DNA from: a virus
Length of the DNA stretch: 46,675 nucleotides
Direction: 5' to 3' (one strand)
IMG/VR virus record: IMGVR_UViG_3300046780_000371
Location: 1-46,675 of that record
In this document: piece by piece, positions 1-46,675 of the stretch
How positions within the stretch are numbered: position 1 is the first letter of the stretch
Layout of the letters: each line of letters opens with the position of its first letter
Notes under the pieces: model-generated
The model's input: only the letters and a program-made list of their open reading frames with translations
The model's database searches: none
Told to the model about the DNA's origin: nothing
Program-made: the position numbers and the translations under genes

Positions 1-156
1 CACTGCATGAATGGCCACGGCCGCATCTGGCATCATGACGCCGTCTGTCCGTTGTGCCACGCGCTGACGGTTGCCGCCACGCTGAAAGACCAACTATCAA
101 CCGTCGAATACGTGATGCAGACATTGAGGGAGGCACATGAAGACCGGGAGCGTTAA
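1..156 (+). CDS. Small zinc-finger-like protein, 5' end outside window
   Basis: Frame 1 is open from the first base to a TAA at 154-156, so only the C-terminal 51 residues are visible and the true start lies to the left. The segment has a Cys at residue 2, a Gly-His-Gly-Arg-Ile stretch, then a Cys-Pro-Leu-Cys-His cluster at about residues 16-20. This looks like one zinc-binding knuckle. The C-terminal half is charged and probably helical. The next gene starts inside it (ATG 137), a 20-base overlap typical of phage operons. The function is unknown; it could be a nucleic-acid-binding accessory protein. The zinc site is inferred from Cys/His spacing only. Confidence 0.55.
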   Translation, partial: HCMNGHGRIWHHDAVCPLCHALTVAATLKDQLSTVEYVMQTLREAHEDRER

Positions 157-490
157 GCCATTGCCGTGGGGCCGCGTCATCGGCGCGAACTGGATGCAGT
201 GGGGCACCAAGCACGTCACCGCGCAGGTCATGAAAGTCGTCGTGGGCGATTCGACAGACGCCAAATACTGGGCGCGCGACATCGTGGGCGATGATCGGCT
301 GGTCGTTAAGATTCATTTGGTCACGAAGGATCTCAACGAGACCTTCTATATCGACTACGATGACGGCAAGGCCATTGAGCATTTGACTGTGAAGCGTGGC
401 GACCCCATCGGGTTGAAGCAGATTTACGCACAATACGAAATCGAGGACAAGACCGATGTCAAGCGCATTTACGGCTTCACCCAAGCGTAA
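137..490 (+). CDS. Hypothetical protein, 117 aa
   Basis: The ATG at 137 is preceded by a GGAGG core 3 bases upstream and overlaps the preceding frame. The 117-residue product has no signal peptide, membrane segment or catalytic motif that I recognise. The composition is mixed alpha/beta: a Trp-rich N-terminal third, a central stretch of alternating hydrophobics (LVVKIHLVTKD) and an acidic Asp-Tyr-Asp-Asp turn near residue 74. It is the second gene of a plus-strand operon of small overlapping genes. Coding status is supported by the start, the ribosome site and the packing. Function is unknown. Confidence 0.65.
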   Translation: MKTGSVKPLPWGRVIGANWMQWGTKHVTAQVMKVVVGDSTDAKYWARDIVGDDRLVVKIHLVTKDLNETFYIDYDDGKAIEHLTVKRGDPIGLKQIYAQYEIEDKTDVKRIYGFTQA

Positions 491-563
491 ACCCAAGCCG
501 AAGCCGGAACTTCCAAGTAAATGTGACGTGGGATCCGATTGCCCCGGCGGAGGCGCCGCGTGA
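456..563 (+). CDS. Possible 35-aa Lys-Pro-rich peptide
   Basis: A short frame starts at ATG 456, inside the end of the preceding gene, and stops at TGA 561-563. It reads MSSAFTASPKRKPKPKPELP, then a tail with two Cys and a Gly-rich end. The Lys-Pro repeats resemble a disordered nucleic-acid-binding or linker peptide. Its stop overlaps a possible GTG start of the next gene at 560 (GTGA), as in coupled genes. The short length and biased composition make it uncertain. Confidence 0.35.
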   Translation: MSSAFTASPKRKPKPKPELPSKCDVGSDCPGGGAA

Positions 564-838
564 TTGCGTCCATGGCGTTGGTCTGTATGCTACGCCTGCC
601 GTCGTGCTCGCCTGAATGGGAGCCCTTTTCTGACGACACACCGCACAAGATTTACATGTGTGAGACCACCGCGCCTGGCGATTGGGCGCCCGTACATAAA
701 GATTGGTTCAAGGCTGCCTGCGTTGTGATATCATCCCGACGTGCGCTCTGCCGCGCATGGGCAGAACGCGATGAGGAGTTGGTCGAGGCAGACTACGCGC
801 GACCAGAAGTGAAACATGACGATCTGGCTCAGTTCTGA
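560..838 (+). CDS. Hypothetical small protein, possible lipoprotein
   Basis: The frame ends at TGA 836-838, 23 bases inside the next gene. Three starts are possible. TTG 539 gives an N-terminus with five Arg. GTG 560 has a GGAGG at 549-553 with 6-base spacing and overlaps the preceding stop. ATG 572 is the third. From GTG 560 the first 16 residues are hydrophobic and end in Leu-Pro-Ser-Cys, which resembles a lipobox; with TTG 539 the Arg cluster would supply the positively charged n-region. The rest is Trp/Cys-rich then acidic and helical. Lipoprotein status is an inference and the function is unknown. Confidence 0.5.
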   Translation: MIASMALVCMLRLPSCSPEWEPFSDDTPHKIYMCETTAPGDWAPVHKDWFKAACVVISSRRALCRAWAERDEELVEADYARPEVKHDDLAQF

Positions 839-1310
839 TATTCATCTCGGCCATGAGAACATCATTCGCTACTGCGGTCGGCCCTTCGCCAACGCCGACG
901 AGATGAACGAGGCGTTGATCGAACGCCATAATGCCATCGTTCGGCCCAGCGATCACTGGTACCACCTTGGCGATGTCGCGATGCGGAAGGATTTTTTGCA
1001 CATTGTGCAACGGTTTAACGGACACCGCAGGTTGCTGCTGGGTAACCACGACATCTACCCGGTGCAGGACTACCTGAAGGCCGGCTTTGAGAAGATCATG
1101 GCGTGGCGCATGATGGACAATCACGTCCTGACGCATGTCCCGATTCATCCGCTGTCGATGGGCCGGTTCGCTGGCAACATCCACGGGCACATCCACGACA
1201 GCCCCAGCTTCGGGTCGCAGTATCTGAACGTCTCAGTAGAGGCAATCAACTACACGCCGATTACGTTTGAAGACGCCAAGGCACGGCTGCAGGCGCAGAA
1301 GGAAGCGTAA
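816..1310 (+). CDS. Calcineurin-like metallophosphoesterase
   Basis: This 164-residue protein has the complete signature of the calcineurin-like phosphoesterase family (Metallophos). Visible motifs are SDIHLGH (residues 7-13), HLGDV (50-54), LLGNHD (74-79), LTHVPIHP (105-112) and NIHGHIHD (121-128). The Asp, His and Asn residues of the two-metal centre are all present. The family hydrolyses phosphomonoesters or phosphodiesters. Small phage-borne members of this size are common, but the substrate cannot be told from sequence. It overlaps the preceding gene by 23 bases and ends 2 bases before the methyltransferase start. One copy of a recurrent 15-base palindrome lies inside it (996-1010). A second, unrelated metallophosphoesterase is at 10691-11875. 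Confidence 0.9.
   Translation: MTIWLSSDIHLGHENIIRYCGRPFANADEMNEALIERHNAIVRPSDHWYHLGDVAMRKDFLHIVQRFNGHRRLLLGNHDIYPVQDYLKAGFEKIMAWRMMDNHVLTHVPIHPLSMGRFAGNIHGHIHDSPSFGSQYLNVSVEAINYTPITFEDAKARLQAQKEA
996..1010. repeat. Palindrome TTGCACA-T-TGTGCAA, copy 1 (intragenic)
   Basis: A perfect 7-1-7 palindrome inside the metallophosphoesterase gene, preceded by a run of T. The same 15-mer, allowing A or T in the centre, occurs at 8361-8375, 27416-27430 and 37346-37360. In this copy it encodes Leu-His-Ile-Val-Gln. Confidence 0.75.
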
Positions 1311-1312
1311 GT

Positions 1313-2296
1313 GTGGATCTACGTCCCGTCAACGTGCTTAGCCTCTGCACCGGAAGCGGCGGACTCGACCACGGCATCAAGCTGGCGGTCCCAGCTGCTC
1401 GCATCGTCTGTGCTGTGGAGATCGAAGCCTACGCCTGCGAAGTCTTGGCTTGGCAGATGGAGGCGGCTCGACTGGACCAGGCGCCTCTTTGGACGAATCT
1501 CCGAACCTTCGACGGCCGACCGTGGCGTGGCCTCGTGGATTGCGTCATTGGCGGCTACCCGTGCCAGCCATTCAGCATGGCCGGAAAAAAGCGCGGCGCC
1601 GACGATCCGCGACATCTCTGGCCAGACGTCGCTCGCATCGTCCGAGAGACAGGGCCAGCTGTGTGCTTCTTTGAAAATGTCGGCCACCATCTGCGCGTCG
1701 GCTTCCGTGACGTCGCCGGAGAGCTACACGCGATGGGCTACCGCGTTGCGGCGGGCCTCTTTACAGCGGCGGAAATTGGCGCTACGCACAAGCGCGAACG
1801 CCTCTTCATTCTGGCCCACCGCGAAGGTCTCGACTGGCGATTACTGCTACAGCAATGGCAATCACAGCACGCCAGCACTCAATCTCAGTGGAGCGGCGAG
1901 ACGCTGGAAGACGCCGCTGTCGCTGAACCACGGCGAGACAGGGAACATCGCGGGTCAGAGTCAGCTCGGCATCCAAGTACGCCATTGGCGCACACCGTCG
2001 GACGATTCGAAACGTGGCGGGGCAGCGAATGCGCAGGCCCGAATAGCGCAGGGTCACACGCTCAATCTGCAGGATCAAGCCGCTTCGTGGGCCTCCCCGC
2101 ATGGCCGCCAGGACCAGACGACCCCGCATGGGCAGACGTCCTCCAACGTTGGCCGGAAGTTGAACCCGCTTTTTGTGGAGTGGTTGATGGGATGGCCGAT
2201 CGGATCGACCGGCTTCGACTCTGCGGCAATGGAGTCGTCCCGCAGGTGGCAGCAACGGCATGGCAGCACCTTGCCGCTGACCTTGCCGCTATTTGA
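1313..2296 (+). CDS. DNA (cytosine-5-)-methyltransferase
   Basis: This 327-residue enzyme transfers methyl from S-adenosylmethionine to C5 of cytosine in DNA. Motifs appear in the usual order: motif I VLSLCTGSGGL (8-18), motif IV with the catalytic Pro-Cys-Gln (GGYPCQPF, 80-87), the ENV of motif VI (121-123), motif VIII KRERLFILA (160-168), and motif X RLCGNGVVPQ (302-311). The variable region between VIII and IX would be the target-recognition domain. The GTG start at 1313 lies 2 bases after the previous stop, with an AAGGAAG ribosome site. No restriction enzyme is adjacent, so it is probably a solitary phage methylase protecting phage DNA from host restriction. A second open frame runs through its 3' half; see the next feature. 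Confidence 0.93.
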   Translation: MDLRPVNVLSLCTGSGGLDHGIKLAVPAARIVCAVEIEAYACEVLAWQMEAARLDQAPLWTNLRTFDGRPWRGLVDCVIGGYPCQPFSMAGKKRGADDPRHLWPDVARIVRETGPAVCFFENVGHHLRVGFRDVAGELHAMGYRVAAGLFTAAEIGATHKRERLFILAHREGLDWRLLLQQWQSQHASTQSQWSGETLEDAAVAEPRRDREHRGSESARHPSTPLAHTVGRFETWRGSECAGPNSAGSHAQSAGSSRFVGLPAWPPGPDDPAWADVLQRWPEVEPAFCGVVDGMADRIDRLRLCGNGVVPQVAATAWQHLAADLAAI

Positions 2297-2309
2297 GGAG
2301 ACCGCATGA
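1809..2309 (+). other. Second coding-like +1 frame over the methyltransferase 3' half
   Basis: The +1 frame relative to the methyltransferase is open from 1311 to TGA 2307-2309. From about 1809 it looks like protein. It begins Phe-Trp-Pro-Thr, repeats Trp-x-Thr-Pro-type motifs (RRWKTP, RHWRTP, then TTPHG), and ends with LNPLFVEWLMGWPIGST at 2160-2210 and a Trp-rich tail. From memory, repeated W-x-TP motifs followed by LNP-x-FVEWLMGxPxGWT are common in phage C5 methyltransferases, where they form the C-terminal recognition region. Its stop overlaps the next gene's start as ATGA, while the main frame stops 9 bases earlier. Whether it is translated, by +1 frameshifting or internal initiation, is unknown; no start or slip site is evident. 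Confidence 0.45.
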
Positions 2310-2533
2310 ACGACTACGAACAACCGGCACCAAACGACTACGAACAACCGGCACCATACGAACCACCGCGATGCGACAACGAAGTCATTCTGCGCATGTC
2401 GGCGGCGCTCTACCATACGCTGCTGACGGAACTCTACTTTGCCAGCTCGGTGTCCACGTATGGGCATAGCAAAGAGAACGCGCTCACGCTCTATACGGAA
2501 TTACTCAAACAAGGCGGAGCCAATATCGCATGA
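2306..2533 (+). CDS. Hypothetical protein with repeated NDYEQPAP N-terminus
   Basis: This 75-residue protein starts at ATG 2306, in an ATGA overlap with the stop of the alternative methyltransferase frame. A GAGGAG ribosome site lies upstream. Residues 2-17 are two exact copies of NDYEQPAP and a third partial unit follows, giving a disordered acidic/proline N-terminus. The remainder looks helical (LRMSAALYHTLLTELYF). The next gene starts at ATG 2530 inside the last codons. There is no recognisable family. The exact DNA duplication in its first codons suggests recent slippage. Confidence 0.65.
   Translation: MNDYEQPAPNDYEQPAPYEPPRCDNEVILRMSAALYHTLLTELYFASSVSTYGHSKENALTLYTELLKQGGANIA
2309..2356 (+). 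repeat. Tandem 24-bp direct repeat, two units
   Basis: Two adjacent, exact 24-base copies (2309-2332 and 2333-2356) start directly after the ATG of the gene at 2306. Each encodes one NDYEQPAP unit. As the unit is a multiple of three, copy number can change without shifting the frame. Confidence 0.9.
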
Positions 2534-2691
2534 CGAACAAACAAGTGGTGACGTCTCTCGGCAACGCGGTCTGCCCGAAACATCCACGCTGGCAGAAGAA
2601 GCGCAAGCCGACATCAACCTGTCAGAACTGCTGGTTCATCTGGATCATGCGCCTGCTCGCGAACGACGCCACGGAGCTGCGCTTTGACTAA
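2530..2691 (+). CDS. Small zinc-ribbon protein, 53 aa
   Basis: A short gene starts at ATG 2530, in an ATGA overlap with the previous stop, and ends at TAA 2689-2691, 8 bases inside the next gene. The 53 residues contain Cys-Pro-Lys-His (15-18) and Cys-Gln-Asn-Cys-Trp (31-35), separated by a basic Lys/Arg stretch. This is a plausible Cys/His zinc knuckle, followed by an aromatic segment (FIWIM) and an acidic end. Similar tiny zinc-ribbon proteins are frequent in phage accessory operons. Perfect start/stop coupling on both sides supports translation. A nucleic-acid-binding role is inferred from the zinc motif only. Confidence 0.6.
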   Translation: MTNKQVVTSLGNAVCPKHPRWQKKRKPTSTCQNCWFIWIMRLLANDATELRFD

Positions 2692-3094
2692 GACGCTTAT
2701 TCTGACGGTAGGATTGCCGCGATCAGGCAAGAGCGCGTGGGCTCGGTCGACGCCATACCCTATCGTTAATCCGGACTCGATCCGGCTGGCGCTACACGGG
2801 CAGGCGTTCGTCGCAGAGGCCGAACCGATGGTCTGGGCCATCGCGCGCTACATGGTCAAGGCGCTCTTTCTCGCGGGCCACGCCATCGTCATCCTTGATG
2901 CGACAAACGTCACGCGGCACCGACGCAGCGAGTGGCTGTCGAAGGATTGGGTGTGCTCCTACAAGGTCTTTGATGCACCGTGCGACGTCTGCATCGCGCG
3001 ACCTGGCGGCAAGGAATTATCTGACGTGATTCTTCGGATGTCAAAGCAGTGGGAGGATCTGACCGATGCCGAACAGAGACGCCTCATCGGGTAA
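2684..3094 (+). CDS. P-loop kinase (polynucleotide-kinase-like)
   Basis: This 136-residue P-loop protein has a Walker A motif GLPRSGKS at residues 10-17 after a hydrophobic first strand (LILTVG). A second hydrophobic strand ends in an Asp (IVILDATNVT), followed by an Arg-rich lid-like segment (HRRSEW). The Gly-x-Pro-x-Ser-Gly-Lys-Ser loop and D-x-TN-x-T motif match the AAA_33 / T4 polynucleotide-kinase 5'-kinase group. A nucleic acid end or small phosphoacceptor is therefore the likely substrate. No phosphatase domain is attached; the metallophosphoesterase upstream could serve that role, which is speculation. The TTG start at 2684 overlaps the zinc-ribbon gene by 8 bases. Confidence 0.75.
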   Translation: MTKTLILTVGLPRSGKSAWARSTPYPIVNPDSIRLALHGQAFVAEAEPMVWAIARYMVKALFLAGHAIVILDATNVTRHRRSEWLSKDWVCSYKVFDAPCDVCIARPGGKELSDVILRMSKQWEDLTDAEQRRLIG

Positions 3095-3377
3095 GACTCG
3101 GGCGCGGACCTACGAGGCGCGGAATTTTCGCCTGCACATCGATCATCTGGATAACCCGCGCGAGGATGTCTGGGCGATTAGCTGGAAGGAGCCGAATGGC
3201 AGGAGAAAGTATCTAACGGCGCAGGGCATCTATTGTAAGGTGCCTGTAATTACGGTGTTCCGAGGCAAGCGAGCCACCCAACCGCGCGCCTTTCTCGAAG
3301 GCTGCGCGGATGTGGTGGTGACGTCGACGTGCGGTAAGCGATACGTGTTGCTTACTTCTTATGCGAAAACTTGCTAA
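3066..3377 (+). CDS. Hypothetical protein, 103 aa
   Basis: ATG 3066 lies 29 bases inside the kinase gene, and the frame ends at TAA 3375-3377. The N-terminus is basic (Lys-Thr-Arg-Ala-Arg). The middle is beta-rich (WAISWKEPNGRRKYL, VPVITVFRG) and two Cys lie near residues 79 and 89. It is the last gene of the plus-strand operon and converges with the minus-strand gene at 3352, overlapping it by 26 bases. No family is recognised. There is no visible terminator between the convergent genes. Confidence 0.6.
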   Translation: MPNRDASSGKTRARTYEARNFRLHIDHLDNPREDVWAISWKEPNGRRKYLTAQGIYCKVPVITVFRGKRATQPRAFLEGCADVVVTSTCGKRYVLLTSYAKTC

Positions 3378-3537
3378 GCTCTTCGGCGAACTGCGCGCGT
3401 TTACGCTCGACCGGGTTCGAACTATGACTCGCCTTAACCAGCTTCTTATGCGGAATCGGCTGGTCCGGCGGGACATGTAGCTCCTCGTGCAAGGCGCCCG
3501 GGTGCTTAATGGCAGTCTGAATCCACTTCTTCGCCAT
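3352..3537 (-). CDS. Conserved small phage protein, 61 aa
   Basis: This 61-residue basic protein begins MAKKWIQTAIKHPGAL, has a PxxKLxKA core and ends in a Lys/Arg helix. From memory, very similar short proteins (KKWIQxAIKxPGALHxxLG...PxKKL) recur in many phages and plasmids with no assigned role. It is the last gene of the long minus-strand block. Its ATG at 3537 overlaps the stop of the gene upstream by 1 base. A DNA- or capsid-associated role would fit its charge but is only a guess. Confidence 0.75.
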   Translation of the reverse strand: MAKKWIQTAIKHPGALHEELHVPPDQPIPHKKLVKASHSSNPVERKRAQFAEELSKFSHKK

Positions 3538-3743
3538 TAGTTGCCCCCAACGCCAGGATCATGGCTCTTGGATTTCACCTGCGCGTAAATATCTGCCGTC
3601 GCGGCCTGAGATGGCGCTTCGTTGTGCGAGTACGGCCCATTAGCCTGACTCATTTCGCACTCGTTTTCCTGAGCCGTCGGCGAGAACGTGTAGCTGTTGT
3701 CGTCCGTACTGTCTCCGGTCGTAGGAATCTTAAAATTAGCCAT
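3537..3743 (-). CDS. Small hydrophilic protein, SQANGP motif (copy A)
   Basis: The ATG at 3743 gives a 68-residue protein rich in Ser, Thr, Asn and acidic residues, probably disordered. An upstream in-frame start at 3836 would read through the neighbouring gene in the wrong frame and adds an Arg-rich tail unlike the rest, so 3743 is preferred. It shares a Ser-Gln-Ala-Asn-Gly-Pro motif with the next gene upstream (3748-3918), encoded by the same 19-base DNA segment. Function is unknown. The position among small genes at the end of the structural block fits a minor virion or accessory protein. Confidence 0.6.
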   Translation of the reverse strand: MANFKIPTTGDSTDDNSYTFSPTAQENECEMSQANGPYSHNEAPSQAATADIYAQVKSKSHDPGVGGN

Positions 3744-3847
3744 GTGCTTAGTCCTTGTGGCTGTGCTTTTTGTTGGCGAGACTGACCGGAGACTCCTGCC
3801 CCGGCTTCGGACTCGCGTCATGCGCCATCGGCCCATTAGCCTGACTC
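3633..3847 (-). repeat. 19-bp direct repeat shared by two adjacent small genes
   Basis: The plus-strand 19-mer CGGCCCATTAGCCTGACTC occurs exactly at 3633-3651 and 3829-3847. It encodes the Ser-Gln-Ala-Asn-Gly-Pro motif in both small proteins in the same reading phase. Confidence 0.85.
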
Positions 3848-3918
3848 GCGCTCGACGGGTAGTCTGCGGTAGCCGGCATAGGATTGTGACCGACCGACGT
3901 GTCGATTGCTTTACTCAT
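3748..3918 (-). CDS. Small hydrophilic protein, SQANGP motif (copy B), 56 aa
   Basis: Reading the minus strand from ATG 3918 to TAA 3748-3750 gives 56 residues with no strong secondary structure. The composition is rich in Pro, Ser, Ala, His and Lys. It contains Ser-Gln-Ala-Asn-Gly-Pro-Met-Ala-His-Asp, a close match to a segment of the next gene (Ser-Gln-Ala-Asn-Gly-Pro-Tyr-Ser-His-Asn). The start overlaps the previous gene's end by 8 bases, and the stop lies 4 bases before the next start. The pair looks like diverged duplicates. Function is unknown. Confidence 0.55.
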   Translation of the reverse strand: MSKAIDTSVGHNPMPATADYPSSASQANGPMAHDASPKPGQESPVSLANKKHSHKD

Positions 3919-4132
3919 TATCGTTGTCCTCTAAGGTAATGTCCGTCCACCGCTCTTCGACTGCGAGCGTCCACTGCCCGTTATCCTGACAGCGGACCAG
4001 TAAGCCTAATTGCGGTTCGGTGTTCGTGCCGGGCTCGATCATCCAGCGATAAGTCACGCTGCCGCCGAGACCCTTGATGTTAGAGATCCGTACTTCGCCA
4101 CTCGTAGCGCGCTCATGATCCATGTGCATCAC
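3911..4132 (-). CDS. Hypothetical protein, 73 aa
   Basis: The protein starts at GTG 4132 or ATG 4129. A GAGGA ribosome site lies 7 bases upstream of the GTG and 10 upstream of the ATG. The product is soluble and beta-rich, with a central Gly-Leu-Gly-Gly turn, a Trp-Met-Ile-Glu-Pro segment and a very acidic C-terminus. The ribosome site sits in the loop of a perfect 7-bp hairpin (4133-4153). The last 8 bases overlap the next gene. No family is recognised. Confidence 0.6.
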   Translation of the reverse strand: MMHMDHERATSGEVRISNIKGLGGSVTYRWMIEPGTNTEPQLGLLVRCQDNGQWTLAVEERWTDITLEDNDNE

Positions 4133-4153
4133 GCCGGATTCCTCGCATCCGGC
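4133..4153 (-). promoter_or_regulatory. Hairpin presenting the ribosome-binding site in its loop
   Basis: On the minus strand GCCGGAT, loop GCGAGGA, ATCCGGC: a perfect 7-bp stem whose 7-base loop contains GAGGA, directly 5' of the start codon at 4132. Base pairing keeps the Shine-Dalgarno single-stranded. It may also serve as a structured protein- or RNA-binding site. Confidence 0.5.
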
Positions 4154-4171
4154 CTCCTGTATTTGCCTCGA

Positions 4172-5146
4172 CTACGGTAAGTCCTTCCTGCGTGGCACCT
4201 CGACCGTGCCGCCATCCAGATAGCCGTCAGCGCCTCCCGCCATCGCCAGATCGCCCCATTGGCGGCTTACCGCCTCTTGTTCATCGTGCCAATATTCTTC
4301 GTAGGACGTGCATTCCGCGTTGTAGAGACAGATGGGGATGCCAGCGCCCCATGCCGAATCACGGGTCCAGCCGCCAGCCGACTTAAAGTGCCACGCGACC
4401 GAATGTGCCTCGGCGCCAATGCCATCCGACTTAAACTGCGCTTCGAAGTTCTGCGCCAACGTCCGACCATCCGATCCGACAACGTTAGCCGGAGGCGTAT
4501 CAGGCGCCGAGGTATACGGCCCGTTCTGGATAAGCCAGCCATGCAGCAGCGGCGCGACTCGGTCCCACCCGCCCGCGTTCCCCTTCGGGTTCTGCGTCGG
4601 ATCATTGTCATTGAAACGCTCGTCGGTCCCGACTGGCGCATCCACGTCCGACACGGTATGAATCAGGCGGAGCGCGTTCGGGAGGACGTCCTTCGCCCAC
4701 TGGAGGAAGGCTGCCCACGTCTTGCTGGACCAGTCGTAGCGCGTCGGCTCCCAGCCGGTCGGCACGATGATCCGAATCAACTGCTGCGACCGGGGCTGCT
4801 GCAGGTACGGCGTAAAGGTATCGCGCGTCTGTTCGAACGTCCACCCGTCCGGATGCAGGAAGAAGATCGGCGCGAGCCCGGCCTTGGTCAGCATCTCGAG
4901 CGCATTCATCTGGCGGTCCCAGATCGCCTGCGACATCGGACCCGCCTCGGTGGGGTACTGGTTATGGTAGCCGAACACATCGATGGGCGGCCCAGAGACC
5001 GCGTGCGTATAGCCACGCGCACGGTACGCGTCCAGCGCGAGCGCACGATCGCCCTCGTCATACCATTCCAGATAATCTAGGGCGACGATGTTATCGGGTT
5101 GGCCGGGGCGCGGTCCAAACTTCACTGGGGCGCGGACGGTCCACAT
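4172..5146 (-). CDS. Glycosidase-like phage protein (tail-associated hydrolase candidate)
   Basis: From ATG 5146 the product is 324 residues with long alternating hydrophobic strands and acidic loops, suggesting a TIM-barrel-like hydrolase. Segments include LDYLEWYDEGDR, GYTHAVSGPPIDVFGYH, PIFFLHPDGWTF, RIIVPTGWEPTRYDW, LIHTVSDVDAPVGTD and GADGYLDGG. From memory, similar proteins occur in metagenomic phages, sometimes labelled cellulase-like, but the catalytic Glu pair is not certain. Coding-like sequence continues upstream of ATG 5146 (PLAELARIRGAMW) back to the stop of the preceding gene without a normal start. The ATG has no ribosome site. Translation by -1 frameshifting from the upstream gene is therefore possible. 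Confidence 0.7.
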   Translation of the reverse strand: MWTVRAPVKFGPRPGQPDNIVALDYLEWYDEGDRALALDAYRARGYTHAVSGPPIDVFGYHNQYPTEAGPMSQAIWDRQMNALEMLTKAGLAPIFFLHPDGWTFEQTRDTFTPYLQQPRSQQLIRIIVPTGWEPTRYDWSSKTWAAFLQWAKDVLPNALRLIHTVSDVDAPVGTDERFNDNDPTQNPKGNAGGWDRVAPLLHGWLIQNGPYTSAPDTPPANVVGSDGRTLAQNFEAQFKSDGIGAEAHSVAWHFKSAGGWTRDSAWGAGIPICLYNAECTSYEEYWHDEQEAVSRQWGDLAMAGGADGYLDGGTVEVPRRKDLP

Positions 5147-5211
5147 GGCGCCACGGATACGTGCCAGCTCTGCTAACGGCAGATCAGGCCCGAATGACGA
5201 ATCATCCGGGC

Positions 5212-5222
5212 CTACCGAAAAA
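5212..5222 (-). other. Candidate -1 frameshift site before the stop of the large tail protein
   Basis: The minus strand reads AAG CTT TTT CGG TAG. The five T (5222-5218) let a Phe tRNA slip back one base from TTT to TTT. The -1 frame then continues TCG GTA GGC into the coding-like 5' extension of the downstream gene, which lacks a normal start there. It is not a canonical X-XXY-YYZ heptamer, since CTT would re-pair with GCT. Confidence 0.3.
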
Positions 5223-7113
5223 GCTTGCCGGACCCGTCGACGCAGGTCACGGTGTAGACCACGCCATGGCGCGATCCATCCGTGCTGTCGCTGGTGTAGT
5301 GGATGAACGGCCCGGCGGCAATCCCCTGCTGCCAGCTCGAGTCGGCGTCGGACGCATCCGGCGACCATGTCTGGACGCACTGGTCATACTTCCGGAGGCC
5401 GGCCGCGACCTTATCGACGCGGAGGATCCGATTCGCCGAGACAAATCGCACGATCACGCGCGGGTTGTCGGCCGCCCATTCCTTGGACTTCACTATTTCG
5501 ACTTCCTGCCAGGCGCCATATTCCTGAGGCGAATGGTTGAGGTCGACGGCCGCTTGGCCGGGGGCACAGGCGGCAATATTGCTATTGTGCAGCAGCACAT
5601 AACAGCGAGCGGGTAAATTCATGTCTGGTAACTCCTGAGGTGGAACGGGAATCGGTGCAGGCGTCGGCGTCGGTTTCGGCGTCGGTTTTGGCTGTGGCGT
5701 AACCACTGGAGCCAGATGCGGGGCCGTAATACCCGCAAACAACGCCTGCCAGCCTGCCCAGATTTCTGGATGGTCGTCCCAGCCGGTGGCGCGGCCACCC
5801 GCGCTAAAGGCCAAGATCCCTTCGACGTTTGAATGCTCTATCGCTAATTGCCCGTAGAGGGCCGCCAGCGGCTCTAGGTTCGACGCATTGGACGTATTGG
5901 ACGTATAGGCCTGCGCTATCAATACGGCGCGTCCTACGGCCTTACAGGCCGCTCCAATGCGATTCTTAAAGGCGGCCGCCGATTCACCGGCAAGCTGGTA
6001 GGCCTCGATGCCGATAACATCGGCTTGCGGGATCCAGACGCTTGGCTGGGGTCTGGGCCAATACACCAGCACCGGTAGGCCGCTAGCCTTCCCGGCCTTA
6101 ACGGCGGCGGCCGTGGCGGCTGGATCGCCTTCTGGATTACCAGCGACATACTGCAGGAAGGGTCGGCCGGTATCGGCATCGACGACCTGCATCTTGTTGT
6201 CAACAGGCAAGATACAGTTGAAAGGCTCAAGCACTTTGCCCGCGACTTGTCCAGGCTTATACGGGAACACAAAGAACCCAAGCCAGAGCGGTCGTCCGAC
6301 ATGCGGGACCGGCGTGGGCTGCGCGACGGGCACCAGCGCCTGCCGTGGCTGGCTCCGGTCAACGGGGCGATTCACGCAGTCGCCTGGGCCCTCGCCCTGC
6401 GACGTCGACCACGCCACCACCAGCTCGCCATTTACGGCGACCGCGTCATGGTTGAACGCAATCGGGCGGCTCTCTAAGACATAGCCATCCTTAGCGCCGT
6501 CCACGTGGGCCACCAGCCCAAGATCTGGCGCGTAGTAGACCAGCCAGACTTCGGAACCGAGATCCACGCGGCGAATCTTGCCGGATGCGACCGCTGGCCG
6601 TGGCATCGGACAACCGATGCTTCGGACGGCGATCCCGTCATACCAGATGGCGGACTCTGGGCCGAGCACCTGCAGGGCGTACTCGTCCAACACGGCCGCG
6701 CCCGGGATCGGGAACTGGGAGGCGCCGGTCTGGAGCACGAGGCCATAGCCGCTGCCACGGTTGGGGCAATAGGCCAGCGTGCCGTTCAGGCCCGCCCCGC
6801 GCACATCGCCGCCGGCCGGGAGATTCGGCAGCGAACCGGTCAGGCCAATGTCTGGGCGCCACGCCAGCCACTGACCACCGCCTGCGGCGATTTCGTTGTC
6901 CCCGACGCCCAGCACGGCTACCTGTGACGGGTCGGCGACATTCACCTTCAGGAGCTGCCATGGGCCGAGGGCGTTCGAATTCACTACGATATGGTCATCG
7001 TCGAACCACGAGGCTGGGCCGCCACCGGGGCTGATAATGACGCGGCCGTCTACCGAGGCCGGCCCACTACCTACACCGAGCAACGCTTGGCCGCGACTAT
7101 TTAATCTGGGCAT
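5212..7113 (-). CDS. Large multidomain tail-associated protein, beta-propeller/glycosidase-like
   Basis: The ATG at 7113, 17 bases inside the HNH gene, gives 633 residues. An upstream start at 7149 is in frame but overlaps further. The N-terminal part (about 1-250) is Gly-rich and beta-strand-rich (ISPGGGPASWFDDDHIVVN, VWLVYYAPDLGLVAHVDG), as in propeller-like modules. The middle (about 280-480) resembles a TIM-barrel hydrolase (VLVYWPRPQ, DVIGIEAYQLAG, GILAFSAGG). A Pro/Lys/Thr linker follows at about 490-510. The C-terminal 120 residues look like a beta-trefoil/fascin-type module (VIVRFVSANRILRVD). A host-surface polysaccharide role is inferred. It ends in a T5 run just before TAG, see the slip-site entry. 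Confidence 0.65.
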   Translation of the reverse strand: MPRLNSRGQALLGVGSGPASVDGRVIISPGGGPASWFDDDHIVVNSNALGPWQLLKVNVADPSQVAVLGVGDNEIAAGGGQWLAWRPDIGLTGSLPNLPAGGDVRGAGLNGTLAYCPNRGSGYGLVLQTGASQFPIPGAAVLDEYALQVLGPESAIWYDGIAVRSIGCPMPRPAVASGKIRRVDLGSEVWLVYYAPDLGLVAHVDGAKDGYVLESRPIAFNHDAVAVNGELVVAWSTSQGEGPGDCVNRPVDRSQPRQALVPVAQPTPVPHVGRPLWLGFFVFPYKPGQVAGKVLEPFNCILPVDNKMQVVDADTGRPFLQYVAGNPEGDPAATAAAVKAGKASGLPVLVYWPRPQPSVWIPQADVIGIEAYQLAGESAAAFKNRIGAACKAVGRAVLIAQAYTSNTSNASNLEPLAALYGQLAIEHSNVEGILAFSAGGRATGWDDHPEIWAGWQALFAGITAPHLAPVVTPQPKPTPKPTPTPAPIPVPPQELPDMNLPARCYVLLHNSNIAACAPGQAAVDLNHSPQEYGAWQEVEIVKSKEWAADNPRVIVRFVSANRILRVDKVAAGLRKYDQCVQTWSPDASDADSSWQQGIAAGPFIHYTSDSTDGSRHGVVYTVTCVDGSGKLFR

Positions 7114-7378
7114 CGTCGTCCATAGGAAAGAGCGTGAGCGATTCCACATCGCTCAGGTCGTCCGGGTCGAATGCCCGGACCGTTTCGTAGCGCTCCAGCG
7201 TCTTGAGCCGGTGACAGTTACAGCAGAGCAAACCGACGCGCGCAAGGTTGCGCTGAAGGTGTCGGTAATACGCCGCGCCAGAGAAGTGGTCGCGGTCTTT
7301 CTTGCCGTCGCCATACCGATGGTCGACGTCGAGAAGCCTGATATCGTCGATGCCGCAGCGTTCGCAGCGGCTACCCAA
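7097..7378 (-). CDS. HNH-family endonuclease-like protein
   Basis: This 93-residue protein has a Cys-Glu-Arg-Cys-Gly knuckle (5-9), the Asp-Val-Asp-His core (17-20), and a second knuckle Leu-Leu-Cys-Cys-Asn-Cys-His-Arg-Leu-Lys-Thr (50-60). This is the layout of small HNH nucleases with a structural zinc: CxxC, DHxxG, then CxxCH. The terminal HNH residue would be the His of CNCHRLK. The C-terminus is acidic. Many siphophages carry a free-standing HNH protein linked to terminase for packaging, but here it lies far from terS/terL. It could instead be a homing-type nuclease. It is followed by the large tail protein with a 17-base overlap. Confidence 0.8.
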   Translation of the reverse strand: MGSRCERCGIDDIRLLDVDHRYGDGKKDRDHFSGAAYYRHLQRNLARVGLLCCNCHRLKTLERYETVRAFDPDDLSDVESLTLFPMDDDAQIK

Positions 7379-7386
7379 GAGGCGGA

Positions 7387-7572
7387 TTAGGTCGAGTCGT
7401 TCTTTCGTGAGGCTCTATCGAATTCTACGAATGCGAGTTTGTTAGCGAATTGCTGCAATGCGACTTCGCTATACGCTTCGCGCAGCGCCTGAGACCACCA
7501 CGGCGCTGGCGGCGGATCCGTGAGCATCTGCTCGACGGCGTCGACCTTGTCTAGCGTTTGTTCTGGATCCAT
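7387..7572 (-). CDS. Hypothetical protein, 61 aa
   Basis: An acidic N-terminal helix (PEQTLDKVDAVEQML) is followed by a Pro-rich turn with Trp-Trp and a second amphipathic helix. There is no signal peptide or metal site. It starts at ATG 7572 and overlaps the end of a small membrane-protein gene (7551-7661) by 22 bases. The 61 residues resemble no family I know. Coding status rests on overlap packing and composition. Confidence 0.5.
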   Translation of the reverse strand: MDPEQTLDKVDAVEQMLTDPPPAPWWSQALREAYSEVALQQFANKLAFVEFDRASRKNDST

Positions 7573-7661
7573 CGCGCGATCGCTATGACAAGAATACCCA
7601 CATAGAGCCAGCCCAAGACATGGAAGACGACTGGACTGGGCAAGCTATTCGGATCGAACAT
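7551..7661 (-). CDS. Tiny single-span membrane protein, 36 aa
   Basis: The minus-strand frame from ATG 7661 to TAG 7551-7553 encodes 36 residues. A hydrophobic stretch VVFHVLGWLYVGILVIAIA (about residues 11-29) is long enough for one membrane span and is followed by Arg/Lys. It overlaps the preceding gene's stop and the next gene's start, as neighbours here do. It sits a few genes after the lysis cassette, so an accessory lysis role is possible but unproven. Confidence 0.45.
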   Translation of the reverse strand: MFDPNSLPSPVVFHVLGWLYVGILVIAIARWIQNKR

Positions 7662-7815
7662 ACAGCGAGATCCGCTCGTCGCAGTTCGGACACGCGAGAT
7701 AGCGCATAAAATCGTCGACGTGCTTCACGATGAATTCCGGATAGGACAGGTTCCCGGCCTTATCTTCGCTGGGCGCCGCGCACCTATCATGGATGATCGA
7801 AAGGGTGATGTTCAC
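7645..7815 (-). CDS. Small zinc-knuckle protein
   Basis: The frame ends at TAG 7645-7647. A GTG at 7815 gives 56 residues and a 28-base overlap with the upstream gene. An ATG at 7866 is also in frame but overlaps by 80 bases. The C-terminal part has Ala-Cys-Pro-Asn-Cys-Asp (41-46), a single CxxC knuckle, with another Cys near residue 12 that could complete a site. It is one of three small Cys-pair proteins in this 1-kb stretch. Function is unknown. Confidence 0.5.
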   Translation of the reverse strand: MNITLSIIHDRCAAPSEDKAGNLSYPEFIVKHVDDFMRYLACPNCDERISLYVRSE

Positions 7816-8014
7816 AGTAAGTTTTCCAAGCTCCTTCAGCCGACAGCGGTAAGCGTTCGCGCACAAACCACGTATAGAACGAATCCCAGCAGGGGTTGCA
7901 AATCACGAGGCTCTTTGGAATCGGCGTCAAGCACCGCTCGCAGAGCCGGTTGCAGATCAGTAATTGCTCGACGACATCGATCCGGTCCATCGGCATACGC
8001 TGCCTCGGCCGCAT
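7787..8014 (-). CDS. Small zinc-ribbon protein, 75 aa
   Basis: The ATG at 8014, one base after the stop of the upstream gene, gives 75 residues. An earlier in-frame ATG at 8080 lies inside the upstream gene and adds only an Arg/Ser-rich shadow sequence. Cys-Glu-Arg-Cys and Cys-Asn-Pro-Cys pairs about 13 residues apart (near residues 26-42) form a probable four-Cys zinc ribbon. An aromatic helix follows (WDSFYTWFVRERL), and the protein ends in His/Asp/Pro. It may act as a small nucleic-acid-binding or protein-binding factor. Confidence 0.6.
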   Translation of the reverse strand: MRPRQRMPMDRIDVVEQLLICNRLCERCLTPIPKSLVICNPCWDSFYTWFVRERLPLSAEGAWKTYCEHHPFDHP

Positions 8015-8015
8015 C

Positions 8016-8957
8016 TTAGAACGAGGCGGTGAAGGCAAATCCATAGCGCGCGACTTTCTGCTTCTGGACGTCGATGCCAATAAACGGGCTCACCCAGACA
8101 TCGCGCAGCGGCTGATGCTTGATCTGGCCGAGGTTCACGGAGAACGGCAAGAGGCCGGCTTCCTTCACCTTGCTGGTCACGAACAGAACCGGCGTCAGCA
8201 CCGAATAGGTCGTGTCTTCTGCCGCCTTCGTCCGACCGTGCCGGATGAACTGCAGGCCGACCACGGCGCCCTCCGCACCCTGCGCCCATGCCACGCCAGC
8301 CTGCACGGTCGGGTGCAGGTTCCAGTGCGGCTTGGTCTGGTCCGCGTAGACGCTCACGGTTTGCACATTGTGCAATGGCGTGCGCTTGTCTGCCGGGCCG
8401 ACCTCAAAGACCTTGACGTCGGTAAACGGCTTCCCGTCCTTGAGTCGACCGGTCGTGCTGAGGACTTCGAAGTTCTGGGTCAGGCTATAGGTCGCATCCG
8501 TCCCGTTCTGAATAAAGGTCAGGCGCCAGTCCTTAAACTGCTGAACGGTCGGCTGCGTCATATGCCACGGCAGTAGCCCAGTCGGCACGGTCTCCGTCGG
8601 CACCGTCTCAATCTTGCCGGACCCGGTCGACTGCAGCATGGCCATCGTCTGATTAAGCTGGACCACTGTGGACTTCAGCTTGGCGTTCTCCGCCAGCAAC
8701 TTATTGACTTCGGCCTTGTCCTGAATGTAGACCAGCTTATCGACCACTTTAGGCGTCAGCTTTGTCGCGTCGACCTGCACCGTCGTTGTGTCTGGCGTCG
8801 TCTTCGTGACAACCGGTGGCGCCTGCGTCGGAATGCCCAGCCACAACAGCAACATCAACAGCACCGAGACGGTCATGACCAACGCCGCGAGTTCCTCGGC
8901 CATGCGGAGGCCAATCGTCGCCACGAGTCCGGCCCACAGTTTCTTAACGTACCCCAT
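8016..8957 (-). CDS. Membrane-anchored coiled-coil protein, spanin-like candidate
   Basis: This 313-residue protein directly follows the holin. Residues about 24-43 form one membrane span (LVMTVSVLLMLLLWLGIP) after a short positive N-terminus, which suggests an anchored protein with a periplasmic body. A Thr/Val-rich linker and a coiled-coil-like segment follow (DKAEVNKLLAENAKLKSTVVQLNQTMAML, about 82-110). A beta-rich C-terminal half ends in alternating hydrophobics and a terminal Phe (ARYGFAFTASF), as in outer-membrane barrel proteins. The order SleB lysin, holin, then an anchored coiled-coil protein fits a lysis role bridging the two membranes. This is inference; a tail or adhesion function is possible. 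It also contains palindrome copy 2. Confidence 0.6.
   Translation of the reverse strand: MGYVKKLWAGLVATIGLRMAEELAALVMTVSVLLMLLLWLGIPTQAPPVVTKTTPDTTTVQVDATKLTPKVVDKLVYIQDKAEVNKLLAENAKLKSTVVQLNQTMAMLQSTGSGKIETVPTETVPTGLLPWHMTQPTVQQFKDWRLTFIQNGTDATYSLTQNFEVLSTTGRLKDGKPFTDVKVFEVGPADKRTPLHNVQTVSVYADQTKPHWNLHPTVQAGVAWAQGAEGAVVGLQFIRHGRTKAAEDTTYSVLTPVLFVTSKVKEAGLLPFSVNLGQIKHQPLRDVWVSPFIGIDVQKQKVARYGFAFTASF
8361..8375. repeat. Palindrome TTGCACA-T-TGTGCAA, copy 2 (intragenic)
   Basis: The same perfect 7-1-7 palindrome as at 996-1010, here within the membrane-anchored protein gene. On the coding strand it reads in the same codon phase (TTG CAC AAT GTG CAA: Leu-His-Asn-Val-Gln). Confidence 0.75.
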
Positions 8958-9475
8958 TACTCACCCTTGATGCGCTTCATCGAGCGCGATCCGAACCAGA
9001 ATCCAATCACAGCCGCGAACAAGCTGGCACTGTCGGCGTCCCAGATCGCTGGCAGCAAGACCACAACCGAGAGATTTTCCAAGAGCAGGCCTTTGATCAG
9101 CCCGCTCATCTTGACGGCGAAGAAGAGACCGAAGAAGAGATACGTCACGATCGGGCGGACGGTCCCCTTCATAAACTCCAGAATCGCCTCAATCCTTGAC
9201 GGCGGTGGCTCGTCATCCACGAGCGTCAGCGCCGCCGTCAGCGCCGCCGTCTGCGCGTTAATGGCCTGGGTAATCGCCGTCGCCGCCTGCGTGATGTGCG
9301 CACCGTTCGCATTCGCCGCATTCGCTTCGGCGTTCATCGCCTGCACGAGGCTGGCGTTCATCTGGGCCAGCTTGTCCTTGCTCTCTAGCCGCTGCCGGAT
9401 AATATCCAGCACGGTCGGGAGGATTGAGGCGCCGAACCCCAGACACGCGCCAACGGCGGTTCCCATCCAGCTCAT
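8957..9475 (-). CDS. Holin, three-transmembrane type
   Basis: From ATG 9475, which shares a base with the lysin stop (TAATG), the product is 172 residues. It has an N-terminal hydrophobic segment (TAVGACLGFGASILPTV), a long Ala/Asn/Gln-rich helical middle, and two close membrane spans near the C-terminus (PIVTYLFFGLFFAVK and LFAAVIGFWFGSRS). The FWFGSRSMKR ending is what I remember of the Holin_3TMs family (PF11351), found in gene-transfer-agent and phage lysis cassettes. Holins open the inner membrane at a set time so the lysin can reach peptidoglycan. Immediate linkage to the SleB-type lysin supports the call. Confidence 0.8.
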   Translation of the reverse strand: MSWMGTAVGACLGFGASILPTVLDIIRQRLESKDKLAQMNASLVQAMNAEANAANANGAHITQAATAITQAINAQTAALTAALTLVDDEPPPSRIEAILEFMKGTVRPIVTYLFFGLFFAVKMSGLIKGLLLENLSVVVLLPAIWDADSASLFAAVIGFWFGSRSMKRIKGE

Positions 9476-9930
9476 TACTTGATGCCTGCGAAAAACAATT
9501 GCCGCCCAACCTTCAGCGTCGGCTGCTGACCCTTCGCCCATGCTGGCGGCTTCAGCTTATACAACGCCTCGGTCACGTAGTGCGTCGACCCTTGCACGCT
9601 ATCTGGCAGCGTCCCGTCGACCACCTCTAGGGCGATATGCAGGCAGCCTTCAATCGTGCTATCCAGTAGGCCGCTCGCCAGCTTCTGTCCTTCATGAATA
9701 AGCGCAAGATAGTCGGCCTGCCCTGCGCTCTCCTTCCAGCACGAGAACTGCCACGGCGCCAAGCACACCGCTCGAGCCGTCGGACCAAACCGCTTCGCCT
9801 TCACGCGATTCACAATCACGCTGGCCACGGCTTCCAGGCCCATCTGGCCCTCGCCTCTCGCCTCACCGTAGAGCGTCAGCGCGACAATCTCGTCGTCGGT
9901 GAGCTGCGCGATGAGATCCTGATCACTCAT
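9475..9930 (-). CDS. Endolysin, SleB-like cell-wall hydrolase
   Basis: This 151-residue protein matches the cell-wall hydrolase SleB / Hydrolase_2 family (PF07486). Motifs are ALTLYGEARGE (17-27) with the likely catalytic Glu 23, then AVASVIVNRV (34-43) and CLAPWQFSCW (56-65). The family cleaves peptidoglycan glycan strands or acts as an amidase-type spore-cortex enzyme. In phages it serves as the lysin. There is no signal peptide, so release depends on the holin encoded immediately downstream. ATG 9930 overlaps the stop of the preceding gene by 8 bases. Confidence 0.88.
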   Translation of the reverse strand: MSDQDLIAQLTDDEIVALTLYGEARGEGQMGLEAVASVIVNRVKAKRFGPTARAVCLAPWQFSCWKESAGQADYLALIHEGQKLASGLLDSTIEGCLHIALEVVDGTLPDSVQGSTHYVTEALYKLKPPAWAKGQQPTLKVGRQLFFAGIK

Positions 9931-10156
9931 TGAAGATCACGTTCTGCACGCCGTCGAGTCCGGGCTCGACCTTGAACTTCAGCTGCGACGCCAAGCGATT
10001 CAACAGCGCCGGGCTCACGGAATAGGCCGCATGCCCACGCTTGGTCTTAAACTGGACGCCGCCAGCCCGTAGCGCATTCACCAGCTTAATGGTCCGGTCA
10101 TGGCGCGGAAGTGTGGTCATATCAAGAGCTGGAGGAAACGTCACGAAGGTGCTCAT
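9923..10156 (-). CDS. Hypothetical protein, 77 aa
   Basis: A small soluble alpha/beta protein with a basic middle (GGVQFKTKRGHAAYSVSPALL) and an amphipathic helix (LNRLASQLKF). The fold might resemble a small nucleic-acid-binding domain, but no family is recognised. The ATG at 10156 overlaps the stop of the dNMP kinase gene by 4 bases. A second ATG (MTTLPRH) 11 codons later is possible. It is co-transcribed with the lysin. Confidence 0.6.
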   Translation of the reverse strand: MSTFVTFPPALDMTTLPRHDRTIKLVNALRAGGVQFKTKRGHAAYSVSPALLNRLASQLKFKVEPGLDGVQNVIFNE

Positions 10157-10698
10157 TTAGCCGCCTGTACAGATTGGTCGATGTTGAAGAAGACTTCAGT
10201 CGCCGCCACCATGAGGTCGCCAGCGCTTCGGTCGTTACGGATCGTAAAGTCAAAGACTGCGTGATCGATATCCACCTCTGAGATGTCGTCGGCCGGTCGG
10301 TCGTCGGCGACGAACAAGGAGCCGTCGTCTTTGTAGCGCACCACGCGAATCGTGTAGCCACCGACGGAGTGAATAAAATTCAGCTCGTTCCGCATCCGCA
10401 CATCGGAAACGACGGCGTAGCGCGGCCGCACTTCGTCTACCCAGTGATACAGCGCGCGAATCCAGACATCCGGATCTTCATCACGCTTCTCTTTGCCGAT
10501 GCGCTGAAGCAGCGCCCCGTCCTTCTTTGTCATGCCATGCACGACACGACAGTGCGCCTTTAGCTGATCGCCGAAGGCAAAGCGCTTCGCCTTGCTGTAG
10601 CGACTCACGATCGCCTCGGCCACCGTGTCTTTCCCGTGCCTCGCCTTATTCCCGATACCTATGAACGTCGTGCCTGGAATCGGTGCGTAGTTATTCAT
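10153..10698 (-). CDS. Deoxynucleoside monophosphate kinase-like protein
   Basis: This 181-residue protein has a P-loop of the type seen in phage dNMP kinases: GIGNKARHGKDT (14-25), where Gly-Lys-Asp-Thr replaces GKS/T. Further motifs are SDVRMRNE (98-105), a marker of this family, and an acidic stretch near residues 130-145. Such enzymes phosphorylate dNMPs to dNDPs to feed phage DNA synthesis. It overlaps the metallophosphoesterase stop by 8 bases and the next gene by 4. The call is fairly firm for the superfamily and less so for substrate. Confidence 0.78.
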   Translation of the reverse strand: MNNYAPIPGTTFIGIGNKARHGKDTVAEAIVSRYSKAKRFAFGDQLKAHCRVVHGMTKKDGALLQRIGKEKRDEDPDVWIRALYHWVDEVRPRYAVVSDVRMRNELNFIHSVGGYTIRVVRYKDDGSLFVADDRPADDISEVDIDHAVFDFTIRNDRSAGDLMVAATEVFFNIDQSVQAAK

Positions 10699-11875
10699 CG
10701 GGCACCGTGTAATGCGCCGTCCCGATTAAGCCTTCCTTCGCGTCCCACACGTAGGCCTCCGCGCCACGCAGGTTGCCGACATAGAGATTCTCACTATGCC
10801 ACGCGTCCGCGCTACAGAGCGCCGGCGAGACCCGGACCTTGACGCCGTGAAACTCGGTGACGCGTGACTGGTGGATATGACCGACGTGTGCCTCACGATA
10901 CTTGGTCGAGCCAAACATCGCGGGCTGCTCGGTCGCCATCAGGAGCGGCCAGTCCGGCGCCTTGCCTTTGTCACCGTGAAAGAACAGCAGCATGACCTGC
11001 CCGTATTGAACGTACTTGCGCGGATTCGGCTCATTGCGGACGTGCACATGCGGTGTCGCGTGGTAGTAGCACTCCAGCGAATCGCCGAGATGCCAGACAC
11101 CCAAGCAATCGTGATTCCCTTGCACCATGATCACTTCGACGGGCGCGAGCTGCATCAGCTTATTGATGGCTCGCGTAATCATCCGGCGACCAGCGATAAA
11201 GCTTTTCTGGTAGCGCGAGTCCGTGTCGAGGATCGTGCCGCCGGTCGTCGTGCCCTGCTTGGTATCGGAATGGAAGAAATCATTCCCAACCGGCAGATAG
11301 ACACGGTCAAATTTGTAGCTGCTCGTGCGTTCGATGAGGGCGTCTACCGCCGCGTCAAAGACCTGCTCGGCAATCTTCGTGTCGTAATTCGCGCCTCCGG
11401 TTTCCTCTGACCACGCTAGTTTTCCAATGTGCAAGTCCGGGATCGCAATCTCCAATGCGCGCCCGGTAGACTTCGTAGGCGTTTTGACTTTAACAGACGG
11501 AACCTTGGCTTTGACATCGGCCTTCAGAGCCTCTATCTCCGCTTTGATTGCAACCATCTCCACGCGGCGCCGCAGATTGGCCTTAACTTGGAATTGCCCT
11601 TCGCCGGCCATCTGCCAGCTGTTGGCGACCCACTTATCGACCTGCCAGGTCTGCGTGTCGATGTTGCATACACGAATCAGATCGTCCAGCGTCTTGACCG
11701 GCTCGCTGGTCGACATGACGATTTCGCATTCGTTCCCTTCGACCTTAAGACTCTCCGTGGCGCCTCGCCGCTTTCCTCCGGCACACGACGCACATTGTTT
11801 GGACCGCCGTTGTTTCTGTTCGCCGCAGGCGCAGAGATCAAGTGCGACTCCGCTGCGGCTCGCTGTAGTAGTCAA
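10691..11875 (-). CDS. Metallophosphoesterase, SbcD/exonuclease-like, with N-terminal zinc knuckle
   Basis: This 394-residue protein has a four-Cys cluster at its N-terminus (Cys 15, 17, 28, 31), a linker region with a Trp-rich segment (DTQTWQVDKWVANSW, about 73-87), and a metallophosphoesterase domain from about 140. Metal-binding motifs are PDLHIGK (146-152), VGNDFFHSD (196-204), VQGNHD (251-256), FFHGDKGK (298-305) and HVGHIHQ (330-336). The set resembles DNA-repair nucleases (SbcD/Mre11 class) and a phage family seen widely. A nuclease role in phage or host DNA processing is inferred. The start is TTG 11875, just after the preceding stop. It is distinct in sequence from the 164-residue phosphoesterase at 816. 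Confidence 0.85.
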   Translation of the reverse strand: MTTTASRSGVALDLCACGEQKQRRSKQCASCAGGKRRGATESLKVEGNECEIVMSTSEPVKTLDDLIRVCNIDTQTWQVDKWVANSWQMAGEGQFQVKANLRRRVEMVAIKAEIEALKADVKAKVPSVKVKTPTKSTGRALEIAIPDLHIGKLAWSEETGGANYDTKIAEQVFDAAVDALIERTSSYKFDRVYLPVGNDFFHSDTKQGTTTGGTILDTDSRYQKSFIAGRRMITRAINKLMQLAPVEVIMVQGNHDCLGVWHLGDSLECYYHATPHVHVRNEPNPRKYVQYGQVMLLFFHGDKGKAPDWPLLMATEQPAMFGSTKYREAHVGHIHQSRVTEFHGVKVRVSPALCSADAWHSENLYVGNLRGAEAYVWDAKEGLIGTAHYTVPDE

Positions 11876-11885
11876 TCGTCGCTTT

Positions 11886-12191
11886 CTAGGACAGCTGAAG
11901 ATATCGCTTCAGGGTCCGAAATTCGTGCTCGCCAACTTCGCGCTCAACGAGCTGCTGCAGGCCGTCCCGCCAACCACCACGCGGTTCGACGTCCGCTTGG
12001 CTAATCATCAGGAGCAGCATCGCCATCTGATCTTGGCTTATCTTGACGCCATCCCACGTCTCGCACGTCATACTGACCTGGATACCGTAGAGCTTGGAAC
12101 CACGCAGGTCGGTCTCGAAGAGCGTCTGCTCGGTCATGTCTTCGCCGCGCAAGTCTCGGTTCGACAGATCCTTCGCGGTATACTCACTCAT
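11886..12191 (-). CDS. Hypothetical protein with pentapeptide-repeat-like N-terminus
   Basis: From ATG 12191 the product is 101 residues; a GTG at 12209 is also in frame. Residues 5-40 carry A(D/N)LxxxDL-type spacing (LSNRDLRGEDMTEQTLFETDLRGSKLYG), resembling two to four coils of a pentapeptide-repeat helix. The C-terminal half is helical with many Gln/Met, then Arg/Glu-rich. Some pentapeptide proteins mimic DNA and inhibit gyrase, but too few coils are visible here for that claim. It ends 10 bases before the phosphoesterase start. Confidence 0.55.
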   Translation of the reverse strand: MSEYTAKDLSNRDLRGEDMTEQTLFETDLRGSKLYGIQVSMTCETWDGVKISQDQMAMLLLMISQADVEPRGGWRDGLQQLVEREVGEHEFRTLKRYLQLS

Positions 12192-12217
12192 TGCGTAACC
12201 ATGATACACAGGTTATG

Positions 12218-12236
12218 TGTGGGTTGTATGCCCACA
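12218..12236. promoter_or_regulatory. Small hairpin between two genes
   Basis: TGTGGG, 7-base loop, CCCACA: a perfect 6-bp stem in the 50-base gap between 12191 and 12242. No T run follows on either strand, so it is a weak terminator at best and may be a translational or RNA-stability element. Confidence 0.35.
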
Positions 12237-12241
12237 AAGTG

Positions 12242-12388
12242 TCATGGCTTCTTGTGCGGGTGCAGCACGTAGTGGATGGCGCTCTTGGTGTGATGCTTGA
12301 CCCAGCGCAACCCGACAACGGTCTCTCCGCCGATCCAGACGACACCGGAGATCGCGATGATAATCAGAAGCGTACGCGGATCAACCAT
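12242..12388 (-). CDS. Small single-span membrane protein, 48 aa
   Basis: The minus-strand frame from ATG 12388 to TGA 12242-12244 encodes 48 residues. Residues 6-20 form a hydrophobic span (TLLIIIAISGVVWIG) and the C-terminal half is basic and His-rich (KHHTK, HPHKK). A GAGG ribosome site lies 9 bases upstream, in the last codons of the large tail protein, whose stop is 3 bases before this ATG. It lies between tail and lysis genes, so a role in lysis or at the membrane during infection is plausible but not shown. Confidence 0.55.
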   Translation of the reverse strand: MVDPRTLLIIIAISGVVWIGGETVVGLRWVKHHTKSAIHYVLHPHKKP

Positions 12389-12391
12389 GAC

Positions 12392-15300
12392 TTAGACCTC
12401 AAAGGTAATCGAGCCCTGCACGTCGGTGTTATTCGTCGAGGCTGCGAAGTTGGCACGATCAAGCCGCTGGATATTCACGGTCGTGCCACCGGTCGCGACA
12501 GACATCGTCCCGACCACGCGCGTACCGTTGTCGGAGATCACGCAGGTATCGCTCATATCCGACTTCGCGGTGAGTCCGTTCGGAATCGCCACTTGCAGGG
12601 TCGTGTTCGGTGTGCCACCAACGGTGGTGGTCTGGAGGTTCAAGAGAAAGTCCATCGTGCTAACGTTCTGCGTCCACCGCGACGTCACGACATCACCGGC
12701 GCCAACCGTCCACGTCATTGCGCCATTCGCGGTATAGTCGCCACCGGAATAGGTCGTGGTCGTAAAGGCTCCCGGCGCGGCTACGCTAATCGTCACCGTC
12801 TGGCCAGTCCCGAACAGGTTCAGCAGGTTATACATGTTCACAAAGGCCGTAAAGCTTCCGACGTTCGCGGGATTAGGGATATCGATTGTCATGAAGCCAG
12901 CCGTTAAGAGCACGGCGACGCCCGTGCCGAGGATCTCGTGCTGCAGGCCATTGCCTTGGTAATAGATCGGTCCATTGGCGTCAGTCTGCTGCAGCCGCAT
13001 CCCGTAGTAATCGGGGTCTCGAGGAATCGGAATCACGACGCGAATGCGCTGGCTTGAGACGTCGCCCGTCACGCCAGACATGACGAAGGCGTTCGCGGTG
13101 GGACAGGCCACACGGACAAAGGCGCTACGCTTCGAATACTGGCCGCTCGAATTATACGGCCGGATGAAGTACCGCAAGTCGCGCTTGACACGCGTGAACG
13201 TATGCGTCGTCGCATGGAAGCGCGCGATGTACGTCGGCGAGCCCCAGCCGGTGTCGTCCTCGCGGACCTCGTAGTTTACGACATCCGCCGGAATACCGGT
13301 CTGCGCTAATTGGACCGCGAAATCTGTCGCCGTGATACTGGTCACCGTGCAATCCAGCACATCGGCCGGATACGGATACGACTCGTTAATCACTTCCAGT
13401 GTTTCAGCGACCGTATCTGCGATGACTGGATTATCAAGGCTGCTCTTGCGCTTCAAGATCAGGTTGCGGATAACGATATCAAAACGGTTAATGGGTCCGA
13501 ACCCGAGCTTAATGTTATAGGCGCCATTGCCAAGAAAATCGCTGGAGACCTGCTGGATGCTCAACAGTTGATCGATCTTGTCTCCACTCGGCAACTGGAT
13601 GTAGCATGGCACGCGGTCGCCAGGCCATGGCCAGAAGCGCAATTCGGTCTGGGTGCCGACCACCGCTTGAAACGAATACGTGCCTTCGTAGCGAGGCGTG
13701 AGTGCGTCGTTCATGGTCGCCTGCGCCAGCGCAAGACATTCAGTCGAATTACGTGGCGTTGGCGTGGTATCTCCCACCCGATAGATACGCTGACGGACGC
13801 CGTTGTCTCTGTAGCGTTCAGTCTCAAGCGCAATCGACGCCGTGGACTTTACGCGTGCACTCGACGGCTGCTTGCGATAATACGTCAAGGCGATAGAGGA
13901 ACCGGCCTTGGGCACCGTGACCACATCGCTATGCGTAGAAGACCCGCGCGTGTAATGCGCCAGCACTTGCGTCGGCGTTAGCAGGATATTGTTATAGATC
14001 GCGATTTCGTCAAGGTCGCCGTTGAAGAAATTGGCGGCCGGGAGACTGTTCACCCATAAATCCTTACCGATATACCACGGCGACGACTTCGCCGTTTTCG
14101 ACTGGGTAATCGTATGATCGATGACGCCGTCGATATAGATGTGAGAGTTATTAGAACCTCCGACATCTATTGCCCACACGACATGATGCCATCGACCATC
14201 GTTGAGGCCGGTACGTGGCGAGGTGTGGAGGCCCATGTCGTTGGACCCGTAACTAATCTGGCCGCCTGCCACAGACAGAAAATCACCAAGCGCCGCCACG
14301 TCTCGGTTGGAAAAGATAAACTGGTTCAGCGCGCTGGTCGTCTTGAACCAGCCCTCAAACGAACAACGGTTCGACGTCAGCATGGCCGCGCCAGTAATAA
14401 ACGACGTGCTGCCGTTGAAGGTATTCGCGGTATCGTCGTCACTGCTGAGGGCGCCAGTCGCGCCAGATGTAACCGATGTCGCCGTACCGTTATGGCCGCC
14501 GCCTGAGGCATCGGGCCGATTCGATCCAGAGACCTCGCCGAGACGCCAATAGGCGGTAGGAACGTCCCCCAGCACGGTATTGCTATACGACACCGGATTA
14601 CCCGGCGTCGAATACCACGACAACGTTCCATTGCCGTCGATACTAGTTGGACTGGTATTCGGGTCGGCCGTCAACGTCGCGCGGCCGCCATCAAGGGCGG
14701 AGCCGAGCCGCACCGGCTTATTATTCACAAGCAGGATGGCCTGCTGTGGCCGTCGTATCGACAGATAATTCGTGACGTAATGGCAATCGAACGGCGTTGT
14801 CGCCACGTAGAACATGTAATCGGCCGGCTGCGCCGTGAACGCGTTCGCATTTACGACCGTCGAGGTTGTAAAAACGTTATTGACATCATCGTTATTAATT
14901 TCATCGATCTCCCACGTCAGATAGACATTAGGAGACGTGGCCTGGTCGATGATATATGTAGAGCCCGTCGACGGCTGAATGAATCCCTGCGCCGCAGATT
15001 TCCGATCAATACCAATCGTTCGCCGTAGGATGTAATGGCGCGTCAGGACAATGCCGTAGGCCGCAGACGTAATCTGCCCAGCCGGTCCAACCGGGATGAT
15101 GCGCTTGTTATTGATATCGAGAAACCAGCCGTTCCAGAGGTCGGCTAGTTTGACACGTTCATCCGTATAGAGGCCACCGATGTAGCCGGTTCCGCTCGGC
15201 GACGGAGGGAAATAAATCTCACCGTCCCGAAGCGTCACGACACCGCTCATCTCGATCGGTTTGCGAGCGCGCAGATAGACGGTCCCGGTATCGGCGCCTG

Positions 15301-16252
15301 GGCCGCCAATAATGTTGAGCGCGCCGTTAAAGGCCTGGAGATAATCTGCGCCGGTATCGGCCTCTTCCCAAATACTCGTATCCAGCTCATTGGTAAAATC
15401 GTCTTCAATGAGCGCGTATTCTGTAACGCCATACGGATCGAACGCCAGCTTATGCGCGCCTTGGAATCCGTCAGAAACGAAATGCTCCCTAATAACGTCG
15501 GTCGGCTCATCAAGGCCCATGACGGTGACATCATTGAGAATGTCACGCGACACATGCTTCATGTCGAGACTACCTGGCACGTACCGTGGATCCTGCTCAT
15601 CGATTGCCAGCAGATAGAGCGGATCTGACGAATGCGTGACGATGTTTTCTGGGCCATAGAAAAAGACGCGGTCCAGCATCCAATAGACAAAGCCATCCGC
15701 CTTCGCGAAGTCCGCCGCCACTTCCGACCAGCGCTTGGTCGTATCGACCTGATAGATCTGCTCGGTGCCTCCATCAAGGACCGGCGTCATGTTGAACGGA
15801 AAGTCGTAACTGTCCGTGAACATCTCATTGATGAGGTCTTTGAGAATGAACCCGCGCGTCTTGTTGACGTAGGTCTTCTGTGGCAGCTTCTTGGAATTCG
15901 CGAGGAACTCTTCGGATGTGCAGTTGACGTGGTATTGCCAGACCTCTGCGCCCCCAGCGCCGACTCCAAGAAAAACAGGATCCGGATCTTCAGTGACATA
16001 GCCAGTCCACACTATGCCGTCCTGCAAGAGCGAATGCCGCTTCTCGAATGTCGTATCAAGCATGCGAACGTACGCGCCACGCTTGGGGACTACCCACGTG
16101 ATGTCGGTAACGCCGGCCTGCTGGAGCCTGAAGTCAAACAGCGACGGCTCATTCTTGGTATGCGAATAGAACTGTCCGGCATCCTGCAGATGCGCAGTAT
16201 AGTCTCGCTCGCCAAACCCGTCACGGTTATCTAAATAGAGTATCTGCGACAA
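12392..16252 (-). CDS. Large tail tip/baseplate protein with LamG-like lectin domain
   Basis: This 1286-residue protein starts at TTG 16252 behind AAGGA. The first 400 or so residues look like a phage tail hub/minor tail protein (RDYTAHLQDAG, VNCTSEEFLANSKKLPQKTYVN, RWSEVAADFAKADGFVYWM). Residues about 555-768 form a concanavalin-like LamG module: PTAYWRLGE, FNGSTSFITGAA, SFEGWFKT, RWHHVVWAIDVGG, IYIDGVIDHT and DLDEIAIYN. A fibronectin-III-like region follows at about 957-1057. The C-terminal 220 residues are Thr/Gly/Val-rich beta. The tail tip contacts the cell, so LamG and FN3 modules probably bind surface glycans. Its position after the tape measure and fibre genes fits. Confidence 0.78.
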   Translation of the reverse strand: MSQILYLDNRDGFGERDYTAHLQDAGQFYSHTKNEPSLFDFRLQQAGVTDITWVVPKRGAYVRMLDTTFEKRHSLLQDGIVWTGYVTEDPDPVFLGVGAGGAEVWQYHVNCTSEEFLANSKKLPQKTYVNKTRGFILKDLINEMFTDSYDFPFNMTPVLDGGTEQIYQVDTTKRWSEVAADFAKADGFVYWMLDRVFFYGPENIVTHSSDPLYLLAIDEQDPRYVPGSLDMKHVSRDILNDVTVMGLDEPTDVIREHFVSDGFQGAHKLAFDPYGVTEYALIEDDFTNELDTSIWEEADTGADYLQAFNGALNIIGGPGADTGTVYLRARKPIEMSGVVTLRDGEIYFPPSPSGTGYIGGLYTDERVKLADLWNGWFLDINNKRIIPVGPAGQITSAAYGIVLTRHYILRRTIGIDRKSAAQGFIQPSTGSTYIIDQATSPNVYLTWEIDEINNDDVNNVFTTSTVVNANAFTAQPADYMFYVATTPFDCHYVTNYLSIRRPQQAILLVNNKPVRLGSALDGGRATLTADPNTSPTSIDGNGTLSWYSTPGNPVSYSNTVLGDVPTAYWRLGEVSGSNRPDASGGGHNGTATSVTSGATGALSSDDDTANTFNGSTSFITGAAMLTSNRCSFEGWFKTTSALNQFIFSNRDVAALGDFLSVAGGQISYGSNDMGLHTSPRTGLNDGRWHHVVWAIDVGGSNNSHIYIDGVIDHTITQSKTAKSSPWYIGKDLWVNSLPAANFFNGDLDEIAIYNNILLTPTQVLAHYTRGSSTHSDVVTVPKAGSSIALTYYRKQPSSARVKSTASIALETERYRDNGVRQRIYRVGDTTPTPRNSTECLALAQATMNDALTPRYEGTYSFQAVVGTQTELRFWPWPGDRVPCYIQLPSGDKIDQLLSIQQVSSDFLGNGAYNIKLGFGPINRFDIVIRNLILKRKSSLDNPVIADTVAETLEVINESYPYPADVLDCTVTSITATDFAVQLAQTGIPADVVNYEVREDDTGWGSPTYIARFHATTHTFTRVKRDLRYFIRPYNSSGQYSKRSAFVRVACPTANAFVMSGVTGDVSSQRIRVVIPIPRDPDYYGMRLQQTDANGPIYYQGNGLQHEILGTGVAVLLTAGFMTIDIPNPANVGSFTAFVNMYNLLNLFGTGQTVTISVAAPGAFTTTTYSGGDYTANGAMTWTVGAGDVVTSRWTQNVSTMDFLLNLQTTTVGGTPNTTLQVAIPNGLTAKSDMSDTCVISDNGTRVVGTMSVATGGTTVNIQRLDRANFAASTNNTDVQGSITFEV

Positions 16253-16522
16253 TTACTTGTCCTTCTTCGCCCTCAGGTCTGCGCGTAGTTCATGAACTTC
16301 GCCGATGAGTTCGTCTAACTTCCCGCCAATTGCATACATGTCATTGATATCTTTTTGATGATCGTCGATCCGCTTCTGTTCTTCGACGAGTTTATCTTTC
16401 AGATTCGCAATCTCTGTATTTTGTATGGCCACCTTTCGCCACGTGTAGAGCGCCGAACTGCTGGCGCCCAGCATGGCTGGGATCACCATGCCGACGACAA
16501 CCTGCCTAAATAGGGCTTTCAT
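16253..16522 (-). CDS. Small membrane/coiled-coil protein, 89 aa
   Basis: The N-terminal 25 residues contain one hydrophobic span (VVVGMVIPAMLGASSSALYTW). A long charged coiled-coil follows (NTEIANLKDKLVEEQKRIDDHQKDI, about 35-85), ending in Lys/Asp. The layout resembles inner-membrane spanins or XhlA-like lysis accessory proteins, though it lies among tail genes rather than in the lysis cassette. Its stop TAA immediately precedes the TTG start of the large tail protein, so the two are translationally coupled. A tail-assembly or membrane-entry role is an alternative. Confidence 0.6.
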   Translation of the reverse strand: MKALFRQVVVGMVIPAMLGASSSALYTWRKVAIQNTEIANLKDKLVEEQKRIDDHQKDINDMYAIGGKLDELIGEVHELRADLRAKKDK

Positions 16523-16531
16523 GCTAAGTCC

Positions 16532-16972
16532 TTATAATGTCGCGATGTCGACGGGCCCACTACCCGGTACAATCCACTGGTCTTTCCAATAACCTGAGCG
16601 CAGGCGCAAAGGCAACGGGTCGGCAGGGTTGGGGTCGAACTCGACATCGTAGATAACTCCATTGGACGGAGCTATGTAGAGTGAAATATTTCCAGAACCT
16701 GGGATGCTATAGGATACGGTTGCTGTTCCTATAACATCGCCACCGTTCTGGATGAACGAACGAGGCGTTAAGTAGAGAGCGCCAGATGTGACTTTGGCGC
16801 CGGTGCTCGCGTTATAGATGGATCCGGCAATAATGACACGATTGGGTTTAGCTGTGGTTAAATCGGCAGCGGTCGTAACTCGACACTGCGCTATAGCTGC
16901 CAGAGAAACATTGGACAGAACAGCTGCGCCCTCACCGAAGTAGGGCCTGCCGAAATAGTGCGACCCAAACAT
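16532..16972 (-). CDS. Virion-associated protein, mosaic of two modules found elsewhere in the window
   Basis: This 146-residue protein begins MFGSHYFGRPYFGEGAAVL, nearly the same N-terminus as the protein at 37896-38420 (MFGSNYFAGSYFAEGAAVL). Its C-terminal half (VEFDPNPADPLPLRLRSGYWKDQWIVP) matches the N-terminal module of the two fibre-like proteins at 17359 and 20211 (VEFDPDPTDGSKPPSQ followed by FWRNYWEVP). It therefore looks like a recombinant of two local cassettes. The beta-rich body fits a small virion or fibre-attachment protein. Functional assignment is by association only. Confidence 0.6.
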   Translation of the reverse strand: MFGSHYFGRPYFGEGAAVLSNVSLAAIAQCRVTTAADLTTAKPNRVIIAGSIYNASTGAKVTSGALYLTPRSFIQNGGDVIGTATVSYSIPGSGNISLYIAPSNGVIYDVEFDPNPADPLPLRLRSGYWKDQWIVPGSGPVDIATL

Positions 16973-16977
16973 GGACC

Positions 16978-17337
16978 TTAGGCCATCACGACGAACTGGC
17001 CCAGCAGCATCAGATCGGCCGGAGAAAGTTCAAACGTCGCAGGAAGCATCGACAAGTCGAGCGGCTCGCAATCAAGGGTCACTTCGACGCTGGCCAACTC
17101 GTTCAAGCGGCGAACGTATTCGCCCATGTTCGCATCGGTGACGGTAATCTGCTCGCCCTGCTGGAGGCCGAGTTCCTTGATCGACTTATCACGCTCCTCG
17201 TACCACAGCTCAAGCTCCTTACCGACGGTTCGGCAGATGCGTCCGACGCTATACGATGCCTTCACCGGCATCGCGCGCTTAGCGATATCTTTGAGCGCCT
17301 TTTCTGCTGACACGATCTCTCCGAGCGTAACCTTCAT
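16978..17337 (-). CDS. DUF1617-like phage protein
   Basis: This 119-residue protein has an N-terminal helix-rich part (LGEIVSAEKALKDIAKRAMPVKASYSVGRI) and a Glu/Lys-rich helix (VGKELELWYEERDKSIKELG). A VTDANMGEYVRRLNEL segment and a C-terminal ELSPADLMLLGQFV follow. The order resembles the DUF1617 family of small phage proteins found near tail genes, as I remember it. It is cytoplasmic and probably an assembly or accessory factor. It ends 6 bases before the 16972 gene and starts 22 bases after the fibre gene. Function is not established for the family. Confidence 0.6.
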   Translation of the reverse strand: MKVTLGEIVSAEKALKDIAKRAMPVKASYSVGRICRTVGKELELWYEERDKSIKELGLQQGEQITVTDANMGEYVRRLNELASVEVTLDCEPLDLSMLPATFELSPADLMLLGQFVVMA

Positions 17338-17358
17338 CTGTACTATTGTCCTTTAACG

Positions 17359-20211
17359 TTATGGCGTTTCGTAAACAAGAAAGACATCGAATTGGGCGCC
17401 CGTGGCCCATGTGAACGGCCCAGTAGCATTGGTCGTTGTCGCCGCGCCGCCAGTATCGTTGATAAACTGCACGCGCGTCGCGTCGAACAGTAATGCCCGT
17501 CCACGGAAGAATTGGGTGCCGCTGTACATCTCTGCGTTGCCGAGCACCATGCTCGTAAGCGAATTAGTGTTGTTATAGGGTAGCGTGAGCAGAACAGCGC
17601 CTGTAAACGCTGAGGTGCTCCCGAAAATAAACCACGCATGCACAAACACCGTCTTCCCGATCTTGGTGTAGTGCATGACACTCGTGCCATTTCCAACTGT
17701 TACGTTTCCCCAAGTGGGGGTTGTGGATGTCCATTCGCCTTGCGCAGAAGCATAATCGGATCGGAAAAATGCCGTGGCGCTGGCATTCCCGCTGACAACA
17801 GTGTCGCATTGAATCTCGCATTGCGTCGCAGAAACAATCACGTGCCCAGATGAAGCCTGTATGATGACCTGAGAAGCGCCTGAACTCGCCGTTACATCGA
17901 CGAGGGCAAATGCGGCGGTACCGCTCCCGGCATAACTGGACTGAAGGAGAATTTCGCACACACGACTACCGGTGCCGGTAAACTTGCTTTGCAATATCAG
18001 ATTTCGATAGCTGCTGCCATCTTCAGATCCGCCCAGTCCGAAAAATCCGTTCGCAGCAGTAAAGCGATAGGCGTTACTAGTCGAGAATGTGGTGCCTGTC
18101 ACACTCGGGACAATAGTGATACCAGTGCTATCAATAGTGGTATTAACTGACACAAGCGTTAGATTGGTGCCGTCCCACGCGAGTCTGTTCCCAGCCGGAT
18201 CGCCGACGCGCAGCTTGTAGACCGAGGAGTCTTTACCAGTCCAAACACCAACGCCAGTGCCATAGGCTGACGGCACTGGGCTGCCCAGCGCAATAGACGG
18301 CGCCGCATGATCGATCTTGACTGTATTTGTCGAACCGTCCCACAGCAGAATATCGATCCCATGCAGTTCGAAGGCGGTACTGCTGGCCCTTAGGAACCGG
18401 CCGCCCGTACTCGCATAGGCCCCAGCCAAGAGTCCGTATTCGCCATTCGTGCCTGTTAGGCCGCGCAGATTACCCACGCGCGTCCGCACCGTCTTGTTCG
18501 CCGCCACTGGCGACGTCGCCCATGTCACCACTTGCGAATAGGGAGCATTCGTGCCGTTGGTCCCATTGATCAGAATAGTGCCGGTCGCTGGCGTTGCCGG
18601 TGATCCGCTGACGGTATACGTAAACACCGTGCCACTGGTCACGGTCACCGTGAACGTGCCGTTATACTGCGACTGCGTGGCACCGCTGACCTGGACGGTG
18701 TCGCCGGTCTGGAAGCCATGAGGCGAGGTTGTCGTAGCAGTAGCAGTCGTGCTGGACCGCGTAATACTCGTCGTGTTTAGGGTGCCGTCGTTGGTCTCGA
18801 CCTCCCAGTAGCCGTTGCCAGATACGCCATAATCAAGGGCGAGACTCTTAGCCGAAACAGTTGTCAGCGTCGCCGTCGACCCGCCATCGGTCCCAAGGTT
18901 CCTAACGAACGTCCAATTCTGCGTTCCTGCTGGCGAGGTATCCGGCGCCGTGACGACACCAATGCAATCACCAACGGTCAGGCCGCCACTTGAACGCGTA
19001 AACGACCGGAGCACGACCATGTCGCCAGCTTGGAACACCGGCATGTCAGGCGCACTCGGCAGGTCTTCGACAGAGAGCGTCCGCGCGCCTTGCGCGATGA
19101 TCGTGCCAGTTGCTGGCGTTGTCGGTGACCCGGCGACCGTATAGGTAAAGTGCGTGCTGTCCGTCAGCGTAATCGTAAAGATGCCGTTATAGGCGCTCTG
19201 GACGGCGCCACTAATCTGGACAGAATCGCTATTAGAGAACCCGTGCGCCGTGGCCGTTGTGACAGTCGCCGTGGTACCAGAACGCGTAATGGACGACACC
19301 GAGGCGCCAGGCGACGGCACCGAGAAGCTGGCGCTGACAACTGCGACAGACTTAGTAATGGTCTGGCCGCCCGCCAACGCCTGCTCAAGATCCGAGATGA
19401 ATCGCTTCACCGTTAGCTCGTCCGCATAGATCGTGCGCACATCGACGTCGCCGGACAGTGAGATATTCCAGCTCGTGGTGCGGGACGCATAGGTAGAACC
19501 CTTCGCGTTCCCACTGATGGTAATATCAGTTGCGACATCCACAGAACCGGTAAAGCTGGCCGCAGACGAGATGGTCTGACCATTGATCGTGTTACTTACC
19601 GTTAGCGTCGTTCCAACCGCCACCGAGCCGGTGAAGTTGGCTGCGCTGCTAATGGTCTGGCCATTCAGCGTGCCAGTGAGCGCTATGTTACCAGTAACAG
19701 CGGCGTTGCCAGTAACAGCGAAATCGCCTGTCGCCGTCGTTGTCGCGCCGACCTCGCTGATATTGCTATCGCCGAGCGTGACATGATCGACCCACTTAGC
19801 ATGCGTACCAGCCGTACCGGATCCGACTGCGCCTGGAATACCGGGCGTGAAGTTTGGGGCGCCACGAAGCGCTGGAATAAAGGAACCAATGCCCACCGAT
19901 GCAAGGTTCGGCACTTCCCAGTAGTTCCGCCAAAAGCCATCCTTCTGAGACGGTGGCTTCGAACCATCTGTCGGATCCGGATCGAACTCGACGTAGTACG
20001 CAACATTCGACGGATAAGCTCCAATAGTCGCATAGACGTTGTGGTCGAACAGCGTCGCCACCGAAAAGTCGTGCACGATCGTAAACGGCGCGACCTTCGT
20101 CCCGTCAACAGAAATGATATCCTGCTGCAACTGTAACGACAGCTTTCCCTGCGCGACGACGACACCAGTCGCCGTGTAGAGATTCCCGAAGATTCTCGTA
20201 AGGGTCGACAT
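17359..20211 (-). CDS. Tail fibre-like protein, 950 aa, with duplicated domain
   Basis: Residues 1-120 repeat the module of the next gene upstream (20211-20684): short strands, LQQDIISVDGTKVAP, then a VEFDPDP...FWRNYWEVP motif and LRGAP. Residues about 145-240 hold Gly/Thr-rich shaft-like repeats (TGTLNGQTISSAANFTGSV, again as NTINGQTISSAASFTGSV). Two copies of a beta domain (ITRSGTTATVTTATAHGF...YNGIFTITL...FTYTVAGSPTTPATGTI) lie at about 304-371 and 480-548. The C-terminal 400 residues are beta-rich, with an adhesin-like end (EWTSTTPTWGNVTVG...GKTVFVHAW). Modular shaft plus globular tip fits a receptor-binding fibre. The start at ATG 20211 shares one base with the preceding stop. Confidence 0.75.
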   Translation of the reverse strand: MSTLTRIFGNLYTATGVVVAQGKLSLQLQQDIISVDGTKVAPFTIVHDFSVATLFDHNVYATIGAYPSNVAYYVEFDPDPTDGSKPPSQKDGFWRNYWEVPNLASVGIGSFIPALRGAPNFTPGIPGAVGSGTAGTHAKWVDHVTLGDSNISEVGATTTATGDFAVTGNAAVTGNIALTGTLNGQTISSAANFTGSVAVGTTLTVSNTINGQTISSAASFTGSVDVATDITISGNAKGSTYASRTTSWNISLSGDVDVRTIYADELTVKRFISDLEQALAGGQTITKSVAVVSASFSVPSPGASVSSITRSGTTATVTTATAHGFSNSDSVQISGAVQSAYNGIFTITLTDSTHFTYTVAGSPTTPATGTIIAQGARTLSVEDLPSAPDMPVFQAGDMVVLRSFTRSSGGLTVGDCIGVVTAPDTSPAGTQNWTFVRNLGTDGGSTATLTTVSAKSLALDYGVSGNGYWEVETNDGTLNTTSITRSSTTATATTTSPHGFQTGDTVQVSGATQSQYNGTFTVTVTSGTVFTYTVSGSPATPATGTILINGTNGTNAPYSQVVTWATSPVAANKTVRTRVGNLRGLTGTNGEYGLLAGAYASTGGRFLRASSTAFELHGIDILLWDGSTNTVKIDHAAPSIALGSPVPSAYGTGVGVWTGKDSSVYKLRVGDPAGNRLAWDGTNLTLVSVNTTIDSTGITIVPSVTGTTFSTSNAYRFTAANGFFGLGGSEDGSSYRNLILQSKFTGTGSRVCEILLQSSYAGSGTAAFALVDVTASSGASQVIIQASSGHVIVSATQCEIQCDTVVSGNASATAFFRSDYASAQGEWTSTTPTWGNVTVGNGTSVMHYTKIGKTVFVHAWFIFGSTSAFTGAVLLTLPYNNTNSLTSMVLGNAEMYSGTQFFRGRALLFDATRVQFINDTGGAATTTNATGPFTWATGAQFDVFLVYETP

Positions 20212-20684
20212 TACAGATTGAAGATTTGAATCTTGTTCGGCACGCCGTTAATCAGGACCGTGATGTATCCTGCCGACGAGCCGGCCGATCCAGCCGTACC
20301 AGTAATCGGGATGTAGGTCTGCGTCGGCGCGCCTCGGAGCGTGGGCGTAAAACTGCCAAGCGTGACCGAAGCGGTATTAGGAACGACCCAGTAGTTAGAC
20401 CAATAGCCAGCCTTCTGCGACATCGGTTTCGTGAGGTCGGTAGGATCTGAATCATACTCCACGCGATACGCCACGCCCGCAGGCGAAGCGCCGATGGTCG
20501 CGTACACGTTGATATTCACAACGCCAGATGTCGCTACAAGATCAACGGTCGTTACGGTCGGAGCGACCTTTGTGCCATCCACCGAAATGATGTCCTGCTG
20601 GAGCGTCACGTAAAGCTTGCCCACATTCAGAACTGATCCGGTGGAGCTATAGAGCGTGCCGACGATATTGGTGAGGGTTGCCAT
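20211..20684 (-). CDS. Fibre-attachment-like protein, paralogue of the fibre N-terminus
   Basis: This 157-residue protein aligns along most of its length with the first 120 residues of the following fibre protein. Shared features are a MATLTNIVGTLYSSTG start, LQQDIISVDGTKVAP, NVYATIGASP, a VEYDSDPTD...GYWSNYWVVPN motif and LRGAPTQTY. Its last 30 residues form a Gly/Ser-rich strand pair. It looks like a free-standing copy of the virion-attachment module. It could cap or assemble with the fibre, or be a fibre that lost its shaft. ATG 20684 shares a base with the tape measure stop. Confidence 0.65.
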   Translation of the reverse strand: MATLTNIVGTLYSSTGSVLNVGKLYVTLQQDIISVDGTKVAPTVTTVDLVATSGVVNINVYATIGASPAGVAYRVEYDSDPTDLTKPMSQKAGYWSNYWVVPNTASVTLGSFTPTLRGAPTQTYIPITGTAGSAGSSAGYITVLINGVPNKIQIFNL

Positions 20685-23600
20685 TAGCTGAGAAACTGCC
20701 TCTCAAAGGCCGAGAATGCATCAGGCGCCTGCTTCGGCGGACGTCGTCCATCGCCCGGCGCAGGCTTGTCGTTGCCACCATTGCCGCTCCCTGGCCCGGT
20801 CGGAGGCGTCGGCGTCGTGCTGCCAGTTGTGGGAGCAATAATGATATCGCCGATCTGGACGTTAATCTGCGGGAAGCCTGGAGGCGCATTGAACATCGGC
20901 TCGCCATTGGTCACAATGGCGTCGACCAACTCCTTCACCTGCTGCCATTGCTTCACCTTGGCTTCGGCCTGCTGAATCTGAATCTCGCCGCGCTTCCGTT
21001 CCAGCTCAAGATCGTTCCCGGTGATATCGAAGATCGAGCCTTCGACGCCGGCAATGCGCTGTGCCACATCCAGTCGAATATTATTCAGCTCAATCTGGTG
21101 CTGCGTGGTGGCAACCTGCTTCGTCAGCGCGGCTTCCTGCTTATTCAGCGCCGCGAGCTTATCGGCATACTGCTGGTTCAGATCGGCCTGCTGCTGCGTA
21201 AAGTCGCCCGTGGCCGAGTTCGCATCGGCCAGCTGCTGCTTGAGATCGTCCAGCTGGGTCTGCGCGTCCGTGCGCACTTGAGCGATTTCGCGCGCCTTCT
21301 GCTGCGCAATCGTTTCCTGCGCCTCTAGAATCCCGCGCTGCCGGATGGCGGTTTCGTCGTCGGCCGCTTTCTGGATGACAGCCGCGATCTGCTTCTCAAT
21401 GTCGAGAATCTTTTTCGCGTTATCAGCGCGGCTCTTGTCCAGCTGCGCCTGCGCCTTCCCTTGGTCGATAATGTCCTGCTTCGCCTGCGCCTCCAGCTGC
21501 TGCTTCTGGTCGGCGAGATCGGCCAACTGGCTATACAGGTCGGACTGCTGCTGAATCAGGTCGAGCACATTCTGTGCATCCTGCAACGCCTGCGAGTTAG
21601 CGTCCATTAGCTGCGACTCATAGGCCGCCTTCGCTTCGACTAGCGTCTCTTCGTAGAGCTTCTTGACGTCGGCGAGCGCCGCCGTATACTGTTGCGAAGC
21701 CTTGCCGTAGAGGCCGGCCACGGCATCAAGGTAGTCGTTGACTTCAATGGACAGCTGCATCAACTGCCGCGCGAAGTCGGCGAACGGACCCGTGCCCAAC
21801 AAGCTATCCTTCAGCTTGTCCTTGAACGACTTGATTTTGTTGTTGAGTTCGTTAATGGTCTGCTGGATCTGCTGGTCGAACTGCGGCAGCATATCCTTGA
21901 GCGCCGACCGGCCGGTTTTGCTCTGTGAATACTTGTCGACGGCCGCCTTCCGGGCCGCTTCCAGCGCGGGCAGACTCTGGCCAATCGTAATCGTGCCGGC
22001 CGCGAGTTCATCCGTCACGCCCTTGATCGACTTCGTCATGTCGTCTTTGGCCTTCTGGACCGCCCGCGCATAGAGCGCCGACGCCACCGCAATGGCTGTC
22101 GATGCCCCGAATGTTATCGCTCCCAGTCCGGCGGCACCAATACCAAGCGCTTTCGACGTGCTGCCGTCGGCGTTCTGTTTGTCCTGCATTGGCGAGAAGC
22201 CAGAGAAGAACCCACCAATGCCGCCTCCAGCATTGCCCGCCTTGGCCGCCATATCCATCCACGACTTAATCATGCCACTGATCTGCGAGGCGCCAGACGT
22301 GGCCTTAGAAATCAGGCCGACAAATGTGCCGAGGCCAGAGTTCATGTAGTCGAAGACGCCAGCAAACTGCGCGGTCGCCGCCATGGCCTGATTAAAGGCT
22401 TCGACGGCCTGCGTATTAGTGTAGAGCGTCTGCCCGAGCGTGACGTTCTCGTTCTTGAGCTTCTCGATTGCTGCTGTGACTGCAGCGATCTGCTCCGGAT
22501 CCAGCGTTGTCCCTATGAGCGCCGCTAGCGCTTCACGCACCGTCAGCTGGGCCTGCAGCTGTGAAATCTCAGCGTTGTTGAGCTGAATCTGCTGCTGATG
22601 CACCACAACGGTGCCCTTGATCTGGTCGGCTAACGTAATCTCGCCGCGCTGGTACTTATTGTCGAGGACCGCCAAATCTGACTGCACTTGAGCGCGCTGG
22701 GCCTGAATATTCTTCAGCGCCAGTTCGGCATGCGTCAGATCCTGCACGAGCGGAATGGCGTTCTTGATACGCTGCGTTTCCGCATCAGGGCCGATCCCGA
22801 GCTTGGCCTGACTATTCTGGATACCGGCGAGCGCATTCTGAAGCTGAGACTCCTGCGTCGCGCCACGATTGCCGAGCGTGCCAGAAATAAGACTATTCGC
22901 CCGCGCCTTCTCGGCGATCAGCTCGTCTGTGATGCGCTGCTGATGCGCAAAGGCCTCATCGCCGACCTTGCGGTCCTTGTCCCGTGCGTCTGCATTGATC
23001 TTGTTCTGACGGTCGTTGAACTCGGCCATCTTCTTGGTCGAGTCTTCATCCAGCTTCTCTACATTTGTCGCGGTCTTCTTCTTCTCGTCGTACCACTTCA
23101 TGTAGGTCGTCTGTTCGATATTCAGCCACATCTGCGCGACGCGGACGCGCTGCGCTTGAATATCGTCGGACTTGGACGCGAAATCTTCATCCGACACGAG
23201 CGCCTGCTTATGCTCGCTGTCGAGATCTTTCTGGGCCTGATCGAGGAGACGCAGGTTATCAGCTTCGCCGACGCGATACTTCGTGTCGTCAAAGGCTGGC
23301 TGCTTGGGCGGCGGTCCAGGGATGGGCTTCGGCTCGATCGTGTGATCGATATTCGCGGCCTCACGCAGGACCGCCAATGCCGCCTCGTCCTCGGCGAACT
23401 TCTTCGCGGCCGCATGGATGGCAATGAAGTTCTCGGCCGTTTTATTTGTCGTCTCGTTCAGCGCGTCAATGGCATCCTTGAATTTCGACGCATTCTCAGA
23501 CGGCATCAATAGGTTCCTGATGTCGGCGAGTGTCGCCCGGAGTTCAGACGCCTTCTGATAATTCTTCTGCGCCAGTGCCTGATCGATCATGGACGTCAGC

Positions 23601-25984
23601 TGATTCGTGGCCGCGTGCGCAGACTGCGCCGTCGTAATGCCATACTTCTGGCCAAGCATCGACAACTTTCGATCCGAGATAGCCGTAAACTGCTGGGCGC
23701 CGGACTCGATAGTGTTCGCGTCCGTCGAGTTCAGCAGCTTCGATGCCGCCAACTGCGTCCGGCCGAAGTCGCCGGTCCCGAGCGAGTCTAGCGACGAACG
23801 CGTGGCGTCGGCTTCCGTCTTGAGGCGCATGACCCAGTCGATGAGCATGCCGATACCGGCGACGGCCGCGCCTACGACCGTGGCGGTACCCAATGCGCGC
23901 ACGGACAGACCAAATGCCGTCATCGACGTCGTGGCCGTTGTGCTGCCTTCCACTAGCTTGGTTGTGGCGCCAAACAACGATGTAGCGAGTCGGCTAAATA
24001 ATCCACCGCTGGCAGCAGCGGCAATCATGGCAGTATTGAACTTCGAGAACGCCGCAGCGACGAGCAGGACAATTGGTCCCAGCGTCGACAATACCGAGAA
24101 CATCTCGCTATGCCGCGAAACAAATTCGGTAACAGCGATAACGGCTTGGGCAACATACACGCCCAGCTGCACGATAGACTTTGCGACAGTCGCAAGTCCC
24201 AGCACAAACGCCGGCGCATCGCGACCAGCTGTGGCCGACAACGAATGCCCAAAATCATCAAGCGGCTGTAATACTTCAGCTGCCGCTGCCTTGAGTGTCT
24301 GAAGGAAGGACGCAAGGACAGGCGTGAATGTCCCGGTGCCTCCCACGAAGAGCTTGCCCTCGAGGAGACCGACAAATTGCTTGAACCGCTCGATGAACGG
24401 CTGGTCGATCTCCGCACCAATCTTGGCGAGGAAGTCCTGGAACTTCGCCGACATCGCCGTAAATGTGGTCTGGAATTCCGGACCAGCCGTCTCGACGAGA
24501 CCCTGCAGCTTTTCTTGAATCTTATCGAAGAGGGCGGGCGTGTTCTTCAGCTGCGCCACATCGGCCGTGGAGAGGCCCAGCGCGCTGACCAGCGGATTCC
24601 GGGCCGGCGCACGACCCATCAGTAGGCCGTTAATCGACGACGCCAGCGTGTCGTCTGACATGCCAAGGAACTTCCCAGCCAACGACGCGTTCAGCGTCAT
24701 CTTCTGGGCGTCCTCCAGCGACTTACCGTAGCGTGACGCCAGCGGCAGGAGGCGCTCGTAGAGATGCACCAGCTGCTCAGTCGAGCCACCGGTCTGGAGG
24801 GCCATCTTGGCGATGCCTGTCCACTGCTCCTTCGCGTCCGACTGCAGCGCATTCAGCCGAGCCGTGCCCTGCAGCTGCTTACCCTGCAGGTCGACGAGCG
24901 TGAAGTTTTCCGCAAGGATGCCCTGTAACCCAAGCGTTTGGGTTTCCTGCGCCTTAATGAATTGGGAGCCTGACGAGATCAGCGCCCCAATCGACTGCTC
25001 GATGGCCTGCGTGACGTCACGGATAACCCGGAAGACCAGCAGCCAGCGCAACGTCAGCGAGATCGACTGGAGAAGCGAGGCTCCGACGCCGTCCTGCGAG
25101 GTCTTGGTGCCCTGCGTGGCTACGGCAATGCGCTTCTGGGCCGCCTCTTCGGCTGCCAGCAGCTTCGCACGTTCAGTCTGGGCGGCCTTCGCGTCAGCGG
25201 CCGCCTGCTTTTCTGCGGCCGCGTTGCTAAAGCGACCAGAGCCGCCAAAGCCGAATGCGCCATTGGCCATGAGCGGACCGATCTGAGCAGCATTGCCGCC
25301 ACGCACGAATGATCCATCGCCCATAACCGGGCCGATCCGAGCGTTCATCTTCTGAAACTCAGACTCCAGCGCCATGGTCTTTCTAACTTCTGTCTGGGTA
25401 TCGATGAACGCCCGCCGAATCGCGTCAACGTACGTCTTGCTTTCGTACTTACCGGCACCGTTAATGGTCAGGTCATTAAGGTTCTGCGGGAGCGCGAGCT
25501 TCTGCGCCGACAGCTTTTCGTTTAAGAGCGACTGCGCGCCTGGCCCATAGGCCGAACCAAGGCGACTATAGCTAGCATGTAGACCATTGAAGATATTCTG
25601 AAGCCGATCTTGAAGCCGTTGCGCCATCGCCTCGGTAGTGGATTCAACCTGCTTCGCAGCGTTATTCGCGCCTGCCGTCATGCCCTTGGCGAGTTGCGCA
25701 CCGATCTCTTGGCCGACTGTCGCAGCGGCCGGCCCGAGCTTATTCAGCGTGGCGATGATCTTGTTCGTGTTCGCGTCGAAGTCGTTCACCAGCTTCGAAC
25801 CCAGCCGGTCGAAGCTCCGCGTAATCGTCAGCTGCAGGGCTGAAAATTGCGACGTATCGATCTTGACGACCAGCGCCTTATCGAAAGACTTCTGGAGCTT
25901 GTCGATGCCGTCGCTGATGTCCTTCAGCCCAGAGACGAGCTTGGAGGCATCTAATGTGGCCTTATAGACGACTTCTTTTGCCAT
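20684..25984 (-). CDS. Tail tape measure protein
   Basis: At 1766 residues this is the longest gene and lies just downstream of the tail chaperone, as in siphophages. It begins with a helical segment (DISDGIDKLQKSFDKAL), and most of its length is Gln/Ala/Lys-rich helix with coiled-coil character, notably about 1500-1720. Hydrophobic patches typical of tape measures lie near 626-675 (VLSTLGPIVLLVAAAF) and 1273-1310 (IGAAGLGAITFGASTAIAVASALY). The last 80 residues are Pro/Gly-rich (TTGSTTPTPPTGPGSGNGG). The protein fixes tail length, which scales with its own length, and exits with the DNA at infection. A tail of substantial length is implied. Confidence 0.93.
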   Translation of the reverse strand: MAKEVVYKATLDASKLVSGLKDISDGIDKLQKSFDKALVVKIDTSQFSALQLTITRSFDRLGSKLVNDFDANTNKIIATLNKLGPAAATVGQEIGAQLAKGMTAGANNAAKQVESTTEAMAQRLQDRLQNIFNGLHASYSRLGSAYGPGAQSLLNEKLSAQKLALPQNLNDLTINGAGKYESKTYVDAIRRAFIDTQTEVRKTMALESEFQKMNARIGPVMGDGSFVRGGNAAQIGPLMANGAFGFGGSGRFSNAAAEKQAAADAKAAQTERAKLLAAEEAAQKRIAVATQGTKTSQDGVGASLLQSISLTLRWLLVFRVIRDVTQAIEQSIGALISSGSQFIKAQETQTLGLQGILAENFTLVDLQGKQLQGTARLNALQSDAKEQWTGIAKMALQTGGSTEQLVHLYERLLPLASRYGKSLEDAQKMTLNASLAGKFLGMSDDTLASSINGLLMGRAPARNPLVSALGLSTADVAQLKNTPALFDKIQEKLQGLVETAGPEFQTTFTAMSAKFQDFLAKIGAEIDQPFIERFKQFVGLLEGKLFVGGTGTFTPVLASFLQTLKAAAAEVLQPLDDFGHSLSATAGRDAPAFVLGLATVAKSIVQLGVYVAQAVIAVTEFVSRHSEMFSVLSTLGPIVLLVAAAFSKFNTAMIAAAASGGLFSRLATSLFGATTKLVEGSTTATTSMTAFGLSVRALGTATVVGAAVAGIGMLIDWVMRLKTEADATRSSLDSLGTGDFGRTQLAASKLLNSTDANTIESGAQQFTAISDRKLSMLGQKYGITTAQSAHAATNQLTSMIDQALAQKNYQKASELRATLADIRNLLMPSENASKFKDAIDALNETTNKTAENFIAIHAAAKKFAEDEAALAVLREAANIDHTIEPKPIPGPPPKQPAFDDTKYRVGEADNLRLLDQAQKDLDSEHKQALVSDEDFASKSDDIQAQRVRVAQMWLNIEQTTYMKWYDEKKKTATNVEKLDEDSTKKMAEFNDRQNKINADARDKDRKVGDEAFAHQQRITDELIAEKARANSLISGTLGNRGATQESQLQNALAGIQNSQAKLGIGPDAETQRIKNAIPLVQDLTHAELALKNIQAQRAQVQSDLAVLDNKYQRGEITLADQIKGTVVVHQQQIQLNNAEISQLQAQLTVREALAALIGTTLDPEQIAAVTAAIEKLKNENVTLGQTLYTNTQAVEAFNQAMAATAQFAGVFDYMNSGLGTFVGLISKATSGASQISGMIKSWMDMAAKAGNAGGGIGGFFSGFSPMQDKQNADGSTSKALGIGAAGLGAITFGASTAIAVASALYARAVQKAKDDMTKSIKGVTDELAAGTITIGQSLPALEAARKAAVDKYSQSKTGRSALKDMLPQFDQQIQQTINELNNKIKSFKDKLKDSLLGTGPFADFARQLMQLSIEVNDYLDAVAGLYGKASQQYTAALADVKKLYEETLVEAKAAYESQLMDANSQALQDAQNVLDLIQQQSDLYSQLADLADQKQQLEAQAKQDIIDQGKAQAQLDKSRADNAKKILDIEKQIAAVIQKAADDETAIRQRGILEAQETIAQQKAREIAQVRTDAQTQLDDLKQQLADANSATGDFTQQQADLNQQYADKLAALNKQEAALTKQVATTQHQIELNNIRLDVAQRIAGVEGSIFDITGNDLELERKRGEIQIQQAEAKVKQWQQVKELVDAIVTNGEPMFNAPPGFPQINVQIGDIIIAPTTGSTTPTPPTGPGSGNGGNDKPAPGDGRRPPKQAPDAFSAFERQFLS

Positions 25985-26610
25985 TACTCAGCTGGCTCGA
26001 TTCCCCACGCATCGCGAAGATGCCCAGCATCATCGGACAGCGCGGGCTCTACGTTGGCGTACTTATCTGCAGATCCAATGGGTGTATTGGCGCGAACTTC
26101 CTGTAGGACTGCAATGAGACTCACGTTCACGAGGTCGACGAGTGCCTGCCTATCCGGAATGTCGTCCGGCTCCAGCTCTTCAAGGATTTCCACCATACGG
26201 TCGCTGGCGTTCTGGATCGCGCGACGGATAAAGCCGCGCCCGGCAATGCCAGGGTGATAGACCACCTTACGGAACTGAACCGAGCCATCAGACGCAATGA
26301 ACCGCAGGCTCTTTTTCCGGCGAGCCGCAATCGGATACGGGCTGATGTGGCCCTTTGAGGCCTGCGGAGCGTTAATGGGAGGATTCAGGACAATGGCATC
26401 ACCGAAACCTGGACCGGGATCCTGGACGCGCGGACTGCTCCCGTACTCGAGGATGATCCAGTAACTATGGCCGGTAACGGTGAGGGAGCCAGAAATGGCT
26501 TTGGTATGGCCGGCGAATTCGCGCAGCTTGCGCTTCACTTCGGCGGGCCACATATTGGCACGCGACACTGGAAGGAAGATAATTGCCCCCTGCAGATCCG
26601 TCGCAGCCAT
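25984..26610 (-). CDS. Tail completion-like protein, 208 aa
   Basis: The ATG at 26610 follows GGAGG with good spacing. The middle of the protein has a Gly/Pro-rich loop region (YGSSPRVQDPGPGFGD), then RRKKSLRFIASDGSVQFRKVVYHPGIAGRGFIRRAI. The His-Pro-Gly...Gly-Phe-Ile-Arg segment resembles HK97 gp10-type and similar minor tail/connector proteins. A helical acidic C-terminus follows. It lies between the chaperone extension and the tape measure, and its stop overlaps the tape measure start. The exact role (tail completion or tape-measure chaperoning) is not settled by sequence. Confidence 0.55.
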   Translation of the reverse strand: MAATDLQGAIIFLPVSRANMWPAEVKRKLREFAGHTKAISGSLTVTGHSYWIILEYGSSPRVQDPGPGFGDAIVLNPPINAPQASKGHISPYPIAARRKKSLRFIASDGSVQFRKVVYHPGIAGRGFIRRAIQNASDRMVEILEELEPDDIPDRQALVDLVNVSLIAVLQEVRANTPIGSADKYANVEPALSDDAGHLRDAWGIEPAE

Positions 26611-26976
26611 TTATCCTCCGAGTCCAGACGCGAGATAGGCGGTATATTCTGCCGAGTTCAGCTCTTCGATGGGCTTACCGCAGAACGTTTCGCCCTTCGG
26701 GGGCGACTGATGCGGGGCGCGGGCGCGTTCCACGATGCGCAGCTTGGCGTCCGTGCGCTGCTTATTCACCCATGCCGCGTGATTGATCAGGATGATCTGA
26801 CGCGGCGTCAGCTGACAGATGTCTTCGTATTTCCAGTGATAGCCCGATGCGAGGCTGTCGATGATAAGCGCAGTGTTCCCGAGATCGTCTATGCCGTAGC
26901 CCCGGTCGACACTGGCTGAATCGCCTGCTTCGTGTCCGGAGCCAGATTTTCGAGGGCCTTGGCGATCAACGGAAAA
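26611..26976 (-). CDS. Tail assembly chaperone, frameshift extension (gpT-like)
   Basis: In the -1 frame relative to the chaperone, an open frame runs from past the chaperone stop (TAG 26889-26891) to TAA 26611-26613. No ATG, GTG or TTG stands at its head. It encodes IDDLGNTALIIDSLASGYH, then WKYEDICQLTPRQIILINHA and a charged tail, clearly protein-like. In many siphophages the chaperone and its extension are made by programmed -1 frameshifting (lambda gpG/gpGT), and this layout matches. The two frames overlap from 27003 to 26889. Runs allowing re-pairing in that span are TTTT (26976-26973) and AAAA (26950-26947). Neither is a classical heptamer. Confidence 0.7.
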   Translation of the reverse strand, partial: FSVDRQGPRKSGSGHEAGDSASVDRGYGIDDLGNTALIIDSLASGYHWKYEDICQLTPRQIILINHAAWVNKQRTDAKLRIVERARAPHQSPPKGETFCGKPIEELNSAEYTAYLASGLGG

Positions 26977-27404
26977 GCATCGGCAAACTCCTTGACGAGT
27001 TCGTTATGCTTGACCTGCTTCAGGACAACTTCCAGCAGCGGGTAGGGTCGGCGGGCGAGGCGCTTGATGTCCTCGATCTTGATGTTCTTGTCGCTGGCTC
27101 GCGCGCACAACCACACCATCTTGGGGAGTTCCTTGCCAGCGACCTTCAACAGCTCGACAAAGTCCAGCCCGGCCGGATCGAAGTTCAGGGCGATTTCTCC
27201 GCCCGACGAATTCAGCGAGACGGCGCCAGAGACCGCGAGGATAATGGGCCGCGCCAACTCCATGAACTCAAGGTAGGCGTCGTAGTCAAGATCGCGCATC
27301 TCAAAGGTGCGCGTCTCGCCGGTCTTGGGATTCGCAAGCGTGAAGGTGCCGATGGGATCGTTGCGCTTCGCAGCCGCGATGTCGGCCTGGGTGATTTCAG
27401 ACAT
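26889..27404 (-). CDS. Tail assembly chaperone (gpG-like)
   Basis: From ATG 27404 the product is 171 residues. An upstream in-frame start at 27443 would run through the palindrome and terminator region, so it is rejected. The protein is soluble with a beta N-terminal part (IGTFTLANPKTGETRTFEMRDLDYDAYLEFMELA), as seen in tail chaperones, followed by helices (VWLCARASDKNIKIEDIKRL) and an Ala/Pro/Thr-rich end. It lies between the tube protein and the tape measure, the standard slot. Chaperones coat the tape measure during tube assembly. The start is 12 bases from palindrome copy 3. Confidence 0.75.
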   Translation of the reverse strand: MSEITQADIAAAKRNDPIGTFTLANPKTGETRTFEMRDLDYDAYLEFMELARPIILAVSGAVSLNSSGGEIALNFDPAGLDFVELLKVAGKELPKMVWLCARASDKNIKIEDIKRLARRPYPLLEVVLKQVKHNELVKEFADAFPLIAKALENLAPDTKQAIQPVSTGATA

Positions 27405-27415
27405 GAATCTTTCTA

Positions 27416-27430
27416 TTGCACATTGTGCAA
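27416..27430. repeat. Palindrome TTGCACA-T-TGTGCAA, copy 3 (intergenic)
   Basis: A perfect 7-1-7 palindrome 11 bases upstream of the chaperone start and directly after an intrinsic-terminator-like hairpin (27432-27449). The position fits an operator for a promoter serving the chaperone and downstream tail genes, or part of a transcription-end signal. Confidence 0.75.
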
Positions 27431-27431
27431 A

Positions 27432-27449
27432 ACGCCGGGCCATCGGCGT
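27432..27449 (-). terminator. Rho-independent terminator after the tail tube gene
   Basis: On the minus strand ACGCCG, loop ATGGCC, CGGCGT then TTTT: a perfect 6-bp GC-rich stem with a short T tail. It lies in the 118-base gap after the tail tube gene (27523-28107), as expected for a transcript ending after an abundant structural protein. Confidence 0.6.
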
Positions 27450-27522
27450 CTTGCGGGTCTTGCCTTGCTCCGAACGAGCGGCCAGCGCTCAGGGAACGCC
27501 AGCCGCTATCTTACTAAAGAGG

Positions 27523-28107
27523 TCAGTCTATGACATAGACCGAGACGTACGCATCGACTGTCTCACCACCGGGCGTAAACATATACATGTCGGCTGAGAC
27601 CTTCATGACGCGCGCGTCATTGGTCATATCGATTGACCAATTGAGCGAGGCCTTCTTGGAGTAGTGGATGAACTCCTTGCCGTCGACCTTATTGACTCCG
27701 TAGAAAAGAAGCGACTTCTCAACGACGTCGTCCTGGCCGAGGTGCAGCTTGCCACCGATCCCGCCGACTGCCGTGATCGAGAGACCCGACAGAATGGACA
27801 TGGTATCGACGTCGTACTGCTCCAGCGTGAAGTCCGCTTTGCACGACTTGGCCATGCTGTACGATCCGCGCCGCACCTGCTCGATGCCGGTGTTGACGGG
27901 CTTCACGTCCTTGGTGTACGTGAGCATGACCTTGGAGTCCTGCACGATCCCCATGTCCGAGTAACCGGCCGGCGTCGCGCCGTTCAGCTTCGCTACGGGA
28001 TCGGAAAACGCGGTGTTGGCGGCAGCGTAATAGACGCGCTCTGCCAGCACCGTACGGGTAGACGCGCCAGCCAGCGGCGGCTGGGTCGTCCAAGCATTAG
28101 TAGGCAT
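27523..28107 (-). CDS. Major tail tube protein
   Basis: This 194-residue protein has the composition of tail tube subunits: beta-rich, Thr/Asp/Gly-rich, with KVMLTYTKDVKPVNTG and VRRGSYSMAKSCKADFTLEQYDV as central strands. A Gly-rich turn follows (ITAVGGIGGKLHLGQDD), and the C-terminal strands end VDAYVSVYVID. It lies between the tail terminator and the chaperone, the canonical position. A ribosome site AGGA precedes ATG 28107. A GNRA-like hairpin lies just upstream (28123-28138) and an intrinsic terminator follows, consistent with a highly expressed monomer. Confidence 0.78.
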   Translation of the reverse strand: MPTNAWTTQPPLAGASTRTVLAERVYYAAANTAFSDPVAKLNGATPAGYSDMGIVQDSKVMLTYTKDVKPVNTGIEQVRRGSYSMAKSCKADFTLEQYDVDTMSILSGLSITAVGGIGGKLHLGQDDVVEKSLLFYGVNKVDGKEFIHYSKKASLNWSIDMTNDARVMKVSADMYMFTPGGETVDAYVSVYVID

Positions 28108-28122
28108 TGTATTTTCCTAGAT

Positions 28123-28138
28123 GCTGCATCACTGCAGC
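28123..28138 (-). promoter_or_regulatory. Hairpin 5' of the tail tube ribosome site
   Basis: On the minus strand GCTGCA, loop GTGA, TGCAGC: a perfect 6-bp stem with a GNRA-type tetraloop, just 5' of the AGGA site of the tube gene. It may stabilise the 5' end of the message or a processed transcript. Confidence 0.4.
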
Positions 28139-28147
28139 TGAAACTTG

Positions 28148-28567
28148 CTATCTGACGTGTCGAACATTGAAGGTCGCATTAAGGTGCACGCTGTGTCCGT
28201 CAGACCGCACCATGACAAAGTTCACGTCACGGCCGTCCCAGAATACGCTGCGTCCTACTGGCATCGGAGAAGCCGGGTTGGCCTCGAAATCCGATTCCCG
28301 CGCGAACTGTTCTTCAATGAGGATATCTCGCACTGTCTTGGCCCACCCCATCACGGTCCGCTCATCGTCGCCGATAAGATCGAGACTGGTCAGCAGACGC
28401 TCTTCGCTGCCTTGTTCGGTGTATTGAATCACCGACACATTCAGCTTATTCATCTGCATCAGATGGGATGTCGTATCGCCAGCGCTCTTATGCACCCAAT
28501 TCACCGGCGGCGAGCCGGCCAATTCGGAGTTGAGATAGCTGATAAAGCTATCGCTGGCAGAAATCAT
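28148..28567 (-). CDS. Tail terminator-like protein, 139 aa
   Basis: From ATG 28567, overlapping the previous stop by one base, the product is 139 residues. An N-terminal helix (SDSFISYLNSELAG) is followed by beta strands (KLNVSVIQYTEQGSEERL), a helix (TVMGWAKTVRDILIEEQ) and further strands, ending FNVRHVR. Size, fold pattern and position directly before the tube gene fit the lambda gpU / SPP1 gp17 tail terminator group, which caps the tube and joins it to the head. Identification is by context more than by motif. Confidence 0.6.
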   Translation of the reverse strand: MISASDSFISYLNSELAGSPPVNWVHKSAGDTTSHLMQMNKLNVSVIQYTEQGSEERLLTSLDLIGDDERTVMGWAKTVRDILIEEQFARESDFEANPASPMPVGRSVFWDGRDVNFVMVRSDGHSVHLNATFNVRHVR

Positions 28568-28953
28568 TAGTTCACCGCTCGAGCCGTCACCTGCCATGCG
28601 GCAACGGTTTGATCAAACGCAAAGGGTTCATACTTGATGATCTTTAGCACTTCGTCGCCGTAGACCAGCATCCCGGTCTTCAGCGTGTCCTCAGGTACGG
28701 CGCCAGAGAAGATCAGGCGATAATCGCCCAACTGCAGCGTCCCGGCGCTATCCGCTACATCACTTGCCGCAATCAGCTCAACGACCGGCTGCGGGTCACA
28801 GACGACATCGTCGCTGCTCACCAAGCCGCCTACGCCAAGCAGTGGATTGCCGCCCGTTCTCGAGACCGTCCTGATAGAGACCGTCCGAGACGTCGCTGTC
28901 ACCCGCTTCAGTAGCCGAGTGACTTTCGATTGCAGGGCCGGCCCGCTCGCCAT
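28567..28953 (-). CDS. Head-closure/neck protein, 128 aa
   Basis: The N-terminus is basic and helical (SKVTRLLKRVTATSRTVSIRTVSR). Beta strands follow, including DYRLIFSGAVPEDTLKTGMLVYGDEVLKIIKYEP, a pattern found in head-closure proteins of the SPP1 gp16 / HK97 gp6 neighbourhood. It lies between the adaptor and the terminator, the expected slot for a neck protein. ATG 28953 shares a base with the adaptor stop. There is no hallmark motif; the call is mainly from position and size. Confidence 0.55.
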   Translation of the reverse strand: MASGPALQSKVTRLLKRVTATSRTVSIRTVSRTGGNPLLGVGGLVSSDDVVCDPQPVVELIAASDVADSAGTLQLGDYRLIFSGAVPEDTLKTGMLVYGDEVLKIIKYEPFAFDQTVAAWQVTARAVN

Positions 28954-29507
28954 TACGCGCGCTCCACCCGCGTCGTCGGACGCAGATAGGGGCGCATAAG
29001 ATCAAGTGCAAGCGGCGCAATGAACGTCCCGTTGGAACGGTAGTCCACACGCGAATGCACGGGTCCGGCGGAAATCGATTCCGTTCCAATGCCGGTTAAC
29101 TGAGTCGCAATGGCCGCCTCGTCAACCGTGAGGAGATGAATCGCCTGCTCACACTGCGCGTCCTTGACCGGCTGAGGGATAAACGCATGATCCCCAGAGT
29201 CAATGTCGATGTTGCGTGGAAACTGGAGCCACTGGAATTCCATCTGCTTATGAATCGTAATGTCATAATTATTGATGGCGACCAGGGCGACGGGCATGGC
29301 GCCAAAGCCAAGCTCCCGATCCAGCACGCGCAGCGTATCGAGCATCTGCGTTGCGCGCATCAGTACGTTCTCTTTCTGCGTAGACGACAGCGCCGACCAT
29401 GCGGTGGCCTTCGCAATCGAATAATGATTCGCAAAAAAAGTATCCGCGTCGCCCACTGTGACGTAGGAATTTGCGGTTTCCGCACCAATGGTTGCGTTAA
29501 GTGCCAT
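28953..29507 (-). CDS. Head-tail adaptor, DnaT-like family
   Basis: This 184-residue protein begins MALNATIGAETANSYVTVGDADTFFANHY, then has helix-rich segments (KENVLMRATQMLDTL) and a QWLQFPRNIDIDSGD loop. A second helical part follows (PVKDAQCEQAIHLLTVDEAA), and the end is PLALDLMRPYL. This is the pattern of the phage DnaT_2-like family often annotated as a putative DnaT-like ssDNA-binding protein. In head-tail clusters it acts as the adaptor binding the portal. It lies two genes after the capsid gene. The start lies behind a weak AGG-type site. Confidence 0.75.
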   Translation of the reverse strand: MALNATIGAETANSYVTVGDADTFFANHYSIAKATAWSALSSTQKENVLMRATQMLDTLRVLDRELGFGAMPVALVAINNYDITIHKQMEFQWLQFPRNIDIDSGDHAFIPQPVKDAQCEQAIHLLTVDEAAIATQLTGIGTESISAGPVHSRVDYRSNGTFIAPLALDLMRPYLRPTTRVERA

Positions 29508-29528
29508 GTTGCCTTTGCTTATCTAACG

Positions 29529-37345: not shown

Positions 37346-37360
37346 TTGCACAATGTGCAA
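37346..37360. repeat. Palindrome TTGCACA-A-TGTGCAA, copy 4 (intergenic)
   Basis: A perfect 7-1-7 palindrome in non-coding DNA 6 bases after the micro-ORF stop, preceded by TTTT. This and 27416-27430 are the two intergenic copies of the four. The arms are identical in all copies; only the centre base differs. Confidence 0.8.
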
Positions 37361-37368
37361 TCGGAGTT

Positions 37369-37402
37369 CCGAAGCCGGACAGCTGGCACCGCCCGGCTTC
37401 GG
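37369..37402. promoter_or_regulatory. Long hairpin, 10-bp stem, before the 44-aa ORF
   Basis: CCGAAGCCGG, a 14-base loop, CCGGCTTCGG: a perfect 10-bp GC-rich stem. On the plus strand it precedes a GAGGAGAGG ribosome site for the ORF at 37417. No T run follows on either strand, so it is probably an RNA structure or attenuator-like element rather than a terminator. Confidence 0.55.
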
Positions 37403-37416
37403 CGAGGAGAGGCCTA

Positions 37417-37551
37417 GTGGCAACCTATATGATTGTCACTATTACAAGTATATCATGCGCTTTCGTCTGTTATAAGCCGCGCCAGCGCATGGACGCCATA
37501 AATCACTCACTATCAATGACTTGCTATCGGATTTTACAGGGCCGGGTATAA
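37417..37551 (+). CDS. Small membrane protein, 44 aa, antisense to neighbouring operon
   Basis: The GTG at 37417 is preceded by GAGGAGAGG. The frame runs to TAA at 37549-37551 and converges with the minus-strand gene at 37534, overlapping it by 18 bases. The first 20 residues are hydrophobic (MATYMIVTITSISCAFVCYK), one membrane span, followed by Arg-rich sequence and a Cys/Tyr-containing tail. A second start (ATG at codon 5) is possible. It is one of only two ORFs on the plus strand in the right half of the window. The location among dyads suggests independent control, as in immunity or exclusion genes. Confidence 0.5.
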   Translation: MATYMIVTITSISCAFVCYKPRQRMDAINHSLSMTCYRILQGRV

Positions 37552-37896
37552 CTCCACATTGCCAGCGAGGTAGACAATGTCGTCATTGGTGCCGCCGAAG
37601 ATACGATGCAGCTCGTAGACCCACGTATTCAGGGCCGTCGTGGGCGTGCCGACGAGGTCGGTCTTGGTTAGCTGGAACTGGGTCTTGCCGTTCGTGGGGT
37701 CCGAATGCGCCCCTGGTGCGTTGGTGCGGTCCACCTTAGTGACCCCACCGTAATTGGTCTTGATAAACAGCCGGACGGAATCATTGGTGATGTCATCGGC
37801 CTTACCATTAGTTTCGATGACAAACTCGATCATGTTGTCCGTCTTCTGGACCAACTTGAAGTTGATAATCGTAGGGAGGACTGAAATCGTCGACAT
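37534..37896 (-). CDS. Beta-rich virion-associated protein, 120 aa
   Basis: The protein is made of alternating strands (STISVLPTIINFKLVQKTDNMIEFVIETNGKADD, RLFIKTNYGGVTKVD, WVYELHRIFGG...DDIVYLAGNVELYPAL). It has a jelly-roll-like or baseplate-attachment character similar in feel to N-terminal domains of phage upper baseplate/fibre proteins. It is coupled to the upstream repeat protein by a shared base. No specific family is recognised. Its 3' end overlaps the plus-strand small ORF. Confidence 0.5.
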   Translation of the reverse strand: MSTISVLPTIINFKLVQKTDNMIEFVIETNGKADDITNDSVRLFIKTNYGGVTKVDRTNAPGAHSDPTNGKTQFQLTKTDLVGTPTTALNTWVYELHRIFGGTNDDIVYLAGNVELYPAL

Positions 37897-38420
37897 TATT
37901 CCTCTAACACGGCGACACTTCCGCCATAGCGATTCACTGGCACGACCCCGGCCACGAGCCGTGACTTCTTATCCGTTGTCGAGGCCGACAGGATATGGGT
38001 ACCGATAATCAGCTGGCCGAGCGCATCGGCCTCACACAATACAGACGATGCGCAAGTAATGCGTGTATTCAGCAACGCCGAGGCCGTCTGGCACGTCCCG
38101 AGCACCTGAGTCGACAGCGCAATCGTTGTGGACAGCGGTGCCGAAATCGTGACCACGCCAGAGACCGCCCCGGTCAGCGTAATCTGGGTCGTCAGCGTCG
38201 TGCTGGTCACAACCACGCCAGACACGGCGGCGGTCATGGTAATGCCGGTGCTGAGGGCGGCCGCAGTCGTCACGGCACACGTCACCGTCCCGCTCATGCC
38301 GACCGTCAGATCGGCTGTCGCCGTCACGACGCAGAGCGCTGTCGCGTCTAGGCGCGTGTCGTCAAGGACGGCCGCCCCTTCAGCGAAATACGAGCCAGCG
38401 AAATAATTAGACCCGAACAC
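37896..38420 (-). CDS. 20-residue-repeat protein with MFGS N-terminus
   Basis: The GTG start at 38420 follows AGGAT and gives 174 residues. The N-terminus MFGSNYFAGSYFAEGAAVL matches that of the protein at 16532-16972. Residues about 35-130 are an array of roughly five 20-residue units (for example TAAALSTGITMTAAVSGVVV, then TSTTLTTQITLTGAVSGVVT), made of Leu/Ile/Val alternating with Thr/Ser/Ala. This suggests a beta-solenoid or fibrous spacer. Three units keep Val-Ser-Gly-Val-Val or a variant. The C-terminus is a small Gly/Val-rich tail. A fibre or capsid-surface protein is likely; the function is not known. Confidence 0.6.
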   Translation of the reverse strand: MFGSNYFAGSYFAEGAAVLDDTRLDATALCVVTATADLTVGMSGTVTCAVTTAAALSTGITMTAAVSGVVVTSTTLTTQITLTGAVSGVVTISAPLSTTIALSTQVLGTCQTASALLNTRITCASSVLCEADALGQLIIGTHILSASTTDKKSRLVAGVVPVNRYGGSVAVLEE

Positions 38421-39120
38421 CTAGCATCCTGTCGCGTTCCGCAAACCAGAGATCGGCATGGTCGACCGACTGATGGTCGCGAAACCACGGACCACCGAGC
38501 GTATAGTGCAACATGCGCGCCTCTGGGTTCGGCGCGTATTCGCCCACGAGCCAGTTCCAGTCGACAGGCAAATCGCCAATCGGCTTGTCTTCCAGCCACA
38601 GGAACCGATGCAGCTCAAGGCCGGTAGCCTCGTTGACATACTTCGGCGTCAGGGCCGTGCATAACGTATTGTCGAACACCATCAGCGACGACCAGTTCTT
38701 GCGCGGATAAACCGTCTGCCGGTTCCCGAGGAACTTGACGCCTTCCTGCGGCTCGTAGTCGTGCTGGCACACCAAGAGCGGCTTCCCGCCATTGCGCTTA
38801 GCCAGAATTTCGTCCCAGAGCGTATTCACGTCGGTCTGGCAGAGCATGTCGCTATCCATGAACACGGCATGGCCACGGTACCCGCAGAGCGCCGGCACCA
38901 AGAACCGCGTCAACGAGAACTCCGTCGATTCGGTCACGCCACGCTCTCGCGTATAGAACCCAGTCTCTCGGAGCGTCGACTGCTTCAGCGGGATAATCTC
39001 CACCCGGCAACTTGCGCGGTCGATAATCGAATGCGCGAGGACGTGGTACGCGGCGGTCTCTTTCGAGTCCCACCCGATAAAGATCCGCAACGGTTCTGAT
39101 CGCACCCAACGATAGCTCAT
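38407..39120 (-). CDS. Glycosyltransferase, GT8-like
   Basis: This 237-residue protein has the look of a Rossmann-type GT-A glycosyltransferase. It begins RIFIGWDSKETAAYHVLAHSI and has the metal/sugar-nucleotide-binding Asp-x-Asp in VFMDSDML (87-93). A conserved NWSSLMVFDN segment follows, with LPVDWNWLVGEY near the acceptor side. Similar phage- and cyanophage-borne proteins are common. It may glycosylate a virion or host-surface structure. It overlaps the next gene by 14 bases, and its start overlaps the stop of the DUF115/methyltransferase fusion. Confidence 0.8.
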   Translation of the reverse strand: MSYRWVRSEPLRIFIGWDSKETAAYHVLAHSIIDRASCRVEIIPLKQSTLRETGFYTRERGVTESTEFSLTRFLVPALCGYRGHAVFMDSDMLCQTDVNTLWDEILAKRNGGKPLLVCQHDYEPQEGVKFLGNRQTVYPRKNWSSLMVFDNTLCTALTPKYVNEATGLELHRFLWLEDKPIGDLPVDWNWLVGEYAPNPEARMLHYTLGGPWFRDHQSVDHADLWFAERDRMLGVRV

Positions 39121-40466
39121 GCCGTCTTCTTACCCCTATGGCCACCCGGCGCCACGATGACATGCAGCTGCGGACCGCGCTGGATCATGGTCCCGATCGT
39201 GAAGAACCGCTCCAGCTTCTTCCGCCACCAGTTTTCGCCGTGCTGGAGCAGGTGCGCATTACGCCCGTCCGCCAGCGTCTTCTGGGCCGCGCCGGTATGG
39301 ATGATGAAGAAGCCGATCTTCTTCACGCATCGACGCAGGTCGTCCAGGACGAACTGCAGCTTCTCCGGCTCAATATGCTCGAGCACGTCCGTGCAGACCA
39401 CGAGGTCCGCCGGGCGCGGCGACGCTGAGATTTCCGGAATCGCTGGGTCATACTGCCAGATCGGGAAGTCGAGCGACTTCGCGAGGTAACCTTTACCGGC
39501 GCCGTAGTCCAGTACGGACTCGGACTTGGTCTTTTCCCGCAGCTGCTTGACGGTTTCGGCATACTTGCCGCCGCCCACGCCGTAGGCGAGGTTGTCGCGA
39601 TGCAACTGGGCATTCAGTGCCACGTATTCAGTTGAAATCAAATCCGGCTTGGAATACCCGATCATGGCCTTTCCTTTACCCACTGGAACCGGAACATAGT
39701 CTTTCGCCATCGCTTGGACGAGGCCATCTCCATAGAACGTCGCCTTCACGTCCGGCATCTGGTTCAGCTCGTGAAACGTCTGGCGGCCGGCCTCCAGCAT
39801 CCCTGGGGTCGTCCGATAGTCGACGCCGTTGTAGGTCGTGATGGAATGCCCTTTCGGCTGCATAGGATGCTCTGAGGCGTGTTTGCCGCTCGCCCCCTCG
39901 CTCCCGTCCATCCCGAAGACGTGCTGGTCTGTGAAGCCCAGGAAGCGCGCGATCGTGAGGGCCCGCAGGCCAACCGAGCAGCCGCCCGTCAGCGCCCATT
40001 CATTCGGCGGCAGCGTCCGGAGCGCGTCCTCTTCGTTGGCGAAGACATGCCAGAGCTTGACGTTGTAGCCCTCAAGATGGTCGAACACCTTCTGGTGACA
40101 GGTGCTCGCAATGAGATATTCCACGTCCGGATGCGGCTGGCCCATCAGCGTCACCTTGTGCGGACGCGGGTCAACCTCGCAATGGTAGGTCGGGATAATA
40201 CCGCGATCCACGAGGAACTTATGGGCGCCAGAACAGGAGATGACGTAGCGAAACGACTTAATCTGCTCCCATGTATTGTTTAGGCTGGGCCCAAAGCACA
40301 CCACCGCAATCGGCTCCGTGCGCAGCGAACTCGGCTCAATCCGCGCCTTAATGCGTGCGGTTGAGACCTTGATCTGCTCGTCACGAAGCCACAGGGGGAT
40401 ACAATAGGTAACGTCCTGCTTTTCGTTGGCGTTGAGAATCTTTGGAGCTACGAGCGCTTGCGTCAT
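39117..40466 (-). CDS. DUF115-like domain fused to a SAM methyltransferase
   Basis: From ATG 40466 the product is 449 residues. An in-frame extension to 40652 is Arg-rich shadow and is rejected. The N-terminal part (about 50-260) has AVVCFGPSL, then VISCSGAHKFL and YHCEVDPRPHK, resembling the DUF115/MptE-like family linked to glycosylation or pterin chemistry. The C-terminal 135 residues form a class I methyltransferase: VLDYGAGKG (about 318-326) and VVCTDVLEHI near 361. The two domains and the glycosyltransferase next door suggest a sugar- or glycoprotein-modifying unit. Domain functions are from memory of families. Confidence 0.72.
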   Translation of the reverse strand: MTQALVAPKILNANEKQDVTYCIPLWLRDEQIKVSTARIKARIEPSSLRTEPIAVVCFGPSLNNTWEQIKSFRYVISCSGAHKFLVDRGIIPTYHCEVDPRPHKVTLMGQPHPDVEYLIASTCHQKVFDHLEGYNVKLWHVFANEEDALRTLPPNEWALTGGCSVGLRALTIARFLGFTDQHVFGMDGSEGASGKHASEHPMQPKGHSITTYNGVDYRTTPGMLEAGRQTFHELNQMPDVKATFYGDGLVQAMAKDYVPVPVGKGKAMIGYSKPDLISTEYVALNAQLHRDNLAYGVGGGKYAETVKQLREKTKSESVLDYGAGKGYLAKSLDFPIWQYDPAIPEISASPRPADLVVCTDVLEHIEPEKLQFVLDDLRRCVKKIGFFIIHTGAAQKTLADGRNAHLLQHGENWWRKKLERFFTIGTMIQRGPQLHVIVAPGGHRGKKTA

Positions 40467-40473
40467 TATTTCT

Positions 40474-40503
40474 CTATTGAGCAGATATGACAAATGTAGC
40501 CAT
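40474..40503 (-). pseudogene. Vestige of a second copy of the two-repeat adhesin gene
   Basis: Directly after the stop of the 40504 gene, the minus strand reads ATG GCT ACA TTT GTC, then ATA TCT GCT CAA TAG (MATFVISAQ). The gene at 43706 starts ATGGCTACATTTGT as well (MATFVASASAR), in the same position after its own paralogous spike gene. The nine-codon match followed by a stop marks a deleted copy. Confidence 0.6.
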
Positions 40504-42402
40504 TTACTGCGCCACCACCCACTGCGTCTGGCTGGCGTACTTCGGATAGACGCGCGCTTCAAACGTGCCCAACGGCGCCGTACACGTGTATGGGCTGGCG
40601 TTGATGACCTTATACGGCACACCGGCCTCGTAACAGACGACAAACCGCACAAGCGAGGTGTCGTTCGGCGTAATCGTGCAGGTTGTCCCAGCGCACAACT
40701 TCGTCGCGCTCAACGTATAGCCTCCGGCCTTGTATGGATAGGCTCCTATGTCGATCGTAGAACTAGAGCCGTAATATACCGGATCGGCATTGGCCCACGT
40801 GCAGGCCGATGCCAGCGTAATCGTATCGCCGGACACGCTTGATACTTGAGCGGTGCACGATCCTACAGTGAGGAAGTCACCAGGTTCCAGCTTGCCGCTA
40901 TACTGCGTCAGGTTCGACCCGTTATCACCAACGAAGAAGCTTCCTGTATTGGTCGCCACCGTCAAGCTGGTGCTGCTAGAGCCGGATCCATTAGCCGTGG
41001 TCAGAGGGCCGCCGACTCCGCGTGCGCCACCGCCAGATGTTAAGTGAAAGTCGTTAGACCCGACTGCCACGAACCCTGGGTCGACGTTATTCTGCTTGTG
41101 GGTCTGCGCGTTCCACGCCGACAGGAACGTCAGCGTGACGCTTGGGCGGAAGATCAGGTTGTAGTCGTGGAATAACGTGAACGAGCCGGACCCAGATTGT
41201 GGTCCCCAATCCCCGTCAACATTGGTCGTCTGGCTATCGCCAAGACACTGGTAGTACAACTCGTTGTACAGATAGACAGTTTCGACCCCAGTGTCGGCCC
41301 TGCCAGACCCGCAGGCGGTGCCGGTCGGTACCGCGCGCTCGTTGAGCACCCAAGTGTTATTGTACCAGCGGACACGTGCCACATCCGTGGCTGAACCAGT
41401 CGAGTAGATGCTGTAGGCCCCAGAACCGATCTGCGTGCCGACGTTCAGTCGATAGATGTTATCATCCCATGACAACGTCGTATTCTGGTTCTGCATGTGA
41501 TGGAACTTGTTCTGGTCGGCTGTGTTCGTGCCGATGCCGAACGTCGATTCGATCACATTATTACTGTACCCGTCGTTGGCGTCGTTACCGCTGATGTAGA
41601 AGAAGTCCGGGTGCGCACCGTTGCACTGGATCAATCCAGAGAAGTTCAGGTTCAGATACCGGCCGCGAAGGCCGGACGGACCAACCCCGATATAGCAGAT
41701 GGCCGTGAAGTTCAAGTAACCGACGAAGTTGTCGTCACCGTAGAGGGCGAGCCCAGTGTCCGAGACCGTGCCGCCACCGATGCTATTAATACCGCCGCCG
41801 AGAAAGATGCACTTCGTACAGCCAGGAGCGCTGGTGTTGAAGTTGTAGAAAATATATCCCTTGCCGTTAACGTTACTATTGATTGTGTCGTTCCAGAATT
41901 CCAGTCCAGTGTTCTGGTTGCCGCCGCTACCGACAACAGACTGGTTGATACCTGTCGGAGAGCATCCTGAGGTATTATCAGGATCCCAGTTGAACCCGAT
42001 AAACCTAAGATAGCTATTAGCGCTAAATGACAGCCCGCAGGCATTCACGACACCGTCGGCCACGAACGTAATAGGACTGCCCGAGGTTCCGTTATGACTA
42101 GCCGAAGAAACCTCGACGTAGTTCCCAGCCTGCACCCGAACGCAGTCTCCGGCCACAGCCGTCGATAAGCCCTTGCCAATCGTGAGCCACGCGCCACCGG
42201 CCGTATTCGTGAGCCCGGTGTGGCTATTGAGGCCGTCCGTACGCACGTAATACGTCGTCCCGGTGCAGGTCTGGGCGGCGCCGATGACGGAGAGCGCAGA
42301 AGGATTGAGACGCAGACTTCGACGCCGCTGCAAGTCCGCACTGGACCCAAACAACGTAGCGCTTGCGAGCGCTAGAGCCACCACGACCAGAAGTGTTTTC
42401 AT
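40504..42402 (-). CDS. Secreted-looking beta-helix spike protein, paralogue 1
   Basis: This 632-residue protein starts with a signal peptide (MKTLLVVVALALASATLFGS). A right-handed beta-helix-like region of Asn/Gly-rich short strands follows (YLRFIGFNW, GLEFWNDTINSN, NNVIESTFGIGTNTADQNKFHHM, NIYRLNVGTQIG). It resembles pectate-lyase-type or tailspike folds. The C-terminal 150 residues (about 480-632) form a beta domain ending TFEARVYPKYASQTQWVVAQ. The 5' and 3' ends are nearly identical to the paralogue at 43706, while the middle differs. A surface-polysaccharide role is inferred. Its start overlaps the preceding stop (ATGA). The signal peptide is unusual for a virion protein. Confidence 0.7.
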   Translation of the reverse strand: MKTLLVVVALALASATLFGSSADLQRRRSLRLNPSALSVIGAAQTCTGTTYYVRTDGLNSHTGLTNTAGGAWLTIGKGLSTAVAGDCVRVQAGNYVEVSSASHNGTSGSPITFVADGVVNACGLSFSANSYLRFIGFNWDPDNTSGCSPTGINQSVVGSGGNQNTGLEFWNDTINSNVNGKGYIFYNFNTSAPGCTKCIFLGGGINSIGGGTVSDTGLALYGDDNFVGYLNFTAICYIGVGPSGLRGRYLNLNFSGLIQCNGAHPDFFYISGNDANDGYSNNVIESTFGIGTNTADQNKFHHMQNQNTTLSWDDNIYRLNVGTQIGSGAYSIYSTGSATDVARVRWYNNTWVLNERAVPTGTACGSGRADTGVETVYLYNELYYQCLGDSQTTNVDGDWGPQSGSGSFTLFHDYNLIFRPSVTLTFLSAWNAQTHKQNNVDPGFVAVGSNDFHLTSGGGARGVGGPLTTANGSGSSSTSLTVATNTGSFFVGDNGSNLTQYSGKLEPGDFLTVGSCTAQVSSVSGDTITLASACTWANADPVYYGSSSTIDIGAYPYKAGGYTLSATKLCAGTTCTITPNDTSLVRFVVCYEAGVPYKVINASPYTCTAPLGTFEARVYPKYASQTQWVVAQ

Positions 42403-43706
42403 CGTCTCACGAGCAGAAAACTGCGCCCAGCTGGTGGCGCGGAAAATTTGAAGGCCGCTATTCCAGCTCCGTCGCCCACTTGCGAGTTGGCGTTCGATCT
42501 AGTCCACGTCGGGTTGACGGCCGCAGCACCAGTGGTTTGGTATAATTCTGCGAATGCGCACCCGTACGCCGCGCCGGGGATAACGTCGCGGATGGAGAGG
42601 ACGGTGAAGCCGGAGCCGATGGCTAGGGGCACGGCGCCGGAGTTAAACGGGTCGTCGATGCCGATCTGCGCGATGATCAGCGAATTGTTCTGGCCCGGCG
42701 TGATGGACCCGGTGGTCAGGGTCGTATGGCCGGAGCCGGTGTCACTGTGAGTCGCTTGGGCGTCAAACGGAGAGGCCAGCGAGCCCTTATACCACGCGCA
42801 GACTATCTGATGCGCGCTTGAACCGGTAATAGTGTCGACGCCTAGATTGGTCGGTCGCGACCAGACGATCTGAGAGTCTCCTCGTCCGCCGCTACCCATC
42901 GTCACGTCAGTCAGATTGTTCCACGTATTCCCGAGCGTATCGCCGATGCCCGGCCCAGGCGCCGTGCAACAGACAATAAAGTCGGCGCCGGTTGTATCAA
43001 TAGTCACCGATGCCTGTCCGCCCAACGACGCCACTCCAAGCCTAGCGAGCCCAGTCAGCGCAGTCAGAGTCGCACGAAGTTGCATGGAGATCATTAGGGC
43101 CGCGTCACCAACTTGCGCCACGGCCGTAGTACGCGTCCACGTCGGTCCTACCGATGCCTTACTTCCTTGGATTAAGTGCCCGCACGCAACCCCAAATAAA
43201 CTGCCAGTCACACAATCTTGGTGCTCCGACATCGTAAAACTGGAGTCAATCGAGAACGCGCTACCAGAGGTATCGTCAACGCCCATCGCGGTCATCAACA
43301 CCGCTCCATCGGCTTGGGGTAGGATTGCGCCCGGTGAGATCGTTGTCGCCCCATTAGCTGACCGCCCAGCCGAGACCAGCTCCACTGACGCGGCCCCGCC
43401 GAACGTCCACGCTTCGACGGCGATGGACCCGCCCGTGTTGCCCGCCGTGAACGTGTGCCCGGACCCGACCGTTGTAGGGGTGGACCAGTAGACGGAGAGA
43501 CCGTAGCGTTTGGTGCTAGTTCCAGACGCTGCGTACTGCGTCCCAACTCCGCGCCACGTATTGGACTTACTATCCGTCGGCGCGCTAGGATTCGTCGTGT
43601 TAGACAGATCCCAAGTGGTCCACGCGACAAGGACATCGGCCCCACTAGTGTTAATACCAGTAGTTGTCGCGTTGCGAGCGGATGCCGATGCAACAAATGT
43701 AGCCAT
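42399..43706 (-). CDS. Two-repeat adhesin-like protein, 435 aa
   Basis: From ATG 43706 (TAATG overlap with the upstream spike stop) the product has two copies of a domain of about 215 residues. Each has (S/T)GAD then hydrophobics, an NTW motif (NTWRGVG and NTWNNLT), a Trp-containing strand, a Thr/Ser-rich strand (TTISPGAILPQADGAVL and TTLTTGSITPGQNNSLI), and a PTWTR...QVGDAA/GD motif near its end. The rest is Ser/Thr/Gly-rich beta. Repeats of this sort are common in phage fibre-tip or adhesin proteins. No signal peptide is present. It lies between two paralogous spike genes and probably forms part of the same adhesive assembly. A final Phe-Leu-Leu-Val-Arg-Arg is odd for a tip. Confidence 0.62.
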   Translation of the reverse strand: MATFVASASARNATTTGINTSGADVLVAWTTWDLSNTTNPSAPTDSKSNTWRGVGTQYAASGTSTKRYGLSVYWSTPTTVGSGHTFTAGNTGGSIAVEAWTFGGAASVELVSAGRSANGATTISPGAILPQADGAVLMTAMGVDDTSGSAFSIDSSFTMSEHQDCVTGSLFGVACGHLIQGSKASVGPTWTRTTAVAQVGDAALMISMQLRATLTALTGLARLGVASLGGQASVTIDTTGADFIVCCTAPGPGIGDTLGNTWNNLTDVTMGSGGRGDSQIVWSRPTNLGVDTITGSSAHQIVCAWYKGSLASPFDAQATHSDTGSGHTTLTTGSITPGQNNSLIIAQIGIDDPFNSGAVPLAIGSGFTVLSIRDVIPGAAYGCAFAELYQTTGAAAVNPTWTRSNANSQVGDGAGIAAFKFSAPPAGRSFLLVRR

Positions 43707-45574
43707 TACTGCGCCACCACCCACTGGGTCTGGCTGGCGTACTTCGGATAGACGCGCGCTTCAAACGTGCCCAACGGCGCCGTACATGTATACGGGCTCG
43801 CATTCACGACTTTATAGGGCACGCCGGCCTCATAGCAGACAACAAACCGCACCAACGTATTATCATTAGGCGTAATCGTGCAAGTTGATCCACTGCATAA
43901 TTTTGTTGCCGACAACGTGTAGCCGCCGGCCTTGTACTGGTAGGCTCCCATGTCAATCGTCGTGCTCGCACCGAAGTAGACCGGATCGGCGTTCGCCCAG
44001 GAGCATGGCGTGGCCAGCGTAATCGTGTCACCAGAGACACTTGAGACCGTTGCCGTACACGTTCCAACAGTAAGCACATCAGCCGACGTCAGCTTGCCAC
44101 TATACTGTGTCAGATTGGCGGTGTTGTCGCCAGTAAAGAAGCTGCCCGTGTTGGTCGCAACCGTCAGGGATGTGCTCGTGGTCCCGGCGCCGACGGCTGT
44201 GGTCAGCGGACCTCCGACCCCGCGTGCCCCGGAGGACGACTGGAGCGTGAAATCATTCCCGGCCACATTCGTGAGCTTGGGATCGACGTTGGTCTGCTCG
44301 TGGGCTTGATTCGTCCAGTTGCTGTTGAACGACACGGCGCCGTCGGGGTCGAAGCCGAGGTTGTAGTCCTTAAAAATAGTCAGCGTCCCAGACCCGCCAG
44401 CAAACGACCAGATGCCATCGATATTGGACGTAACACCGGTGCCCCAGCACTCGTAGGCGATCTCGTTGTAGAAGTACGCCGTCACCGTGGTTCCGGCCGC
44501 AATAGCGTTTCCAGATCCGCACGACACACCAGTTCCAGAGTTGGCTCTATTCAGCGACACCCACGAGTTGTTATACCAGCGCGTTCGAAGGTTACTACCA
44601 GTGCTGGACGTATAGATACTATACGCCCCGGAGCCGATCTGCGTGCCGACATTCAACCGATAGATGTTATCGACCCAATCTTCGGCATCCTGGTTCTGCA
44701 TGTGATGGAACTTATTATTGTTCGCCGTGTTGGTGCCGATGCCGAACGTCGATTCGATAAGATTATTACTAAACCCTGTCGCCTGCTGAGATCCATCTAT
44801 GTAGAAAAAGTCAGGATGTGAGCCGCCGCACTGGATCATGCCGCTAAAATTATTATTAAGATAGCGGCCCCTCGCTCCCGTAGGACCAATGCCGATGTAG
44901 CAAATTCCGGTGAAGTTATTGTACCCGACGAATAGATCGTTTCCCGCTAGACCTAGGGCGACGTCCGCATTGGTGCCGCCAACGTCATGGAAACTATTAC
45001 CCAGAAAGATACAAGTAGTACAACGCGGACCCACGCTGAACATGCCCGTCCCATGTCCAGTGGCATTATTCCCGGCCGCGCCATTCCACATCTCTAGCCC
45101 GGTATTCGTTCCTGTCATGTCCACGATGGTGCCGCCAGCGTTTGAGCAGCCGCCAAGCGTTGTATCGAAACTCAGGCCAATAATACGGATATAGCTCTTA
45201 GCGCTAAACGTCATTCCGCAGGCCGACACGACCCCGTCTGCCACGACCGTCAGGTAGTTGCCCGAGGTTCCGTTAGCAGAAGCAGCGGCCACCTCTAAAT
45301 ACGTCCCGGCTTGGACGCGCACACAGTCTCCAGCCGCCGCCGACGTTAAGCCCTTCCCAATAGTCTGCCACGCACCACCGGCAGTATTCGTGAGCCCGGT
45401 GTGGCTATTAAGGCCGTCCGTACGCACGTAATACGTCGTCCCGGTACAGGTCTGGGCGGTGCCGATAACAGAAAGCGCAGAGGGATTGAGACGCAGGCTG
45501 CGTCGACGCTGCTCGCCGACAAGGCTTACGCCCATAAGGAATACGAGCATAACCGTGATAAGCTTACTCATCAT
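43706..45574 (-). CDS. Secreted-looking beta-helix spike protein, paralogue 2
   Basis: This 622-residue protein opens MMSKLITVMLVFLMGVSLVGE, a signal-peptide-like hydrophobic stretch, and then RRRSLRLNPSALSVIG as in paralogue 1. The beta-helix-like centre has the same motif order (NKFHHMQNQ, NIYRLNVGTQIGSGAYSIY) with many substitutions. The last 60 residues match paralogue 1 almost exactly. The first 45 residues after the signal differ at only one or two positions. The start may be codon 1 or 2. It is probably a host-surface-degrading or -binding spike, like its paralogue. The signal sequence would direct export from the infected cell unless the strand is buried. Confidence 0.7.
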   Translation of the reverse strand: MMSKLITVMLVFLMGVSLVGEQRRRSLRLNPSALSVIGTAQTCTGTTYYVRTDGLNSHTGLTNTAGGAWQTIGKGLTSAAAGDCVRVQAGTYLEVAAASANGTSGNYLTVVADGVVSACGMTFSAKSYIRIIGLSFDTTLGGCSNAGGTIVDMTGTNTGLEMWNGAAGNNATGHGTGMFSVGPRCTTCIFLGNSFHDVGGTNADVALGLAGNDLFVGYNNFTGICYIGIGPTGARGRYLNNNFSGMIQCGGSHPDFFYIDGSQQATGFSNNLIESTFGIGTNTANNNKFHHMQNQDAEDWVDNIYRLNVGTQIGSGAYSIYTSSTGSNLRTRWYNNSWVSLNRANSGTGVSCGSGNAIAAGTTVTAYFYNEIAYECWGTGVTSNIDGIWSFAGGSGTLTIFKDYNLGFDPDGAVSFNSNWTNQAHEQTNVDPKLTNVAGNDFTLQSSSGARGVGGPLTTAVGAGTTSTSLTVATNTGSFFTGDNTANLTQYSGKLTSADVLTVGTCTATVSSVSGDTITLATPCSWANADPVYFGASTTIDMGAYQYKAGGYTLSATKLCSGSTCTITPNDNTLVRFVVCYEAGVPYKVVNASPYTCTAPLGTFEARVYPKYASQTQWVVAQ

Positions 45575-45646
45575 AGTATGATTGCACAGGTGCGGCTGGA
45601 ACGCGTGCCACTTTAGAACCGATTAGGCGGCCTAACGACTGGAGGG

Positions 45647-45844
45647 CTATCTGGGGTCTGACTCGTCGACGGCCACTGGAAGCCACCGCTTATAGAGCGA
45701 TGTCCCAGGCTCTACCTCCAGCCACGCCATCTGCTTGCGGTTTTCTGGATGACGAGACGGGATAAGCAGGTTCCCATTCTGGAGATGGATCGACTTGATT
45801 TCCACCATCCGACCGCCGTTGAGCTTTTTGAATTTGGAGGGCAT
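45647..45844 (-). CDS. Hypothetical protein, 65 aa
   Basis: The ATG at 45844 is 2 bases after the fibre stop. The protein is basic at its N-terminus (SKFKKLNGGRMVEIKSI) and then beta/turn-rich with Trp, ending VAVDESDPR. There is no family match. It is separated from the next gene by about 70 bases with an exact 6-1-6 palindrome (TTAGGC-G-GCCTAA at 45623-45635) and no obvious promoter. Confidence 0.5.
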   Translation of the reverse strand: MPSKFKKLNGGRMVEIKSIHLQNGNLLIPSRHPENRKQMAWLEVEPGTSLYKRWLPVAVDESDPR

Positions 45845-45846
45845 GT

Positions 45847-46675
45847 TTAGGCCACACGGAAGGCGCGCAAGAACGATCCAGCGAGGAAATTCGTGCCGCC
45901 GCCGGTCGCGGACGCTTTATGCTGGAGCTGAATCGTGCCCGCCGTCGCACCGACGTTCACGGTACCGAAGATTTCGACGCAATGCGTTCGCGCGCTCGCG
46001 CCGCCCAGAATCGATATAATCGTTGTCGCCACCGTGCTGCATCCGGTTTCCGTGATATTGCCGGCATCGTAATTGGTCGAGACAAGGTTGACGGGGCCGC
46101 CAGCTAAAACTGACGTGATGCATTCCATCGTGACATGGGCCACCGAGACGCCGGCAGGGAACGTGAATCCGAACGCCGTGCCAGTCAGTGCCGATATCGT
46201 GAACAGCACACGGCCGGCGATATCGTATGTCGCCGCCGACGTGACTGAGAGCGACAACCCGGACACGTTCGTAAACGAAGCCGCCGAAAGTACCTGCGCG
46301 GTGCCAATCTTGCGCATTTGCCCGAGGCCCAGCGCCGCCGACAGCACCGAGAAGGACTGCGACAGCACCGATACGGCCTGACTCAGCACAGAGACTTGCT
46401 GGCTGAGAACCGAAATTGACTGCGACATCAGCGACAAGCCTTGCGACATAATGCTGGCGTTATTGCTGATTGTATTGCTCAGGGCGTTATCGGCTGAGAT
46501 TCTGTTTGAAATTTCGTTCGACAGCGCGTTCGAGACAACGCTAATCGCATTCGACAACGCATCGGCCGTGGCCGTGCCCACCGAGATGGAATCGGACAGC
46601 CAGTCCATGACGTCGTGCATACGCAGCAACATCGCCGTGGTCGTCAGCGCCACACCGACGGCCACCGCCGTCTTA
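45847..46675 (-). CDS. Coiled-coil tail fibre, 5' end outside window
   Basis: The frame is open to the window edge, so the start is unknown. A GTG at 46665 exists but is not needed. The visible 275 residues begin with a helical stretch (HDVMDWLSDSISVG) and then heptad-like repeats, ALSNxIS and VLSQxxS, across about 30-110. Such arrays form a trimeric coiled-coil shaft. The C-terminal 160 residues are a beta-rich domain with AAFGFTFPAGVSVAH-type strands and a GTVNVGATAGTIQLQHKAS ending, a pattern I remember from phage fibre tips. It is probably a small receptor-binding fibre or collar fibre. Confidence 0.7.
   Translation of the reverse strand, partial: KTAVAVGVALTTTAMLLRMHDVMDWLSDSISVGTATADALSNAISVVSNALSNEISNRISADNALSNTISNNASIMSQGLSLMSQSISVLSQQVSVLSQAVSVLSQSFSVLSAALGLGQMRKIGTAQVLSAASFTNVSGLSLSVTSAATYDIAGRVLFTISALTGTAFGFTFPAGVSVAHVTMECITSVLAGGPVNLVSTNYDAGNITETGCSTVATTIISILGGASARTHCVEIFGTVNVGATAGTIQLQHKASATGGGTNFLAGSFLRAFRVA

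Follow-up and report, generated by a model that had tools for sequence, protein, structure and literature searches.

Two superposed full-length phage genes that probably encode the two chains of a split C5-cytosine DNA methyltransferase

Two interlocked genes at one locus

The locus lies in a 46,675-base virus record (IMGVR_UViG_3300046780_000371), the whole of which is hereafter called the window; alpha, B, and their parts are on the + strand. The alpha gene (1313–2296, 327 amino acids, GTG start) encodes the catalytic chain of a C5-cytosine DNA methyltransferase with motifs I–VIII and X. It matches the Pfam family PF00145 (E = 8.7e-35, residues 7–205) and the PHROG family phrog_363 (E = 9.4e-57). 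The Pro-Cys-Gln of motif IV at 1559–1567 contains the catalytic cysteine, Cys84, which is invariant in alignment A2 together with Asn122, and Glu121 and Val123 are at least 90% conserved. Motifs I–VIII of the single-chain C5 enzymes, including Pro-Cys and Glu-Asn-Val, are therefore all found in alpha. Motif X is located in the DRLRLCGNGVVPQ region at 2210–2248, in which Gly305, Asn306, and Gly307 are invariant in A2. A preliminary description of this DNA had considered motifs I–X of this frame to be intact. This is correct for motifs I–VIII and X but not for motif IX, because the PF00145 match stops at position 196 of the 324 profile positions and a motif IX-like sequence is found in the other frame. 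Alpha thus differs from the single-chain enzymes, in which the catalytic chain also holds the recognition domain and motif IX.

The superposed gene, B, is read in the +1 frame (1311–2309, 332 amino acids, GTG start), begins with MWIYVPS, and is open over the whole gene. Its recognition-like region (1812–2159; translation and alignment A1) contains W-P-T and W-x-T-P repeats and is followed by the motif IX-like LNPLFVEWLMGWP at 2160–2198, which is near-invariant in A1 and fits motif IX of single-chain relatives. The earlier description had placed the second frame at 1809–2309, with FWPT, W-x-T-P repeats, and LNPLFVEWLMGWPIGST from 2160. These stretches are indeed present in the translation and the frame is open there, but its real span is the entire gene. 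The ATGA overlap that had been noted at its end is also real: the TGA of B at 2307–2309 overlaps the ATG of the next gene at 2306 (ATGA, 2306–2309).

The two starts interlock in the sequence GTGTGG (1311–1316), with the GTG of B at 1311 and that of alpha at 1313. A Shine-Dalgarno-like GAAGGA at 1298–1303 is located 7 bases 5′ of the B start and 9 bases 5′ of the alpha start, and the GTGTG at 1311–1315 therefore holds two starts 2 bases apart behind one such site. In Escherichia coli, translation begins in either of two frames at AUGUG and GUGUG sites if the spacing is suitable, and the rnpA-rpmH overlap of Thermus is the natural case cited for ambiguous starts (PMC9841429). The present site shares with them the two starts 2 bases apart and the single Shine-Dalgarno site. 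It differs in that its two products most likely belong to a single enzyme as subunits and in that many phages have the arrangement.

The TAA of the upstream gene (816–1310) directly precedes the B start. By eye, this gene is metallophosphoesterase-like (SDIHLGHENI and GHRRLLLGNHD), with no Pfam family at E 0.01. The next gene (2306–2533) has a short tandem repeat at its start, encoding NDYEQPAPNDYEQPAP, and no Pfam family, and the gene at 2684–3094 is P-loop kinase-like (PF13671 AAA_33, E = 3.2e-11). A scan of five neighbouring genes recognised no restriction endonuclease, in keeping with an orphan protective enzyme but no proof of one.

Recurrence of the arrangement in phages and prophages

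Viral contigs were searched with two queries, B and the N-terminus of alpha, which yielded 129 loci. By tblastn, nearly all of the 80 loci retrieved with B have the N-half and C-half of alpha in one frame and B in the +1 frame, and so do the nine nearest of those retrieved via the alpha N-terminus. The loci were then counted with four profiles (alpha N, alpha C, B N, and B C). The full dual arrangement was present in 87 of the 130 first-round viral loci (the window counted), and 31 further, more distant loci of this round lacked only a recognisable alpha C-half. Among 80 bacterial genome loci retrieved with B, 79 have it too, as do 75 of 80 viral loci retrieved via the alpha alignment alone and all eight annotated records. 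Nine more annotated phages, fetched by alpha similarity, have B in the +1 frame of alpha, some of them via weak profile matches only: Paenibacillus Redbud, E. coli phiEc4, Pseudomonas Riah, Bordetella PHB09, Klebsiella VLCpiS13e, Xanthomonas BsXeu269p/3, Microcystis Mel-JY01, Salmonella S9-5, and Synechococcus Yong-M2-251. The superposed arrangement is found across hundreds of phage and prophage genomes with diverse hosts.

The interlocked start recurs as well. A survey of B starts of the form M-(x)-W, in which ATG, GTG, and TTG were allowed as alpha starts within a limit of 14 bases, found such B starts in 84 loci; an alpha-frame start codon was no more than 10 bases away in 84 of 84, a proximity that is partly expected by chance because of this limit and the three start codons allowed. 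The offsets of the alpha start from the B start were +2 in 33 loci, +5 in 22, −4 in 19, −7 in 5, and −10 in 5. At offsets +2 and +5, the alpha ATG or GTG is completed by TGG, the Trp codon of B. A Shine-Dalgarno-like tetramer was found upstream in 58 of 83 loci, compared with a background of 17%.

Annotation usually records one frame of the two, and not always the same one. Most records therefore would miss or misname half of a widespread phage modification enzyme. The homologous genes of the Synechococcus phages Ssp-JY39 (L131) and Yong-M2-251 (L308), which have the same match statistics, are annotated as B in one phage and as alpha in the other. In Paenibacillus phage Redbud (L299:1076-1780), B starts inside alpha and bears the depositors' label 'g50 internal gene'. 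A prophage copy in E. coli PCP07014 (L310:901-1662) is annotated as a pseudogene; it has an internal stop in alpha, and its B frame is also interrupted.

Selection on the two frames

The preliminary description had named stops in the +1 frame of homologues, or freely varying synonymous sites, as signs that the second frame is a shadow. We permuted the alpha codons among synonymous positions in 80 viral loci with a clean alpha frame. The B frame of these relatives contains 13 stops, whereas approximately 297 were expected after shuffling, an under-representation of about 20-fold. The deficit extends over both halves of B, with 9 stops observed against 179 ± 11 expected in the N-half and 4 against 118 ± 9 in the C-half. 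The third frame showed only a mild stop deficit in this test, and the +1 stops in 253 neighbouring open frames, used as a control, amounted to 1.02 of expectation. In the reverse shuffle (67 loci), in which B was kept and its codons were shuffled, 0 alpha-frame stops were observed against 213 + 301 (approximately 513) expected, a result that arises partly by construction because these loci were picked for a clean alpha frame.

Synonymous variation is likewise suppressed in the C-half. Among closer pairs, synonymous changes account for 21% of the changed codons in the alpha C-half and for 57% in the N-half, compared with 64% in neighbouring genes. Neither of the two signs of a shadow therefore applies to the C-half. 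In a first profile test, B scored above shuffles that preserved alpha, and alpha above shuffles that preserved B, each in its two halves. We then clustered the relatives at 65% and measured B against the third frame. This stricter control gave a profile z of 12.9 for the C-half of B (third frame, 4.8) and of 5.7 for the N-half (third frame, 4.7), the latter being no clear excess. Based on these z scores and the low synonymous share, dual coding is strict in the C-half. For the N-half of B, the amino-acid selection suggested by the first profile test was mostly removed by the third-frame control, and we therefore claim for this half only stop avoidance, a start that is conserved, and a weak deficit of synonymous changes. 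Its frame is kept open while its sequence is weakly constrained, and the pair of Salmonella S9-5 and E. coli PT62 gave the same picture. This half may simply be the stretch that is translated on the way from the shared start to the recognition region.

Across many relatives, selection acts on both frames, and the two begin and end together. The earlier proposal of two superposed genes is strongly supported, as homologues keep both frames open. As general background, +1 frames are frequently open in GC-rich genes, and the mean GC content of the loci is 63%, which would favour a chance shadow; yet shuffles preserving the protein and the codon usage still gave 20 times more stops, and the control genes had no deficit. 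The same pattern in hundreds of independent contigs and complete genomes speaks against both a shadow and a sequencing error, and the indel that had already been judged unlikely can be set aside with them. We see virtually no chance for either explanation, both being ruled out by the synonymous shuffles and the recurrence.

Division of the enzyme between two chains

The AlphaFold2 model of alpha (pTM 0.74) is of good quality in the catalytic domain and in the helices of motif X. Residues 192–255 (1886–2077), at the expected place of the recognition domain, have pLDDT values below 50 and are predicted to form a disordered linker, with no structured domain between motifs VIII and X. A Foldseek search with this model found M.HaeIII (E = 9.7e-14) and M.HhaI, with only about 174 columns aligned. 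Alpha thus shares the catalytic domain fold with M.HhaI and M.HaeIII but, as judged from its model, lacks a target-recognition domain; motif IX is likewise absent from this catalytic chain.

B matches phrog_1008, 'DNA methyltransferase' (E = 8.8e-15). PHROG 363 and 1008, which bear the same name, are separate families in the library, whereas here they are two frames of one DNA. A Pfam scan of all B members gave no PF00145 match and no consistent family, the structure model of B alone was poor (pTM 0.23), and a search of solved structures with the B alignment gave matches at chance level only. The assignment of motif IX to B consequently rests on sequence comparison. The end of B corresponds to motif IX, with LTPIECERLQGFPDNWTE as its counterpart in the single-chain relative L012, and the distant B of L013 has LNPRFVAEMMGFPPNWTE at its motif IX-like end. 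In the single-chain relatives (L012, L047, and L049), motifs IX and X are both in the catalytic frame. From this comparison, B appears to carry the target-recognition region and motif IX.

In Gordonia phage Upyo (L306:1213-2482), there are two adjacent annotated DNA methylase genes. The short chain ends after motif VIII, and the second chain, in the +1 frame, holds the recognition repeats, motif IX, and then motif X. This layout may represent a simpler split state and a possible origin of the superposed form. The gap in the alpha model, the motif IX-like end of B, and the second chain of Upyo together point to a distribution in which motifs I–VIII and X are on alpha and the recognition region and motif IX are on B.

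It is quite likely that the two full-length superposed genes encode the two chains of one split C5 methyltransferase, probably a protective one. Frame 0 would supply alpha, the large catalytic domain with motifs I–VIII and X joined by the disordered linker, and frame +1 would supply B with the target-recognition region and motif IX. Because the two starts are 2 bases apart behind one Shine-Dalgarno-like site, ribosomes could initiate in either frame. We infer that both chains are made from one message and assemble, as a heterodimer, into one enzyme, which would probably shield the phage DNA from host restriction. Each chain alone lacks some of the enzyme parts, and two subunits therefore fit better than two alternative enzymes.

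Alternative C-terminal ends produced by frameshifting had been suggested in the preliminary description. A programmed +1 frameshift after motif VIII would join the catalytic half to the C-half of B as an alternative recognition end, and this fusion would link motifs I–VIII with the recognition region and motif IX. It would suit the homology of B, which is most pronounced past the end of motif VIII, and the weak constraint on its N-half. However, B is also stop-free upstream of the junction (9 stops against 179), which a frameshift does not need, and has its own start adjoining that of alpha. No slippery sequence is evident in the junction consensus, and the fusion product would have no motif X. 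We therefore regard frameshifting as improbable.

B might instead be a separate protein with another role, such as a methyltransferase regulator or an anti-restriction protein. The absence of a Pfam family for B and of a known domain in its N-half would be in line with this, as would the general background that superposed viral genes are frequently functionally unrelated. Such a role is unlikely, since the end of B fits motif IX of C5 enzymes while alpha lacks exactly motif IX and the recognition domain, and since, in the Gordonia arrangement, one chain holds the motif IX-like sequence together with motif X.

For a two-chain enzyme, the closest precedent by analogy is M.EcoHK31I. Its small chain has about 176 amino acids and, as Lee, Kam and Shaw reportedly described in 1995, is encoded in an overlapping frame within the large-chain gene. 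M.EcoHK31I is a natural two-chain C5 enzyme with motifs I–VIII and X on the large chain and motif IX on the small chain (PMC3404938). The same division is seen here, for B by sequence comparison. The recognition domain of M.EcoHK31I is predicted on the large chain (PMC3404938), whereas here the recognition region is apparently on B, and the model of alpha has no structured domain between motifs VIII and X; because it is a prediction only, this mismatch lowers the membership in the M.EcoHK31I type, not the mechanism. B is further set apart from the small chain, as described, in that its 332 amino acids span the entire alpha gene from an interlocked start. M.AquI is a C5 enzyme split into two polypeptides at the recognition region (PMC3404938). 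The present enzyme would likewise be on two chains divided at this region, but the small chain of M.AquI holds motif X as well as motif IX, whereas motif X (GNGVVP) is in the alpha frame here. Upyo, with motifs IX and X together on the +1 chain, is closer to M.AquI. No earlier report of superposed phage methyltransferases was found in the open-access literature. Compared with M.EcoHK31I, what appears to differ is that the genes are superposed over their full length, that their starts interlock, and that the recognition region is apparently on B; given the open-access scope of the search, this novelty is provisional.

A broader reading, whose prospects we see as evenly balanced, is that a common phage enzyme is an obligate two-chain methyltransferase encoded by full-length superposed genes, with one ambiguous ribosome-binding site that would also set the ratio of the chains. 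The catalytic and recognition chains would then evolve together, because both are on the same DNA. If alpha were cloned alone, inactivity or a lack of specificity would be expected. The family provides hundreds of natural cases of full-length dual coding and interlocked translation starts. Both are, to our knowledge, seldom described in bacteria and their phages, and the family opens their origin and evolution to direct tests.

Several loci deviate from this scheme. Stops in the alpha linker between motifs VIII and X, 14 in L125:1783-3312 and 4 in L088:544-2025, count against the simple two-chain model, which does not explain why motif X (GNGVVP) persists downstream of them; B is intact in both loci. 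The stops may reflect decay, separate re-initiation, or recoding. L089, L091, and L115 have one or two alpha-frame stops, and frame shifts of other kinds are seen in L061 and L175. L005 and L006 depart from the other loci in the frame of the C-terminal parts relative to the catalytic half. A run of CA dinucleotide repeats is located inside the gene at L005:3695, and slippage, phase variation, or an assembly error may be involved.
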